Source of the DNA: Streptomyces sp. NBC_01314
GTDB lineage: Bacteria; Actinomycetota; Actinomycetes; Streptomycetales; Streptomycetaceae
Assembly: GCF_041435215.1 (NCBI RefSeq)
Contig: NZ_CP108394.1
Location: 682,001-746,000 of the forward strand
Length of the DNA: 64,000 nucleotides
Direction: 5' to 3'
Translations under genes and position numbers: made by a program
Notes under the pieces: generated by a model
The model's database searches: none
What the model was told of the DNA's origin: nothing
The model's input: only the letters and a program-made list of their open reading frames with translations
Shown: piece after piece, positions 1 to 64,000 of the stretch
How the letters are laid out: each line of letters begins with the position of its first letter
Position numbering within the stretch: position 1 is the first letter of the stretch

Positions 1-1
1 C

Positions 2-628
2 GCCCGCGCCGACGCGGTGGACCTGGATGTCCTGGGGCGGTGCGAGGGAGCCGTCCTCGACGTGGGGTGCGGACCGGGGCGGCTGGTCGCCGAACTCGCC
101 GCCCTGGGCCGGCCCGTGCTCGGCATCGACGTCAGCCAGGCCGCCGTCGCCCACACCCTTCGGCTCGGCGGCCAGGCCCTCACCCGCTCGGTGTTCGACC
201 CACTGCCCGGCGAGGGCCGATGGGACACCGCCCTGCTCCTCGACGGCAATGTCGGCATCGGCGGCGCCCCGTCCGCTCTCCTGCGCCGACTGGCCGAACT
301 GCTGTGCCCCGGCGGCCTGTTGATCGCCGAGACGGTCACCGTGGACGTGGACGAGCGTGTCGAGGTCCGCCTCGTGAGCGGCGCCGAGGCCGACAGCGGA
401 GGGGAGGCCGCGTTCCCCTGGGCCCGGCTCGGCACCCCGGCGCTGCTGCGGCACGCCCGCCCGCTCGGCTGGCGCGACGCCGATCAGTGGACGGCGGGCG
501 GTCGGTCCTTCGTCTCCCTGCGCAGCCGCACCACCAGCAGGAGCGCCGAACCGCCGAACAACAAAGCCGTGATCAGCAGCCACCGGGCGAGGAAGCCACT
601 CGCCGACAGCGCCGTGGCGGACTCGTAG
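2..628 (+). CDS. class I SAM-dependent methyltransferase (5' end missing)
   Basis: The reading frame is open from the left edge, so the true start lies outside the window. The fold is shown by the glycine-rich SAM-binding motif LDVGCGPGRL near the start, the acidic motif I/II loop (VLGIDVS), and a post-core PGGLLIAE strand, as in class I methyltransferases. The substrate cannot be deduced. The last ~48 codons run antisense into the next gene (484-978), giving a convergent overlap of 145 bases. The tail after FVSLRSR is low-complexity and may be a read-through extension rather than fold. An in-frame GTG at 17 exists but would remove part of the N-terminal region. Confidence 0.8.
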   Translation, partial: ARADAVDLDVLGRCEGAVLDVGCGPGRLVAELAALGRPVLGIDVSQAAVAHTLRLGGQALTRSVFDPLPGEGRWDTALLLDGNVGIGGAPSALLRRLAELLCPGGLLIAETVTVDVDERVEVRLVSGAEADSGGEAAFPWARLGTPALLRHARPLGWRDADQWTAGGRSFVSLRSRTTSRSAEPPNNKAVISSHRARKPLADSAVADS

Positions 629-978
629 CGGTCCGCCACCCGACCGCTGATCAGCGGGAACCACACCAACAGCAGCAACCCGGACAAGGCCGCGGGCACG
701 CGCACGTACGCGACCCTCCCCCACTGCCCGGAGGGCATGGGCGGCGCCCCCACCCGGTGACCGGCCGCACCCGCCGCCCGGACAAGAGCACGGTCCGCCG
801 TCGCGTACAGCGGCAGCAGCACGAGATCGTGCACTACCGCCGCGCCCACGAACCACAGCGCGACCCCGAACCAGTCGTCCGCGAACAGCCGCACCCCCGC
901 ATACCCGGCGAGCGCGAACGAGCATGCCAGGAGCAGCAGTTGCAACGGGCTACCCAAAGGCAGCCGGGACTTTCCCAT
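484..978 (-). CDS. small polytopic membrane protein coupled to the molybdopterin oxidoreductase
   Basis: The 164-residue protein has four hydrophobic segments (about residues 12-32, 36-58, 88-110 and 128-150) and ends in a basic tail (RLRRETKD). Its ATG shares one base with the TGA of the upstream gene (TGATG at 980-976), so the two are almost certainly translationally coupled. I recognise no family. The coupling suggests a membrane partner of the cytochrome b/molybdopterin protein, which is inference. Its 3' end overlaps the convergent methyltransferase. Confidence 0.75.
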   Translation of the reverse strand: MGKSRLPLGSPLQLLLLACSFALAGYAGVRLFADDWFGVALWFVGAAVVHDLVLLPLYATADRALVRAAGAAGHRVGAPPMPSGQWGRVAYVRVPAALSGLLLLVWFPLISGRVADRYESATALSASGFLARWLLITALLFGGSALLLVVRLRRETKDRPPAVH

Positions 979-2240
979 CACAGGTCTCCGAACGTCATCC
1001 GGGCCACCCATTTGGTGTTGAGCACACCGGGCGCGGCGGGCACGATGATCCGTGCCGGGTAGCCGTGGTCGGGGGACAGCCTCTCGCCGTTGACGTCCAG
1101 GGCGAGCAGGGAGCGCGCGTCGCGGACCTGGTTGGCGCGCAGGGCTGCCCGGCGGAAGGCGCCGCGCCGCTGGAGGGACTCCACCAGGACGTCGGGTGCC
1201 GCCTCGGGCTCGTATCCGACGAGGCCGGCCAGGTCCCGCAGCCTCACGCCGCGCCACCACTGGTCGGAGGTGGACCAGCCCTCGACACAGGCGATGGGCA
1301 GCGCCACGCTGTGCGGGGGCAGTTCCAGCAGCTCGGCGCGGCTCAGCCGGATGGTCCCCGAAGGCCCGGTGACGACCAGCCGCCACGCCTCCTCGCTGGT
1401 CTCCGCCGCACTGATCCCCCTCGACGCGGCCGTCTTGTTGATCTGGAAGCCGCCCGGCCCGCTGCCCGGCTCGGCACCGCCGTGCGGGGCGAGGAGGGCC
1501 GTCCGGCGCAGCGGGCCGTCGAAGTTCTGCCCCACGGTCGTCCCGAACAGCAGCAGCGAGCCGCCCCCGACCAGCCACACGGCACCGCGCCGCGACACGG
1601 TGGGCTCGACCGGGTCCGGGGACACCAGCGAGGGCTCCTCCGCTGAAACCGGCGGCGGAGCCCCTTCCCCCTCACTCCCCCGCAACTGACGCAGGTTGCG
1701 TACGGCCGTCGGCGCCCTCAGCACCACATGGACCACGAACGCCGAGAAGAACACCCACGCCCCGTAGAAGTGCAGCGGGTAGAAAGAGCCGGGGAAGACG
1801 TAGTCGAGCTGGATGTTGAGCACGCCGGTCACGAACTCGAACAGCACGCCGCCGACCAGCAGGAGCAGCGAGATCCGCTCCAGGGCGTGGGCGAGCGACC
1901 GCGCCGGAGGCAGCTGGAACAGCCTCGGCACCACCGACCACAGCTTGGCCAGCAGGACGGGGACCAGCGCGATCCCGAGCGTGACGTGAAGGCCTTGCGT
2001 GAACCGGTACAGCCAGTGCGGATCCGTCGGCCAGGGGAACAGATAGAAGCCGAGGATCCCCTTGTCCGGGGTTTTGTCGTTCACCGGCGACAGACCCGGG
2101 TTGTAGGCGGCGTAAGACAGCAGCCCCGTCACGAACAGAACCGTGATCCCGGCGAGCAACGCCACGCCGAGGACGGAGGTGAACCAGGGGCCGCGCAGCG
2201 GGCTGCGCCAGAAGTCGGGTGAGGAAGGAGACCGTGCCAT
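978..2240 (-). CDS. membrane cytochrome b561-like / molybdopterin-dependent oxidoreductase fusion
   Basis: The 420-residue protein has two parts. Residues ~1-200 carry about four or five membrane helices with histidines in helix context (FTQGLHVTLG, YPLHFYGAWVF), resembling di-haem cytochrome b561 domains. After a further hydrophobic segment (AVWLVGGGSLLLFGTTVG), residues ~290-420 resemble the sulfite-oxidase/YedY molybdopterin domain; IACVEGWS holds the cysteine expected to ligate Mo, followed by WWRGVRLRDL. It probably passes electrons between the quinone pool and an exported Mo active site. The substrate is unknown. The Mo domain is shorter than in sulfite oxidase, as is usual for these fused proteins. 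ATG start at 2240. Confidence 0.85.
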   Translation of the reverse strand: MARSPSSPDFWRSPLRGPWFTSVLGVALLAGITVLFVTGLLSYAAYNPGLSPVNDKTPDKGILGFYLFPWPTDPHWLYRFTQGLHVTLGIALVPVLLAKLWSVVPRLFQLPPARSLAHALERISLLLLVGGVLFEFVTGVLNIQLDYVFPGSFYPLHFYGAWVFFSAFVVHVVLRAPTAVRNLRQLRGSEGEGAPPPVSAEEPSLVSPDPVEPTVSRRGAVWLVGGGSLLLFGTTVGQNFDGPLRRTALLAPHGGAEPGSGPGGFQINKTAASRGISAAETSEEAWRLVVTGPSGTIRLSRAELLELPPHSVALPIACVEGWSTSDQWWRGVRLRDLAGLVGYEPEAAPDVLVESLQRRGAFRRAALRANQVRDARSLLALDVNGERLSPDHGYPARIIVPAAPGVLNTKWVARMTFGDL

Positions 2241-2355
2241 GCCCCGACGCTAGGCCCGCAGCACCCGGTGAGAGGGTGCGCGACTCATGACGAAAGGCTG
2301 ACGTCCGCGCCTGTCGAGAGTCCACCGGCCCTCCTCCGGCCTAACGTCTCCGAGC

Positions 2356-3678
2356 GTGAACCGCGATCTCCGCCGCGACCTGTACGCCGTCGCCGCCGCC
2401 GCGCTGCTCGTCGTGACGGCCGCTCTGGTCGGCATCGCCGTCAAGCGCGCCGACGACGTCCTGCACGTCGGCTGGCCACCCCTGTACGCCAACTGGCTGC
2501 CGCACACCGGCCCCGGCACCCCCGCCGCGATCGCCGTCGCCGTGGCCGTCGTGGCGTACGGCCCCACACTGGCCGCCCGGCTGCCCTGGCGGCCACTGCT
2601 GTGGACCGCGTGGGCCACCGCCATGGCCTGGATCTTCTCCCTCGCCCTCGTCGACGGCTGGCACCGCGGGATCGCCCGCAGGCTGACGACCGGATACGAG
2701 TACCTCCAGGTCATCGACCGCTTCGCCGACATCCCCCACACCCTGCGGGACTTCACCCGCCACATCCTGCTCGGCTCCCCCGACCACTGGCCCCCGCACG
2801 TCGCCGGCCACCCACCGGGCGCCACCCTCACCTTCGTCCTCCTCGACCGGATCGGACTGGGCGGCGGGGCATGGGCGGGCGCCTTCGTCATCGCCGTCGG
2901 GGCGACCACGGCGGCCGCGGTCCTCGTCACCGTACGAACGCTCACGAGCGAGGCCCTCGCACGCCGCGCCGCCCCGTTCCTCGTCCTGGCCCCGGCAGCG
3001 GTATGGGCGGGCACGTCGGCGGACGGGTACTTCGCGGCGGTCGCTGCCTGGGCCGTGGCCTTCCTCGCCCTTGCGGTGACGGGTCGCCGACCGCGGAGGA
3101 CCGCCTTCGCCGCCGGGCTCCTCCTCGGCCTGACCGTCTATCTCTCGTACGGCCTCACTCTCTTCGCCGTGATGGCCGCCATCGTCGTGCTGCTCGGCTC
3201 CCGGCGGTTGCCCGTCCTCCCCTACGTGATCGCCGGACTCGGCGTCGTGCCCCTGGCGTTCACCATGGCGGGCTTCAACTGGTGGGAGGCATACCGGTTG
3301 CTGGTCGAGCGCTACCACCAAGGCGCCGGCGGCTTCCGTCCGTACGGCTACTGGGTGTGGGCCAACCTCGCCTGCACGGTCCTCGTCGTGGGCCCCGCCA
3401 CGGTGGCGGGCCTTCGCCGCACGGGCACCCGCCTCGCCCAGTGGCGCACGTCCCCCGCCGCCGAGCGCCGCATGGGACTGCTGCTGTGCGCGGCCCTGCT
3501 CATGCTGCTCACCGCCGACCTGTCCGGAATGAGCAAGGCGGAGACGGAACGGATCTGGCTGCCGTTCGCGATGTGGCTGCTCGCGGCAGGCGCCTTCCTC
3601 GACCGCCGCCGCAGCTGGCTGACGGCCCAGGCGGTCCTGAGCCTGCTCCTCAACCATCTGCTGCTGACGGGCTGGTGA
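2356..3678 (+). CDS. polytopic integral membrane protein (glycosyltransferase-C-like)
   Basis: GTG start. The 440-residue protein has about ten to twelve hydrophobic helices. A long extracytoplasmic-type loop after the second or third helix carries HWPPHVAGHPPG, and the last helices are followed by very short tails. This arrangement resembles membrane glycosyltransferase/mannosyltransferase-like proteins of actinobacteria (GT-C fold), but I see no diagnostic DD/DE motif in the first loop, so function is unassigned. It is divergent from the oxidoreductase, with 115 bases between. Confidence 0.7.
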   Translation: MNRDLRRDLYAVAAAALLVVTAALVGIAVKRADDVLHVGWPPLYANWLPHTGPGTPAAIAVAVAVVAYGPTLAARLPWRPLLWTAWATAMAWIFSLALVDGWHRGIARRLTTGYEYLQVIDRFADIPHTLRDFTRHILLGSPDHWPPHVAGHPPGATLTFVLLDRIGLGGGAWAGAFVIAVGATTAAAVLVTVRTLTSEALARRAAPFLVLAPAAVWAGTSADGYFAAVAAWAVAFLALAVTGRRPRRTAFAAGLLLGLTVYLSYGLTLFAVMAAIVVLLGSRRLPVLPYVIAGLGVVPLAFTMAGFNWWEAYRLLVERYHQGAGGFRPYGYWVWANLACTVLVVGPATVAGLRRTGTRLAQWRTSPAAERRMGLLLCAALLMLLTADLSGMSKAETERIWLPFAMWLLAAGAFLDRRRSWLTAQAVLSLLLNHLLLTGW

Positions 3679-4122
3679 GCGGTTCGTGCCAACCTGTTCA
3701 GCGCTGACCGGGGCAGGACACACACCCACCTGCTGAGTGCTCAGCTTCGATCCTCTCCGCCCCAGCCGCACCGCCTCGCCCCGGCCCGGCCCGGCCCGGC
3801 CCATCTCAGCGGTCGTGACCAAGACCGGGGAGCCGTCACCGTCCAGATCGGCGACCGTGTCCGGGACGGAACCCTCGCTCGCGGTCTTCCCCTCCGGCGG
3901 ATCCGGCAGGCCCAGGTCGCGGCGCGAGCGTCACCGGCCTCCAGCCCCGCCTCCGGAGCCGTCAGGGCGCGCATGCGCGTCGGAGATATCGGTAAGTCCC
4001 CCGGGGCCCAAGGTGCAGGGGAGCAGCGATTCCCATAATGTGCTGATTGGAGTGTTTTCAGAGAGTTCTTCTCCCTCGTCGGGGGTTCGGCGGCAGTTCC
4101 CGTCACTGCACCGTCAGGAGAC
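3679..4122. other. intergenic gap with one remnant
   Basis: 444 bases between two plus-strand genes. Apart from the FG-GAP-like remnant listed separately and a GGCCC-rich tandem run at 3776-3802, I see no gene. The last ~60 bases presumably hold the promoter of the following operon; an AT-richer patch (CCATAATGTGCTGATTGGAG) lies at 4033-4052. Confidence 0.5.
3760..3945 (-). pseudogene. FG-GAP/VCBS repeat protein remnant
   Basis: The minus strand translates to a stretch containing DTVADLDGDGSPVLVTTAEM, the calcium-binding DxDxDG signature of FG-GAP (integrin-like) repeats, preceded by RDLGLPDPPEGKTASEGSVP. No acceptable start, signal peptide or further repeats surround it, and the frame then runs into low-complexity sequence. 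I read it as a decayed fragment of a secreted FG-GAP repeat protein. The motif is short, so chance similarity is possible. Confidence 0.4.
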
Positions 4123-4530
4123 ATGATGGCCACCCGGAAAGCCGCTCCTCGCGCTGTCTCGGTCTACGTGCTCGCCGGAATCCGGCTCTTCAACGGGGCC
4201 GCCGGACTGCTCACACCCGAACTGCTCATCCGGCGCCTCGACCCCGATCGTGAGCCGCCCAGTCCGGCGGCCGTGTACGCCTTCCGGCTCTTCGGGGTCC
4301 GTACGATCCTGCTCGGCCTCGATCTGCTGACCAACCGCGACGAGCGGTTGCGGGAGTACCTGCGCGACGGCGTCCTGATCCACGGCAGTGACACCGCGAC
4401 AGCGGCCACGCTGGGCCTGAGCGGCCGGCTTCCACCGCGCACCGCGGCGCTGACCACGCTCATCTCGGCCGCCAACACGGTCCTGGCCGCCGCCTCGCTC
4501 GCCAACCCGATGAAGGGGAAGCGGAAGTGA
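4123..4530 (+). CDS. small membrane protein, first gene of the GMC/peroxidase operon
   Basis: Two ATG codons abut (4123 and 4126). The GGAG at 4117-4120 lies two bases from the first and five from the second, so the second is the likelier start. About 135 residues with three or four hydrophobic segments (YVLAGIRLFNGAAGLL, FRLFGVRTILLGLDLL, TLGLSG and the C-terminal ALTTLISAANTVLAAASLA). The pattern resembles the small DUF4267-type membrane proteins, though I am not certain. It overlaps the next gene by four bases (GTGA), so it is translated with the GMC oxidoreductase and may anchor or chaperone it. Confidence 0.75.
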   Translation: MMATRKAAPRAVSVYVLAGIRLFNGAAGLLTPELLIRRLDPDREPPSPAAVYAFRLFGVRTILLGLDLLTNRDERLREYLRDGVLIHGSDTATAATLGLSGRLPPRTAALTTLISAANTVLAAASLANPMKGKRK

Positions 4531-6452
4531 CGGGTGAGCCCGGTGCCGTTTCCCCGGCCGAGACGGGTTTCGACTACGTCGTCGTCGGCGCCGGGGCGGG
4601 AGGCGGACCGTTGGCGGCCAACCTCGCCGCCGCGGGCATGCGTACCCTGCTGCTCGACGCGGGTGGTGCCCCGGAGAACGACAACTACCTGGTGCCCGCC
4701 TTCCACGCGGACGCCTCCGAGGACCCCGTCCAGTGCTGGAACTACTTCGTGGAGCACTACGCCGACGAGCGGCAGCAACAGCGCGACAGCAAACTCGTCC
4801 CGGGCCGGGGCATCCTCTACCCGCGTGCCGGGACGGTCGGCGGCTGCACCGCGCACCATGCGCTGATCACCGTCTATCCGTACAACCGCGACTGGGACGC
4901 GATCGCGGAGGAGACCGGCGACGCGACGTGGCACAGCACGGCCATGCGCCGGTACTTCGAACGGCTGGAACGCTGCACCTACCGGCCGAGGCCCAAGGAG
5001 CCGCCCGCCAACCCGCTGCTGGCCACGCTGCTTGCCGCGCTGCTGAAGGTCCTGCCCTTCACAGGCGCCCGGTACCGCAACGACGCACGCCACGGCTTCG
5101 ACGGCTGGCTGCCGACCGCCCTCGCCGACCCCGAACTGGTCGTCGAGGACAAGCAGTTGCTGAAGGTCATCCTCTCGGCCGCGGAGGACACCCTGGCCGA
5201 CCTCCTCGACCGGCCGCTGTCCCCGCTGGAGGGGTTCGGCTCCTTCGTCGACCCCAACGACTGGCGGGCGCAGACACGTGCCCTGCAGGGGCTGTGGCAG
5301 ATCCCCCTCTCCACGGCGAACGGCCGGCGCAGTGCCGTACGCGAGCGAGTCCAGGCCGTACAGCGAAGCCATCCGGGCAACCTGGTGGTCCGTACGAACG
5401 CCCTGGCGGCCCGGGTCGTGCTGGACCGGAACGGAGCCGCGGCCGGCATCGACTATCTGGACGGGGCGCACGCCTACCGGGCCGCCCCCGCGAGCCGGCC
5501 GGACGCCGGGCCGCCGGGCCTGCGCAGGGTCCTGGCCTCCCGCGAGGTGATCCTGGCCGCGGGCGCCTTCAACACACCCCAGTTGCTGATGCTTTCGGGC
5601 ATCGGACCGCGTGCGGAGCTGCAGCGGCACGGCATACCCGTACGGGTCGACCTCCAGGGCGTGGGCGCGAATCTGCAGGACCGGTACGAGGTCGGCGTGG
5701 TCAGCCAGATGGACCGCGAGTTCCCGGTGCTCAAGGACTGCGACTTCCACGCGCCGCGGTCCGGGACCGAACCGGACCGCTGTTACCGGGCCTGGCGGCG
5801 CGGCGAAGGTCTGTACACGACCAACGGCGCCGTCGTCGGTGTCACCCGCAAGTCCCGTCCGGAGCTGGACGCACCCGACCTGTTCATCTTCGGCGGCCCC
5901 TTCGACTTCCGGGGCTACCACCCCGGCTACTCGCTCGACCTGACCCGCCATCGGGACCGTTTCACCTGGGCGATCCTCAAGAGCCGCACCCAGAACACCG
6001 GGGGTCGGGTGCGGCTTCGCTCCACCGACCCCCGTGACACCCCACTGGTGAACTTCCACTACTTCGGCGAGGGCACGGACAAGGACGCCGTGGATCTCGA
6101 AGCCATGGCCGGTGCCGTCGAGTTCGTGCGCGGGATGAACCGCAAAGCCGGCTCCGTGATCCTCAAGGAGTTGTGGCCCGGCGAGGAGGTCGACGGCCTC
6201 GACGACGTCCGCCGTTTCGTGCAGGACGAGGCCTGGGGCCACCACGCGTCGTGCACTTGCAGGATGGGACGAACGGACGATCCCTCTGCGGTCGTCGACA
6301 GCAGGTTCCGGGTGCGGGGAGTGGACCGCCTGCGGATCGTCGACGCCTCGGTCTTCCCCCGCATTCCCGGATTCTTCGTCGCCACCCCCATCTACATGAT
6401 CAGCGAGAAGGCGAGCGACGTGATCCTCGCGACCACCCAAGGAGAACCGTGA
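4527..6452 (+). CDS. GMC-family FAD-dependent oxidoreductase
   Basis: 641 residues with the glucose-methanol-choline oxidoreductase architecture: N-terminal FAD-binding Rossmann motif (VVVGAGAGGGPLAANLAAAG, residues ~15-34), GMC signature 1 region (GRGILYPRAGTVGGCTAHH), signature 2 (AGAFNTPQLLMLSGIG), and a C-terminal WGHHASCTCRMG followed by a conserved VDASVFPRIPG. Members oxidise alcohols or sterols to aldehydes/ketones with FAD. The second catalytic position, usually His/Asn in an N-x-P/T context after the C-terminal PG, reads GFFVATP here, so activity may differ. GTGA overlap with the upstream gene; its TGA overlaps the next ATG by one base. Confidence 0.9.
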   Translation: MTGEPGAVSPAETGFDYVVVGAGAGGGPLAANLAAAGMRTLLLDAGGAPENDNYLVPAFHADASEDPVQCWNYFVEHYADERQQQRDSKLVPGRGILYPRAGTVGGCTAHHALITVYPYNRDWDAIAEETGDATWHSTAMRRYFERLERCTYRPRPKEPPANPLLATLLAALLKVLPFTGARYRNDARHGFDGWLPTALADPELVVEDKQLLKVILSAAEDTLADLLDRPLSPLEGFGSFVDPNDWRAQTRALQGLWQIPLSTANGRRSAVRERVQAVQRSHPGNLVVRTNALAARVVLDRNGAAAGIDYLDGAHAYRAAPASRPDAGPPGLRRVLASREVILAAGAFNTPQLLMLSGIGPRAELQRHGIPVRVDLQGVGANLQDRYEVGVVSQMDREFPVLKDCDFHAPRSGTEPDRCYRAWRRGEGLYTTNGAVVGVTRKSRPELDAPDLFIFGGPFDFRGYHPGYSLDLTRHRDRFTWAILKSRTQNTGGRVRLRSTDPRDTPLVNFHYFGEGTDKDAVDLEAMAGAVEFVRGMNRKAGSVILKELWPGEEVDGLDDVRRFVQDEAWGHHASCTCRMGRTDDPSAVVDSRFRVRGVDRLRIVDASVFPRIPGFFVATPIYMISEKASDVILATTQGEP

Positions 6453-8305
6453 TGAGCAAGCAGCGACGCACCGCACGCCGCTCCGCGGCCGGACACCGAA
6501 CGTCACTGCCATGGCGGGTCGTCACCGCCGGCGCCGAATTCGTGGACCGGCGCCTCGGCTGGGACAAACTGCCCGTCATACCGGGTCTGCTGACGCTCCT
6601 CGGACTGCGCGTCAAACTCCGGCAGAAGAACCTCCACGACACCGGCCGTCTGCCCTCGGCCAACCTGCCCGATCCCGCGCCGCCCTCCGAGACCCACAAG
6701 GTCAACCGGACCGCCGACGGCAGCCACAACGACCTCGACGAGCCGCGCATGGGCATGGCGGGCACCCGCTTCGGCCGGAACATCCCGCTGGACCGGATCG
6801 CCCCGGCCACACCCGAGGACGTACTGTCCGCGCCGAGCCCGCGCGAGGTCAGCCGCGCCCTGCTCACCCGCGACGAGCTCACCCCCGCCGAATCGGTCAA
6901 CTCCCTGGTCGCCGCCTGGCTTCAGTTCATGGTCCGCGACTGGTTCAGCCACGGGAGCAGCCCCACGGAACGGCCCTGGGAAGTACCCCTCATGGACGAC
7001 GACCCATGGCCGGAACACCCCATGCGGATCATGCGGACCCCGGACGACCCGACCCGCGACCCGCAGGCACCCGCGGGAACGCCCGACACCCGCGTCAACG
7101 TGTCCTCCCACTGGTGGGACGCCTCGCAGATCTACGGGACGAACGAGACCGAGCAGCGTCTGATGCGCACCGGTGAGCTGGGCAAGCTGCATGTGTGGGA
7201 CGACGAGCAGTCCCCGATCCCCTCGGACCCCTCCCGGGATCCCTCGCACATCCCCGGTTTCTGGCTGGGCCTGGCCATGATGCACGACCTGTTCGTCCGT
7301 GAGCACAACGCGATCTGCGACCACCTGCACGGCGCCTACCCGTCCTGGAACGACGAGGAACTCTTCCAGCGGGCCCGGCTCGTCAACGCCGCGCTCCTCG
7401 CCAAGATCCACACCGTGGAGTGGACACCGGCCGTGATCAGCCACCCCACCACCGTCAAGGCACTGCGCGCCAACTGGTGGGGCGTCGCGGGCGAGCGTGT
7501 CCACAACCTCTTCGGCCGGATCAGCGACAGCGAGGTCGTCAGCGGCATCCCCGGCGCCGAAACGGACCACTACGGCGTCCCGTACTCCCTCACCGAGGAG
7601 TTCGTCGCTGTCTACCGCATGCACCCGCTCATCCGAGACGAGTGGCATCTGCGCTCGGCCGCCGACGACACGAGCCTGCGCCACTGCACCCTCCGCGACA
7701 TCTCGGGGCCCGGGGCGCTGAAGGTCCTGGAGACCACCGAGATGACCGACCTGCTCTACAGCTTCGGCACGCTCCACCCCGGACTGGTCACCATGCACAA
7801 CTTCCCCAGGTTCCTTCAGGAGTTCGAGCGCCCCGACGGACAACTGCAGGACCTCGCCGCCACCGACATCCTGCGCTCCCGGGAGCTGGGCGTCCCCCGC
7901 TACAACGAGTTCCGCCGACTGCTGCGGCTGAGGCCCGCCGCGGACTTCCTGGAACTGACCGAGAACCGGGCATGGGCCGAGCAGATCCAGGAGCTCTACG
8001 ACGGCGACATCGAGAAGGTCGACCTCATGGTCGGGCTGTACGCGGAGAAACTGCCGACCGGATTCGCCTTCAGCGACACGGCGTTCCGCATCTTCATCCT
8101 GATGGCCTCACGCCGGCTGAACAGCGACCGCTTCTTCACCGAGTACTACACCCCCGAGGTGTACTCCAAGGCCGGTATGGCCTGGATCGACGACAACTCC
8201 ATGATCACGGTGCTGCTGCGCCACCACCCGGAGCTGCGTACGGCTCTGACGGGGCTGACGAACGCCTTCGTGCCGTGGAACACAGCCGGAAGGACGGTGA
8301 CTTGA
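6452..8305 (+). CDS. animal-type haem peroxidase (cyclooxygenase/dioxygenase-like)
   Basis: ATG at 6452 shares its A with the preceding TGA, with AAGGAGAACC just upstream. The 617-residue protein belongs to the peroxidase-cyclooxygenase superfamily (An_peroxidase). Visible landmarks are SSHWWDASQIYG (distal region), LAMMHDLFVREHNAIC, and VYRMHPLIRDEW, which carries the expected proximal haem-ligand histidine, plus a late LYSFGTLHPGLVTMHNFP. Prokaryotic relatives oxygenate fatty acids or perform peroxidation. No signal peptide is obvious, although the N-terminus is basic (KQRRTARRS). It sits between a GMC oxidoreductase and a protease-hydrolase in one transcription unit; a role in lipid (oxylipin) oxidation is inference. 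Confidence 0.88.
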   Translation: MSKQRRTARRSAAGHRTSLPWRVVTAGAEFVDRRLGWDKLPVIPGLLTLLGLRVKLRQKNLHDTGRLPSANLPDPAPPSETHKVNRTADGSHNDLDEPRMGMAGTRFGRNIPLDRIAPATPEDVLSAPSPREVSRALLTRDELTPAESVNSLVAAWLQFMVRDWFSHGSSPTERPWEVPLMDDDPWPEHPMRIMRTPDDPTRDPQAPAGTPDTRVNVSSHWWDASQIYGTNETEQRLMRTGELGKLHVWDDEQSPIPSDPSRDPSHIPGFWLGLAMMHDLFVREHNAICDHLHGAYPSWNDEELFQRARLVNAALLAKIHTVEWTPAVISHPTTVKALRANWWGVAGERVHNLFGRISDSEVVSGIPGAETDHYGVPYSLTEEFVAVYRMHPLIRDEWHLRSAADDTSLRHCTLRDISGPGALKVLETTEMTDLLYSFGTLHPGLVTMHNFPRFLQEFERPDGQLQDLAATDILRSRELGVPRYNEFRRLLRLRPAADFLELTENRAWAEQIQELYDGDIEKVDLMVGLYAEKLPTGFAFSDTAFRIFILMASRRLNSDRFFTEYYTPEVYSKAGMAWIDDNSMITVLLRHHPELRTALTGLTNAFVPWNTAGRTVT

Positions 8306-8306
8306 C

Positions 8307-10340
8307 ATGGTAGCGACGGACAGGTCCCACGACGAACGGGAGCGCCAGGTCGCGGCGGCCGCCGCACGGTACGGAGAGACAGGCGACGAGCGACGGACCC
8401 TCCAGCGGCAGCAGGACGCCGGGGTGGCCTTCCCGGACTCGGAGGAGGCACTCGCGGCGCGCGCGGCCCGGCTGCTCGACCGGCAGGCGGTGCCCGCCGC
8501 CATGGTGGTGGAGGCCGTCCGCGCGGACCCGCTGGAGGCAACCGCCGCGTACGAACGCATCCTCGGGGTGTCCAGGGACCTGCAGGCCTGGAGCTTCCTG
8601 CCGCGCGGCGCCCGGGCGGCCCGTACCATCGCCCGGATCTCGGTGCGGGAGAACGGCCGTGAGCTGCCCGTCGGCACCGGCTTCCTGGTGTCGCCGAACC
8701 TGCTGCTGACCAACCATCACGTGCTCCCCGACACGGAGGCCGCCCGGCAGAGCTTCGTGGAGTTCGACGCCCAGGTCACCGTCGACAACACACCCCAGTC
8801 GCCGACGCGGCTGGAGCTCGACCCGGACGGGTTCTTCGCGGCGGACCAACGCCTCGACTTCGCCCTGGTGCGGGTCGCCCCCGGCCCGGACCTGCGGCCC
8901 GCTGGGGAGACGTTCGGCTGGAACCGGCTCAGCGCCCAGAAGGGAAAGCTGGTCATCGGCGAGCCGGTCAACGTCATCGGCCATCCGATGGGGCGGCTGA
9001 AGGAGATCGCCGTACGCGACAACATGCTCCAGGTGCGCCTCGACGACTTCCTCCACTACAAGACGGACACCGAGCCCGGCAATTCGGGCTCTCCCGTCTT
9101 CAACGACCAGTGGGAGGTCGTCGCGCTCCACCACAGCGGTGTCCCCAGGACCGACGGACAGGGACGCGTCCTGCGCCGTGACGGGCAGGTCTGGCAGCCC
9201 GGTGACGGCGACGACGCAATCGACTGGGTGTCCAACGAGGGCGTACGCATCAGCTCCATTCTGAAGCACCTCGCCGCCCTGCCCCTCTCCTCCCGTCAGC
9301 AGGCGCTGCTGGCCGAGATGGGCCCGGAGTCGGGGCTGGGTGTCGCGGAGGCCGCCGCAGTTCCGGTGGCGGCTCCGGCTCCCGCCGCCGCGGCGTCGCC
9401 CACGGCCGTCGAGAACGTCACCGCGCGGGCGGGCCTGCGTGCCCGGGACGGCGCGTTCGGCGGCAGACGGCATCTGGTCTTCCTGCACGGTCGCTCCCAG
9501 GAAGGCCTGGTGCCCGAGGACCTGCGCCGCGACTGGACGGCCGGACTCAACCAGGGGCTCGTCCGCGCCGGTCTCCCTCCGGTCGACCCGGCGGACGTCT
9601 GGTTCCCCTACTACGGCGACAGACTGGTGCAGGCCCTGACCGCGCATGAGGCCGTCCCCCACCTGGTCGAGGCGCCGACCGCCAGGGCGGCGGAGGCTGT
9701 CGCACCGACCGCCCCCACCGCACGCGCGGTGTACGAGGAGATCATCGGCGAGGCGGCCACGAAGTGGGACATGCCGCACGAGAGCCGACTGGCCACCGAA
9801 CGGATCGGCATGGGTGACGTGGTCGGAGCCCTGCAGAAGCGGCTGAGCTGGCTGGCCGCCAGGAGCGACCTCGACGCGTGGGCGATCGCCCTGGTCTTCC
9901 GTGACGTGGCCGCGTACCTCGACGACCAGCGCATCCGGGACGAGGTCCTGGGCTGCGTACTGGAGACGATGCCGGACTCGGGAGAAGTGGTGCTCGTCAG
10001 TCACAGCCTCGGCACGGTCGTCGGCCTGGATCTCACCACACGGCTGTCCCCCGGGGTGGATCTCGTCCATCTGACCACGGCGGGCAGTCCCCTCGGCCTG
10101 GACAGCGTGTACAGCAGGCTGCTCGTCGGCGGGCCGAAGCGTCCGGACGTCGTGGCCGACTGGCTCAACGTCTGGTGCCCGACCGACGCGGTGGCCATCG
10201 GATGCCCCTTGGGCGACGACTGGGCGGACGGGCTGTCCGACCTCGCCGTCGTCAACGCCCGCGACCGTGCGCACAAAATCGTCGAGTACCTCGCCCACCC
10301 CGACGTCGCCCGGTCGATCGGCAGCCACCTCGGCGGCTGA
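8307..10340 (+). CDS. trypsin-like serine protease fused to an alpha/beta hydrolase
   Basis: 677 residues. ATG lies one base after the peroxidase stop, with GGAAGGA about 12 bases upstream. Residues ~1-95 are helical and charged. Residues ~110-290 form a trypsin-like domain with all three catalytic residues in context: His in LLLTNHHVLP, Asp in RLDFALVRV, Ser in EPGNSGSPVF. An Ala/Pro linker follows, then an alpha/beta-hydrolase domain from residue ~385 (LVFLHGRSQEGL) with the nucleophile elbow SHSLGTVVG and a late DAVAIGCPLGDDW/ARDRAHK segment that may hold the remaining triad residues. No signal peptide, so it is probably cytoplasmic. This fusion occurs in bacterial conflict or stress contexts, but its job here is unknown. 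Confidence 0.88.
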   Translation: MVATDRSHDERERQVAAAAARYGETGDERRTLQRQQDAGVAFPDSEEALAARAARLLDRQAVPAAMVVEAVRADPLEATAAYERILGVSRDLQAWSFLPRGARAARTIARISVRENGRELPVGTGFLVSPNLLLTNHHVLPDTEAARQSFVEFDAQVTVDNTPQSPTRLELDPDGFFAADQRLDFALVRVAPGPDLRPAGETFGWNRLSAQKGKLVIGEPVNVIGHPMGRLKEIAVRDNMLQVRLDDFLHYKTDTEPGNSGSPVFNDQWEVVALHHSGVPRTDGQGRVLRRDGQVWQPGDGDDAIDWVSNEGVRISSILKHLAALPLSSRQQALLAEMGPESGLGVAEAAAVPVAAPAPAAAASPTAVENVTARAGLRARDGAFGGRRHLVFLHGRSQEGLVPEDLRRDWTAGLNQGLVRAGLPPVDPADVWFPYYGDRLVQALTAHEAVPHLVEAPTARAAEAVAPTAPTARAVYEEIIGEAATKWDMPHESRLATERIGMGDVVGALQKRLSWLAARSDLDAWAIALVFRDVAAYLDDQRIRDEVLGCVLETMPDSGEVVLVSHSLGTVVGLDLTTRLSPGVDLVHLTTAGSPLGLDSVYSRLLVGGPKRPDVVADWLNVWCPTDAVAIGCPLGDDWADGLSDLAVVNARDRAHKIVEYLAHPDVARSIGSHLGG

Positions 10341-10919
10341 GCCTGCCGTTCCGTCACCGATGCCGACCGGTGTCGCTGGTGCTCACGCTGGCCCGTCATT
10401 CGGCGGGACGACCCGCCGAGCTTGACGGTCGGTCAGCGATCGAGCGGTGATCCTGCGCTCGTGATCATTACGCCGACCGGCAGGACGCCGACCGGCAGGA
10501 CGTCGGGGCCGCGCGCGGTGACCATGGAGACTGCCGCCGCCGAAGGGTGGACAGCTGGGGTCCGACCTTGAAGCTGAAGTCACCGTGCTCGGTGTCGTAG
10601 TCGTCCTCGCTGAATCGGTGGACGACCTTGCCAGCATGGCCATTGCCCTGCGCCCCCTCCTGCGGCGGCAGGGCAACCTTCGGACAGAGCAAGGCGCTCG
10701 GGATCACTTGAAATCACGCGTACGCTCCCGGCGCTTCAGGTCCTCCCATACGACCGTCCCCGCATGTGGGGCTTCCCACCGACCGGCCGAGCCATCGGAC
10801 CCAATCGGAGGAGCGGCCCCCACCCGATCAGCCACCGTCCGCGCGCCCCGCCGTCCCGCGTGCGAGTAGGCCCTCTCCGGAGGTCGGGATAGGGTCAGTC
10901 AGGTGGGAGGTACGGGGGA
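10341..10919. other. intergenic gap, no convincing gene
   Basis: 579 bases. It holds the stem-loop at 10400-10419 and a short direct repeat (CCGACCGGCAGGACG twice, about 10474-10502). A 79-codon minus-strand frame (10468-10707) contains FSEDDYDTEHGDFSFKVG, which reads like a protein N-terminus but degenerates into Arg/Ser-rich sequence; it may be a decayed gene. I cannot assign it. Confidence 0.4.
10400..10419. terminator. stem-loop after the four-gene operon
   Basis: TCGGCGGG-ACGA-CCCGCCGA is a perfect 8-bp stem with a 4-base loop, 60 bases past the stop of the protease-hydrolase gene. No T-run follows, as is common in Streptomyces. It probably ends the 4123-10340 operon. Confidence 0.55.
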
Positions 10920-11393
10920 ATGAGTTTCCGGCTGGCGGCGTACGCCGTGTGTATCGAGGGCGGGCGGGTACTGCTTGCCCGTCACGTGCTGCCGAACGGA
11001 GAGAGCAACTGGACCCTTCCGGGTGGAAAGGTCGAGCACGCGGAGGATCCGTTCGACGCGGTGATCCGGGAGGTCGCTGAGGAGACCGGCTGCGACGCGG
11101 TGGTCGAACGCCTGTTGGGTGTGGACTCCCGGGTGATCCCCGCGGCTGAACGTGCCGTCCCCGGCGGACCAGAGCACCAGAATGTCGGCGTCTTCTACCA
11201 GGTTCGTATCACCGGCGGCCAGCTGCGGCCGGAGCCGAACGGCGACATCGTCGAGTCGGTCTGGACGCCGATTCCCGATGTCGCTTGCTTGCATCGGTCA
11301 TCGCTGGTCGACATCGGCCTCGCCCTGGCTCAGTCGCTTCCGGCGAACGGCCACGTCGCTGCCGTCCCGGTCGGCGGCCTGGTCCAGCACTGA
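10920..11393 (+). CDS. NUDIX hydrolase
   Basis: 157 residues. The Nudix box is complete: GGKVEHAEDPFDAVIREV followed by AEETGC matches GX5EX7REUXEEXGU at residues ~37-59. Such enzymes cleave nucleoside diphosphates linked to another moiety; the substrate cannot be told from the box alone. The ATG is preceded by GTGGGAGGTACGGGGGA, a good ribosome binding site. It stands alone, with no operon partner on either side. Confidence 0.9.
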   Translation: MSFRLAAYAVCIEGGRVLLARHVLPNGESNWTLPGGKVEHAEDPFDAVIREVAEETGCDAVVERLLGVDSRVIPAAERAVPGGPEHQNVGVFYQVRITGGQLRPEPNGDIVESVWTPIPDVACLHRSSLVDIGLALAQSLPANGHVAAVPVGGLVQH

Positions 11394-11430
11394 GGCGCCA
11401 GCAACATCCGAACTGGCTCCCCGGTCGTGG

Positions 11431-11462
11431 TGGGGAGGCCGGGGTGGGGAGGCCGGGGTGGG
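11431..11462. repeat. tandem duplication of a 15-base G-rich unit
   Basis: GGGGAGGCCGGGGTG occurs twice back to back downstream of the NUDIX gene. It lies in non-coding DNA and could form G-rich structure. Confidence 0.6.
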
Positions 11463-11605
11463 TTTGTCGCGGGCGGAGCTGTTCACTGCGACCCGGAGAA
11501 ACAAGTGTCCTGATCCGGAGCTGTCGCCTGCCGTCCGTTACGAGGCGCCCGTGCTGGTGGCAGTACTCAACGAGTGGCTGTGACCAGTGGGTCTCGCCGT
11601 CGACC

Positions 11606-12055
11606 TCAGTCTGTCGGTGTCGGCACGGCGCAGGCGTCGGCGATGGCCCGCGTGTCCCAGTAGAACGGACGGACCTCGGTGATACGCCCGTCCTTGACCG
11701 TGATCGCTTGCAGAATGGGGAAGCTGAGTTCACGGCCGGTCGCGCGAGCGCGAGCTCGGACCTGTGTGAGCACGACCGCGGTCTCACCGGTGGCAAGAAA
11801 CTCCTGCTCCACCATGTCGAACGACTCCCACACCTCTCCCATCCTGAGGAAGAACTGCGTCATGCCGTAGTGCCCACGCCAGGTGCCTCCATAGGGCAGA
11901 GCATCTGCTTGATGCAGCTCGACATCCGGCGCGAAGAACGGGGCGAGCAGGTCGAACGAGGCCTCGCCTGGGCCTCCCGCCGCCAGGTACTCCGCCTCAG
12001 CCGCATACATGCCGGTGAGAACTGTTGCCGATTCCGTAGTGGATGACATCGTCAT
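11606..12055 (-). CDS. SnoaL-like / NTF2-fold protein
   Basis: About 149 residues from ATG 12055 (a second ATG at 12049 is equally good; the frame extends to 12097 without a better start). The pattern of an N-terminal helix (VLTGMYAAEAEYLAAGG), FAPDVELHQADALPYGGTWRG, and a long C-terminal sheet (ILQAITVKDGRITEVRPFYW) is typical of the nuclear transport factor 2-like SnoaL fold. Members are small-molecule isomerases, hydrolases or stress proteins; no function can be given. Confidence 0.8.
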   Translation of the reverse strand: MTMSSTTESATVLTGMYAAEAEYLAAGGPGEASFDLLAPFFAPDVELHQADALPYGGTWRGHYGMTQFFLRMGEVWESFDMVEQEFLATGETAVVLTQVRARARATGRELSFPILQAITVKDGRITEVRPFYWDTRAIADACAVPTPTD

Positions 12056-12264
12056 GCCGCCAGCATGAGCACCACAGCAGGACCTTGCTGGCGGCAATCA
12101 GACGTCGTTGTGCTGCGCGATCGGCGCTTTCGCAACACGCCCACAGTGAACGCGGGCATCAACTGGCTGACGTTGAAGGAGCCCCGCCGTCTGTCCGTCG
12201 GGCCAGAACATCGGAGGGGCACCGCCCTGTGTCATTTATCTGACGGCACATCATGTTCCTTGTC

Positions 12265-12281
12265 CTGTAAGCACATTACAG
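12265..12281. promoter_or_regulatory. inverted repeat upstream of the secreted hydrolase
   Basis: CTGTAA-GCACA-TTACAG is a perfect 6-bp inverted repeat with a 5-base spacer, ending 48 bases before the GTG start at 12330. Its position suits an operator; no regulator can be named. Confidence 0.4.
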
Positions 12282-12329
12282 ACCATGCTGTGATCCTTCT
12301 GTGAACTCACGCCCCATGGAGGAACATCC

Positions 12330-13940
12330 GTGCCGTTCAATCCCCCACAGCTCCCGTCTTCGAGAGGGCGCCGGAGACTGGCCGTAGGAACCCTGGTCAC
12401 CGCACTGTTCGGCCAACTGCTCGCCGGCACCGCCGTCGCCGCCCCCTCGGACACCACACCTTCGGCCAAGACTCCGTTACCCGTGCGCATAGCCTGGGAG
12501 CCATGTGAATCTCCCTCGGGCCAGGGCACTTTCGAGTGCGCCACCATCAAGGTGCCCGTGGACTGGAAGCGCCCGCGCGGCGCCACCATCGACCTGGCCC
12601 TCGCCCGCCACCTGGCGACCCAGCCCGAGCGCCGTATCGGCTCGCTGCTGATCAACCCCGGTGGCCCCGGCGGCTCGGGCGTCGGCTTCGCGTTCAGCGC
12701 TCCTGAGTCCTTCTCGCCCGAGCTGCTGGAGCGTTTCGACATCGTGGGCTTCGACCCGCGCGGTGTCGGCCGCAGCAACCCGGTGATGTGCGACGAGGAC
12801 AGGGTGGCCGCACAGGGCGCGCTGCTCTACCCGGACAGCGCCTCCTCCTTCACCGCCCTCCGCGAGGCGAACCGCGCGCTCGGCGAGAACTGCCGCGACC
12901 TCACCGGACCGCTCCTCGACCACATGGACACCGCGAGCGTCATCCGCGACATGGAGGCGATCCGCGTCGGCCTCGGCGAGCGGCGGATCAGTTACTACGG
13001 CGTCTCGTACGGGACCGGGATCGGCCAGCAGTACGCCGAGCGCTATCCGCACCGCGTCCGCGCGATGACGCTCGACTCGAACATGGACCACAGCCTGGAC
13101 ACGTGGAACTACCAGAGGACCGAGGCCGTCGCGATGGAGGAGTCGTACGGCCAGTTCGCCGACTGGTGTGCCCGTACGCCGTCCTGTGTGCTCCACGGCC
13201 GTGACGCCCGCGCCCTGTTCGACTCGCTCTACCAGCGCGCCGAGGCCGGTGAGCTGGTCCTGCCGGGCGACCCGCCCTACTCCGTCACCACCCAGGATCT
13301 CCAGGGCGTCGCCTTCGGCTACATGTATGACCCGGCCAACTGGTTCGGCTTCGCCCAGTTCCTCGCCGACTTGGACGCCGCCGACCCCGCCGCGGGACGG
13401 ACCCTCCGCCAGCGTGGCGAGCCGACCCCGTTCGGGTATCTCCCGGTGATGTGCCAGGACTACGACTTCGACGTGCCCTCGTACGCCACCCTCGCCCGTT
13501 ACGAGCGCAAGCTCGCCCGGCTCGCCCCCGTCACCCGGCTCAGCTCCCTCGCCTGGACCGACCTGACCGGCTGCCAGGACTGGCCGACCGAGGTGACCAA
13601 CCCGCCGCACCGGCTCCGTGTCGACGGCAGCGCGCCGATCCTGCTGACCAACAGCCGCTACGACGTGGCGACACCGCACTCCTGGGGCTCCAACGCGGCC
13701 CGGCAGATCGGCCGCGAGGCCGTGTTCCTCACTTACGACGGTGTCGGCCACGGCGACTACTGGCTGAGCCCCTGCGCACGTGATGCCATCGACACCTACC
13801 TCATCACCCTCAAGACCCCCCGCAAGGGCGCCCACTGCCCCGCGGTCTGGCCGGCCGGGCCCTCCGCCCAGCGACAGTCACCGACCGGTGGTCTCGTCAA
13901 CCCGCTGCCCGACCTCCTGGGCACAGGCACGCACCGGTGA
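12330..13940 (+). CDS. secreted alpha/beta hydrolase, tripeptidyl-aminopeptidase family
   Basis: GTG start with GGAGGA eight bases upstream. The 536-residue protein has a Sec-type signal peptide (SRGRRRLAVGTLVTALFG then AVAAPSD, cleavage about residue 38). The mature part matches the Streptomyces SlpD/SlpE/Tap family: LLINPGGPGGSG oxyanion region, FDIVGFDPRGVGRS, nucleophile elbow GVSYGTGIG, Asp region SRYDVATPHSW and His in VGHGDYW. The enzymes release N-terminal peptides from extracellular proteins. Single gene, followed by a strong hairpin. Confidence 0.92.
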   Translation: MPFNPPQLPSSRGRRRLAVGTLVTALFGQLLAGTAVAAPSDTTPSAKTPLPVRIAWEPCESPSGQGTFECATIKVPVDWKRPRGATIDLALARHLATQPERRIGSLLINPGGPGGSGVGFAFSAPESFSPELLERFDIVGFDPRGVGRSNPVMCDEDRVAAQGALLYPDSASSFTALREANRALGENCRDLTGPLLDHMDTASVIRDMEAIRVGLGERRISYYGVSYGTGIGQQYAERYPHRVRAMTLDSNMDHSLDTWNYQRTEAVAMEESYGQFADWCARTPSCVLHGRDARALFDSLYQRAEAGELVLPGDPPYSVTTQDLQGVAFGYMYDPANWFGFAQFLADLDAADPAAGRTLRQRGEPTPFGYLPVMCQDYDFDVPSYATLARYERKLARLAPVTRLSSLAWTDLTGCQDWPTEVTNPPHRLRVDGSAPILLTNSRYDVATPHSWGSNAARQIGREAVFLTYDGVGHGDYWLSPCARDAIDTYLITLKTPRKGAHCPAVWPAGPSAQRQSPTGGLVNPLPDLLGTGTHR

Positions 13941-13978
13941 GCCCCGCGACGCGGGCCTGATCCGACGCAGACCTGACC

Positions 13979-14017
13979 GAGGGGGCGCGGCCCCGGCCAC
14001 CGGAGCCGCGCCCCCTC
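13979..14017. terminator. rho-independent-type hairpin after the secreted hydrolase
   Basis: GAGGGGGCGCGGC (13979-13991) pairs perfectly with GCCGCGCCCCCTC (14005-14017), a 13-bp GC stem with a 13-base loop, 39 bases past the stop. Confidence 0.8.
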
Positions 14018-14221
14018 GCACGCGTCGGACGCGTGTCGGGCTGCCGTTCGAGAAAGAGACCCGCCGCACATCGGAGTCGGTCCGAGCCGGTGGGCGGTCT
14101 CGGCGGAGGTGACCAGGCAGACGGCGGCCGCGCCGGCTCCGACCGCTGGTGTTTCCCGCGGCTACCGTCGCTTCCGCGTCAGACTCGGCCCTCTGTGCCA
14201 AGGCCCGCTCAGCCTCGAGGA

Positions 14222-14347
14222 CTACACGGCCCCGAACACATCACTGTCTCCCGCCGAGGACGACTGCGTGACCCCATCGAAGACGCGCTTCAGGCCCTGG
14301 GCGTGAGCCGACAGGTAGTGGCCGCCACCCCCACCAACGCGACAGCC
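14222..14347 (+). pseudogene. LysR-type regulator fragment
   Basis: The plus strand encodes HITVSRRGRLRDPIEDALQA followed by LGVSRQVVAATPTNATA. This matches the effector-domain middle of LysR-family regulators (the 'VSRRGRLRDPIDEALAALG' segment). The DNA-binding N-terminus and the rest of the effector domain are absent; after ~42 codons the frame turns to Ser/Pro-rich nonsense. I call it a decayed regulator, possibly once of the neighbouring dioxygenase. A chance match is unlikely given its length. Confidence 0.6.
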
Positions 14348-14520
14348 TCGCCGACGCCTCGCGTGCCGTACTCGAAGCCGTCACTCGTGCGCTCCGACTC
14401 AACGGCGCCGAGCGCGGCCGGTCGAGCCTCAGCAAGTCACCTGTCTCAGAAGGGACTTGACAATAATGCATAATTAAAACCCCACACGAGATCCACAGAT
14501 TCCGCTCTACTGTCGAGTAC
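14348..14520. promoter_or_regulatory. AT-rich upstream region of the dioxygenase gene
   Basis: TTGACA at 14457-14462 is followed by the AT-rich run ATAATGCATAATTAAAAC, striking against ~70% GC. TTGACA suits a -35 element, but no good -10 lies at 16-18 bases. The AT-rich core (AATAATGCATAATTA) contains a near-palindrome that could be a regulator site. Confidence 0.35.
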
Positions 14521-15312
14521 ATGACAGACACTTCAGAGCCCTCACAGGCGACTCCGATCGGGCGCCGCAGCGTCCTGATCGCCTCCGGCGCCACGGCCGC
14601 CGCCCTGGCCGTGGCCGCCACCGTCACACCTGAAGCCCCCACAGCCGACGCGGACACAGGGAACACAGGGAACACCGCTCCCGTGGCCGCCGCGGCCGTC
14701 TGCACCCTCACCAGGGAGATGACCGAAGGCCCCTACTACCTCGACGGACAGTTCGTCCGCTCCAACATCCGCGAGAACAAAACAGGCATCCCGTTCCAGC
14801 TCACCCTCACCGTCGTCGACGACGACACCTGCGCTCCGCTCAACAACGCCCTGGTGGAGATCTGGCACGCCGACGTGCTCGGTGAGTACTCCGGGTTCGT
14901 CGGGGAGAACGGCCACAACGAGCCCGACAACGGCACCTTCCTGCGCGGAGGCGTACTGACGGACTCCAGCGGCGTCGCACGGATCACCACGGTCTACCCG
15001 GGCTGGTACCGCGGCCGGTGCATCCACATCCACCTCAAGGTCCACGTCAACGTCCGGCTCACCGCCGACGGCTCGTTCACCGGTGGTCAGGAGCTCTTCA
15101 CCGGCCAGCTCTACTTCGCCGAGTCCGTCACGAGAGCGGTCGCGGCGATCGCGCCGTACCGCAGCAACACGGTCCCCCGCACAACGCTCGCCCAGGACTC
15201 CATCTACGACGGCGGAGGCGCCGCCTCGGGCCTGCTCACTCTGACGGCCCTGGGCAGCTCACCATCGGCCGGGTACGCCGGGTCGCTGACGGTAGGGGTG
15301 GAGTCCAGCTGA
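14521..15312 (+). CDS. secreted intradiol ring-cleavage dioxygenase
   Basis: 263 residues. The N-terminus IGRRSVLIASGATAAALAVA is a twin-arginine signal (RR then a hydrophobic stretch; Ala-rich cleavage region ~residue 40-60). The catalytic part has TEGPYYLDG, VEIWHADVLGEYSG and TVYPGWYRGRCIHIHLKV. The tyrosines (in the GxYSG and YPGWY contexts) and the two histidines of HIH are the expected non-haem Fe(III) ligands of the intradiol family. It probably opens catechol-type aromatics outside the cell. Followed by a strong hairpin shared with the converging gene. Confidence 0.92.
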   Translation: MTDTSEPSQATPIGRRSVLIASGATAAALAVAATVTPEAPTADADTGNTGNTAPVAAAAVCTLTREMTEGPYYLDGQFVRSNIRENKTGIPFQLTLTVVDDDTCAPLNNALVEIWHADVLGEYSGFVGENGHNEPDNGTFLRGGVLTDSSGVARITTVYPGWYRGRCIHIHLKVHVNVRLTADGSFTGGQELFTGQLYFAESVTRAVAAIAPYRSNTVPRTTLAQDSIYDGGGAASGLLTLTALGSSPSAGYAGSLTVGVESS

Positions 15313-15730
15313 CGTAACACGCCCCGTTCGGCCTCGCTCATCCCATCCGGCCCGGACGAGGACACCGGCCCCCTCCCAGACCGTGCGGGAGGGGGCCTGC
15401 GCCTCTCCCCCAGTTTGATCCGCGTCGCAGTTGGGGCGGGGTACCGACTCCGCGAGCCGGACGATCGGCCGGGCCAGGCGGAGTTGGGACTGCCGCACGA
15501 GGCAAGCGGTACAGAGCGAGAGAAGCCAGGCATCAGCCTGAGAGGACGTGAGCGTGAAGTGCGCAGCGAGCGCTCGCGCAGGGCCCACGAACGCCGTGGG
15601 TGCGCCGGGCGCGGTGCGTGCGGTGCGTGCGCCGGGCGCGGTGGCGTACGTCGTACTCGACTCGCAGCATGACGAGAAGCCCCGCACCCAGCTCCCCTCC
15701 GGGTCGGGGGCCGCCCGGCTCATACGCCGT
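15313..15730. other. convergent intergenic region
   Basis: 418 bases between convergent genes. It contains the hairpin at 15367-15397 and an imperfect duplication (GTGCGCCGGGCGCGGTG at about 15600 and 15627). Frames here are Arg-rich and I support no gene. Confidence 0.5.
15367..15397. terminator. bidirectional hairpin terminator
   Basis: GGCCCCCTCCC (15367-15377) and GGGAGGGGGCC (15387-15397) form a perfect 11-bp stem with a 9-base loop, 55 bases after the dioxygenase stop. Confidence 0.8.
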
Positions 15731-17086
15731 TCAGTCGCAGCAGCAATTGCACGGGTTGCAGCAGCCGTCACCCGAGCCACCACTGGACCCATGACCTCCG
15801 CCGCCCGAACCACCGGAGGAGCCGCCCGAGTTGCCGCCCGAGTTGCCGCCACCGGGGCCGCCGGACCAGCCGTCGCCCCCGGAACTGTCGCGGCTCGAGC
15901 CGCCGTTGCGATTGCCGTCGCCGAACTGCCAGGGCTCCCCGTCACCTTCTCCGGCGTCCTCGGCACAGGTACAGCAGTTGAAGCACAACCCGCAATGGCC
16001 GCACAACTGGCGCCACTGGTTGCACCGCCGGCACTGCCCCTCCCGCGGCCGAGCCGACGCCATCGCCGCACCCTCCGGGAGCGCGCCCGCAAGCGCCCCG
16101 ACGCCGCAGCCCATACCCGTACCGGTACCGGTCCCCGAGGGCGTCTCCGTCGCCGTACGGCGTCCCAGCCAGGGCAGCGTGAACGGGATGAACCGGGTCC
16201 GCGCCTGGTGGCGGTGCTCGTGGTGGTGACGCCCACCCTCGAAGACGCGGTCGACGGCCCGCTCCAGCTCGCCGCCCAGAAGCGCCCGTACCAGCCGCCC
16301 GTCGACGAACTCGGCACTCGCCAGTGCGAGTCGGATCCCGTGGACGGCGTCGTCGCAGAGCCGGCGGACCTCGGCGCGGTCCGCGCCGGTCACGGCGATC
16401 GGGTTCCACGCACCGGCCGCCTCGTCGGCGTCCAGGTCCTCCACCGCGTCCAGCAGATGGGCCAGCCGACCGAACAGACCGCCGGCCTCCGCCAGCGGTT
16501 CGGCATTGCCCGGGCGGCCGGCGAGCACCGCGGTGTGTGCGAAGGCCGCGGCGGTTGCCGTCTCCGTGGGCTCCGTGACCGTCAACAGCGAGCCACCGGG
16601 ACCGGTCAACCGCTCGATCTGCGGCTGGCGTTCGACCGCGCCGAGCAGCACCGCAGTATCGAAGCCGAGCCGTTCGCCGCCCGTGGCACCCGCGCGGTCC
16701 CAGCGGTGGGCGATTCGGCGAGCCGCCAGCGTCACCGGGCGGCGCCCCAACAGGCCGTCGCCGTCAGCCACATGGTCACGTATCTTCGCTGCGGCCAGTA
16801 CCAGCGACACCGTCGCCGCCAGCCGCGCGCCCTCGCCCTGCGCCACCTCCGCCGACCGCATCCCGCGCAGTGGGCACGGACCGGCGCCTCGCCTCCACTC
16901 GCCGGTACGCTCCGACTGCGCCTCGGTCAGCACCGAGACGATCAGGCCGTCGTAGTTCGTGGCCACCCGCGCGAACTGCCCGTACTCGCCGCGCAGCGCC
17001 AGGCACAGTCCACACAGATGCGCCATCCACTCGGTACGCATGCCCTCGCCCAGGCGATGACGGCATGGTCTGATGATTCCGAACAC
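15731..17086 (-). CDS. DUF5685 family protein with Gly/Ser/Cys-rich tail
   Basis: I choose the GTG at 17086 (preceded by GGGGGCG), which gives the family-typical start FGIIRPCRHRLG; the frame is open to 17116. The N-terminal part shows CGLCLALRGEYGQFARV then ATNYDGLIVSVL, the hallmark of DUF5685, followed by helical sequence with conserved Cys/Asp/His. Near residue 340 lies CRRCNQWRQLCGHCGLCF then NCCTC, and the last ~60 residues are Gly/Ser/Asn-rich, ending CCNPCNCCCD. The Cys density suggests metal (Zn/Fe-S) binding or disulfide linkage. Function unknown. About 451 residues. Confidence 0.85.
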   Translation of the reverse strand: MFGIIRPCRHRLGEGMRTEWMAHLCGLCLALRGEYGQFARVATNYDGLIVSVLTEAQSERTGEWRRGAGPCPLRGMRSAEVAQGEGARLAATVSLVLAAAKIRDHVADGDGLLGRRPVTLAARRIAHRWDRAGATGGERLGFDTAVLLGAVERQPQIERLTGPGGSLLTVTEPTETATAAAFAHTAVLAGRPGNAEPLAEAGGLFGRLAHLLDAVEDLDADEAAGAWNPIAVTGADRAEVRRLCDDAVHGIRLALASAEFVDGRLVRALLGGELERAVDRVFEGGRHHHEHRHQARTRFIPFTLPWLGRRTATETPSGTGTGTGMGCGVGALAGALPEGAAMASARPREGQCRRCNQWRQLCGHCGLCFNCCTCAEDAGEGDGEPWQFGDGNRNGGSSRDSSGGDGWSGGPGGGNSGGNSGGSSGGSGGGGHGSSGGSGDGCCNPCNCCCD

Positions 17087-17381
17087 CGAAGTTCGCCCCC
17101 GTAGACACACAGACAACCGGACACAGTCAATGCACGGCTCACAGACGCGGACCGCCCATGAGTCGCGCGCGTGATGTCAACCGCATGTGACGTCGACGCG
17201 CGGCCGACATCCTAGATGGTCAGTTCCGAAGGAGGGCGCGACTCGGCATCTATTGGGCCGCTCACTCGACGCCATTGCCGGCATCGTCACCCGGCGCCAA
17301 TGCCGCGAACACGAAGGCGCGCGGGTTGAGTCCTTGCCCCGACGCTGGGCACCAGCCCGGGAGGCCTGTTCGTTCAGAAAC

Positions 17382-18641
17382 TCAGCCCGGTGCGGGCGCC
17401 GGGGACTCCGCGTGCCGAAAACCTGGCAGGAGCAGGCACAGCACGGCCGCGACGGCGGCCGTGGCGGCGAACGCGCCGACCGCCCAGGCTCCGGAGACAT
17501 GCTGGATGATCAGACCGGCCACCAGTGGCGCCAGCGTCGCCAGCGCGGTGGCCGCCATCACCACGGTGCTGATGACACGGCCGCGCATTTCCTCCGGCGC
17601 GCTGCGAAGCACCACGGCAACCAGCGCGCCGTTCGCGGCCGGCGCGAGCAGCAGCGCCAAGCCGACCGGCACCGCCACCAGCGGTGACGGGATGAGCAAG
17701 GCCGCAGCGCCGAACAGCAGGGCCCCGGCCAGGGTGATCGTGGCAGCCAGGGTTGCCAGACGCATACGCCCTTGCAGCCGGGGGGCGACCACGGCTCCGA
17801 GCAGTCCGCCGGCCGCGATGCCTGCCTGCACCAAGCCGATCACCACGGTGGAGATACCGTCCCGTTGCATCACGAGGGTGATGCTGAAGATCACGCCGCT
17901 GAAGGCGAAGTTCACCAAGGGTGTCTGGAGCAACGCCGCGCGCAGAACTGGCACCTGCCAGACGAGTTGCAGGCCATCGAACACCTCACGCCACAACGAC
18001 TTGCGCCCGGCCGCGTTCTCCGGGCGAAAACGCCCGCGGATCCGGCTCACCATGCCGAACGAGACCGCGAAAGAGACTGCGTCGGCCAGGAACGGAACGG
18101 CCCGGCCCACCCCGAACAGCATTCCGCCGAGCGCCGGGCCGGCCAGGCCGGCACCGTATGTCCGGGCCTCAGTGGCGGCCCACGCCTGTTCGAGCTGCCC
18201 GTCCGGCACGATTCCCGGCAGCGCGGCGGCGGCGGACGGGGTGAAGACGGCACCGGCGGCCCCCTCGATCAGGCTCACGGTCAGGACCACCGGCCAGGAC
18301 GCGTGGTCCAGCACGATCAGGATGCCGAGCAGAGCCAGCAGGACGGCGCGCACGATGTCACAGATGATCATCGTCAGCCGCCGGTCGAACCGGTCCGACA
18401 GCGCCCCGGCGGGAAGCTGCAGGCACAGCAGGGTAATCGCCCGCACCGTACCCACCACCCCAGCGAGCACCGCCGAGTGGGTCAGAGCCAGGATGAGCAG
18501 CGGGTAGGCGATCCCGCTGATCTGCGTGCCGGTATCGGACAGCAGTTGGCCGATCCACAGCATCCGGAAGCCCTTGTTGCGCCGCAGCGGAATCTGTCGT
18601 GGCGCATCGGTGCCTATCTCGATCCCGCCGGCGTCGCTCAC
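17382..18641 (-). CDS. MFS transporter (EntS-like exporter)
   Basis: About 419 residues from GTG 18641 (frame open to 18749; the extra N-terminus is Arg/Trp-rich and unlikely, though no strong ribosome site fixes the start). Twelve hydrophobic helices follow a short basic N-terminus (QIPLRRNKGFRMLWIGQLLS). The A-type loop motif is DRFDRR between helices 2 and 3, and LIEGAAGAVFTPSAAAALPG is characteristic of the MFS_3 (enterobactin exporter/macrolide efflux) subgroup. It probably exports a small molecule; no biosynthetic neighbours reveal which. Confidence 0.88.
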   Translation of the reverse strand: MSDAGGIEIGTDAPRQIPLRRNKGFRMLWIGQLLSDTGTQISGIAYPLLILALTHSAVLAGVVGTVRAITLLCLQLPAGALSDRFDRRLTMIICDIVRAVLLALLGILIVLDHASWPVVLTVSLIEGAAGAVFTPSAAAALPGIVPDGQLEQAWAATEARTYGAGLAGPALGGMLFGVGRAVPFLADAVSFAVSFGMVSRIRGRFRPENAAGRKSLWREVFDGLQLVWQVPVLRAALLQTPLVNFAFSGVIFSITLVMQRDGISTVVIGLVQAGIAAGGLLGAVVAPRLQGRMRLATLAATITLAGALLFGAAALLIPSPLVAVPVGLALLLAPAANGALVAVVLRSAPEEMRGRVISTVVMAATALATLAPLVAGLIIQHVSGAWAVGAFAATAAVAAVLCLLLPGFRHAESPAPAPG

Positions 18642-19053
18642 CTTCCATACGATAGGCGCCGAGGTTCTCACCCAGCGGAGGCGGAGAACTGACCGCGGTC
18701 TCGCTCCCGCCGCCCACCGAGACCAGAAACTGAGCCAAAGCCAAGACAAGTGAAGCAGCGATCGAGGGAGCGGGCGTGAGCGGGACGTCGTGGCTCATGC
18801 AGAGCGACCCCCGGATCGGCGAAGGACACTCTTCAAGCAGTGCATCGTCCGCATCGACGGACACACCGCTCGCCTGCGCTGCTGACCGAACGGGGCTCCC
18901 ACAGCAATGCAGAACTTCCCAATGAGCAGCGCGTGCTGGTCGTCGCCGGGTATCCGCTGTCCTCGCCGCACAACGACGCGAGCACAGCCACAGCCACAGC
19001 GCAGGGTGTCCGCTTCGGTGGCACCGCCCCATGTCCGAGCAGTCTGGGCTCAC
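18642..19053. other. gap with one possible tiny gene
   Basis: 412 bases between two minus-strand genes. The only item of note is the 49-codon plus-strand ORF at 18776. I see no promoter I would stand by. Confidence 0.4.
18776..18925 (+). CDS. possible 49-residue peptide
   Basis: GTG start preceded by GAGGGAG (18764-18770) at five bases, an excellent Shine-Dalgarno. The peptide reads SGTSWLMQSDPRIGEGH, then a Ser-rich stretch (SSSSASSAST), two cysteines and ends QCRTSQ. It matches nothing I know. Ser/Thr/Cys content is compatible with a modified-peptide precursor, but there is no modifying enzyme nearby, so it may be chance. Confidence 0.3.
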   Translation: MSGTSWLMQSDPRIGEGHSSSSASSASTDTPLACAADRTGLPQQCRTSQ

Positions 19054-19377
19054 TCACCGGCCGGACCACCGGAACTGCTCGTCCGGCTCCTCCCGCCGCT
19101 CCAACACTCCCGCTCCGACCAACTGAAGAAGCACCTCGTGCAGAGCATTCCCCAACGGGTTGTCCGTCCAGAACACCCACTTGACCTCCGTGAACGTCTC
19201 GGACTCACCGAAGACCCCCAGCGAGCGACCCACCAGGAACGCGGCACCGTCCCAGTCCGTCCAATCAGCCAAGCCCCGAGAAAGATCCACGAAGTGATCC
19301 TGCCACCGCAACGAAGTGTGTGAATTCCTCCGGGTTCGGGTCTCAGGAGGCTCGAGTCCCTGGGAGAGCGGAGTCAT
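19054..19377 (-). CDS. small acidic hypothetical protein
   Basis: About 107 residues from ATG 19377 (frame open to 19539). The C-terminal ~85 residues look like a real folded protein: LRWQDHFVDLSRGLADWTDW, GRSLGVFGESETFTEVKWVF, then NALHEVLLQLVGAGVLERRE. The N-terminal ~20 residues are Arg/Thr-rich and may not be authentic. I recognise no family. Confidence 0.55.
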   Translation of the reverse strand: MTPLSQGLEPPETRTRRNSHTSLRWQDHFVDLSRGLADWTDWDGAAFLVGRSLGVFGESETFTEVKWVFWTDNPLGNALHEVLLQLVGAGVLERREEPDEQFRWSGR

Positions 19378-19598
19378 CGCGCGTCCGGTCCCCCTGTCCT
19401 CCCGAGCCTCTGAACGCGCGGTGCGCATGGTCGCGGAGGGAGATACGTCCCAACTACCCGGCTCAGTGGGCCACGATGAAGAGGTCGCCCGAAACTGAGG
19501 CATCGGTGCCGCTGAAACCGTGCGGAACCGGGTTCCCATCCCGCACGCGGCGACCCGTCCGCGTTGGGGCTCCGAGAGGCAACGGCCGTGAATACGCC

Positions 19599-20438
19599 TC
19601 AGGTTGGGTCCAGATCGGCGTGGAACAGATGGTGGTCCGAGGACGGTGAGGGCTGCACCCGGTGTTGGACCGGGGCGATGCCCCGCAGGAAGATGTAGTC
19701 AAACTTGCTCTGCCAGTCGGTGGTCACCCCGCAGGTGCCGCCGGACAAGGGACGACACCCGGAGTCCGCGTCCTTGGCCAGTTCCCACATCCGGGCGAGT
19801 TCGGGAGCGTCCGGCACCGCGTTGAAGTCACCGAGAACGATCGCACGGTCGTGCCGGGCTACGTCCGCGGCGAGCACACCGATCTGGTCCTCCCGGAACG
19901 CCTCCTGACGCCGCTGGGCCAGGTGCGTGTTGAAGACCCGCACCGACCGGCCCCCCACCACGGTGGTGACCGCCATGTACCCGCGATTCTCCGAACCGCC
20001 CTCCGGATACTCCACGCTGACGCGGTCCGTCAACGGCGCCGCCGAGAGAATCGCCTGACCGAAGCCTCCCGGACTCCACGGCGTTCCCCCGCACCGGCTC
20101 CAACTCTGAAGAACCGTCCCGTACTCGACGTGATAGACCAGCCCGTGCAATCTCTCCAGATACTCCCGGATCCTCTCCACGTCACGCACGCACGTCTCCT
20201 GCATGCCGACGACCTGGGGCGCGTACACGGCGATCTCCGCAGCCCGGTCGACGTTGCTCTCATCGCAGGGGTTGCAGATGTTCCACGTCATCACCCGGTT
20301 CGGAACGACATCCCTGACGGCATTGACAGGAGACGACCTACCGAAGAGGGCATCGCTTGGCGCACTGGGGCCGACGAGCACCATGCAAGCCACGATCACC
20401 GCGCCCGCGAGCAACCGCGTGCCCCTTGCGAACACCAC
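19599..20438 (-). CDS. secreted endonuclease/exonuclease/phosphatase-family enzyme
   Basis: 279 residues with a Sec signal peptide (LLAGAVIVACMVLVGPSAPS, cleavage ~residue 30). The EEP fold signature is complete: TWNICN, MQET (metal-binding Glu), ENRGYMAVT, FNTHLAQ, VLGDFNAVPD and SDHHLFHADL (catalytic His pair). The family cleaves phosphodiesters: DNase I-like, sphingomyelinase or inositol phosphatase. Secretion suggests extracellular DNA or phospholipid as substrate; this is inference. Direct heptad repeats lie just upstream. Confidence 0.9.
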   Translation of the reverse strand: MVFARGTRLLAGAVIVACMVLVGPSAPSDALFGRSSPVNAVRDVVPNRVMTWNICNPCDESNVDRAAEIAVYAPQVVGMQETCVRDVERIREYLERLHGLVYHVEYGTVLQSWSRCGGTPWSPGGFGQAILSAAPLTDRVSVEYPEGGSENRGYMAVTTVVGGRSVRVFNTHLAQRRQEAFREDQIGVLAADVARHDRAIVLGDFNAVPDAPELARMWELAKDADSGCRPLSGGTCGVTTDWQSKFDYIFLRGIAPVQHRVQPSPSSDHHLFHADLDPT

Positions 20439-21116
20439 TGCCTCCTCAATACAGATCCGTCTAACGTCTAACGTCTGACGTCCCCGTCCCCGTCCCCGTC
20501 ACCATGCGCGAGGCTATGCGACGAGGTTGTCAGCAAACCATGCTTCTGGCCCTTCACCCGGCTCTCACCGTCAGGCCCCTGCCCCCACCGCTCGTCAGGA
20601 ACCGGGGCCGTCGATCTCACGGTACGCGTCCCGCCCGGCGGAGAGCCGACCGTGGCCGATCCCTCGAAGCGGTCCGACGGTCGAGGCAGTCGGTGACGTG
20701 GAGTTCCAGCGGCGGGCAGCGGCGGGCGTCGGCGGCGGTCTCGTAGGTGGGGGGACCAGCCATCGGACGACGGAGGCGATGAAACCGGAGGTGGCACAGC
20801 CGGATCCGGCCGGAAGCGCCGCGACGGTTCACGGAACTCCAGAACGAACGGGCAGCGCGGACGGCGTCGGCGGGATCGCGCGGGAGATCCAACCCGTCAT
20901 ACGCGTCGATCGTCTCCGCCAACAGCCTCGGCACCGGCCATCTCGGTGTCATTCCGGGCCTACACCAGATCGTTGCCCAAGTAGGCGAACGGTCCGGCCA
21001 TCTTGCACCCCATGGTCGTCGTCGCCCGTATCGAGACCAGGCCCGCCCCGATCGCGTACTGGCGCTCACGGAACCGCGGACGGGATGATGTCGGCCCAGA
21101 GCCGGAGGGGGTCGTC
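20439..21116. other. intergenic gap, no convincing gene
   Basis: 678 bases. Near the left end are the tandem repeats at 20462-20500. A minus-strand frame at 20617-21069 contains LLAETIDAYDGLDLPRDPAD then AVRAARSFWSSVN, which looks protein-like but is flanked by Arg/Pro-rich sequence without a start. It may be a decayed gene; no family assigned. Confidence 0.4.
20462..20500. repeat. two abutting tandem repeats upstream of the secreted nuclease
   Basis: TAACGTC TAACGTC TGACGTC (three 7-mers, 20462-20482) run directly into CCCGTC repeated three times (to 20500). They lie 24-62 bases upstream of the minus-strand start at 20438, so in transcript sense they read as GACGTTA direct repeats close to the promoter, as expected for a response-regulator site. 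Confidence 0.6.
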
Positions 21117-21419
21117 ATGAGATCGCGCCTGAAGTGGATCCACCGCCGCGGTGAGCAGGTCCTCGTCGAACGCAAACAGACGTACACGGCTGAGATCTAC
21201 GTCAAATTCCTTGTCCTGGCCGGCCTGCTCTATATGCCGGTTCTCCTCTTCCACTGGGGTGAGTGGATCCCGTTCGCCGGCGCCGGCATCTACCTGCTCT
21301 GGGAACTCGGCCGTATCAACAGCGCACTCGGCGAGCTCGCCGATCTCTGGAATGAGCAGTACCAGCAACGGCAGGACTCGGCTCGGAAGGAGTACCACCG
21401 AAACGACTCCCTCCAGTGA
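21117..21419 (+). CDS. small membrane protein, 100 residues
   Basis: I choose ATG 21117 because GGAGGGGG ends seven bases upstream; the frame continues further up but without a ribosome site. The protein has a charged N-terminus (RLKWIHRRGEQVLVERKQTY), two hydrophobic helices (VKFLVLAGLLYMPVLLF and WIPFAGAGIYLLWELG) and a polar C-terminal tail rich in Gln/Arg. I recognise no family. Confidence 0.7.
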   Translation: MRSRLKWIHRRGEQVLVERKQTYTAEIYVKFLVLAGLLYMPVLLFHWGEWIPFAGAGIYLLWELGRINSALGELADLWNEQYQQRQDSARKEYHRNDSLQ

Positions 21420-21578
21420 CACAGCCGGGCCGGCGACTGCACGACGTTTCCGATTCCCGCGCCGGGCCGAGCCGGCGGTGACACGCTGCCGAGCCGGCGT
21501 GCGACCCCAACCGAGCACTCCGGGCGGCCAGTCGACGACGTAGCAGAAAGCCCCAGGGCGCGAGCCGAGGGAAGGAAG

Positions 21579-22331
21579 TCAAGTACAGGTGACGCGCATC
21601 CCGCCCTCGGTCAGGGCTTCGAGCACCGTGGTGACCAGGTCATACGGCTCGCCTTCCGGCGTCAGGACGCGGGAGAGGTGCTCGCGCGCGGTCTTGGCAT
21701 CTCGCCAGAGCAGCGTTGCGGGCGAGGTGTGGCCGAAGTTGCCGCGCAGGCAGTCAACGAGGGCGGCCAGGCAGCCGCCGAAGTAGCCGCCGGGCCCGTT
21801 GACGGCCTCGCCCAGTGCCAGATAGAGGCCCGGTTCGTCAGTGATGTGCCGGCCATCCTGCTCGTAGTCGTGCCCGCCCGGCCGATGCAAATGCCCAAGC
21901 CGGCAGCCCCGCTCGCGGACGAGATCGAGCCAGGCCCCGCGCTGCCGGGTGTCGAGGCCGGCCCAGGCGCCAGAGGCGTTCGGCGGGCCGACGAGCCAGC
22001 GTTCCCAGATGGGCCTGGCGTATCCGGGCACGGGGGTGTAGTGCTCTGCGTCGAGTTCCAGATCAATCAGATCTGTCCCACGGGAGGACGGGCTCCACGT
22101 ACGGACTTTGGGCCGCAGCAGCCGGTCGGCGAGCGCCTCACCCCTGTCGTCCCGTATCTCCAGCCGAACCTCCTCCAGGTCCAGGGTGCGCCGGGTGCCA
22201 GTCGCCGGCGCCCGCCGCAGTCGATCACTCGGGGCGAAACCCTGCAGGACGAGTCCGGGTCGGCGCCCGCTTCGAGAACGGTCACCTCCTTGAACGCCCC
22301 GAGGAACCCGCCTCAGCGGGACATACCTCAA
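21579..22331 (-). CDS. barstar-like (RNase inhibitor fold) protein
   Basis: The C-terminal ~110 residues match barstar-family proteins of actinobacteria: GRHITDEPGLYLALGEAVNG, GGYFGGCLAALVDCLRGNFG, then PATLLWRDAKTAREHL. Barstar binds and blocks small secreted RNases. No RNase partner is adjacent. The N-terminal half includes a second region (LDLEEVRLEIRDDRGEALAD) I do not recognise. The start is doubtful: the frame begins only at a TTG (22331), while a perfect AAGGAGGTGACC site at 22281-22292 leads into another frame with GTG at 22285, which suggests a frameshift or a sequencing problem. Confidence 0.75.
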   Translation of the reverse strand: MRYVPLRRVPRGVQGGDRSRSGRRPGLVLQGFAPSDRLRRAPATGTRRTLDLEEVRLEIRDDRGEALADRLLRPKVRTWSPSSRGTDLIDLELDAEHYTPVPGYARPIWERWLVGPPNASGAWAGLDTRQRGAWLDLVRERGCRLGHLHRPGGHDYEQDGRHITDEPGLYLALGEAVNGPGGYFGGCLAALVDCLRGNFGHTSPATLLWRDAKTAREHLSRVLTPEGEPYDLVTTVLEALTEGGMRVTCT

Positions 22332-22366
22332 CCGACCTGCGATTCCTGGCAGTTACTCATGGAACA

Positions 22367-23389
22367 GTGCCGGTGGCGCTACGCTGCTGTGTCGTGCAGG
22401 AGACGCGTCTCGACACTGCTCGGATCCGGGCGGCCCGCCGGGTGATCGACCCGGTCTTTCTCGACACTCCGCTGTACCGCTGCGAGGCGCTGGAGCCTCA
22501 CCTCGGGTGCACGGTGAGCATCAAGCTCGAAACGGCGAACCCGGTCCGCAGTTTCAAGGCCCGCGGTACCGAGGTAATCGCGGGCCTGCTCGCCGACAAT
22601 GCCTGTCAAGCCGTGGTGTGTGCGAGCGCGGGCAACCTTGGCCAAGCCCTCGCCTGGTCCGGTCGCGGCCGGGGGCTTGACGTGACCGTCGTGGCATCCC
22701 GCTTTGCGACGGCGGCCAAGCTTGATCGCATCCGCGCGTTGGGCGCCAGGCTGGAGCTGGTGGACGGCGACCACGAGATGGCTCGCGAGCGGGCGGCGGC
22801 CATCGCGCGCTACGACGGCATCCGGCTGGTCGAAGACAGCCTGGACATCGAGACCTGCGAGGGCGCGGCGACCATCGGCCTTGAACTGGTGGGCACCGGG
22901 CCGTCGTTCGACACCGTCCTGATCGCTCTCGGCGGTGGGGCACTGGCCACCGGCGTGGGCCATGTGGTGAAGGCGTTGGCACCCGAAGTCGAGGTGGTCT
23001 GCGTCCAGCCGCTGGGCGCACCGGCGCTGACACACTCGTGGCACCAACGACGTGTCGTCACCACCGACTCGACCGATACCATCGCCGACGGCGTCGCCGG
23101 CCGGCGTCCCATCCCGGCCGTCCTGAAGGACCTCCTCCTGGTCGCCGACGATGCCGTCCTGGTCCAGGAGGCGTCGATCATCGCCGGTATGCGGATGCTC
23201 CTCGACCACGCCGGCCTCATCGTCGAGCCTTCTGCCGCGCTCGGCATCGCGGCGATCCTCGAACACCGTGCCCGCTTCGCCGGCCGCCACGTAGTCACCA
23301 TCGTGTGCGGCAGCAACGTCGACGTAGACGCCTATCACCGCTGGGTCGGTGCGGCTCCCATCCCCAACTCGACGAGCAATGAACGTTGA
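22367..23389 (+). CDS. PLP-dependent threonine/serine dehydratase-like enzyme
   Basis: 340 residues of fold-type II PLP enzyme. The cofactor lysine is in NPVRSFKARG (residues ~60-69), CASAGNLGQALAW binds substrate carboxylate, and ALGGGALATGVG is the phosphate-binding Gly loop; VCGSNVD near the end contacts the pyridine ring. It probably deaminates a hydroxy-amino acid or racemises serine/threonine. No ACT regulatory domain follows, so it is a catabolic-type enzyme. GTG at 22367 is the longest start; GTG 22394 is an alternative. Divergent from the barstar-like gene with only 35 bases between. Confidence 0.88.
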   Translation: MPVALRCCVVQETRLDTARIRAARRVIDPVFLDTPLYRCEALEPHLGCTVSIKLETANPVRSFKARGTEVIAGLLADNACQAVVCASAGNLGQALAWSGRGRGLDVTVVASRFATAAKLDRIRALGARLELVDGDHEMARERAAAIARYDGIRLVEDSLDIETCEGAATIGLELVGTGPSFDTVLIALGGGALATGVGHVVKALAPEVEVVCVQPLGAPALTHSWHQRRVVTTDSTDTIADGVAGRRPIPAVLKDLLLVADDAVLVQEASIIAGMRMLLDHAGLIVEPSAALGIAAILEHRARFAGRHVVTIVCGSNVDVDAYHRWVGAAPIPNSTSNER

Positions 23390-23444
23390 TCGAACCGTAC
23401 CTGCCGATAGGTGAGTACGACCCCTACCCCAGTGCCAGGCATCG

Positions 23445-23486
23445 GGAGTGTGGGGGCCCCGACCGTGGTCGGAGCCCCCACACTCC
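23445..23486. terminator. strong two-part hairpin between convergent genes
   Basis: GGAGTGTGGGGGC (23445-23457) pairs perfectly with GCCCCCACACTCC (23474-23486). Inside the loop CCGACC-GT-GGTCGG forms a second perfect stem. It lies 55 bases past the dehydratase stop and serves both converging genes. Confidence 0.85.
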
Positions 23487-23588
23487 GAGCTGTACATCCG
23501 AGGAATCAGGCGCCGCTCCATCCAGACAGCGGGGCTGGGCCCTCCCCTTCTTCACCGTCCAGGGAGTCGACGCCCGACACCCACCGGG

Positions 23589-23975
23589 TCATGCGCGTTC
23601 TTGCGGCTTTTCCTGAAGGGCCGCCCGATGCTCCCGCCCATCGGACGCGAGCGGCTCCGCCGGGCGGCACTCCACTTCCCGCTGCCTGGCAGCCAGGGCC
23701 CTCGCCAGTATCTTCGCCCGGTAGGGGTTCGACGTACCGAGGGCCTTCGCCACCTCCACCGCCTCGTCCAACAGGGCCAACCGTCGCTCAGGCAACTCCC
23801 GTACCAGAGGCGACGCGCTCGCCTCCACCAGGACGTACGCCAGCTTCGACCCGTACGCCTCCGGCTCGACCTGTGTCAGAAGGCGGTAGATCCACAGCCC
23901 CTCGGCACCGCGCACCACCCGCCGGTTGGCACTGAGCAGCCTGACCCTCGCCAGCACAACCATGTCCTGATCCAT
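23589..23975 (-). CDS. conserved-looking hypothetical protein, 128 residues
   Basis: ATG 23975 is preceded by GAAGGGGATCG. The sequence is helical and charged: MVVLARVRLLSANRRVVRGA, WIYRLLTQVEPEAYGSKLAY, RRLALLDEAVEVAKALG and ILARALAARQREVE. The helical repeats are reminiscent of TPR-like hypothetical proteins of Streptomyces, but I cannot name a family. The last ~20 residues are polar and probably disordered. Confidence 0.6.
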   Translation of the reverse strand: MDQDMVVLARVRLLSANRRVVRGAEGLWIYRLLTQVEPEAYGSKLAYVLVEASASPLVRELPERRLALLDEAVEVAKALGTSNPYRAKILARALAARQREVECRPAEPLASDGREHRAALQEKPQERA

Positions 23976-24596
23976 CGATCCCCTTCGTCCCCCCATCCCC
24001 GACCGGTGCACGTCACACGGCGAGACAGCACAGCGAACGCGCCGACAACCGAGAAAGGTTGCCGACAGGTTGGCCGGAGAGTGGATGACGACGAGTCTGG
24101 CGCGCGGTACCAGCTGCCACAAGGTCGAACGGACGTGCTGTGCGTCCTACCGAAAACCTCCTCCGAACAGGCATGATGGACCTGACACTCACTCAAGTCC
24201 TGTCTGCCACCCCTTGCGTCGACTCAGTCACGGCATCCTGTGCGTCAGTGCCAGTTCCTGATCCCGGGTTTGAGTAGCTTTGGGGCCCAGGCTGCCGGGC
24301 GCCACGCCCGCGTCGGGTCGTCCTCGGCTTGCTACGGGCAGGTCAGTGTCGTGTGCAGGGCAGCTGGTTGGAGGATCCGGAACCGGGTGGGGAGGGTGCC
24401 TGCACCAGGACGGTGTCGCCCGGAACGTTGTCAGTGCGGCCACAGCCACGGCCACATCGCGACGGATGATGCGCGGGTGCCGCGGCGGCGGCGGAGATGC
24501 CGCGCCGGACAGGGCCCTCGGCCCTCACGCTGGCAGCCGCAGCCCGTGTTGCGAGCCGTGCGAGAACCCCGAAGAAGGCAGAAGGGACGGCGGCCC
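23976..24596. other. intergenic gap, nothing recognised
   Basis: 621 bases. Frames are short and Arg/Cys-rich. A minus-strand tail reading KATQTRDQELALTHRMP near 24230-24290 could be the end of a lost gene. No promoter, RNA or repeat stands out. Confidence 0.35.
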
Positions 24597-24779
24597 GTGA
24601 CCCAGCCGAGCCGTGAAGAGATGCTCGCTCAGTCCGAGGCCGCGATTGCGCGGTTCAAGCGGGGCCTGCCCGTGGCCCGCGAGGTGACCACCACCGGGGA
24701 GCCGGCCGCGGTCCTCGCTCTGCTTCCGGCGGACATCCCGCTCGTCCTTGCCGGCCAGGTCGTGCCCGCTCGGATCTGA
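24597..24779 (+). CDS. small hypothetical protein, 60 residues
   Basis: GTG start; GAAGGGACGG lies about 8 bases upstream. The peptide (REEMLAQSEAAIARFKRGLP, EVTTTGEPAAVLALLPADIP, VLAGQVVPARI) is amphipathic and not low-complexity, so it is probably a real small gene. I recognise no family. It is followed by transposase debris. Confidence 0.45.
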   Translation: MTQPSREEMLAQSEAAIARFKRGLPVAREVTTTGEPAAVLALLPADIPLVLAGQVVPARI

Positions 24780-24780
24780 A

Positions 24781-25617
24781 GGACGGCGCCGACGTGGTTG
24801 AAACGATCGTCGCTCACCTCTCCGAGTACGCCGAGCCGGCCGCCCCGGACAACCACGAGGGACCGCATCCGGTGATGCCCGCCCCGTCGTGTTCTCGGCA
24901 CCCTCGCCCCCACGCTCGCCGAAGCGATGAGGGCCGCATCGATGAAGTCGTATCTGATCCTGGACGGGACGCTCCTGTGAAACGGCGAGGTCAAAGGGTC
25001 TGCTGCCGCCGGAGCCACTCGCGATACCTCGTTTCATCCCCATCTGGTGACGTGCTGACGGATACGGTGACGGATCCGCTTCCAGGCCTCCCTCCATAGC
25101 ATCGGACGTGATCAATCCACTCGCGCCCCACCGCAGGAGGATGACGTGGCGATTGCGATCCCCGAGGCCGGGAGCGCCGGCCGGACAGTGGCCGCGCCCC
25201 TTGACGACGCCGGCCGCGCGGCAAGGTCAGAGGCGCCGACCCGGCCGGCGCCGCTCTGGCCGCCTTCCACGTCGGCGAGGGCCGCGCCGACGACCCGTGT
25301 CAACGGAATGCGATGCGCATACCGGTAGCTCGGCATACCGGCGCCGGTCATCGCGAAAAGACAGGGGCCGTATCCCAGAGCGGAGGAGGACGGCCCCGCC
25401 GCGCGCCAACCCGTGGGGACGGGGATTGGCGCGCTGGACGGGCCCGGCGGCCGCTTCCCTGCCACGGGAGCGACCGCCGGGCCCAGTCACCGCACGGTAC
25501 TTCCATGGAAAGAAAGAGGTGTCGGCAGGTGTCCGGCCGACGGAGAAAAGAGTGGCACAGCCACGCCCGCTCCGTCTGCCAGTCCACTGCCGATGCACTG
25601 ATTGCTTGCGAGGATTG
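24781..25617. other. gap with transposase debris
   Basis: 837 bases ahead of the large amidohydrolase gene. It contains the transposase remnant at 24903-24980. At 25134-25139 AGGAGG precedes ATG 25142/GTG 25146, but the downstream frames are Arg/Pro- or Ala-rich and recognisable in neither phase; they may be a decayed small gene. Confidence 0.4.
24903..24980 (+). pseudogene. IS transposase fragment (DDE_Tnp_4-like)
   Basis: The plus strand reads LAPTLAEAMRAASMKSYLIL then DGTLL and a stop. This resembles the segment around the first catalytic Asp (LDGTLLPIDR) of IS5-type DDE_Tnp_4 transposases. Nothing else of the element remains in frame. I judge it a relic of an old insertion. Confidence 0.55.
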
Positions 25618-28600
25618 ATGGATCAGCACGATGAATTGTCTCGTCTAGGCGCTCTGAGGGCCGGGTTGGGCGGGATGGCCGGCGCAGCCGTTTCGCTGCC
25701 TTCAGGACAAGCCTCGGCATCTTCTGTTTCCCCCTCTTCTGTTTCCCCCTCTTCTGTTTCCTCCTCCGCCAACGGTGCGGCTGCGCTTTCGGCACCGGCC
25801 AGGACTTATGAGTTCACCGCCGGCACCAATGCATTTGTGTCCGCTTCGCCCGTCGGCGGCCGGCTGATCGCCGCGGTGCAGGGTGCGTTGTGGTCTGTTC
25901 CGCGTGCGGGCGGGACGGCGACGGCGCTGACCTCGGCGGACCTGGAACCGACCCGTGCGGCCTGGTCGCCCGACGGTTCGCGGATCGCTGTCTGCGCGTA
26001 TCAAGGGGGCGGGTTCCATGTGTGGACGATGGCGGCGGACGGTTCCGGTCTACGTCAACTGACATCCGGCCCCTGGGACGACCGGGGTGTGGCCTGGTCG
26101 CCCGACGGTTCGCGGATCGCGTTCTCGTCCGAGCGCGGCGGGGATCCGGTAGCCGGAAGTTCCTACGGCATCTGGACGGTGGATGTGCTGTCGGGTGAGT
26201 TGGCGCAGCTCACCGACGATGCGGAGGTGGAGGACTACGACCCGGCCTGGCACCCGGACGGCACCGTGCTGATGTTCGTCCGAGCCAAGGCGGGCGGCGG
26301 ACGGACTCTGGCCTCTGTCCCGGCCGGGGGCGGGGATGTGTCGGTGGTACGTACGGTGGACGCGGGCACGCTGGTCGGTCCGGCGGTCGCCACGGACGGC
26401 CGGGTGGCCTACGTCCACGTGGGCGATTTCGCCGCGCCCTTCAATGCGGCGAGTTCCGTCCTCATGGTGGACGGCGAGGCCGTGACCGACGGTGAGGACG
26501 TCTCTCCGTTCCCGCCCTGCTGGACCCCGGACGGTGAGCTCTTCTATGTCGCCGACGGGCAGGTGAAGGTCCGGCGTCCGGGCACCGCACAGTCCGCGCC
26601 GGAACAGATCCCCTTCACGGCGTCACTGAGCCTCTCCCGGCCGGAGTACCGCCAAAAGCGCTACGACTTCGACTCGTTGGCCGACCGTGAGGTGCGGGGA
26701 ATCCACCTCCCGGTGCTCTCTCCCGACGGGAAATCGGTTGCGTTCGCCGCACTCAACGCCCTGTGGGTGATGCCGATCGGAGATCGTCCCCGGAAGCTGG
26801 TGCAGGCGCACGCGTCCGCCTATGTGCAGATGCCGTCCTGGGCACCGGACGGAGAGAGCGTCCTGTTCTCCTGTGAAGGAGGCGCGGAGGGCAGCAGCCT
26901 GATCAGCGTCCACCGTCACTGGCTGGGCAGCGACCGCGCCGATGTGCTGGCAACCGGAGGCCGCCTGCACCCCGTGCTCTCCCCCGACGGCTCAAGACTC
27001 GCCTGCCACGACTCCACGGGCAACCTCCTCATCCGTGACCTGGCCACGGGAAGCGAGGAGACGCTCGTCGCGCCGCTCGGTGCCAACGGCCTGCCCGGTC
27101 CCCCGAGTTGGTCGCCCGACGGCAAGTACATCGCGTTCTGCGACCGCAACCAGCTCAACCCCCGGTTCCGCGAGGGATACAACGTCATCCGCGTCGTCGA
27201 CACCGGTACCGGGCAGTGGACCGCCCATCAGCCCACACCGCACGCCTCCCTGTCCGACCGTGGTCACGGCGGCCCGGTATGGTCGCCGGACGGCTCGGCC
27301 ATGGCGTTCATCATGGAGTCCGCCCTGTGGGTCATGCCGGTGCACCCCGACGGCGCACCCGCCGGTGATCCATCGCGCCTCACCGACGAGGCGGCCGACC
27401 ACCCCTCCTGGTCGGGCGACTCCGGCAGCTTGCTCTACGAATCGAGCGGCCGGCTCAGGCTCATCGAACGCGACGGCACCGGCCGACGCACCATCCCCGT
27501 GCCGCTGCAGTACCGCCGCCGCCTGCCCGCCCGTTCCGACGTCACCAGAGTGCACGTCGGACGCCTGTGGGACGGGACCGGCGAGACGGTCCGTGAGGAC
27601 GTCGACATCGTTGTCCGCGGCAACCGCATCGCTGCCGTCGAACCCCACCGCGCACGGGCAGCGGCGGGCGAGAAGCTGATCGACGCGTCCGGCTCCACCG
27701 TAATCCCGGGACTGTGGGACTCCCACATGCACCCGTGGCAGTACACGTACGGAGGTCGGCAGAACAGCCTCATGCTCGCCTACGGCATCACCAGCAGCGT
27801 CTCGCTCGGCGGTTTCGCCCACGAGGCGGTGCGTATCCGGGAGTCCGTGGCCGCGGGCAGCATGAACGGACCGCGCCTGTTCGCCACCGGGGAGCTGATC
27901 GACGGCAGTCGGGTCGCCTACAGCATGGGCAGGGCCCACCGGACCCAGGACGGCGTCAGGCGATCCCTGGAACGGGCGGTCGCGCTCGACTACGACTTCG
28001 TCAAGACCTACGTACGCGCACCCACCTGGATCATGCGGGAGGCCGTCCGAACCGCCCACGAGGAACTCGGGGTCCTCTCGGGAAGCCACTTCCTGTCACC
28101 AGGCGCAGCCGTCGGCCAGGACCTCACCAGTCATCTGCAGGCCACCGAGCGTTCCGAATACGGACACAGCCTCTCCCCGACCGGGCACGCCTACCAGGAC
28201 GTCCACGAGATGTACCGGGGCGGCGAATTCAAGATCATTGTCACGCCGTTCATCGCTCTGGCGTTGCTCATGACGGACCCCTCACCGGCCAAGGACCCAC
28301 GCGTCACCACACTCATGCCTCCTTGGGACACCGCTTTCGTCCAGGGAATCGCGGCGACCCCACTCAACGATGCCGCCACACGGGCCCTCGAGCAGGACGC
28401 GGCCGTCTTCCGGAAAATCGTCGCCGACGGCGGCACACTCGCCCTGGGCACCGATGCCCCTCTGACCCCCACCGGCCTCCAACTCCATCTCGGCCTCCGC
28501 GTCCTGCACCGCTCCGCCGGTCTGTCCGCCGCGGCAGCGCTGCGCACAGCCACTGCCATCCCCGCAGAACTGTTCGGAGTCGGTGACGACCTCGGAACCC

Positions 28601-28842
28601 TGGAACCAGGAAAGCTCGCCGACCTCGTGGCGATCGACGGCAACCCCTTCCAGGACTTCGATGATCTGATCCGTACCTCGTGGGTCATGCGCGACGGCGT
28701 TGTGCACCGCCAGGACGACCTGGTCGGCGCGTTCGCCACCAAGTCGGCTGAACAACGCACCGCAGACCACACCGACTGGCTCACCGTCAGCCGAGAGCTG
28801 CGCCGCGAACCCTGTTGTTCCCGGCACACCTTCGACGTCTAG
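25618..28842 (+). CDS. large TolB-propeller / amidohydrolase protein
   Basis: 1074 residues from ATG 25618, with GAGGA seven bases upstream; the frame is open further but Arg/Pro-rich. The N-terminus SRLGALRAGLGGMAGAAVSL resembles a Tat signal in which the second Arg has become Leu. A Ser/Val/Pro linker follows, then repeated PD40/TolB propeller blades (AAWSPDGSRIAV, VAWSPDGSRIAF, PSWSPDGKYIAF, PVWSPDGSAMAF) to about residue 620. From ~650 an amidohydrolase/imidazolonepropionase-like domain has VIPGLWDSHMHPWQ, GSHFLSPG, and ALGTDAPLTPTG, the usual metal ligands, and ends LEPGKLADLVAIDG. It probably hydrolyses a peptide-like or cyclic amide substrate; which is unknown. Confidence 0.88.
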   Translation: MDQHDELSRLGALRAGLGGMAGAAVSLPSGQASASSVSPSSVSPSSVSSSANGAAALSAPARTYEFTAGTNAFVSASPVGGRLIAAVQGALWSVPRAGGTATALTSADLEPTRAAWSPDGSRIAVCAYQGGGFHVWTMAADGSGLRQLTSGPWDDRGVAWSPDGSRIAFSSERGGDPVAGSSYGIWTVDVLSGELAQLTDDAEVEDYDPAWHPDGTVLMFVRAKAGGGRTLASVPAGGGDVSVVRTVDAGTLVGPAVATDGRVAYVHVGDFAAPFNAASSVLMVDGEAVTDGEDVSPFPPCWTPDGELFYVADGQVKVRRPGTAQSAPEQIPFTASLSLSRPEYRQKRYDFDSLADREVRGIHLPVLSPDGKSVAFAALNALWVMPIGDRPRKLVQAHASAYVQMPSWAPDGESVLFSCEGGAEGSSLISVHRHWLGSDRADVLATGGRLHPVLSPDGSRLACHDSTGNLLIRDLATGSEETLVAPLGANGLPGPPSWSPDGKYIAFCDRNQLNPRFREGYNVIRVVDTGTGQWTAHQPTPHASLSDRGHGGPVWSPDGSAMAFIMESALWVMPVHPDGAPAGDPSRLTDEAADHPSWSGDSGSLLYESSGRLRLIERDGTGRRTIPVPLQYRRRLPARSDVTRVHVGRLWDGTGETVREDVDIVVRGNRIAAVEPHRARAAAGEKLIDASGSTVIPGLWDSHMHPWQYTYGGRQNSLMLAYGITSSVSLGGFAHEAVRIRESVAAGSMNGPRLFATGELIDGSRVAYSMGRAHRTQDGVRRSLERAVALDYDFVKTYVRAPTWIMREAVRTAHEELGVLSGSHFLSPGAAVGQDLTSHLQATERSEYGHSLSPTGHAYQDVHEMYRGGEFKIIVTPFIALALLMTDPSPAKDPRVTTLMPPWDTAFVQGIAATPLNDAATRALEQDAAVFRKIVADGGTLALGTDAPLTPTGLQLHLGLRVLHRSAGLSAAAALRTATAIPAELFGVGDDLGTLEPGKLADLVAIDGNPFQDFDDLIRTSWVMRDGVVHRQDDLVGAFATKSAEQRTADHTDWLTVSRELRREPCCSRHTFDV
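25720..25764 (+). repeat. 15-base tandem repeat inside the amidohydrolase gene
   Basis: TCTTCTGTTTCCCCC occurs three times in a row (third copy with one change). It is in frame and encodes the SSVSP linker after the signal-like region, so copy-number change would alter linker length without frameshift. Confidence 0.8.
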
Positions 28843-28950
28843 GGCTGTCCGGCGGATCAGGTCGACCACTTGCCATTCGTCGCCCTCCCCCCCATAGCCT
28901 CACAACCCGTAAGCCAAACGATCGCAATCCAATGATTCAAGGAGTTCGTA

Positions 28951-29766
28951 ATGGCGATAGCTCGGCCGGTGGCGCTCGTGACAGGGGCCTCATCGGGGAT
29001 CGGCAAGGAGACGGCCCGCGCCTTCGTCGCGGCTGGTTACGAGGTGATCGGCACCGGCCGCAAGACCTCCGGACTCACCCCGCCCGCCGGTGTGACGTAC
29101 CTCGATCTCGACGTGGCCAGTGACGACTCGGCCACCGCCGCGGTCGCAGAGGTGATCGACCGGTTCGGACGCATCGACGTCCTCGTCAACAACGCCGGTA
29201 TGGGTTCAGCCGGCGCCGTCGAGGAGAACTCCCTCGCCCAGGCCCAGAGCATCTTCAACGTCAATGTCCTCGGCGTCATCCGTATGACCAAGGCCGTCCT
29301 GCCGCACATGCGTGCTCAGGGAAGCGGACGCATCATCAACCTCTCGTCCGTCCTCGGGATCACCCCCCAGCCCTTCATGGCCCTCTACGTCGCGACGAAG
29401 CACGCCATCGAGGGCTACTCCGAGTCGCTGGACCACGAGGTCCGCGAGCACGGCGTCCGGGTCCTCCTCGTCCAGCCCGCCCTCACCAGGACGGGCTTCG
29501 AGGCCAACGCCGCGCGGCCCGACACCCCGCTGCCTCTGTACGCGGAGCGGCGGCGCGTCTTCGACGAGAGCTTGGTGGCGGGGATAGAGAAGGGCGACGA
29601 CCCCGCCGTCGTCGCCAAGGTGATCGTCGAGGCAGCCACCGACAAGAAGCCGAACCTGCGCTACACCGCCGGACCCGTGGCCTCACGCGTCAGCAAAGCC
29701 CGCCGCCTCGTCCCCGCCCGCGTCTTCGACCAGCAGATCCGCAAACTCAACCAGCTGCCCGGCTGA
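28951..29766 (+). CDS. short-chain dehydrogenase/reductase
   Basis: 271 residues; ATG preceded by AAGGAG at eight bases. Classical SDR motifs: cofactor loop TGASSGIG (residues ~11-18), LVNNAGMGSAG, catalytic INLSSVLG (Ser) and ALYVATKHAIEG (YxxxK), and VQPALTRTGF. GTGRK after the second strand suggests NADP(H) preference. Substrate unknown. It starts 108 bases after the amidohydrolase and could be co-transcribed. Confidence 0.92.
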   Translation: MAIARPVALVTGASSGIGKETARAFVAAGYEVIGTGRKTSGLTPPAGVTYLDLDVASDDSATAAVAEVIDRFGRIDVLVNNAGMGSAGAVEENSLAQAQSIFNVNVLGVIRMTKAVLPHMRAQGSGRIINLSSVLGITPQPFMALYVATKHAIEGYSESLDHEVREHGVRVLLVQPALTRTGFEANAARPDTPLPLYAERRRVFDESLVAGIEKGDDPAVVAKVIVEAATDKKPNLRYTAGPVASRVSKARRLVPARVFDQQIRKLNQLPG

Positions 29767-30510
29767 CACCGACAGACTGGATCAAACCGGGCCAGGGCGC
29801 TGAGCGAAAGATCGAGTTCACCACCATGAGCGCCAAGTGGAAGAGAGCCCCCTTACGCGAAGGGAGAACACCTGCTGGTGGTCGTCATGGACCGCCCCGA
29901 CGAGCCGGCCGACACCTTCCGCGCCGACGGGGCGGGCACGTCACGAACCCTGAAATCCGTGCGAAGCCGGATCGAGAAGGACCTGCCTGCGGCGGCAAAG
30001 ACAGAGTGCCCCGCCTTCTGGCGCAACAGAGATGACAACGGCGGGCGGGGAGACAGCTGACGTTGGGGCGGCCTCACACCCCGCCCCGTCCGACGCAGGA
30101 GTTTCAGAACGACGCAAGAGCCTGCATGACCAGCACCGTCACCGTCCACAGCCGACCATGGCGGAGAAGAACCAGACGGCGCACCTGACCAGGTCTACAA
30201 GCAAACAAAGCCACCCGCGGCGCCGCGCGCCTTCTGCCGTCATGCCTGGGCAGGTGCGGGCCCGGGGCGAGCAGAAACCGCACCGGGCTCGTGCGCCGCC
30301 GTGCCCTGTACCTGTACCTGTACCTGTACGAGGCGATCCCCACCGGGCACCACCACGAACCGCGCAGTACGGGAATTGCGGGACGCCCTGGCCGCCTGAC
30401 CAGCGTTCAGGGCGCGCCCTCGATGGTGACGGGGACCTCCAGCGGCACGGTCCATTCGCTGCCCTTGGACTTGGCGGTGATGCCCAGGCGTACCGGCGCG
30501 TTCGCGTAGT

Positions 30511-30588
30511 CACCTCAAGGCCCTGACCCTCCGCGGGTTCAAATCGTTCGCCTCGACCACCATGCTCCGGTTCGAGCCGGACATCACG
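30511..30588 (+). pseudogene. fragment of the SMC N-terminus
   Basis: The plus strand encodes [20 protein letters not shown] then FEPDIT, which is the exact start of actinobacterial chromosome-segregation protein SMC (…[25 protein letters not shown]). It stops before the Walker A loop (expected VGPNGSGKSN) and there is no start codon, so it is a ~26-codon relic or a translocated duplicate of the smc 5' end. The essential smc gene must be elsewhere. Confidence 0.75.
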
Positions 30589-30865
30589 TTTCGCGCGGTG
30601 CCGCCGATGACGACCTGGGCGCAGCCGGGGTGCTTGGTCGGCTTTGACATCTGCCGGCGTCTCGGCTTCGCCGACAACCTGTCCGAGGATCTCGCGGAGG
30701 GCGGCCTCAACCTCTTCCAGAAGCCTTGGGCGGCCCCGCCAGGGCCCCTGCCCAGGGCTGTGAGGCTGCTCGTCGGCGAGCGCCGCCTGGGTGAGGCGGA
30801 GTCCGGCGATCATGGCATCAAGCCGGCGTGAACATGCGTTCACGCCTGGCCCGATGACCGCTTTG

Positions 30866-30877
30866 TTGTAGTTACAA
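30866..30877. promoter_or_regulatory. palindromic operator candidate
   Basis: TTGTA-GT-TACAA is a perfect inverted repeat in an AT-rich patch (TTTGTTGTAGTTACAATTCATTT), ending eight bases before the GTG of the phosphatase gene at 30886. Position and symmetry suit a GntR/MarR-like repressor site overlapping the promoter or ribosome site. Confidence 0.5.
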
Positions 30878-30885
30878 TTCATTTC

Positions 30886-32007
30886 GTGCCTACTTTGAGG
30901 CGACAGCGACGCCGTCGTCCACACGGTGACCGATGGGACGCTGTCCGGCTGTCACCGGCGATCCTCACCATCCTCATCGGCGCGCTGGCGTTCGCGACAC
31001 CGAGGGACATCGCCATCAGCCGCCTCCTGCCTGCCGCGCCCGCTCTGGCCGCCTCGATGTGGCCCGTGCTCCCCACGATCCTCCTGGGCGCGTTCTGCGC
31101 GCTGATCATGCTCGGCCTGAGCCTCGTCTACACCGACCTGGGGACTCCCTACACGGCGGCTGCAATCGCCGCCGTCACCCTGGCGGCGGCCTACGCGAGC
31201 CACGTCCGGCTCCGGCGGGAGGAGACCCTCCTCCAGATCCGACTCGTGGCCGACACTGCCCAGCAAGTCCTGCTGCGACCGTTGCCGAGCCGCCTCGGGG
31301 GCATCGAGATCGAATCGCTGTACGTCGCGGCCCAGGCCCAGGCCCGGATCGGCGGCGACTTCTACGAGGCGGCCGAGACACCTCACGGCGTCCGGCTGCT
31401 CCTGGGAGACGTACGGGGCAAGGGCCTCTCCGCAGTGGGGGCCGCCTCTGCGCTGATCAGCTGCTTCCGAGAGGCCGCGCACGACGAACCCGACCTGACG
31501 AGCGTCATCCAGCGCCTGGAGATCAGCATCGGCCGCCACAGCGCCGCCTACCCCTCCCAGGACCTCCCGGAGCGATTCGCCACCGCGCTGCTCGCCGAGA
31601 TCCCGCGCGGCGGCGGCCACGTCAGGCTCCTCAACTGCGGGCACCCCCCGCCGCTGCTCGTGCACCAAGGCGAGATGCACGTCCTGGAGCCCAGCGAACC
31701 CTCGCCGCCTCTCAACCTCGCGGCACTCGTCAAAGACAACTACCGCACCGACACCGTGCCCTTCGCCCCGGGCGACCAGCTCCTGCTCTACACCGACGGC
31801 GTGACGGAGACCCGGGATCACGCCGGCGAGTTCTTCCCACTGCAGGACTGGATGCGACAGCAGAACCCGCTGTCACCCCACGGACTGCTCGACCGACTTC
31901 ACCAGGACCTGCTCCGCTTCAGCGGCGGAAGGCTGGACGACGACATCGCGGCCCTCTCCGTGCGATACCCGAAGTCCCACCCCCTTGAGACGGGCAGCAG
32001 CACCTGA
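30886..32007 (+). CDS. membrane PP2C/SpoIIE-type serine phosphatase
   Basis: 373 residues, GTG start. A basic N-terminus is followed by three hydrophobic helices (ILTILIGALAFATP, LAASMWPVLPTILLGAFCAL, AAAIAAVTLAAAYAS) and a PP2C phosphatase domain: LRPLPSRLGGIEIESLYVAA, RIGGDFYEA (metal Asp), LLGDVRGKGLSAVGAASALI, LLNCGHPPPLL, LLLYTDGVTETRD and DDDIAALSVR. These phosphatases dephosphorylate STAS anti-anti-sigma factors. A distinct five-gene signalling block lies ~15 kb away. The upstream palindrome suggests tight transcriptional control. Confidence 0.9.
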   Translation: MPTLRRQRRRRPHGDRWDAVRLSPAILTILIGALAFATPRDIAISRLLPAAPALAASMWPVLPTILLGAFCALIMLGLSLVYTDLGTPYTAAAIAAVTLAAAYASHVRLRREETLLQIRLVADTAQQVLLRPLPSRLGGIEIESLYVAAQAQARIGGDFYEAAETPHGVRLLLGDVRGKGLSAVGAASALISCFREAAHDEPDLTSVIQRLEISIGRHSAAYPSQDLPERFATALLAEIPRGGGHVRLLNCGHPPPLLVHQGEMHVLEPSEPSPPLNLAALVKDNYRTDTVPFAPGDQLLLYTDGVTETRDHAGEFFPLQDWMRQQNPLSPHGLLDRLHQDLLRFSGGRLDDDIAALSVRYPKSHPLETGSST

Positions 32008-32082
32008 TCTCACCCGGCTGGTCTCATGAGCGAGAGCGGGGTTCTGGCACAGATCTTGGGGAGCCGTCGCGGAGGTATACCT

Positions 32083-32232
32083 CGATGTCCGACAGGAAGC
32101 CGGGAGGTCCCCGACGAGCGCGTGGGCCCGCGTCGGCGCCGCCGACGTCGAGGCCGCCCGCGCCTGCACGGCGCCGAAGTCCAGCGCCCCGTCGCGCCAG
32201 ATCACCAGCTCCCCGTCTATGCGGGCTATCAC
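32083..32232 (-). pseudogene. ATP-dependent DNA ligase fragment
   Basis: The minus strand reads IARIDGELVIWRDGALDFGA then VQARAASTSAAPTRAHALVG. It matches the adenylation-domain motif (LDGELVVW…LDFxAxQxR) of LigD/LigC-type ATP-dependent DNA ligases. The catalytic Lys motif and everything C-terminal are gone. A clear relic. Confidence 0.7.
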
Positions 32233-32242
32233 CCCTGTCTCG

Positions 32243-32446
32243 TCAACAGCCCCTGTCTGTCAGCGGATCATCGGCGTGAGTGGTTTCGAGGCGGTGTGCA
32301 AGGTGGAGCAGATCCGCCAGGTGCAGCACCCGTTCGTTGAATCCTGGGAGGGGGACATGGAGCGGCTGGGTCCAGCGGGCGGGGATTGCATCCAATCCGT
32401 AGTACGCCCCCGCGAGGCCTCCGGCCACCGCGGTGGCTTCGTACAT
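32243..32446 (-). pseudogene. ADP-ribosylglycohydrolase C-terminal fragment
   Basis: Minus-strand text AVAGGLAGAYYGLDAIPARW, TQPLHVPLPGF and RVLHLADLLHLAHRLE is the C-terminal helix region of ADP-ribosylglycohydrolase (DraG-like) proteins, where an upstream GGDTDT metal motif should precede it; that motif is absent here. A natural stop follows. Remnant only. Confidence 0.7.
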
Positions 32447-32480
32447 CTCCGGGGACAGCGATTGTCGACGCGTTCGTGAG

Positions 32481-32666
32481 TCAGTCGGTGACGCGCGGGG
32501 CCGGGGCGAAGACGAACAGCGCCGGCGGGAAGGGCCGGTCCATGGACGGCCCGGCGTAGGTCTCCTGCCAGCGGCTGTGCGGGGCCAGGGCGGCGTTGGC
32601 CCGCCCGCTCGCGGGCGCGTTGCGGTAGGCGTGGTAGCGCTCCAGCTTGGCCACCACAACACGATT
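32481..32666 (-). pseudogene. possible replication-relaxation protein C-terminus
   Basis: Minus-strand text VVVAKLERYHAYRNAPASG, SRWQETYAGPSMDRPFPPAL and FVFAPAPRVTD resembles the C-terminal nuclease-like part of plasmid replication-relaxation family proteins (AKLxxYxxY … FPxxLFV). These belong to integrative/plasmid elements. No start or N-terminal domain remains. Family assignment is tentative. Confidence 0.4.
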
Positions 32667-32793
32667 ACGACGGTCAGCTTCTCGTCGTTCCGGCTTCGGA
32701 CGTGCGTACGCCGCCGCAACCGCACGACGATGGACAGGTCGGGACGGGACGGCGGCGGCTGGCCTTGTATCAGCATGTCTGAATGTCGGCAGG

Positions 32794-33900
32794 CTAGAAG
32801 AGGCCGACGTACATGAACTGTGTGACGTTCGCAAGGATGTCGCGCAGCCACGGGCTGCGAACAGCCGACAGCCGGACCAGGGTGTGCTGGAACACCTCCC
32901 GGTCCACCCGGAACAGGTACCGGGGGCGCGGCGCGGGCGGGTCGTCGCGGAGGACGCCGTCAGGCATGACTCCCGACGCGGGGACGGGCAGATGCGGCTG
33001 GGAGAAGGCCAACCACAGCCACACCCCGAACGGCAGCGGCACCGGGTAGGCCGAGGCGACCGGGTCCACCGGGGCCCAGGTCTCCCCTGTCCGCGGATGG
33101 ACCGGTACGAGGAGGATGTCGGCGTCCCTCTCGGGGGCGGGCAGCCCTGGTCCCGCCAGGACGGCGCCGCGCGCCGGTGGACCCGCGGGCAGCAGGGCGT
33201 CGAGGGCGCGTTGGAACATTTCCGTGATCAGGCCACCCGGAACGGTCACCGGTCGGCCCTCCGAGGCCACGAGCAGGTGGGCGAGCGCCCGGCCGGCTGC
33301 CGCCTCCCACTGCGGGCTCCATGACCACCACTGGTTCGGCCCCGACGGCGATCCCCACCTGGTGATCGGCTCGAACGGGGGCGTGCCCTTCGCCTCTGCC
33401 GTCAGCTCCGCCCAGGAGAGCGGTGCAGCGCCGACGGCGTCGACGCGGCGGCGACGCACGGCATTCGGGGCGAGCCACACCGCCTGCCAGAGCGAGCAGT
33501 CGTCGATCCTGCTCGCCACGGGCAGGCCGCACGCCTCGCAGGCCATGTTGGGGCCGTCGGCCCCGTCGAGACCGCAGCAGTAGCCGCCGCCCTTCTCCGG
33601 GATCAGCACGGTGCCGCGTGTGTCTCCGGGTGCGATGACGACCGCGCCGGGCTCGGCGTCGGACAGAGCGAAGACCGGCGCATGGATGCCGCGGGCCGCC
33701 GCCTCGTCCGGGTCGATTTCCTCCCACCTCCGCCACGGCGGCCCCCAGGGCTCCGGTTCCACGGCGTACGTGCCCGACTCCATGAGCACCGGGAGCTGTA
33801 GCCCGTTCCCGTACTTCTGATGGGCGTGGACCGGCAGGGCGACCTGGAACAGCGGAGCGGTCAGCCTGGCGCCACACCCCGCACATACGAAAACGAACAA
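32794..33900 (-). CDS. hypothetical protein with CxxC zinc-binding motifs, 368 residues
   Basis: I choose TTG 33900 because GGTGGAGGACAT lies just before it; upstream codons are Arg/Ser-rich. The protein begins FVFVCAGCGARLTAPLFQVA, with a second cysteine set at YCCGLDGADGPNMACEACG, plausibly one zinc ribbon. Further landmarks are WGPPWRRWEEIDPDEAAARG, WGSPSGPNQWWSWSPQW and a C-terminal PRYLFRVDREVFQHTLV. Streptomyces genomes carry proteins of this kind, but I know no function. Two tandem 27-base repeats lie upstream. Confidence 0.75.
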   Translation of the reverse strand: MFVFVCAGCGARLTAPLFQVALPVHAHQKYGNGLQLPVLMESGTYAVEPEPWGPPWRRWEEIDPDEAAARGIHAPVFALSDAEPGAVVIAPGDTRGTVLIPEKGGGYCCGLDGADGPNMACEACGLPVASRIDDCSLWQAVWLAPNAVRRRRVDAVGAAPLSWAELTAEAKGTPPFEPITRWGSPSGPNQWWSWSPQWEAAAGRALAHLLVASEGRPVTVPGGLITEMFQRALDALLPAGPPARGAVLAGPGLPAPERDADILLVPVHPRTGETWAPVDPVASAYPVPLPFGVWLWLAFSQPHLPVPASGVMPDGVLRDDPPAPRPRYLFRVDREVFQHTLVRLSAVRSPWLRDILANVTQFMYVGLF

Positions 33901-33963
33901 ATGTCCTCCACCTTGGGAAACAGTGGAATCGTCGCAGCACAGCGGCAGTCGGCCAACACGTTT

Positions 33964-34017
33964 TCCGACCGCCGCGAGTCCAGAGCGCCTTCCGACCGCC
34001 GCGAGTCCGGAGCGCCG
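33964..34017. repeat. 27-base direct repeat, two copies
   Basis: TCCGACCGCCGCGAGTCC plus AGAGCGCCT, then the same 27 bases with two substitutions, back to back. The repeat is 64-117 bases upstream of the TTG start at 33900, in the promoter region of that gene. Confidence 0.75.
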
Positions 34018-34236
34018 TCGCTGCATGGAGCGACATCCAGCGCGAACGAGTACCGGAGATCGGCCACCCCGGCAGTGAGCGGCGGAAACGTCACGGCGAC
34101 GTTCGAGGCTTGCAGATGCCCGCCCCGCTGGACCTGGGCCAGCCGCCTTCGACCGGCCGGTCGACATCATCGGGGAGAAGCTTCGCGGGGGCCTGCGGCT
34201 TCGGCAACCAGGCGGACTCGTCAGGCAGGCGCGGAA

Positions 34237-34863
34237 TCAGGTGGCGGGGCGGGAGTGCACGCTGACGGCATAGCCGCAGCCTTGGTAGTAGGGATCGCCG
34301 CTCCAGGTCGCGTAGCGTTGCCGCAGGGTCAGTCCGGCCTGGGCGCACCAGTGGTCGAACTCCGTGAGGGTCAAAGGCGGTTCGGACAGCGGCAGGTGTG
34401 CCGCGTCCAGTCCCATACCCGTGACCAGCAGCCCGCCGGGACGCAGCACGGCGGCCAGTTGCCGGACGACGGCTGCTTCGGTGCCGGGGGCCAGCAGAGG
34501 GATGACGTTTCCGGCGGCGAGTGCCAGGTCGAAGCCCGGGTTCAGGCCGAGCGTGTCCAGGCGGGCCAGGTCGCCGAGAAGCCACTCCTGTGTGGGGGCG
34601 TTGCGGCGGGCGACGGCGAGCATCGAGGGGTCGACGTCCACGCCGGTGCACTGGTGGCCCAGTTCGGCGAGCCGGATCGCGATCCGACCGGTGCCGCAGC
34701 CGGCGTCGAGTAGCCGGGCGGCGGGCTCCAGCAGCGCGGCGCAGAAGGCCGCCTCGCCGTGGATGTCGTGACCGGATGCGGCGAGCCGCGCGAAACGCCG
34801 GGCGTATTCCTCTCCGCCTTGTCCGCCGGTCAGTTCCGCCCAACGGTCGCGTTGCCCGGTCAT
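34237..34863 (-). CDS. class I SAM-dependent methyltransferase
   Basis: 208 residues, ATG 34863. Motif I LLDAGCGTGRIAIRLAELGH, acidic CTGVDVDPSMLAVAR, motif II/III DLALAAGNVIPLL and post-motif LRPGGLLVTGMG define the SAM-binding fold (Methyltransf_25/11). The acceptor is unknown. The neighbouring genes give no pathway clue. Confidence 0.9.
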   Translation of the reverse strand: MTGQRDRWAELTGGQGGEEYARRFARLAASGHDIHGEAAFCAALLEPAARLLDAGCGTGRIAIRLAELGHQCTGVDVDPSMLAVARRNAPTQEWLLGDLARLDTLGLNPGFDLALAAGNVIPLLAPGTEAAVVRQLAAVLRPGGLLVTGMGLDAAHLPLSEPPLTLTEFDHWCAQAGLTLRQRYATWSGDPYYQGCGYAVSVHSRPAT

Positions 34864-35093
34864 ATGCGACGTGCCTTCCGGTCAGTCTCGCCCAGCAGGG
34901 GCGAGGGCGGTGCCATCGCATTTTACGCTCGTCCGAACAGGCCCGCGCACTCGCCGCCCCCGCGCCGACGAGCGTGGGCATCGGAATGCGCGGGCGCCAG
35001 TCCGTGTCACGGCCCGCTCGGCCTTCCATGAGGCTCCGGTCCTAGGTCGCAGGGCGGTAGGCAAGATGCGCGGGGCACCACAGGATTGGCGAT

Positions 35094-35540
35094 GTGACAG
35101 CTCGTAGCTTCGATGTGGACAGGTTCCTGCGGCAGCCGCTCACCGCTCGCATTGCCACCAATGGGCCAACGGTGCGCCCGGTCTGGTTTCTGTGGGAGGA
35201 CGGCGCATTCTGGGTACTGACGGGCCCGTGGGCCCGCCTGTTCGACCGCGTGAAGAACGACCCGAACGTCGCGCTCGTGGTCGACGAGTGCGATCTCGTG
35301 ACGGGACGTGTGCAACAGGTCATCGCCCGGGGGAAGGCCGAGCTCGTACCGTTCGACGTGCCGAGAGGCCGACGTAAGCTCACCCGCTATCTGGGAGCGG
35401 ACGAGGCTCTGTGGGATGCGCGGTTCGTGGGCTATCTGTACGACGACCCGAGCGATCGGGGCACGAGGTGGCTGCGTCTGACGCCCACCTCGCTCACGGT
35501 CCAGGACCTCAGCTACTCCCCCGCTCCATCCCTGGATTGA
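35094..35540 (+). CDS. pyridoxamine 5'-phosphate oxidase-like flavin/F420 protein
   Basis: 148 residues, GTG start. The split-barrel fold is shown by RIATNGPTVRPVWFLWEDG, FDRVKNDPNVALVVDECD and VIARGKAELVPFD, with a C-terminal WLRLTPTSLTVQDLSY. This pattern is usual for F420-dependent or FMN-binding PPOX-family proteins of actinobacteria. Reaction unknown. Confidence 0.88.
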   Translation: MTARSFDVDRFLRQPLTARIATNGPTVRPVWFLWEDGAFWVLTGPWARLFDRVKNDPNVALVVDECDLVTGRVQQVIARGKAELVPFDVPRGRRKLTRYLGADEALWDARFVGYLYDDPSDRGTRWLRLTPTSLTVQDLSYSPAPSLD

Positions 35541-35647
35541 CGGTCGGGCGAAGGGCGCCGACGGCAGTGTTCTCGGCCTCGCGGCACGGGCGGGAGGCCG
35601 GACCGGACCCCGGGTGATCTGCGTCGTGCCGCGGCGAGGATACTGGT

Positions 35648-36835
35648 ATGCGCACGTGTGCCCCCTGCCTCCCCGATGGACTCATGCCGACTTCCCCCTC
35701 AGCCCGTCCCACGACTCCTCCCACGGTGTGGCCGGCTCGCGGCCGCCACGTCGGACCCGACGCGGAAGACGTACTCCGTCGCACCCTGCGGCAGCTCAAG
35801 GAAAGCCAGGTCATCGACGACTTCCTGGAGTTGCCCGACGCCGGGGGCGACTCACCGGAGCGGGTCTTCGAGGCCCGTTGGCGGGTTCCCGACGAGGTGA
35901 CCGTACGCGCCCGGCTGAGCCTCGCGCCCGACCTGGGCGCCGGACGGGAGTGGACCCTGCTCGCGGAGGCGGAACAGCCGTGGGACCCGGCATGGCCGTC
36001 CCCCGTCACCCGGTTCTGGCCGGAGTACGGCGACTGGGACCACGACGCCGCCACAGGCGTGTCACTGAGCAGGATCAACACCCTGCCCGATGACGACAAG
36101 GACATACGGCGCCTGCTCAGGGGCTCCGGGCACGGCGGCTGGTGTGTCCACGTCGTCGTCCACGAGGCGATGACGACGGACGAGCGCGGTCGGCTGCCCC
36201 TGACACGATGGCTGCCGCCGGGCCTGCGTCACCGCGTCGTGGAACACCGGGCCGCGCCTCATCAGCTGCGGGTCGTGAACTGGGCGCTGCGGGAGTTCGA
36301 CGTGGAGGTGCCGCGTGGCGGTGCTGCGGTGCTGCCCGGCGCCCCGGCCCCGTCCGGCTACGACGCCGAGGACTTCACCGTACGCACGGTGTTCCTGGAC
36401 GGTTCGGAGCCGGCCGACCTCGTCGCGGCGGTGACGCGGTTCGCCGCCCTGGCACGGCCGCTGCCGGACGGTGCCGACGAAGCCCTGACCTCGCTGCGCA
36501 AGGACTGGCACCTCCTGACTGTCGAGGAGGACCTCGCCCGGGAACGGCAGCGGGTGGCCGTGTACGCCGAGGCCCTGAAGGCCATGACGGAGTCCCGGGA
36601 TCTGTACCGGGAGGCGACCGAGCGCGCCCACGAGGCCCTCGCCGCCTACCGCGAGGCCGCCGAGGCCGCTCCCGCCGCGCAGCAGCCGTCCGGGGCGCCG
36701 ACGACGTCCGCGTTCCAGCAGCTGACACGCACGCTGGAGCGCCTCAAGGACAGCGCCAAGACCCTGCGCCCCGCCGCCGCGAAGGCCCAGGGCGAGAAGG
36801 ACACGGAAACCGGGCCGAGTAGCTCTGAGCACTAG
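35648..36835 (+). CDS. hypothetical protein with C-terminal coiled coil, 395 residues
   Basis: ATG 35648 with GCGAGGA upstream. The N-terminal ~30 residues are Pro/Thr-rich. The body (RTLRQLKESQVIDDFLELPD, EARWRVPDEVTVRARLSLA, SRINTLPDDDKDIRRLLRG) looks folded and acidic but matches no family I know. Residues ~290-350 are a charged coiled coil (EEDLARERQRVAVYAEALKA, RDLYREATERAHEALAAYRE). The C-terminus is Lys/Ala-rich and probably flexible. It may be a scaffold or a phage-/tellurium-like structural protein, but that is speculation. Confidence 0.75.
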   Translation: MRTCAPCLPDGLMPTSPSARPTTPPTVWPARGRHVGPDAEDVLRRTLRQLKESQVIDDFLELPDAGGDSPERVFEARWRVPDEVTVRARLSLAPDLGAGREWTLLAEAEQPWDPAWPSPVTRFWPEYGDWDHDAATGVSLSRINTLPDDDKDIRRLLRGSGHGGWCVHVVVHEAMTTDERGRLPLTRWLPPGLRHRVVEHRAAPHQLRVVNWALREFDVEVPRGGAAVLPGAPAPSGYDAEDFTVRTVFLDGSEPADLVAAVTRFAALARPLPDGADEALTSLRKDWHLLTVEEDLARERQRVAVYAEALKAMTESRDLYREATERAHEALAAYREAAEAAPAAQQPSGAPTTSAFQQLTRTLERLKDSAKTLRPAAAKAQGEKDTETGPSSSEH

Positions 36836-36918
36836 CGTGCCTGTGCCGGGGACCGCTGGGAGTCGATCCCGACCATACGCAGAGTCGTGTGCCCGGATCG
36901 GCTAGGAGGCCTCAGACC

Positions 36919-37797
36919 TCAGACCGAGGGTGCGTGCCAGGCTCCGAGCACGGCCTCCAGTTGACCCAGCGGATCCTCGCCCACGAAGCGCAGGACGACC
37001 GTGTCCGCGCCGGCCGCCGCGAGTTCGCGGATGCCGTCGGCGGCTCGGGTGGCGTCGCCGGACACGGTGAAGACCTCTTCCTGGGGGCGGCCCAGCCAGG
37101 CGCCGTGCCCCTCGGTGTGGGGGTGGAGGGTGCGGGCCACCTCTTCGGGGTCGTCGCCGACGCACGCGAAGGCGAAGACGGTCAGGGTGTGGTCGCCGGT
37201 GGCGCCCTTGGCGGTCAGCTCGCGGATGTGTTCCAGATCGCGCGGACCGTGGCCCTCGGCGACCAGCGTGCCGTCGGCGACCCGGCCGGACAGTTCGAGG
37301 GAGCGGGGACGCACCACGCCCGCGACGACCGGCGGGACCTCGGCCGGAGGATGCACCAACTTGACTCCGTCCAGCTGTACTTCGCGCCCCGTCACGGTGA
37401 CTCTCTCACCGCGCAGCAGCGCGCGCACGGAAGTGATCGTCTCCTCCAGCAGGGCCAGCGGGGAGCGGGGTGCGACGCCGACCTGGGCCATCCACTCCCG
37501 CACGCCGTGCCCGATGCCGGCCACCAGCCGGCCGGGGAACACCCGGGCCAGCGTGGCCAGTTCCATCGCCAGCAACGCGGGGCTGCGTAGTGGGGCCGGG
37601 GCGATGCCGATGCCCACCCGCAGGCGGTGTGTCGCGCCCAGGGCCACGGCCGCCGCAGACACGCCGCCGTTCCAGCCGAGGTCCTCCACCACCCACAGGT
37701 CGTTCACGCCGAGCGCCTCGGCCCGTCGCGCGAAGTCGGGCAGCCCTTCCGGGTCCCAGTCGCGGTCGTGCATCACACCGATCCGTACGTTTGTCAT
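36919..37797 (-). CDS. LLM-class flavin/F420-dependent oxidoreductase
   Basis: 292 residues forming a luciferase-like TIM barrel: VRIGVMHDRDW, AEALGVNDLWVVEDLGWNG, LRVGIGIAPAPLRSPALLAM and GRLVAGIGHGVREWMAQVGV are typical strand/loop motifs. Many such proteins in actinomycetes use F420. The substrate is unknown. Confidence 0.9.
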   Translation of the reverse strand: MTNVRIGVMHDRDWDPEGLPDFARRAEALGVNDLWVVEDLGWNGGVSAAAVALGATHRLRVGIGIAPAPLRSPALLAMELATLARVFPGRLVAGIGHGVREWMAQVGVAPRSPLALLEETITSVRALLRGERVTVTGREVQLDGVKLVHPPAEVPPVVAGVVRPRSLELSGRVADGTLVAEGHGPRDLEHIRELTAKGATGDHTLTVFAFACVGDDPEEVARTLHPHTEGHGAWLGRPQEEVFTVSGDATRAADGIRELAAAGADTVVLRFVGEDPLGQLEAVLGAWHAPSV

Positions 37798-38271
37798 GCG
37801 GGGGAACCTACGCGGCGGACAACGAGCGGATCAACGACATATTCGGCCTGGCGTACGCCGACCAGGTGCCCGACGATGACGCGAACCTCGGGCACACGTT
37901 CAGCGGCAGCGGCCAAAAACGAACGGGCCCCGGGATGCGAGCGTTGTCGAGACGGGACCTCACCATGATGGATGCCGCATGCCGTGCATCGTCACCGCTC
38001 TTCGCCTCTCCCCCCACGGGCCTGGGGCCCCGCCGACGACGCAAAGCTCGTCACCGCCGCCCAACTACGCGACGTCAGCGAATGGTTGACGCAAACGGGG
38101 GCACTGGCGGCCGGGCGACCTGGAGATCCTGATCGGCCCGGGCGACGGCCGATGGACGCTGCTACGACGTCACCTGCCTCAGCTATTTCCCCGACTTCCC
38201 CTACTCCCCACCGTCGATCCGGCCACCCCAACCGCCCCGGTCGGCGTCCTTCCGCGGCCCTCAACGAGTGT

Positions 38272-38286
38272 GACGTGCATCACGTC
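38272..38286. promoter_or_regulatory. inverted repeat just upstream of the ECF41 promoter
   Basis: GACGTG-CAT-CACGTC is a perfect 6-3-6 inverted repeat whose right end is 6 bases from the -35 element, so a bound protein would touch the promoter. Confidence 0.5.
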
Positions 38287-38292
38287 GGATCG

Positions 38293-38319
38293 TGTCACGT
38301 CTCGGCGGTCCGCGGTGTC
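38293..38319 (+). promoter_or_regulatory. ECF41-type promoter
   Basis: TGTCACG (38293-38299), 16 bases, then TGTC (38316-38319). The known ECF41 consensus is TGTCACA-n16-CGTC, so this matches except for one base in each element. The ATG starts only 9 bases after the -10, implying a leaderless or nearly leaderless transcript. It drives the oxidoreductase-sigma operon, consistent with ECF41 autoregulation. Confidence 0.7.
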
Positions 38320-38327
38320 CTGAGGGC

Positions 38328-39548
38328 ATGACTGAACACAGCAACGACCCCAGCAAGGTCGTGGTCATCGGCGGTGGTTACGCCGGAACCCTCGCGGCCA
38401 ACCGTCTGCGGATGCGCGCCGACGTCGACATCACTTTGATCAATCCCCGACCGAAATTCGTCGAACGCATCCGGCTGCACCAGTTCGTGGCCCGTACCGG
38501 CGACGCCACGATCGACTACGGCACGCTGCTCGGACAGGGCATCGAGCTGCTCGTCGACAGCGCCACGCGCATCGACTCCGCCGCCCGCACCGTGCAGCTG
38601 GCGTCGGGCCGCACCCTGGACTACGACTACGTCATCTACGCGGTCGGCAGCACCGCGGCGACACTGTCATCGGTACCCGGTGCGGTCGAATTCGCCCTCC
38701 CCCTCGCTGAATTCGAGTCCGCTCAGCGGCTGCGCGCCAGGCTGGAGGAGTTGCCCCTCGATGCTCCGGTCACCGTGGTAGGCGGCGGGTTGACCGGCAT
38801 CGAGACGGCCGCCGAACTGGCCGAGCAGGGACGCATGGTCACACTGGTGTGTGGCCGGACCCTGGCACCCTCCCTCAGCGCGCCGGCGCGCCGATACGTC
38901 GCCAAGTGGCTGACCCGGCACGGCGTCACCGTGCTGGAGGCAGACGTGGTGAGCGAGGTCCGGCCGGATGCGGTCGCCCTAGCCAACGGTCCTGGCGAAG
39001 GTTCTGCCGAGGGCGCGGTGCGTCGGAGCGCACTGACCATCTGGGCGGCAGGTTTCGGCGTGGCGGAACTGGCCGCGGCGAGCGGGCTGCGCACCGACAC
39101 GCTCGGCCGGCTACTCACCGACGAGACGCTGACCAGCGTCGACAACGACCGTATCGTCGCGGCCGGCGACGCCGCAGCACCGTCGGGCCGGCCGCTGCGG
39201 ATGAGCGGCTTCGCCGCCGGGCCGCTCGGCGCACGGGCGGCCGACACAGTGCTGAGCCGCATCGCGGGGACCGAACCGGCGGTGATCGACCTGGCCTTCA
39301 CGGGGGCGTGCGTCAGCCTCGGCCGAGGCGCCGCCGTCCGACAGCTCGCCCGCAAGGACGACACCGCGGTGAACGTCTACGTCAGCGGCCGCCTGGGCGC
39401 GGCGATCAAGGAGGTGACCTGCAGGTTCGTGGTGTCGAAGAGGATCCGCCGCGAGGCCCGCAAACCGGGTTCCATGGGCTGGCCCAAGGGCGGCCCGCGC
39501 CCCGAGCAACCGTCGACCTCCGCTTCACAGGAGGTCACCTCCCCGTGA
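38328..39548 (+). CDS. FAD-dependent NAD(P)H oxidoreductase, ECF41 partner
   Basis: 406 residues from ATG 38328. Two dinucleotide-binding motifs are present: KVVVIGGGYAGTLAANRLR at the N-terminus and VTVVGGGLTGIETAAELAEQ at ~145-165; DRIVAAGDAAAP is the FAD GD motif. The family is NDH-2-like/carboxymuconolactone-adjacent oxidoreductases commonly encoded next to ECF41 sigma factors. It probably reports or makes the redox signal for the sigma factor. GTGA overlap with the sigma gene shows coupled translation. Confidence 0.9.
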   Translation: MTEHSNDPSKVVVIGGGYAGTLAANRLRMRADVDITLINPRPKFVERIRLHQFVARTGDATIDYGTLLGQGIELLVDSATRIDSAARTVQLASGRTLDYDYVIYAVGSTAATLSSVPGAVEFALPLAEFESAQRLRARLEELPLDAPVTVVGGGLTGIETAAELAEQGRMVTLVCGRTLAPSLSAPARRYVAKWLTRHGVTVLEADVVSEVRPDAVALANGPGEGSAEGAVRRSALTIWAAGFGVAELAAASGLRTDTLGRLLTDETLTSVDNDRIVAAGDAAAPSGRPLRMSGFAAGPLGARAADTVLSRIAGTEPAVIDLAFTGACVSLGRGAAVRQLARKDDTAVNVYVSGRLGAAIKEVTCRFVVSKRIRREARKPGSMGWPKGGPRPEQPSTSASQEVTSP

Positions 39549-40438
39549 GCACCGAAGAGCACGCCGAACGGTTCACCCTGTTACGGCCGCTGCTGTTCAC
39601 GATCGTCTACGAGATACTCGGCTCGGCAACCGAGGCCGACGACGTGCTGCAGGACGGCTACCTACGGTGGGCCGACGTCGACCTCGCGGCGGTGCGGGAC
39701 ACCAAGTCATACCTGGCACAGTTGGTGACCCGTCAGGCGCTCAACGCGCTGCGGGCGAGTGCGCGCCGTCGCGAGGACTACATCGGCCCGTGGCTGCCCG
39801 AACCGCTGCTGCTCGACGAGAGAGACGCGTCGGCCGATGTGGTGCTCGCCGAGTCGGTGTCGATGGCGATGCTCGTGCTGCTCGAAACACTCACCCCCGA
39901 TGAGCGTGCGGTGTTCGTGCTGCGCGAGGTGTTCGGCTTCGACCACGGCGAGATCGCCGGGGCGGTGGGCAAGTCCGTGGTGACGGTGCGCCAGGTGGCG
40001 CACCGCGCCCGCGAGCACGTGCGAGCGCGGCGTAAGCGCTTCGAGCCGTTCGACGCGGCGAAGACCGCGCGGATCACCGAGCGGTTCATATCCGCGGCGG
40101 CAACCGGTGACCTGCACGGGCTGCTCTCGATGCTCGCACCGGACGCCACCTGGACCGCGGACAGCGGCGGCAAGACCACCGCGGCGCGGCGTCCGGTGGT
40201 GGGGGCGGAGAAGGTGGCCGCGGTCCTCATGAGCATCTTCCGCAGGGGACAGCCGGCGGACCTGCGGATCGAGGTGACCAACTGCAACAACACGCCCGCG
40301 GTGGTGGTCCACAGCGGCGACCATCCCGTAGGCGTCTTCCTGGTCGAGATCATCGACGGGATGATCACCAGCATCTACGCCGTCCGCAACCCGGACAAGC
40401 TCGTCGCGGTGGCGGTTCCGCGTCGGATCAGCCGGTGA
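39545..40438 (+). CDS. ECF41 (SigJ-like) RNA polymerase sigma factor
   Basis: 297 residues, GTG start overlapping the upstream TGA. Sigma region 2 is LRPLLFTIVYEILGSATEAD then DVLQDGYLRW; region 4 is LTPDERAVFVLREVFGFDHG then EIAGAVGKSVVTVRQVAHRA. A C-terminal SnoaL-like domain carries the ECF41 signatures DSGGK (for DGGGK) and NPDKL. In ECF41 this domain replaces a separate anti-sigma factor and both activates and inhibits the sigma core. The YIGPWLPEPLL linker is also diagnostic. Confidence 0.95.
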   Translation: MSTEEHAERFTLLRPLLFTIVYEILGSATEADDVLQDGYLRWADVDLAAVRDTKSYLAQLVTRQALNALRASARRREDYIGPWLPEPLLLDERDASADVVLAESVSMAMLVLLETLTPDERAVFVLREVFGFDHGEIAGAVGKSVVTVRQVAHRAREHVRARRKRFEPFDAAKTARITERFISAAATGDLHGLLSMLAPDATWTADSGGKTTAARRPVVGAEKVAAVLMSIFRRGQPADLRIEVTNCNNTPAVVVHSGDHPVGVFLVEIIDGMITSIYAVRNPDKLVAVAVPRRISR

Positions 40439-40450
40439 GGAGATGAGGAC

Positions 40451-40503
40451 GTACGGAATCGTCGGAACGTACGGCGGAATCATTGGAACGTACGGAATCG
40501 TCG
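40451..40503. repeat. three tandem copies of a GTACGGAATC unit
   Basis: GTACGGAATCGTCGGAAC, GTACGGCGGAATCATTGGAAC and GTACGGAATCGTCG follow one another in the 146-base space between convergent genes. Each carries CGTACG, a palindrome, so several small hairpins are possible. Confidence 0.7.
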
Positions 40504-40584
40504 TCGACAGGTTTCCGTCGGCTCCGTCACGGACGCCGCCTCTCACTCCTCAACTGGTTCCGATCTTGACCGAAGGGGCGAAGC

Positions 40585-41424
40585 TCATGTCGGCTGGGTC
40601 AGGCGGTTGAGGCGATCGCGGTGGGCGGGGGTCAGGTGGAGGTGTTCCGCGGCGAAGTTCTCCTCCAGGTGATCGATCCGGGCGGTGCCCGGGATGGGGA
40701 GGATGACCGGTGAGTGGCCGAGGAGCCAGGCGAGCGCTACTTGCGTGGGGGTGGCGTCGACCTCGACCGCCACGGCGGCGACCTCTGCCCTCTCCCCCGA
40801 GTCCCCCCAGGCGACGGGGCGCCACGGCAGGAAGGCGATCCCTGCCGCTTCGCAGGCCATGAGGACAGGCTCGTGCTCGCGGTCGAGCAGGTTGTAGCGG
40901 TTCTGCACACTTGCGATGTCGACGACTTCCCGTGCCTCCGCGAGCTCTTCGACGGTGACCTCGGACAGCCCGACGTGGCCGATCTTGCCCTCGGTCCGCA
41001 GGTCCCGCAGCGTGCCGAGCTGGTCGGCGAGCGGCGTCTGCGGATCGATACGGTGCAGCTGAAGCAGTTCGATCCGCTCGACGCGCAGTCGGCGCAGAGC
41101 CTGATCGACCTGCTCCCGCAGTACAGCCGGCCGTCCGTCGAGCTTCCACTCGTCTGCCGGGCCCGATCGGGCAATGCCGACCTTGGTGGTGAGCAACAGC
41201 CCATCGGGGTAGGGGTGCAGTGCCTCGGCCAGGAGTTCCTCGTTGGCTCCCCAGCCGTAGAGATACGCGGTGTCGATCAGAGTCACGCCCAGCTCGACGG
41301 CCCGCCGGGCGACCGTGAGAGACGTCTCGCGGGCAGGGCCCGGCTCCGTCGGCAGGTGCATGCCCCCGAACCCGAGACGCCGTACTTCCAGTTCCCCACC
41401 GATACGAAACACACTCGATGTCAC
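40585..41424 (-). CDS. aldo/keto reductase
   Basis: 279 residues; the AKR catalytic tetrad is visible: Asp and Tyr in LIDTAYLYGWG, Lys in LLLTTKVGIA, His in LLQLHRIDPQTP. The cofactor region PIPGTARIDHLEENFAA is typical of NADPH binding. Substrate unknown. ATG 41424. Single gene converging on the sigma operon. Confidence 0.92.
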   Translation of the reverse strand: MTSSVFRIGGELEVRRLGFGGMHLPTEPGPARETSLTVARRAVELGVTLIDTAYLYGWGANEELLAEALHPYPDGLLLTTKVGIARSGPADEWKLDGRPAVLREQVDQALRRLRVERIELLQLHRIDPQTPLADQLGTLRDLRTEGKIGHVGLSEVTVEELAEAREVVDIASVQNRYNLLDREHEPVLMACEAAGIAFLPWRPVAWGDSGERAEVAAVAVEVDATPTQVALAWLLGHSPVILPIPGTARIDHLEENFAAEHLHLTPAHRDRLNRLTQPT

Positions 41425-41634
41425 GTGCTGTCTTCTCCCCCTCGGTCAAAGGGGCAAGGCTAACAGCGCAGTTGGCCGCGGCGCCGGTCGCCGTCGAAGA
41501 TCGGCCGGCCTACCTGATCGAAGCGGCCGGACCCGGGATGCGCGTACGAGGCCGGCGTGGAGCGTCACCGCGGAAACCGTCTCGACCGTCCGCGCCGACG
41601 TCCCGAGTGTCCGTGCGGCGCCCCCTGCGGGGCG

Positions 41635-41967
41635 TCAGCCGCCGGCCAGGTAGACCTTTCGCAGGGGTGAGCGGACCTCCCACTCGGTTCGCTCACCCGC
41701 GTGCAGGCGGACGACGGCGCCGGGGGTCAGCTCGATGCTTTCGCCGGTCTCGAAGCGCAGGGTCGCGTCTCCCTCCAGCACGACGAAGACCTCGTCGGCC
41801 TCGACATCGCGGACCGTGCCGGCCGTCAGCGTCCACAGTCCGAGTTCCGTGCCGCCGAACTCACCGAGAGTCTTCGCCGCCGCCACTGGGCTTCCGGCGA
41901 GAACGTCGTGCTCGTCCAGTGGCAGCGGGGCGAGCACGACCTCGTGTGCGTTGACGCAACGGTCCAT
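41635..41967 (-). CDS. cupin-domain protein
   Basis: 110 residues from ATG 41967; GGAG six bases upstream decides this start (the frame runs on to 42492 in unrelated sequence). The fold shows in GLWTLTAGTVRDVEADEVFV, VLEGDATLRFETGESIELTP and GAVVRLHAGERTEWEV, matching cupin motifs 1 and 2 of the DUF861/(S)-ureidoglycine aminohydrolase-like group, with few metal-ligand histidines. Function unknown. Confidence 0.85.
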   Translation of the reverse strand: MDRCVNAHEVVLAPLPLDEHDVLAGSPVAAAKTLGEFGGTELGLWTLTAGTVRDVEADEVFVVLEGDATLRFETGESIELTPGAVVRLHAGERTEWEVRSPLRKVYLAGG

Positions 41968-42448
41968 CACGACTCCATCCCTTGGGTTCCACATCTGTCG
42001 GCCACATTCGATCACGAGGTCCGCAACCAGGACCCAGGCGCAGAGCAGCACTTGTTCGTCTCGGGCGATACGAGGGGGTCGACGAGGCATACGGAGCGGC
42101 CATGCACTGTGGCCGCGCATGTGCCTGCCGCACGCCGCGGCTCGGCAACTGGCGGACGGCGGGAAGACGGTCCGTGTTCGGTGGTCGAGGACGACGGATG
42201 GCTGCAGTTCGTCCGGGACGGCGTACGAGCCGCCGTGGACGCCGGCCTGATCCGCGAGTCGGACGACATCGACTTCGTGGCCCAGAGGGCTTGCGTCGGC
42301 GCCGTCGCGCCGACCTGGCCGGCGGGCTCCCCGACTGCCCGGAGATCTCCCACTGACCGCCGGCCGCGCCGATAGCCTGGGCTCGCACCATGGCTTGGGG
42401 GCACCCCGGGCCTGTGCCCAAGCCGTTCGACGAAGGGAGCGTCCCGCT
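41968..42448. other. gap with a probable regulator remnant
   Basis: 481 bases between divergent genes. It contains the TetR-like debris described at 42180-42355. The last 60 bases should hold the acetyltransferase promoter; GAAGGGAG before its TTG is the only clear signal. Confidence 0.45.
42180..42355 (+). pseudogene. possible TetR-family regulator C-terminal remnant
   Basis: The plus strand reads GWLQFVRDGVRAAVDAGLIR then ESDDIDFVAQRACVGAV, resembling the last helices of TetR ligand-binding domains. Continuation into DLAGGLPDCPEISH-stop needs a frame change, and no helix-turn-helix is found upstream. Tentative. Confidence 0.35.
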
Positions 42449-43051
42449 TTGACGGATACGCACAAGGAAGAAGTCCTGGCCCGCATAGCCAAGGGGCTCG
42501 TCTACACCGAGTCGGAAGCGGCCTTTCAGGCCCCTCGGCGCCGCACAGAGCAGATCTTCGAGTACAACCACACACCACCGGGCGAAACGGACAAGCGTCG
42601 CTCGCTCCTCGTGTCGATCTTCGGCTCGGTCGGTGAACGCACGGTGCTGCTGCCGCCGTTCCACGCCGGCTTCGGCAGCAACGTGCACATCGGCGACGAC
42701 TTCTTCGGGAACGTGAACCTGACGTTCGTCGACGACGTGGACATCCGCATAGGCAACGATGTCATGATCGCTCCCAGCGTGACACTGACCACGACGGGTC
42801 ACCCGGTGCATCCCTCCCGACGCGCTGACTTCGGGCGTTTCTCCGAACCGATCGTCATCGAGGACAAGGTGTGGATCGGCAGCAACGCGGTGGTGCTGCC
42901 CGGCGTCCGGATCGGCTACGGGTCGGTCATCGGCGCCGGCAGCGTCGTCAGCCACAGCATTCCCCCGATGACCGTCGCGCTCGGAACACCCTGCCGCGTG
43001 GTCCGGCCCATCACGGACGAAGACCTCACCACACGTACCGCCGGGCATTAG
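42449..43051 (+). CDS. maltose/galactoside O-acetyltransferase-like (LbH fold)
   Basis: 200 residues from TTG 42449, chosen because GAAGGGAG lies 9 bases upstream and the downstream sequence matches the family start (KEEVLARIAKGLVYTESEAA). A left-handed beta-helix of hexapeptide repeats follows: NVHIGDDFFGNVNLTFVDDV, IGNDVMIAPSVTLTTTGHPV, IEDKVWIGSNAVVLPGVRIG and GSVIGAGSVVSHSIP. The His of TTTGHPVH is the expected catalytic base. It acetylates sugars from acetyl-CoA. Confidence 0.9.
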   Translation: MTDTHKEEVLARIAKGLVYTESEAAFQAPRRRTEQIFEYNHTPPGETDKRRSLLVSIFGSVGERTVLLPPFHAGFGSNVHIGDDFFGNVNLTFVDDVDIRIGNDVMIAPSVTLTTTGHPVHPSRRADFGRFSEPIVIEDKVWIGSNAVVLPGVRIGYGSVIGAGSVVSHSIPPMTVALGTPCRVVRPITDEDLTTRTAGH

Positions 43052-43491
43052 GGATTTTCGTTCGGCTCAGCGCGCGGACCAGCCGACCACAGGGCACGCG
43101 GGCTCATGGACCGCTTCGCTCCGGACGATGCGCAGGCAGCGGAGCTGTCGCGCACCTTCGGATGCGTGCGCAAGGTCTACAACCTGGCCCTCGAAACCCG
43201 GACCGCCGCGTGGTACCCACGCCAGGAGCGGAGCGGGTCAACTGCAACGCGACGATGCCGATCACGATCACTGTCGGAGCAAGGTTCCCATGGGCCGAAC
43301 GGCCCCCGGACAACGCCCGGTTGCCGGGGTGCGTGTCTCGGCCCCTGCGGGCGTATCCGAGTACTCGTGGGCGGGGACGCTGGTCGGCGCGGGTTGGCTC
43401 GTGGGTGCCTCGTTCACGGGGCCTGGCTTCATCGGGCCTGGCTTCATCGGGGCTTGTCCTGGGCGGGCCCGTACCGGGAAGATCGTCGATC
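43052..43491. other. gap with TnpB debris and a short repeat
   Basis: 440 bases. Besides the TnpB fragment, GCCTGGCTTCATCGGG is tandemly repeated near 43428-43458. No intact gene. Confidence 0.5.
43106..43234 (+). pseudogene. TnpB (IS200/IS605 OrfB) N-terminal fragment
   Basis: The plus strand encodes QAAELSRTFGCVRKVYNLAL followed by ETRTAAWYPRQER. This is the helix-turn-helix OrfB_N region of IS605-family TnpB proteins (…EQAAELSRTFGCVRKVYNLAL…). The RuvC-like catalytic part and zinc finger are absent. An old, mostly deleted transposon. Confidence 0.75.
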
Positions 43492-44040
43492 ATGCGTCTC
43501 GACGAACTCAACGTTGGTGAGCGTCAGTTGTGGGAATCCTTCGCCCGGGGCGGCGCTGTCGATGTCCGCGACGCCCCGCAACCGGGGGAACCCGCGGTGC
43601 GGGCCGAGGTCATCGCAGCGCTGCTGCTGGGGGCCGGGGCAGACCCCGCTCCGGGTGACCGCCCGGCACTGCGCCTGACCGGCGCCCGCATCACGGGCAG
43701 GCTGGATCTGCAGTTCGCCGAGATCCCCGTACCGGTCGTCCTGGACGAATGCCACTTCGACGAAGTGCCTCTGCTCCGGGGCGCCAGGATCCGCGAGCTG
43801 GCCCTCACCGAATGCGCCCTGCCAGGTCTGGCCGCCGACACAGCACAGATGTGCTGCCGGACGGCATCCGGTTCTGGCCGGCGGCCCAGGACGTCAGGAG
43901 GCGCAAGCCGTGTCACGGCGCAGTCCAGGGTCGCTCGATATCACCGACCCGTGAGGAGAAGGGTTTTCTCCCCTGCCTCATGTCGGATGCGTGCGCCCGC
44001 CCGTACGGCCGTACCCGCGCGCTACCCGCGCGCCTCGTAG
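43492..44040 (+). pseudogene. truncated membrane-associated hypothetical protein (N-terminal part)
   Basis: From ATG 43492 about 120 residues look real: ELNVGERQLWESFARGGAVD, RAEVIAALLLGAGADPAPG, ALRLTGARITGRLDLQFAEI, PVVLDECHFDEVPLLRGARI. These begin like Streptomyces proteins with a pentapeptide-like beta-helix and membrane C-terminus. After TAQM (about 43851) the frame becomes Arg/Ser-rich and overlaps the convergent lipoprotein. I interpret a 3' deletion or frameshift. It may be a true short gene, less likely. Confidence 0.55.
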
Positions 44041-45200
44041 CGCTGCCACTCGTGTCCGCCGTCACGCGAAGTCCACAGCCCCTCGCCCTTCACCAGGTCG
44101 TACGTCGCCGTCGTCGCGTCCGCGATGCCGTAGAGCGTCGTGCCGTCGACGGTGAACGATGTGAAGGTCACCGGTGTCTTCAGTTCCTGGAAGGCGCTGT
44201 TGGTGCGGTCGTCGGCGAGCCAGTAGCGGCCGCCTTCCTCGCCGACGAGCAGCCTCCCGTCCGCGAGCACCTCCAGGACCAGCAACTCCTGGCCACGCTT
44301 CAGCTCCTTCCAGGGAATGCCGTCGGCGAGGACCGTTCGCCAGTGTTCGCCGTCGTCCGTCGTCACGAACAGGCCGCGCACGCCCTCGTCCGTGGTGAGG
44401 GCCAGCGCCGCGGTACCACCCCGCGCGGCGAGGCCGTCCCCCGCGTAGGGCTGCGGGACGGCCTTGGAGCCCAGGGTTCGACCGTCGCGCTGCCATACGA
44501 CCCGGTGGGGGGCGTCGGTCAGGGACTGCTCCAGGCTCCAGATCGTGCCCTGTTCGTCGACGGCGAAGCTGATGGCGTCGTCCGGCACGTCGGCCGGGGG
44601 CGCCACGGTCCGCGTGGCGGGGCGGTAGACGAGGGTCGGCTCCAGCTGGGCGAGGAGGATGTCGCCGGGGCGGGTGCGCAACGGGTTCTCGGTGACGACG
44701 ACCTTGTGCCGCTTGCCCTGCACGTCGAGGGCGTACGCTCCCTCGCTCCCCTCCCCCGGCGGCACGCGCACGAAGCCGCCGCGCACCCCCTTGAACCCGA
44801 TCCGCGCCGCCTCCGCGTTCGTGTGTTCCGCGTGCTCGGCGACCGTACGGCCGTCGCGGCCGACGATGCGCCAGGCGGTGGCGGCCGGCCCCTCGTCGTC
44901 CTCGACATTGCCGAGGTCGTACGTCAGCAGCAGCGAGCCGTCGCCCGCGCGGACCACGCCGGTCGGTGCGCCGGCCGCTTCGACGACGTCGGCGGGACGC
45001 GGATGCGGGTCCTCGATGACCCGCTTGTACCGCGCCTCCCGGCTCCCCGAGCCCCCTTCGCCGGAGTCACTCTCGCCGGAGCCACCGGAGCCACCGGGGC
45101 CCCCGGAGCCCCCGGGGCCGCAGGCGCTCAACGCCACCGCCGCACCCACCACGGCCACCAACTCGACCGCCCGCCACCCGCGTTCCTTCAACCACGCCAT
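44022..45200 (-). CDS. lipoprotein with sialidase/BNR-like beta-propeller repeats
   Basis: 392 residues from ATG 45200 (GGGAGGA eight bases upstream). The signal peptide ends in lipobox LSAC (AVVGAAVALSAC), followed by a Gly/Ser linker (GGSGGPGGSGGSGESDSG). The body contains SLLLTYDLGNVEDDEG, IWSLEQSLTDAPHRVVWQ, and BNR/Asp-box-like FVTTDDGEHWRTVL and GLWTSRDGGHEWQRYE, as in photosystem assembly/sialidase-like propellers. Surface-anchored; ligand unknown. Confidence 0.88.
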   Translation of the reverse strand: MAWLKERGWRAVELVAVVGAAVALSACGPGGSGGPGGSGGSGESDSGEGGSGSREARYKRVIEDPHPRPADVVEAAGAPTGVVRAGDGSLLLTYDLGNVEDDEGPAATAWRIVGRDGRTVAEHAEHTNAEAARIGFKGVRGGFVRVPPGEGSEGAYALDVQGKRHKVVVTENPLRTRPGDILLAQLEPTLVYRPATRTVAPPADVPDDAISFAVDEQGTIWSLEQSLTDAPHRVVWQRDGRTLGSKAVPQPYAGDGLAARGGTAALALTTDEGVRGLFVTTDDGEHWRTVLADGIPWKELKRGQELLVLEVLADGRLLVGEEGGRYWLADDRTNSAFQELKTPVTFTSFTVDGTTLYGIADATTATYDLVKGEGLWTSRDGGHEWQRYEARG

Positions 45201-45244
45201 GGCCACATCCTCCCATCAGGTGGCAGTCGCCCTGGCAGGAGCAG

Positions 45245-45757
45245 GTGTCTCTCCCACGGATACCGACGGAGCGCGCGCGGAACGGTGAAGCTCTCGATCT
45301 TGGGCACCCGGTGTGTCTCACGGCCCACACGGTGGCCGGCGCTGTCGAACGGCGTCCTGCCTGGGTGTTCGTCCTGGTTGTTGTGGGTGTCGCGGGCTTC
45401 CTGGGCCTGCGGCGCCGACTGCACGTCGCAAGAGCGGCACGCCGGGCCGCGGCGGCGCTCGACGAGGCGGCACGGGAAGCGGCCGTCGTGGGAGGAGCCG
45501 GGGACCTGGGCACCGACGTGGTGGCCGTGGCCCCTGACGGCCGGCGGATCGTCGTCCAGTGCAAGCATTACAGCGACCCCCACCGGGTCGGCTCCCAGGA
45601 TCTGCAGCGCTTCGGCGGCACCTGCTTCACCGTCCACGAGGCCGACGTCGCCGGTCTGGTCTGGTCTGGTCTGGTCACCACCACCGACTTCACCGCGCCG
45701 GCGCTGGAGTACGCCGACCGGTGCGGGATCGTATGCGTGGACCGGGAGGCCCTCTGA
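45245..45757 (+). pseudogene. Mrr-like restriction endonuclease, 3' end cut by an IS3 element
   Basis: The frame gives 170 residues: a membrane helix (WVFVLVVVGVAGFLGL, ~40-55), then an Mrr_cat-like nuclease domain with GDLGTDVVAVAPDGRRIVVQ and the CKHY that completes the D-(Q)xK motif, then VGSQDLQRFGGTCFTVHEAD and ALEYADRCGIVCVDREAL. The stop TGA is the first three bases of the IS inverted repeat. Past the element (from 47085) the same frame continues LRAWTDSTGPLPWEAV to a natural TGA at 47205-47207, so the intact protein was ~209 residues. The catalytic core survives, so the truncated enzyme may act. GTG 45245 is the longest start; a later GTG is possible. Confidence 0.8.
45653..45676 (+). 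repeat. pentanucleotide repeat (GGTCT)4 in the nuclease gene
   Basis: GGTCT is repeated four times plus GGTC. It encodes the odd insertion LVWSGLV in the nuclease domain. Gain or loss of one unit would shift the frame. Confidence 0.85.
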
Positions 45758-45804
45758 ACCGCCCCGTTTCGAATGGAGACTCGATTTCATGAAAGGATCG
45801 AGTC

Positions 45805-46131
45805 ATGGCACGACCTTCCCGTTACCCGCTTGAGCTCCGCCGCCGTGCGGTGCGCATGGTCGCCGAGGTGCGCGACGACTACCCCAACGAGACGGCCGCT
45901 CTGCAGGCGGTCACGGACAAGCTCGGCATCGGCTCCCGGGAGACGCTGCGGAACTGGCTGAAGCAGCACGAGATCGATGCGGGGGTGCGTCCGGGGGCGA
46001 CAACGGAGGAATCTGCCCAGCTCAGAGCGTTGAAGAAGGAGAACGCCGAGCTGAAGCGGGCGAACGAAATCCTGAAGGCGGCGGCGAGTTTCTTCGCGGC
46101 CGAGCTCGACCGGCCACACACACGCTCGTAG
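45805..46131 (+). CDS. IS3 transposase OrfA
   Basis: 108 residues. A helix-turn-helix (YPLELRRRAVRMVAEVRDDY, ALQAVTDKLGIGSRETLRNW) is followed by a leucine-zipper-like coil (QLRALKKENAELKRANEIL), the normal OrfA layout. It binds the element ends and is fused to OrfB by a -1 frameshift near its 3' end. ATG 45805 is preceded by GAAAGGATCGAGTC. Confidence 0.95.
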   Translation: MARPSRYPLELRRRAVRMVAEVRDDYPNETAALQAVTDKLGIGSRETLRNWLKQHEIDAGVRPGATTEESAQLRALKKENAELKRANEILKAAASFFAAELDRPHTRS

Positions 46132-47057
46132 CGTTCATCGACGAGCACCGGGACCGCTTCGGCGGCGTCGAGCCGATCTGCAGAACCCTCACCGGGCACG
46201 ACTGCAAGATCACCCCTTCTACCTACTACGCCCAGAAGAAACGCCTGGCCGTCCCGTCCACCCGTTTCGTGCGGGACGCCGAACTCAGGGAACTGATCCG
46301 CCAGGTCCACACCACCAACTACCGCGTCTACGGGGCAAGGAAGATCTGGCGGGAGCTGAACCGGCAGGGACATGCAGTGGCCCGCTGCACCGTCGAACGG
46401 CTGATGCGCGAGATGGGCATCAGCGGCGCCGTCCGCGGCAAGAGGGTCATCACCACGATCCCGGACCAGCAGGCCGATCGGGCACCGGACCGAGTGGACC
46501 GTGACTTCGTCGCCGCCGCACCGAACCGCTGCTGGGTCGCGGATTTCACGCACGTGGCGACCTGGGCCGGCGTCGTCTACGTCGCCTTCGTCGTGGACAC
46601 CTTCTCCCGCCGGATCGTCGGCTGGTCCGCCGCGACGTCGAAGGAGACCCAGCTGGTCCTGGACGCTCTGGAGATGGCACTGTGGCAACGCAACCGCGAT
46701 GAACGCCCCCATGTTCGGGGCGAGTTGATACATCACAGCGACGCGGGCAGCCAGTACACCAGTTTCAAGCTGGCCGAACACCTGGATGCGGCCGGCATCG
46801 CCGCCTCGATCGGCTCTGTCGGCGACGCATACGACAACGCCCTGATGGAGAGCACGATCGGCCTGTTCAAAACCGAGTTGATCAAGCCTCAACGGCCCTG
46901 GAAGACCCTCTCCGAGGTCGAGTTGGCCACCGCCGAGTGGATCGACTGGTACTGCCACCGGCGCCTGCACGGTGAGATAGGCCACGTGCCACCCGTCGAG
47001 TACGAGACCAACTACTACACGGAACTCACAAAACCCCAGGTCACAACCACAATCTGA
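46125..47057 (+). CDS. IS3 transposase OrfB (made by -1 frameshift)
   Basis: The frame is -1 relative to OrfA and is open upstream of 46125; LVAFIDEHRDRFGGVEPICR is where family sequence resumes. HTH_21 region YRVYGARKIWRELNRQGHAV precedes an rve DDE integrase domain with Asp in CWVADFTHVA, Asp in LIHHSDAGSQY and Glu in ALMESTIGLFKTEL. I see no canonical slippery heptamer; an ACACACAC run at about 46116-46123 lies at the crossover. About 310 residues after the shift. Confidence 0.92.
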   Translation, partial: LVAFIDEHRDRFGGVEPICRTLTGHDCKITPSTYYAQKKRLAVPSTRFVRDAELRELIRQVHTTNYRVYGARKIWRELNRQGHAVARCTVERLMREMGISGAVRGKRVITTIPDQQADRAPDRVDRDFVAAAPNRCWVADFTHVATWAGVVYVAFVVDTFSRRIVGWSAATSKETQLVLDALEMALWQRNRDERPHVRGELIHHSDAGSQYTSFKLAEHLDAAGIAASIGSVGDAYDNALMESTIGLFKTELIKPQRPWKTLSEVELATAEWIDWYCHRRLHGEIGHVPPVEYETNYYTELTKPQVTTTI

Positions 47058-47237
47058 GATCTCTACCGAACCCGGGGCGGTTCACTCCGGGCCTGGACGG
47101 ACAGCACCGGTCCCCTGCCCTGGGAGGCCGTGCCGGGAGACGCGCGGCGAGTGCACCGGCGATCCGCCCCAGAACCACTTCGGCCCCGTCCGCCTGAACG
47201 GCCGTGACGGGCAGCTCACTTCGGCGAGGCAGGGCCG

Positions 47238-48167
47238 TCAGCGGTTGAGGTAGAAGCGGATCGTGGTGCTGTCCTGCGCGGTGTGGAGGCGGACGAGGTC
47301 GGCGATGTAGTGGACGAGCATCAGACCGCGCCCGCCCAACTGGTCGCGGGCCGGTGGCCGACGGCCTGCCAGCGGATCGGTCAGCCGGCCGCGGTCGTGG
47401 ACCTCGCAGACGATCTGCTCACCCTCGGCCCAGATCCGCAGTGTCCCCGATCCACCGCCGTGCACCACGCTGTTGGTGGTCAGCTCCGCCACCGCCAGCG
47501 TCAGATCCTGCAACGCGTCATCGGCGAGGCCCAGCCGCTTGGCTTCCCCGACTGCGAAAGTGCGGGCCCGCGGGAGTGCTTCCGCTTCGAACGACAGAGA
47601 CGCGGCTCCGGGCGGATAGGTGAGCGGCTGGTTGTAGCGGGTGACGATCCGCTCGGGATCGTAGGAGTCGCTGGTCAGTTCGGCGCCGGTGTCGATGACG
47701 ACGGGATGGGTGGCCCAGGCGTCGGCGAGCACCTCCGGCTCCAGGCCGTCCGCGTCGTACGGGCACAGGATCGTCACCTCACGGCCCTGGAAGGCCGTGT
47801 TGATGAGAGCCTCGTGCTGGACGCACGCCGGGTACTCCACGGCCGAGCGGCCGGCCCAGATCGGTTCGCCGATGATCCTCACCCGGCCGGCCGGGTGGGC
47901 GTCGGCGAAGGCTCGCAGTACACCGGGGATGATCCGCCCCGGGTTGCGGCCCGCTCGGGTCATGTCGAGGAAGGTGACCTCGGCGGCGCTTGCTCCCATC
48001 TCAGCCTTGATCAGTTCGAGGTTGGGGCCGGGAACGGCGACCGCGACGGCCTCTCCGGCGGCCAGACCTTCCACCAGGAACGGCACCGTACCCGCCGTGT
48101 ACTGCTCCTCGCCCCGGTAGAACAGCGCCGGGTGCACGAAGGGGTCGGTGTGGGTGGCCGTGCTCAT
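47238..48167 (-). CDS. MEDS-HATPase anti-sigma-type regulator
   Basis: 309 residues. Residues ~8-170 resemble the MEDS domain (HPALFYRGEEQYTAGTVPFL, RIIGEPIWAGRSAVEYPACV, TILCPYDADGLEPEV), a sensory module. Residues ~190-309 form a GHKL ATPase/kinase of the anti-sigma RsbW type: DLTLAVAELTTNSVVHGGGS (N box) and DQLGGRGLMLVHYIADLVRL (G1/G2). It likely phosphorylates the STAS protein encoded just upstream, with which it overlaps by four bases (ATGA). Confidence 0.92.
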   Translation of the reverse strand: MSTATHTDPFVHPALFYRGEEQYTAGTVPFLVEGLAAGEAVAVAVPGPNLELIKAEMGASAAEVTFLDMTRAGRNPGRIIPGVLRAFADAHPAGRVRIIGEPIWAGRSAVEYPACVQHEALINTAFQGREVTILCPYDADGLEPEVLADAWATHPVVIDTGAELTSDSYDPERIVTRYNQPLTYPPGAASLSFEAEALPRARTFAVGEAKRLGLADDALQDLTLAVAELTTNSVVHGGGSGTLRIWAEGEQIVCEVHDRGRLTDPLAGRRPPARDQLGGRGLMLVHYIADLVRLHTAQDSTTIRFYLNR

Positions 48168-48523
48168 CGTCCTGCCACCTCGATCGTTGCCAGGCCGGGC
48201 CAGAACAGATGCAGGATGCGCTCCAGCTCCGGCGGCGGACGGTCCACGACGATACGGCCGCCGACCAGTTGCTGCGCGGTGATCGCCAGCGCCGCCGCGC
48301 CACCCACATCGATGAACCGCAGGTCGGACAGTTCCACGAAGGAGACGTCCGTGTGAACGCTCGCCAGATCCTCCAGTCCCTGTTCCCAGAAAGAACGGGT
48401 GAACACGTTGATCTCTCCAGCAGCACGAATACCCGGGCGACCGGGCAAAGAGCGGATCTCCAGCACAGCGCCGTCACGCGACGATGCCGTGACCGTCCGG
48501 TCCACGCCGTGGGAGACGTCCAC
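48164..48523 (-). CDS. STAS-domain anti-anti-sigma factor
   Basis: 119 residues from GTG 48523, chosen for the AGGAGAG six bases upstream (the frame is open to 48559). LRFIDVGGAAALAITAQQLV is the STAS helix with a Val/Gly in place of the usual D-S/T-S-G phosphoserine motif (FIDVGGAA). The phosphorylated residue is thus missing or displaced, so it may be an unmodified partner. Its stop overlaps the start of the HATPase gene. Confidence 0.85.
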   Translation of the reverse strand: MDVSHGVDRTVTASSRDGAVLEIRSLPGRPGIRAAGEINVFTRSFWEQGLEDLASVHTDVSFVELSDLRFIDVGGAAALAITAQQLVGGRIVVDRPPPELERILHLFWPGLATIEVAGR

Positions 48524-48758
48524 GTTCTCTCCTGTCTCAGGTGCCGCCGTGCGGCGCACTCCCCGTCTCTCCGTTCACCACGCCTACACATCGACGGGCC
48601 ACGGACACCTCATCGTATAACCCACCGGTGCGCGGAGTGACCGTGTGCCTTCTCATCCGTGAGGATCCCGCAGGTTGACGGGGTCCGGCGGTGGCCGAGC
48701 GGAACCGATCAGGAATGTGTACGCATGCCGGTGGGCACACGGGGTAGGCGTTCCACAC

Positions 48759-49175
48759 TCAGCCGTCGCCTGCCCGGCCGGTGTCGGCCGGGCGGAAGCA
48801 CGCCGACACCGTCTTGCCGTGCCGCTGGCACTTCATCTCCAGCTCGTCGGCGAGCATCCGTACGATGCCCACGCCGCGGCCGGAGGTCTCACCGGGCCGC
48901 GGATTGCGCCGGCGCGGCAGGGTCGGGTCCTCGTCATGGACGCTCACATGCAGGCATTCGCCGTCCCAGGTAAGGATCAGATACGCGTCGCTGTGCGCGT
49001 GGACATGCGCGTTGGTGAGCAGCTCGGACACGGTCAGGACGACGGCATCCACCATCTCGGGCTCGGCAGCGGTCCACGCCAGGGACTCCAACTGCCTCCG
49101 TGTCCACCGCCGACCGGCCTGCACGCCCCCTGACACGGGAAACGAATGTGCCCAGCCCATCGCCTTGATCGCCAC
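48759..49175 (-). CDS. single-domain HATPase (RsbW-like anti-sigma kinase)
   Basis: 138 residues. N box DAVVLTVSELLTNAHVHAHS, then VHDEDPTLPRRR (G1) and TSGRGVGIVRMLADELEM (G2) match the compact GHKL kinases abundant in Streptomyces. It would bind a sigma factor or STAS protein. Separated from the STAS gene by ~235 bases and from the phosphatase by 119. Confidence 0.9.
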   Translation of the reverse strand: MAIKAMGWAHSFPVSGGVQAGRRWTRRQLESLAWTAAEPEMVDAVVLTVSELLTNAHVHAHSDAYLILTWDGECLHVSVHDEDPTLPRRRNPRPGETSGRGVGIVRMLADELEMKCQRHGKTVSACFRPADTGRAGDG

Positions 49176-49294
49176 CGGCTTCCCCGTTCAGTCGTCCGAA
49201 CGCCTCTCGTACACACCGTGTGCCCGCCACCCGCGTTCGCAGACGTCCTGTCGACCGGTTCCCTGCCGTGACGATGCGGTCGTACAGCTGTCCG

Positions 49295-51745
49295 CTAGGT
49301 CACCCGTACGCCCACGAGGCAGGTGTCGTCGTCCGTGTCGGACTTGCTGTGGGTGAGCAGACGGTCCAGCTGCTGGTCGAGCGTGGGCGGGACCGTGCGC
49401 GCGGCCGTCAGCAGTTGGGCCAGTGATTCCTCCACGGACCGGTCACGGCGTTCGATCAGCCCGTCGGTGTACATCAGCAGGGTGTCGTCGACGGCCAGTT
49501 GGGCCTCGTGTTCCTCGTACGTCGCCTCGGGCAGGGCACCGAGCAGCAGCCCCTTGATCAGGGGCAGCGGCGTCGCTTCGCCGGCGCGTACCAGGACGGG
49601 CGGCAGATGGCCCGCTCTGGCCCAGCGCAGGGTGTGGCGGTCGGGGTCGTACAGGCCACAGACCGCCGTGGCGGTGACGGCTCCGGTCAGATGGTGGGCC
49701 ACCATGTTGAGCCAGGACAGCAACTGGCCCGGTCCGGCCCCGGTCACGGCGAGACCCCGCAGCGCGTTGCGCAGGACGACCATGCTGGTGGCCGCCTCGA
49801 TGCCGTGTCCGGCGACGTCTCCCACACACAACAGCACCAGCCCCGATGGCAGCACCACGGCGTCGTACCAGTCGCCTCCGACCAGGTTCTGGGTCTCCGC
49901 GGGCCGGTAGCGAACGGCCACGCGCAGTCCGGGGGCCTCCAGCGGGGCCTGCGCCGGGGGCATGATCGCGTGTTGGAGCTGGAGGGTGAGCCGGTCGCGT
50001 TCGCTCGCCTGCTGCTCGGTGTGGGCGAGCTGGTCGCGGGTGGCGGCGAGGGCGACCTCCGTCCAGTGGTGGGCGGAGATGTCCTGGTAGGCACCCCGGA
50101 CGACGGAGAGCCGGCCGTCGGAGTCGAGGACCGGTTCGGCCACCACGCGAATGTGCCGGGTCACGCCGTCGGGCCGCTGGAGCCGGAAGGCCGCGGACGC
50201 GGGGCGGCGGTGGTGCAGCAGGGTGCGCAGGAACCTGCCGATGGCGACGGCGTCGTCGGGGTGGGCGTGGGCGGGCAGGTCCTCCAGCGGGACCGGGCCG
50301 CTGACTGAGGGCTTGCCGTAGAGGCTGTAGAGCTGGCCGTTCCAGGTGATCTCGCCGGTGACGAGGTTCTCCTCGAATCCGCCGATGCGGCCGAGGCGCT
50401 GGGCGTGCTGCAGCAGGCTCGCCAGCCGTGCGGTCTCGTCCTCTATGCGCCAGATGAGCAGCACGCTGCCGCCGTGCCGGCTGATGTTGATGTCGGCGAC
50501 CGCCGCCAGTGGCACGTCCTCCAGCAGGGCCGTGAGCCGCATGCGCCGGGCACGGAACGGTTCACCCGTGGCGTAGACGCGCTCGACCTGCTCGAACAGC
50601 TCGCTCTCGCCGGCGGCCATCGGATACGTCTCCAGGAGCAGGGCTCCGTTGACGACCCCGCGTGGCCGGCCGGCCGGGTCGAGGAAGCGGCTGTTGACGT
50701 GCTGGATACGGAAGTCGACGAGTTCCCCGGTGGCGTCGAGGTACGGGACGAGCACCAGGGCGGGGTCGTGCAGGCCGTCGGCCAGGTCCATCAGTTCGGC
50801 GACGTCCGGCAGGATCCCTGGCCGCATGTCCCCGTCGGGGTGGCGCGGGGCGTAGGTCTCCAGTGTGTGCGCGCACAGCTCGGCCAGTGCCTCGACCTGG
50901 CGGACGATCTGCGGTGGCTGGGCTTGCAGTGGCGTGGGCCAGACGATTTCCAGTACTCCGTGGATGCGGCCCCCGGTGCCCGCCGGTACGGCGACCCGGC
51001 CGCCGTCGGGGTGGTGGTGCCGGCCGATGGAGGGCAGGCCTGTCTCCGACAGGCAGCCGATCCACTGGCCCGTACGCTCGCCGAGCCCGTGGCGTGCCAC
51101 CGTCACCACGCCGGGCGGTACGTACCGCCAGCGTGCCGCCTCCGCGGCCGAGAACCCGGCGCTGCCCGCCAGGGTGAGGGAGCCGTCGGCGCCCAGCGCC
51201 CAGATGGCGACCGCTTCCGCGCCGAGTGGCGTCAGGGCGTGTTCCAGCAGGGAGTCGGCGACGGCCTGGGCGTCGTGGGCGGCCAGCGCGGCGCTCTCGG
51301 CGGTCCGCAGCCGTACGGCCAAGGAGCCGCTTCTTGCGGAGTCGGTGGCCTCGTCGCGGCCGGCCGTGATCGTGAGGAAGGTGGTCGTCACTTCGGAGAG
51401 CCGGTCGCGCGCGGCCTGGTTGATGACGTCGACGGCGAATTCGAGGGGTGTCACGCCCGCTTGCTGGGCCAGCTCGGCGAGCTGCCGTGCCGCCTGCGAC
51501 GGCCCGCACCCGAGCCGCTCGACAAGGATGCCCTTGGCCAGCTCGATCAGGGCACGCCCGTCCGCTTCCGCCTGGGCCTCCTGCACCTCGCGGCGCAGTC
51601 GCTCCACGGTCGCGGCGAGTCTGCCGACGGGGGAAGGCTGCCCCTTCCCGGCTTCTTCCCGGGGGCGTTCTGTCTGCCGGTCGGCCGCGGACGGACCGCC
51701 GGCGCCGGCGTCCTGCGGCTCGGCCGGCTGGTGGGGATCGCTCAC
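49295..51745 (-). CDS. ANTAR-GAF-PAS-PP2C (SpoIIE) phosphatase
   Basis: 816 residues. Domain order: ANTAR RNA-binding (~45-115: LIELAKGILVERLGCGPSQA), GAF-like (~150-300: ALTPLGAEAVAIWALG), two PAS-like segments (~325-420, 440-560: HAQRLGRIGGFEENLVTGEI, AYQDISAHHWTEVALAATRD), and PP2C phosphatase (~580-815: LQHAIMPPAQAPLEAPG, NLVGGDWYDAVVL, LLCVGDVAGHGIEAATSMV, LLMYTDGLIERRD, DDDTCLVGVRV). It likely dephosphorylates the STAS protein(s) in the cluster. The ANTAR module raises the chance of antitermination control. Confidence 0.93.
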   Translation of the reverse strand: MSDPHQPAEPQDAGAGGPSAADRQTERPREEAGKGQPSPVGRLAATVERLRREVQEAQAEADGRALIELAKGILVERLGCGPSQAARQLAELAQQAGVTPLEFAVDVINQAARDRLSEVTTTFLTITAGRDEATDSARSGSLAVRLRTAESAALAAHDAQAVADSLLEHALTPLGAEAVAIWALGADGSLTLAGSAGFSAAEAARWRYVPPGVVTVARHGLGERTGQWIGCLSETGLPSIGRHHHPDGGRVAVPAGTGGRIHGVLEIVWPTPLQAQPPQIVRQVEALAELCAHTLETYAPRHPDGDMRPGILPDVAELMDLADGLHDPALVLVPYLDATGELVDFRIQHVNSRFLDPAGRPRGVVNGALLLETYPMAAGESELFEQVERVYATGEPFRARRMRLTALLEDVPLAAVADINISRHGGSVLLIWRIEDETARLASLLQHAQRLGRIGGFEENLVTGEITWNGQLYSLYGKPSVSGPVPLEDLPAHAHPDDAVAIGRFLRTLLHHRRPASAAFRLQRPDGVTRHIRVVAEPVLDSDGRLSVVRGAYQDISAHHWTEVALAATRDQLAHTEQQASERDRLTLQLQHAIMPPAQAPLEAPGLRVAVRYRPAETQNLVGGDWYDAVVLPSGLVLLCVGDVAGHGIEAATSMVVLRNALRGLAVTGAGPGQLLSWLNMVAHHLTGAVTATAVCGLYDPDRHTLRWARAGHLPPVLVRAGEATPLPLIKGLLLGALPEATYEEHEAQLAVDDTLLMYTDGLIERRDRSVEESLAQLLTAARTVPPTLDQQLDRLLTHSKSDTDDDTCLVGVRVT

Positions 51746-51821
51746 GTTCGACCTGTTCCTCGGCTGGGGTGTCCGGAGACACCACGCGGTCGGCTGGTAC
51801 GCGGGGTGGCGTGACTCCCCG

Positions 51822-54800
51822 TCATACGGACAGCCAGCGTCGGACGCGGCCGATGAGGTCGTTGGTGTCGACCGGCTTGGTGACGTAGTCGTTCGCGCCC
51901 GACGCGAGGCTCTTCTCCTGGTCGCCGGGCATGGCCTTCGCGGTGACGGCGATGATGGGCAGATCGGCGTACTGGGGCATCGACCGGATCTCCGCGGTGG
52001 CGCTGTAGCCGTCCATCTCCGGCATCATCACGTCCATCAGGACCAGCGAGATGTCCGGATGGGCGAGCAGCATCTCGATGCCCTTGCGGCCGTTCTCGGC
52101 GTGCAGGACGTGGAAGCCGTGGAGTTCCAGCATCCCGCTCAGCGCGAAGAGGTTGCGCACGTCGTCGTCGACCACGAGCACCTTACGGCCGAGGAAGGCA
52201 CCGTCGACGACCTGCGCGGCCGGGCGCTGGGACTCCTCGGCGCGTACCAGTGACAGCACGTCCCCCGGCTCCTCGGCGGACAGGTGCAGGGTGATCCGTT
52301 CGCGAAGTTCGTCCAGGCTGGACAGGAAGTCCAGCGGGCGGCCGTCCGCGCGGGAGCGCAGCGTCTGCTCGTGCGCCAGGTCCACGCGATGGCCGGTGTG
52401 CACGAGTACGGGCACGCTGGCCAGCGCCGAGTCGCCTTCCATGGCCTCCAGCAGACGGGCGCCCTCGTCGTCGGGCATGCCGAGTTCGAGGACGACGCAG
52501 TGGCAGGGTTCGGCGGCCAGCGTGCTCGCCGCCTCCTGCGCCCCGATCGCCGTGATGATGTCGATGGCCCCGCGTGGGTCGTCGTCGGGCGCGAGGTCCG
52601 CGACCGCGCGTTCGGCGACGAGGGTCAGCAGTCCGCGGGGGCGGTCCTCGACGACGAGCAGACGGCGCCGGCGCTGCTCGGGTACCGCGGAGGAAGCGGT
52701 GTCGGGCCGAGAGGCCGGCGTCAGGTCCCGGGCCGTGCTGTGCGGGTGCTCTGTCAGCAGGCTGCCGCCGTCGAGCACGTCCTCGAAGTCGGCGCGTGCC
52801 ACGGGGAGGTAGAGGGTGAAGGTGCTGCCCTGACCGGGCGTGCTGTCGACCGTGACGGCGCCGCCGAGCAGATGGGCGATCTCCCGGGTGATCGACAGAC
52901 CGAGGCCGGTGCCGCCGTACTTACGGCTGGTGGTGCCGTCCGCCTGCTGGAAGGCGCCGAAGATCGTCTCCAGCTGCTGCTGGGGAATGCCGATACCGGT
53001 GTCCTTCACCCGGAAGGCCACGACGGCACCGCCGCGCAGGACGCCCGTGGGCACCTCCCGGTCCGCGGCGGGTTCGATGCGCAGGGCGACGCCGCCCTGT
53101 TCGGTGAACTTCACCGCGTTGGACAGCAGGTTGCGCAGGATCTGACGCAGGCGGGAGTCGTCGGTGAGCAGGTCGGCGGGCGTGCCCGGCGCGGTGGCCA
53201 CCGTGAAGTCCAGGCTCTTCTGCGTCGTCATCGGCCGGAACGTCGCCTCGACGTACTCGAGGAGCTTGCGCAGCGGAACCCGCTCCGGCGTGACGTCCAT
53301 CTTGCCCGCCTCGACCTTCGACAGGTCGAGGATGTCGTTGATCAGCTGCAGCAGGTCCGAGCCCGCCGAGTGGATGATGCCCGCGTACTCGACCTGCTTG
53401 GGCGTCAGGTTGCGCGAGGGGTTCTGGGCCAGCAGCTGGGCCAGGATCAGCAGGCTGTTGAGTGGGGTGCGCAGTTCGTGGCTCATGTTCGCCAGGAACT
53501 CGGACTTGTACTTCGACGCCAGCGCCAGTTGCTGTGCGCGCGTCTCCAGCTCCTGCCGTGCCTGCTCGATCTCCAGGTTCTTGGCCTCGATGTCGCTGTT
53601 CTGCGAGGCGAGCAGGGAGGCCTTCTCCTCCAGTTCGGCGTTGGAGCGCTGCAGTTCGTCCTGCTGTACCTGCAACTCCTCCGAGCGTGCCTGGAGTTCG
53701 GCGGTCAGCCGCTGGGACTCCCCCAGCAGTTCGTCGGTGCGGGCGTTGGCCACGATGGTGTTGAGGTTGACGCCGATGGTCGGCATCAGCTGGGCGAGGA
53801 AGTCCTGGTGGATCTGGGTGAAGGAGGTGACGGAGCCCAGCTCGATGACGCCGAGGACCTGGTCCTCGACCACGATGGGCAGCACCACCAGGGCGCTGGG
53901 CACGGCCTGCCCGAGACCGGAGGAGATGGTCACGTAGCCCGGTGGCAGCTCCTCCACGCTGATGGGGCGGCGGTTGCGCGCGGCCTGCCCGACCAGCGAG
54001 CGCCCGACGGGGATGCGCTCGGGCCGGTCGGTGTCGTCGGGATAGCCGTACGAGCCCACCAGCCGCAGCTCGGGTCCGCGCTCGGTGTCCTCGGCGAGGT
54101 AGAAGGCGCCGTACTGCGCGGACGCCAGCGGCGCGAGCTCGTCCATGATGAGCTCGGCGACGACGGGCAGGTCACGATGGCCCTGCATCAGGCCGGAGAT
54201 CCGGGCGAGGTTGGTCTTCAGCCAGTCCTGCTCCTGGTTGGCCCGGGTGGTCTCCCGCAGGGACTCCACCATGGAGTTGATGTTGTCCTTGAGGTCGGCG
54301 ACCTCGCCCGAGGCCTCCACGGTGATCGAGCGGGTCAGGTCGCCCTCGGCGACGGCGCTGGTGACCTCGGCGATGGCGCGGACCTGGCGGGTGAGGTTCC
54401 CCGCGAGTTCGTTGACGTTCTCGGTCAGCCGCTTCCAGGTGCCCTCGACGCCCTCGACCTCGGCCTGGCCGCCGAGCCGGCCCTCGCTGCCCACCTCGCG
54501 GGCGACACGGGTGACTTCGGCGGCGAACGACGACAGCTGGTCGACCATCGTGTTGATGGTGGTCTTCAGTTCCAGGATCTCGCCGCGGGCGTCGACGTCG
54601 ATCTTCTTCGACAGGTCGCCGTTGGCCACGGCCGTGGTCACCAGGGCGATGTTGCGGACCTGGCCGGTGAGGTTGTTGGCCATCGAGTTGACGTTGTCGG
54701 TGAGGTCCTTCCACGTGCCCGCAACGTTGGGCACGTGCGCCTGGCCTCCGAGGCGTCCCTCGGTGCCTACCTCGCGCGCGACGCGGGTGACCTCGTCGGC

Positions 54801-56090
54801 GAACGCGGAGAGCGTGTCGACCATCGTGTTGATGACGTCGGCCAGGGCCGCTACCTCGCCCTTGGCCTCGACCGTGATCTTCTGTGACAGGTCGCCGCGC
54901 GCGACGGCCGTGGCGACCTGGGCGATCGAGCGGACCTGGCCGGTCAGGTTCGACGCCATCACGTTGACGTTGTCCGTCAGGTCCTTCCAGGTCCCCGACG
55001 CGCCCCGGACGATCGCCTGTCCACCCAGATTGCCTTCCGTGCCGACCTCACGGGCGACACGGGTGACCTCGTCGGCGAAACCGGACAACTGATCCACCAT
55101 CGTGTTGATGGTGTTCTTCAACTCCAGAATCTCACCACGGGCATCCACCGTGATCTTCTGGGAGAGATCGCCCTGTGCCACCGCCGTGGCCACCTGGGCG
55201 ACATTGCGGACCTGCGCGGTGAGGTTGCCCGCCATGAAGTTCACGGAGTCCGTCAGATCGCGCCAGGTGCCCTTCACGCCCTTGACGTCCGCCTGTCCGC
55301 CGAGCCGCCCCTCGGTGCCGACCTCACGGGCGACACGGGTGACCTCGTCGGCGAAACCGGACAACTGATCCACCATCGTGTTGATGGTGTTCTTCAACTC
55401 CAGAATCTCACCACGGGCATCCACCGTGATCTTCTGGGAGAGATCGCCCTGCGCGACCGCCGTGGTCACCTGGGCGACGTTGCGGACCTGGGAAGTCAGG
55501 TTGCCCGCCATGAAGTTGACCGAATCGGTCAGGTCGCGCCAGACGCCGCCCACGCCGGGCACCTGGGCCTGTCCGCCGAGCCGGCCCTCGCTGCCGACCT
55601 CACGGGCGACGCGCGTGACCTCGTCCGCGAAGGCGGAGAGCTGGTCGACCATCGTGTTGACGGTCTCCTTCAGCTGCAGGATCTCGCCACGCGCGGGCAC
55701 GTCGATCTTCTGCGACAGGTCGCCCTTGGCGACCGCGGTCGCCACCTGCGCGATGTCGCGCACCTGTGTGGTCAGATTGCCCGCCATGGCGTTGACCGAG
55801 TCGGTCAGGTCTGCCCAGGTGCCCGAGACCCCCGGCACCTCGGCCTGACCGCCGAGCGTGCCCTCGGTGCCCACCTCGCGCGCCACCCGTGTCACTTCCG
55901 AGGTGAACACGGAGAGTTGGTCCACCATGCCGTTGAAGACCGTGGCGATGTCGCCGAGCAGGCCCTCACCGTCGGACGGCAGCCGGGTACCGAAGTCGCC
56001 GTCCCGTACGGCGGTCAGTCCGGCCAGCAGTTGCCGTAGCTCCTGCTCGCCCGGGGCCCGGTCGGTGGCCTCGATCGTCTTGCTGCTCAT
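51822..56090 (-). CDS. poly-HAMP hybrid histidine kinase
   Basis: 1422 residues from ATG 56090 (GAGGG upstream). No membrane helix. Residues ~15-660 are seven HAMP-type repeats of 92 residues ([40 protein letters not shown]). Then GAF (~670-820), a long coiled coil (~830-905), HisKA with [19 protein letters not shown] (phospho-His), HATPase ([55 protein letters not shown]), a degenerate receiver ([17 protein letters not shown]) and a full receiver ([34 protein letters not shown]). This is the Nik1/Hik1 group-III layout linked to osmotic sensing. Confidence 0.95.
54300..55930 (-). repeat. 276-base tandem repeats coding for the HAMP modules
   Basis: The six or seven 92-codon units are strongly alike at DNA level. 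Around 55103-55172 and 55379-55448 a stretch of about 70 bases is identical in two neighbouring units (spacing 276). Confidence 0.85.
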
Positions 56091-56232
56091 GTGCGCACCC
56101 TCGTTCCGCTCCCCAAGAGCCCTCGCGCCGAGGACTCGGAACCCGCGCCGGGCCGTGCGAGGCCCGCTCACCGACCTCGTTTCCGCAGTTCACGGATCAG
56201 CCTGATGAGAAAATCCGGTGAAGGTTAACTCA

Positions 56233-56248
56233 GTTGTCGTCCGACAAC
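56233..56248. promoter_or_regulatory. palindrome upstream of the hybrid kinase gene
   Basis: GTTGTCG-TC-CGACAAC is a perfect 7-2-7 inverted repeat 143 bases before the kinase start. An operator is plausible; no regulator is known. Confidence 0.4.
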
Positions 56249-56392
56249 CAAAGCCTGGTACAGAGACCCCGACCGCCCCGAGAAGATACCGCCCGGGGTG
56301 GAATACATCGTCGGACGCGGGGCACTCGGAAGGGTTCGTCAAGGCCGTCGCGCGGGCACTCCAGGGCTGCCGGAAAAAATCTTGGCCGCCGA

Positions 56393-56419
56393 TGTCGAGA
56401 ACCCGCTCCTGGCTCCGTC
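56393..56419 (+). promoter_or_regulatory. ECF42-type promoter
   Basis: TGTCGA (56393-56398), 17 bases, then CGTC (56416-56419). ECF42 sigma factors are known to use a TGTCGA -35 element and a CGA/TC-like -10, usually upstream of DGPF/YCII genes. It precedes the YCII gene start by 51 bases. Confidence 0.6.
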
Positions 56420-56470
56420 CCCGCTGTGAACGCGACCACAATGGGTCGCACCAGTACAAGGAGAACCACG

Positions 56471-56878
56471 ATGGCCAAGTACCTGCTCCTCAAGCACTAC
56501 CGTGGCGCCCCGGCTGCGGTGAACGACGTACCCATGGACCAGTGGACGCCGGAGGAGATCTCGGCCCACATGCAGTACATGAACGACTTCGCGACCGGGC
56601 TGGAGAAGACCGGCGAGTTCGTCGACGGTCAGGCGCTCGCCCCCGGGGGAGCGTGGGTCCGGTACGACGGCGAAGGGCGACCGCCGGTCACCGACGGCCC
56701 GTTCGCCGAGACGAAGGACCTCATCGCCGGCTGGATGGTGATCGACGTCGACAGCTACGAACGTGCCGTCGAACTGGCCGGGGAACTGTCGGCCGCCCCC
56801 GGCGCGGGCGGGAAGCCGATCCACGAGTGGCTGGAGCTGCGCCCGTTCCTGACCGCGCCGCCCACCATCACGGAGTGA
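56471..56878 (+). CDS. YCII-related (DGPF) protein
   Basis: 135 residues, ATG 56471 with AAGGAG eight bases upstream. The DGPF motif is present as PPVTDGPFAETKDLIAGWMV, with N-terminal KYLLLKHYRGAP and C-terminal GGKPIHEWLELRPF. DGPF proteins are the standard partners of ECF42 sigma factors, though their biochemical role is unclear. It overlaps the sigma gene by four bases (GTGA). Confidence 0.92.
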   Translation: MAKYLLLKHYRGAPAAVNDVPMDQWTPEEISAHMQYMNDFATGLEKTGEFVDGQALAPGGAWVRYDGEGRPPVTDGPFAETKDLIAGWMVIDVDSYERAVELAGELSAAPGAGGKPIHEWLELRPFLTAPPTITE

Positions 56879-58032
56879 CCTCGCCGATGAACGAGGCTCT
56901 GCTCCGCAGCCTCACACCTGGTGTGCTCGCCGTCCTCGTCCGCCGCGGAGCCGACTTCGCGGCGGCCGAGGACGCCGTGCAGGACGCGCTGATCGAGGCG
57001 GTCCGTGTGTGGCCCGCCGACCCGCCGCGGGACGCGAAGGGCTGGCTGGTCACCGTGGCCTGGCGCAAGTTCCTCGACGCGACCCGCGCGGACGCCGCCC
57101 GGCGCCGGCGTGAGGACCTGGTCGACGACGAGCCGACGCCCGGCCCCGCCCCCGGGGTGGACGACACGCTCCAGCTCTACTTCCTGTGCGCCCACCCGTC
57201 GCTGACACCGGCGTCCGCGGTCGCGCTCACGCTGCGCGCCGTCGGTGGGCTGACCACCCGCCAGATCGCCCAGGCCTACCTGGTGCCCGAGGCGACCATG
57301 GCCCAGCGCATCAGCCGCGCCAAGCGCACCGTCTCCGGAATACGGTTCGTCCAGCCCGGTGACGTCGCCACCGTGCTGCGCGTCCTCTACCTGGTCTTCA
57401 ACGAGGGCTACTCCGGCGACGTCGACCTCGCCGCCGAGGCCATCCGGCTCACCCGGCAGCTCGCGGGCGCGATCGATCACCCCGAGGTGTCGGGGTTGCT
57501 CGCCCTCATGATGCTCCACCACGCCCGGCGCGCCGCCCGGACCGCGCCCGACGGCAGCCTGGTGCCCCTTGCCGAGCAGGACCGCGGCCAGTGGGACACG
57601 GAGTCGATCGCCGAGGGCGTCGAGATCCTGCAGGCGGCCCTCGCCCGTGACCGGCTGGGCGAGTTCCAGGCCCAGGCCGCCATCGCCGCACTGCACGCCG
57701 ACGCGCTCATCGCCGAGGAGACCGACTGGGTGCAGATCGTCGAGTGGTACGACGAGCTCGCACGCCTGACCGACAGCCCGGTCGTCCGGCTCAACCGCGC
57801 GGTGGCCGTGGGTGAGGCCGACGGACCGCGCGCCGGTCTGGCGGCGCTCGCGACACTGGACGACTCGCTGCCGCGTCACACCGCGGTTGCGGCGTACCTC
57901 CATGAGCGCGACGGCGACCTGGCGACGGCCGCGCAGTTGTACGCCGAAGCGGCCCGGAAGGCTCCCGACCTCGCCGAGCGCGACCACCTGACGCGCCAGG
58001 CCGCCCGGCTCAACACCCGTCTGCGCCGCTGA
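56875..58032 (+). CDS. ECF42 sigma factor with C-terminal TPR-like extension
   Basis: 385 residues from GTG 56875 (ATG 56887 also possible). Region 2 is DFAAAEDAVQDALIEAVRVW and region 4 is VALTLRAVGGLTTRQIAQAY then LVPEATMAQRISRAKRTV. The long C-terminal part (VLRVLYLVFNEGYSGDVDLA, RLTDSPVVRLNRAVAVGEAD, YLHERDGDLATAAQLYAEAA) is the TPR-like domain that defines ECF42 and is needed for its activity. There is no anti-sigma gene. Confidence 0.94.
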   Translation: MTSPMNEALLRSLTPGVLAVLVRRGADFAAAEDAVQDALIEAVRVWPADPPRDAKGWLVTVAWRKFLDATRADAARRRREDLVDDEPTPGPAPGVDDTLQLYFLCAHPSLTPASAVALTLRAVGGLTTRQIAQAYLVPEATMAQRISRAKRTVSGIRFVQPGDVATVLRVLYLVFNEGYSGDVDLAAEAIRLTRQLAGAIDHPEVSGLLALMMLHHARRAARTAPDGSLVPLAEQDRGQWDTESIAEGVEILQAALARDRLGEFQAQAAIAALHADALIAEETDWVQIVEWYDELARLTDSPVVRLNRAVAVGEADGPRAGLAALATLDDSLPRHTAVAAYLHERDGDLATAAQLYAEAARKAPDLAERDHLTRQAARLNTRLRR

Positions 58033-58188
58033 CGGGTCGCACTCGACCTCACCCACAACGCTTCGCGCGACCTCGGGCCGAACCGGGATTGTCACAAAAT
58101 GCTCTAAATATTAAGAGAAGGGATACTTTACCCATCGCGGCGACGCACGACCGGCGTCCCCATCGACCATGAACAGGCAGGTCGGCCC

Positions 58189-58575
58189 ATGTCGAAGAAA
58201 CCACGTTCGTCCGAGCCACCGCACGGAAAGGGCCCTAGCCGCCACGAGGGCACCGAGCAGCACGGCTGGTCGCCCGATGTGGACGAGACACGCCAGCAGG
58301 ACAACCCGAGCGCCCCCCGCTCGTTCCGTACGGCCGAGCACGCCGACGAAAGAGGCCGGGGCCGAACGAAGTCCGCGGAGGAGACGAAGTCCGTGCCGGG
58401 TGACACGGCGAAGAGTCACGGGACACGCGGCGAGGAGTACGGCGACATGGACGAGAAGGGCCGCCGTGACGCCGGACGCAAGGGCCGCTCCCAGCGTCCC
58501 AGCGGCTCCAGGGACGCTTCCTCCGGGACCGGCGTGGACCCACAGGATCCGCCGTCCGGCCACCGGCAGGATTAG
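58189..58575 (+). CDS. hydrophilic, disordered hypothetical protein
   Basis: 128 residues, strongly charged and polar (SKKPRSSEPPHGKGPSRHEG, AEHADERGRGRTKSAEETKS, GDMDEKGRRDAGRKGRSQRP). No hydrophobic core, so it is probably intrinsically disordered. An AT-rich patch (TGCTCTAAATATTAAGAGAA) with GGGATAC lies upstream at 58100-58128, a weak reminder of stress-sigma promoters. Function unknown. Confidence 0.6.
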   Translation: MSKKPRSSEPPHGKGPSRHEGTEQHGWSPDVDETRQQDNPSAPRSFRTAEHADERGRGRTKSAEETKSVPGDTAKSHGTRGEEYGDMDEKGRRDAGRKGRSQRPSGSRDASSGTGVDPQDPPSGHRQD

Positions 58576-58582
58576 GACCCGT

Positions 58583-58621
58583 CGGCACCCGGACGGCCGA
58601 CTCCGCGACGAGCGGGTGCCG
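58583..58621. terminator. hairpin between convergent genes
   Basis: CGGCACCCG (58583-58591) pairs with CGGGTGCCG (58613-58621), a perfect 9-bp stem, between the disordered-protein gene and hypE. Confidence 0.6.
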
Positions 58622-58631
58622 CGGGGCCCTC

Positions 58632-59706
58632 TCAGCAGATCCGCGGCAGTTGCTCCCCGATCGGCAGATCGACCACCCGTGTTCCCCCCAGGCCGGTGCG
58701 GGCCACGACCATGCCGGGATGCGCCTCGACGCTCTCGCCGATGATCACGGAGTCGGCGCCCAGGGGATGGGCTCTCATCGCCTCCAGGACGGCGTCGGCG
58801 TGCTCGCGCGGGACGAAGGCGACGAGCTTGCCCTCGTTGGCGATGTACATGGGGTCCAGCCCGAGAATGGCGCAGGCATTGGCCACGGCCGACGGGACCG
58901 GGACGTCGCGTTCCCGGATGACGACCCCGGTACCGGAGGCCGCCGCGATCTCGTTGAGCGTGGCCGCCAGGCCGCCCCGGGTGGGATCGCGCAGGACGTG
59001 CAGATCGGGGGTGACGGCGAGCATGGCGTCGACGAGGCCGCCGAGCGCCGCGCAGTCGCTCTCGATCTCCACGCCGAACTCCAGGCCCTCGCGCACGCTC
59101 ATGATCGCGACCCCGTGGACACCGATGGCACCGCTGACGATCACGACGTCGCCGGGGACGACCCGCTGGGGACGCAGATCCACGCCCGCCGGGACGAGGC
59201 CGATGCCCGCCGTGTTGATGAAGATCCCGTCGCCGTGGCCGGCCTCCACCACCTTGGTGTCACCGGTGGCCACCTCCACACCGGCGGCCCGCGCCGCCGC
59301 GCCCAGCGCCTGGGACACCCGCGTGACCACGTCCAGCTCGACACCCTCCTCCAGGATGAACCCGCAGGAGAGGTAAGCGGCTCGGGCGCCGCTCATGGCG
59401 AGGTCGTTGACGGTTCCGTTGACCGCCAGGTCTCCGATGCTGCCGCCGGGGAAGAACAACGGCCGCACCACGTACGAGTCGGTGGAGAAAGCCAGCCGCG
59501 CTCCGCCCAGGGAGAGCACGGCGGCATCACCCATCTGGGCCAACACCTCGCCCCCGAAGGCAGGCGCGAAGGTCTGCTGGACCAGTTCGGCGGACAGGAC
59601 TCCACCCCCGCCGTGGCCCATGACGACACGCGGCCGGTCCCGGACCGGCGCCGGACAGGTCCAGGCCTCGATGTCCAGGGCGGCGGGAACAGGCAGATCG
59701 GTGGTG

Positions 59707-59714
<8 letters not shown>
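58632..59714 (-). CDS. hypE: hydrogenase maturation protein HypE
   Basis: 360 residues. The frame starts best at TTG 59714, which overlaps the last eight bases of hypD, giving [20 protein letters not shown]. PurM/ThiL-like kinase motifs [20 protein letters not shown] and [20 protein letters not shown]-type GATG ([11 protein letters not shown]) and [15 protein letters not shown] are present. It ends GEQLPRIC, the C-terminal cysteine that is converted to thiocyanate to donate CN to iron. Works with HypF. Confidence 0.95.
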
Positions 59715-60833
<1,119 letters not shown>

Positions 60834-60837
<4 letters not shown>

Positions 60838-61139
60838 GGGTTGCGCACCTCTTCCGCCGGGTCCACGCCCGCCTCCATCGCCGCCATCTCCCAGGGATCG
60901 CCGAACTCCTCCTGCAGCATGCCGAGTTCGGCGAAAAGTTCGAGCGTCTGCCGCGCCGATTCCTCGTCCAGCCGTTGCAGGGCGAACCCGACGTGGACGA
61001 TGGCGTACTCGCCGACCCGGAGGTCGGGCAGATACTCCAGGCACACCTCCTTGACCACGCCGCCGAAGTCGACGTTGGCCATCCGGGTGCCGTCCCGTTC
61101 TTCGATGTCCAGCACTTTGCCGGGTACCGCCAGGCACAT
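60834..61139 (-). CDS. hypC: hydrogenase maturation chaperone HypC
   Basis: 101 residues. It begins [20 protein letters not shown]; the N-terminal Cys (position 2) carries the Fe(CN)2CO unit. [19 protein letters not shown] includes the conserved His. It overlaps hypD by four bases. Confidence 0.96.
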
Positions 61140-61170
61140 GAGCCTCTCCTCGCTGTGGGTCGCGCGTCGC

Positions 61171-63587
<2,417 letters not shown>

Positions 63588-63591
<4 letters not shown>

Positions 63592-64000
63592 GGGTGGGTG
63601 TGGGCCATGGCGCCGGTGACCTCCGGGTGCGCGTGGGTGTGGCCGTGGTCGTGGTCGTGGTCGTGGAGCCGGCGGGCCATGACCGGCGCGTGGACGGGTA
63701 CGCCGTCCGCGGCCGCCATCGCCCTGTCGAGCAGAGCGCCGACCCCCCGCCCCAGGCGTGCCGAGGTCAGGATCACCTCGACTCCCGGATTGACCTGCTG
63801 CACGTTCGCGCGGAACGCGACCTCGTCGAACTCGACGGCCGCCGCGATGTCGGTCTTGGTGACCACGACCAGCTGGGCGAGGCCGAAGGCGGTGGGGTAC
63901 TTGAGCGGCTTGTCCTCGCCCTCCGTCACGGAGGCGAGGACGACCCTCAGCGTCTCCCCCAGGTCGTAGGAGGCAGGGCAGACGAGGTTGCCGACGTTCT
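63588..64000 (-). CDS. hypB: hydrogenase nickel-insertion GTPase HypB (5' part outside)
   Basis: Runs off the right edge. From the right: [20 protein letters not shown] is the switch II/GTPase region, then [20 protein letters not shown] (TKxD guanine motif), [20 protein letters not shown], and an unusual C-terminal histidine cluster ([17 protein letters not shown]). The upstream P-loop is not in the window. GTPase for nickel delivery to the large subunit. Confidence 0.95.

Follow-up and report, generated by a model that had tools for sequence, protein, structure and literature searches.

An alpha-dioxygenase homologue encoded with a DUF4267-like membrane protein, a GMC oxidoreductase and a protease-hydrolase fusion in a Streptomyces operon

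The alpha-dioxygenase (alpha-DOX) CalDOX is an assayed enzyme that converts fatty acids to aldehydes and is active on C10–C14 substrates, as described in the accessible part of PMC8720084. This part reports assays of two cyanobacterial alpha-DOX and otherwise a tree, with the catalytic Tyr and proximal His conserved across the family and the distal His partially conserved; because of this partial conservation, the distal His is not treated as defining the family. The terms GMC, operon, patatin, plasmid and neighbor do not occur in this part, and no account of the biological role of alpha-DOX in bacteria was found in the open-licence literature searched. The enzyme is of a known kind. Neither its operon setting nor the distal-Arg clade presented here is met in the open-licence titles and abstract openings searched, which also yielded no alpha-DOX operon with GMC or patatin genes and no bacterial catalase/alpha-DOX fusion. 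The loci compared below link many bacterial alpha-DOX with lipases, with a dedicated membrane protein or with redox enzymes that process the product; these ties, together with the distal-Arg clade, open both the role and the haem mechanism to direct testing.

The window, a 64,000-nucleotide stretch of the Streptomyces sp. NBC_01314 genome within an 11.3-Mb contig, carries four linked plus-strand genes at 4123–10340, and their coupling by start/stop overlaps or a one-base gap, noted in the initial annotation, is borne out (Table 1). A GTGA overlap (4527–4530) joins the small gene to the GMC gene, and a TGATG overlap (6450–6454) joins the GMC gene to the alpha-DOX gene, whose ATG lies at 6452; a longer open reading frame in the alpha-DOX frame extends upstream into the GMC gene. 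A single base (8306) precedes the fourth ATG. Seven other loci (L004, L006, L007, L010, L014, L037 and L050) likewise have one base between the alpha-DOX stop and the protease ATG, so this junction appears to be more than chance. Third-position G+C is 0.87–0.92 across the four genes, with alpha-DOX measured from an internal start. The hairpin described as closing the operon is present but modest (MFE -59 kcal/mol, z -2.2), and a terminator scan found no terminator-like site there; Rfam gave no match.

Table 1. Features of the alpha-DOX operon, in window coordinates
Feature	Position	Strand	Remarks
DUF4267-like membrane protein gene, 135 aa	4123..4530	+	Four long predicted helices; core alpha-DOX partner
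GMC FAD oxidoreductase gene, 'IPGFF' type, 641 aa	4527..6452	+	Catalytic His573 kept; Phe617 at usual second catalytic position
Alpha-dioxygenase homologue gene, 617 aa	6452..8305	+	Tyr388, proximal His391, His320, Thr325 and Arg555 kept; distal Arg162
Distal Arg162 codon in alpha-DOX homologue	6935..6937	+	His in plant and Calothrix alpha-DOX
Protease-hydrolase fusion gene, 677 aa, accessory	8307..10340	+	V8/trypsin-like ~108-282; alpha/beta hydrolase ~375-677
G+C-rich hairpin after last stop, without T-run	~10385..10435	+	MFE -59 kcal/mol, z -2.2

Identity of the haem enzyme and its distal residue

The third product contains a Pfam An_peroxidase domain (5.7e-106). Its earlier description as a cyclooxygenase-like peroxidase is refined here, the protein grouping with alpha-dioxygenases rather than with cyclooxygenases. 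Against solved structures, it matches plant alpha-DOX at 4.2e-107 over the full length (residues 27–611), compared with 3.5e-23 for lactoperoxidase and 2.2e-16 for cyclooxygenase; with scores this far under the plant match, both a cyclooxygenase (PGHS) and a lactoperoxidase-type peroxidase were dismissed. The protein shares 49.6% identity, at 89% coverage, with a 584-residue protein encoded on a plasmid of Calothrix PCC 6303. This plasmid protein carries H131, H290, T295, F354, Y358, H361, F522 and R529 at all eight CalDOX residue numbers found in the published text available, and because every one of them matches, it is taken to be the probable CalDOX.

Nine of the ten alpha-DOX active-site positions tested are kept (Gln158, His320, Trp324, Thr325, Phe384, Tyr388, His391, Phe548 and Arg555). 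The catalytic Tyr379 and proximal His382 (rice numbering) correspond to Tyr388 and His391, and the carboxylate and alpha-carbon residues His311, Thr316 and Arg559 to His320, Thr325 and Arg555. Full-length homology and the retained catalytic Tyr, proximal His, carboxylate-binding His/Arg, Thr and Phe positions are shared with the plant enzymes OsaDOX and AthDOX and with CalDOX, and on this sequence evidence the product is an alpha-dioxygenase homologue, a bacterial relative of the plant fatty-acid alpha-DOX. Unlike these enzymes, it has Arg162 in place of the distal haem His of the distal-His subgroup (plant alpha-DOX and CalDOX; His157), and its gene shares an operon with DUF4267-like, GMC and protease-hydrolase genes.

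Tallied by identity class, with three duplicate loci left out, the 54 loci of at least 60% identity have Arg at the distal position in 51 cases and Lys in two; the single His belongs to L039, whose copy is broken. At 38–60% identity the residue is His in 29 of 30 loci and Arg in one (L055, a partial read), and the three loci below 38% comprise two Pro and one His. A quick tree of 87 rows recovers the window's clade with the same 51 Arg, 2 Lys and 1 His at a support of 100, and Arg or Lys at the distal position (53/54 loci) marks this clade by sequence. Among the window protein and the best 120 of 7,983 homologue matches, Arg occurs in 105, His in 12 and Lys in 4; a tree built from 119 of these sequences requires five changes at the distal position, which indicates that it changed more than once and speaks against a single clean switch. 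With a distal Arg, the activity of the window enzyme may differ from that of CalDOX.

Partner genes in the operon

The small protein matches no Pfam family at E 0.01. Its DUF4267 (PF14087) score of 13 bits and that of a clade Ib relative (L053), 18.5 bits over nearly the whole domain, both lie below the cut-off of 27.8, and some relatives carry DUF4267 as their source annotation. A model built on 25 sequences, all but one at least 66% alike to the first, predicts four long helices and one short helix (mean pLDDT 85), and a fold search with this model returned nothing significant (best E 0.37). The gene is present in 14 of 199 Streptomyces genomes, in 13 of which it lies within ~2.1 kb upstream of alpha-DOX on the same strand (G062 holds a partial copy); in the 14th (L102), it sits beside a broken GMC gene without alpha-DOX. 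Across 93 alpha-DOX loci, a DUF4267-like gene lies within 6 kb in 34; of these, 31 carry Arg at the distal position, two Lys and one, the broken L039, His. The gene is found in none of the 28 other distal-His loci and none of the nine loci with an unscored distal residue, and is absent from 20 Arg loci. The DUF4267-like protein and alpha-DOX form the wider unit, a pair that also occurs without GMC in all eight clade Ib loci. The cassette thus varies between genomes, and the set of four genes is one of its states.

The second product carries GMC_oxred_N and GMC_oxred_C domains above the gathering score. Most GMC oxidases have His or Asn at the second catalytic position, completing a His-His/Asn pair; the window protein departs from the GMC alcohol oxidases with this pair by Phe617, which occurs in all 16 distinct readable orthologues, window included, at a position set by hand in the alignment. 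GMC N and C domains and the catalytic His573 are shared with choline dehydrogenase, MftG and fatty acid photodecarboxylase. In contrast to these, the window protein has Phe617, scores far under the NCBIfam cut-offs and lacks the photodecarboxylase residues. Its resemblance to fatty acid photodecarboxylase (E 9.5e-41) made that enzyme a candidate, which was dismissed since the alignment places a gap and Leu at the residues that we take to be Cys432 and Arg451, numbers fitted via an Arg-to-Ala difference between two listed chains.

Three of the 199 Streptomyces genomes, with at most six candidates scored in each, contain an intact GMC orthologue (E up to 1e-150), each time between the small gene and alpha-DOX. 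In a phylum-wide sample of 296 genomes, scored for at most four candidates per genome, GMC at E up to 1e-90 is present in the window's own genome alone, so its spread outside Streptomyces rests on plasmid records. The best relative among 72,556 plasmid records (49% identical) is encoded on the Calothrix plasmid with the CalDOX-like gene, ~2.5 kb downstream of it, and overlaps a patatin-like phospholipase gene; a transposase gene sits between the CalDOX-like and GMC genes and weakens their link. A GMC relative of Rhizobium johnstonii (43–44%) adjoins a patatin gene, with a RoxA-like cytochrome and no annotated alpha-DOX within 6 kb, and three other rhizobial GMC neighbourhoods hold no annotated patatin.

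The fourth product combines a Pfam Trypsin_2 domain with a C-terminal alpha/beta hydrolase half, for which Pfam gives no match here. The protease triad (His138, Asp184 and Ser260, assigned by motif) is invariant in 30 of 30 homologues, as are Ser567, Asp627 and His656 of the hydrolase half, in keeping with an alpha/beta hydrolase fold and a Ser-Asp-His triad. In relatives, the hydrolase half gives weak matches to PGAP1 (7/30) and Lipase_3 (3/30), and its model aligns to lipases and DDHD domains, the full model being poor in parts (mean pLDDT 63); with the whole protein, Foldseek returned only proteases among the best 50 matches.

Protease-hydrolase relatives occupy 18 places in 17 of the 199 Streptomyces genomes, ten matching over both parts and eight over the protease part only. 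Close alpha-DOX is present in three of these 17 genomes and absent from 14. In 11 of 43 close loci, the protease gene, whole or in part, is found directly downstream of alpha-DOX; L015 has it separately, on the opposite strand. The suggestion that the protease triggers alpha-DOX activation fares poorly: despite these 11 loci, the genes are linked in only one of the 17 genomes with a relative, the window's own, and in one of the three that also hold close alpha-DOX. The protease-hydrolase is an accessory gene of the cassette. As in Trypsin-NucA 'System 3', described in the part of PMC7159879 available, a trypsin-like protease is fused to a second hydrolytic enzyme; unlike in that system, the partner is an alpha/beta hydrolase rather than a NucA nuclease, and related N-terminal and protease modules are fused to Endonuclease_1 in seven other loci (L113, L114 and L116–L120).

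Distribution of the gene set and other alpha-DOX neighbourhoods

The alpha-DOX search matched 41 of 199 Streptomyces genomes, 16 of which hold a copy of at least 60% identity, and 11 of 296 genomes in the phylum-wide sample. The 43 close loci represent the window's clade and derive from a search biased to close relatives together with the genus sample, duplicates L087 and L090 being dropped. Within this set, the expectation that the four genes are conserved together holds in part: all four are intact and in order in five loci and the small, GMC and alpha-DOX genes are intact in 16, but alpha-DOX stands without small gene, GMC or protease nearby in 12. Several other close loci retain GMC or small-gene remnants.

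Other clades surround alpha-DOX with different partners. Clade Ib (60–66% identical; eight loci) has a DUF4267-like gene in 8/8, Dyp and catalase-like genes in 6/8 each and a TM patatin in 5/8, without GMC. Clade III contains a P450 in 9/9 loci and a hydrolase, an FAD-linked oxidase and a ThDP decarboxylase in 8/9 each; this operon of decarboxylase, FAD oxidase, P450, hydrolase and alpha-DOX is a candidate alpha-oxidation pathway. No searched partner was found in four of four Bradyrhizobium loci or in four of five distant actinobacterial loci (L158–L161), the fifth of which (L162) has a P450 gene directly downstream of alpha-DOX. In an acidobacterium (L046), alpha-DOX adjoins an Endonuclease_NS protein whose N-terminal half is trypsin-like by eye. 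A lipase-type hydrolase lies within 6 kb in 31 of the 93 alpha-DOX loci versus 0 of 17 control loci. For this count the query proteins were taken from some of the 93 loci, which are also related to one another, the trypsin-hydrolase itself accounts for 12 of the 31, and the control is small. Across these neighbourhoods, the pattern suggests that bacterial alpha-DOX are often found together with lipases, with a small membrane protein or with additional redox enzymes, some loci having none.

A proposed lipid-oxidation pathway and its alternatives

Because alpha-DOX relatives often accompany lipases, a membrane protein and redox enzymes, the cluster probably encodes an undescribed lipid-oxidation pathway, and a membrane-associated cassette for fatty-acid alpha-oxidation is its moderately likely form. 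Beyond the gene order and coupling, domain families, conserved catalytic residues and co-conservation observed, we infer the substrate, GMC step, membrane role and regulation as follows. A lipase-type hydrolase would free a fatty acid from membrane or stored lipid, a role that the C-terminal half of the fourth protein may fill here and patatins or other hydrolases in other clades. The alpha-DOX, kept at the membrane together with the DUF4267-like protein, would then use a peroxide-activated haem to form a tyrosyl radical and insert O2 into the alpha carbon, yielding a 2-hydroperoxy acid and from it a one-carbon-shorter aldehyde or 2-hydroxy acid. The GMC enzyme would oxidise the alpha-DOX product, and if its electrons go to O2, the H2O2 formed could keep the haem enzyme active. 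The protease half would be accessory, perhaps processing its own hydrolase.

Homology and co-conservation underlie the roles proposed for the hydrolase and alpha-DOX; for the GMC enzyme there are at least two conceivable steps, of which the one given here is a guess, and a function of GMC as a peroxide source is possible. The initial proposals that the haem enzyme oxygenates lipids in partnership with GMC, and that the hydrolase is a possible supplier of lipid substrate, gain support. The cassette is favoured by the alpha-DOX identity of the haem enzyme, by its pairing with the DUF4267-like protein, by the position of intact GMC inside this unit in 3/3 genomes, by the GMC relative downstream of the CalDOX-like gene and by the lipase-type hydrolases near 31 of 93 alpha-DOX loci. 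It is also favoured by clade III, where a ThDP decarboxylase, an FAD-linked oxidase, a P450 and an alpha/beta hydrolase are added, all of them types of enzyme on which an alpha-oxidation route could draw. Counted against it are the distal Arg, Phe617, the 12/43 lone alpha-DOX, L102, the Calothrix transposase, the partner-less Bradyrhizobium and actinobacterial loci, the phylum-wide counts of alpha-DOX (11/296) and GMC (1/296), and the 14/17 protease-relative genomes without close alpha-DOX.

GMC oxidases commonly produce H2O2, and the GMC enzyme could instead act as a peroxide generator oxidising some alcohol, with the haem enzyme a true peroxidase on an aromatic or halide substrate and no lipid oxygenation. 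A distal Arg, the residue used by Dyp peroxidases, could favour other peroxide chemistry, and clade Ib sets Dyp and catalase-like genes beside alpha-DOX. This alternative is nevertheless unlikely, as the tested fatty-acid-binding and radical residues are kept, which is hard to explain without a bound fatty acid, and GMC relatives adjoin patatin lipases in Calothrix and Rhizobium johnstonii. Both the similarity of GMC to fatty acid photodecarboxylase and the aldehydes formed by CalDOX, reported in the accessible part of PMC8720084, would fit a secondary-metabolite tailoring set that makes a fatty aldehyde, odd-chain acid or hydrocarbon; the absence of the photodecarboxylase Cys432 and Arg451, and of any biosynthetic core gene among the subset of neighbours scanned, makes such a set quite improbable.

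A conflict or stress system, in which the protease-hydrolase would be the effector and the lipid-oxidising genes would make a membrane-damaging or signalling product, draws on the Endonuclease_1 fusions of the related protease module, on the trypsin-NucA fusions proposed as conflict systems in the part of PMC7159879 available, and on the acidobacterial Endonuclease_NS neighbour. We consider it quite improbable, given that the protease-hydrolase is linked in 1/17 genomes and missing from most alpha-DOX loci, and that PADLOC on the four proteins and 10 neighbours gave no defence system, its matches being limited to trypsin-region, NUDIX and TAP-hydrolase; a link with a phage-defence island is thereby not supported. 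An NTP-dependent conflict system was also set aside, the word peroxidase being absent from the main text of PMC7159879 in the part available.

Within the favoured alpha-oxidation cassette, a more specific and rather doubtful proposal is that the distal-Arg/Lys clade has lost the usual haem activation and relies on its operon partners for oxidant and hydroperoxide processing in a lipase-fed system, with the DUF4267-like protein joined by a GMC oxidase in the window's clade or by Dyp and a mini-catalase in clade Ib. If true, the distal-Arg/Lys clade and its partners would constitute a new modular bacterial oxylipin pathway. Catalase-like domains also occur in clade II, at 13 of 13 loci; for L103 and L143, a match to Pfam or PDB confirms that domain and alpha-DOX form one protein. 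Such a fusion is encoded both by the window's genome and by Rhizobium phaseoli and is analogous in design to the catalase-related/lipoxygenase fusions of corals (PMC5617202); unlike in the corals, alpha-DOX replaces the lipoxygenase, and the window operon itself contains no catalase-like gene.

Operons and fusions of alpha-DOX homologues

The operon of loci L121-L128 and L142 (annotated), in which a ThDP decarboxylase, an FAD-linked oxidase, a P450 and an alpha/beta hydrolase are encoded together with the fatty-acid alpha-dioxygenase homologue (alpha-DOX), is a candidate alpha-oxidation pathway. Several of these operons additionally encode a small WXG-like protein. The second alpha-DOX of the window's own genome, measuring 998 aa, carries a catalase-like domain fused at its N-terminus, with G6PD, OpcA and 6-phosphogluconate dehydrogenase genes located upstream; a similar fusion is present in Rhizobium phaseoli. 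In operons of clade Ib, composed of alpha-DOX loci with a DUF4267-like gene and no GMC gene, the Dyp gene is preceded by a gene for a member of a protein family measuring about 420-590 aa. A Pfam scan of one member (L099) returned no match.

Protease modules and RoxA-like cytochromes

Endonuclease_1 replaces the alpha/beta hydrolase as the fusion partner of a related protease module in L113, L114 and L116-L120. In the acidobacterial locus L046, a protein with an Endonuclease_NS domain and an N-terminal half judged trypsin-like by eye is encoded upstream of alpha-DOX, and a metallophosphoesterase-like gene (weak match) lies downstream. A RoxA-like cytochrome c accompanies GMC and patatin in a Rhizobium cluster. 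In Halomonas and Qingshengfaniella, RoxA-like proteins adjoin alpha-DOX, as does a related cytochrome in R. phaseoli.

Other features of the window

The tRNA-Cys gene lies within a stretch read as an ORF by a composition-based caller. By eye, an ORF pair resembles an IS3-type transposase, and the neighbours of the AIR-synthase-family gene resemble hydrogenase maturation genes.

Coordinates of features in the window and compared loci
Feature	Position	Position in own genome (C1)
Catalase-like/alpha-DOX fusion gene	L103:8473-11469	about 2259473-2262469
Clade Ib family member	L095:4302-5582	
Clade Ib family member	L099:4936-6684	
Endonuclease_NS protein gene	L046:7997-9922	
GMC-patatin cluster	L147:1696-10676	
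tRNA-Cys gene	window 42174-42243	
IS3-like ORF pair	window 45850-47057	
AIR-synthase-family gene	window 58632-63998 (with neighbours)
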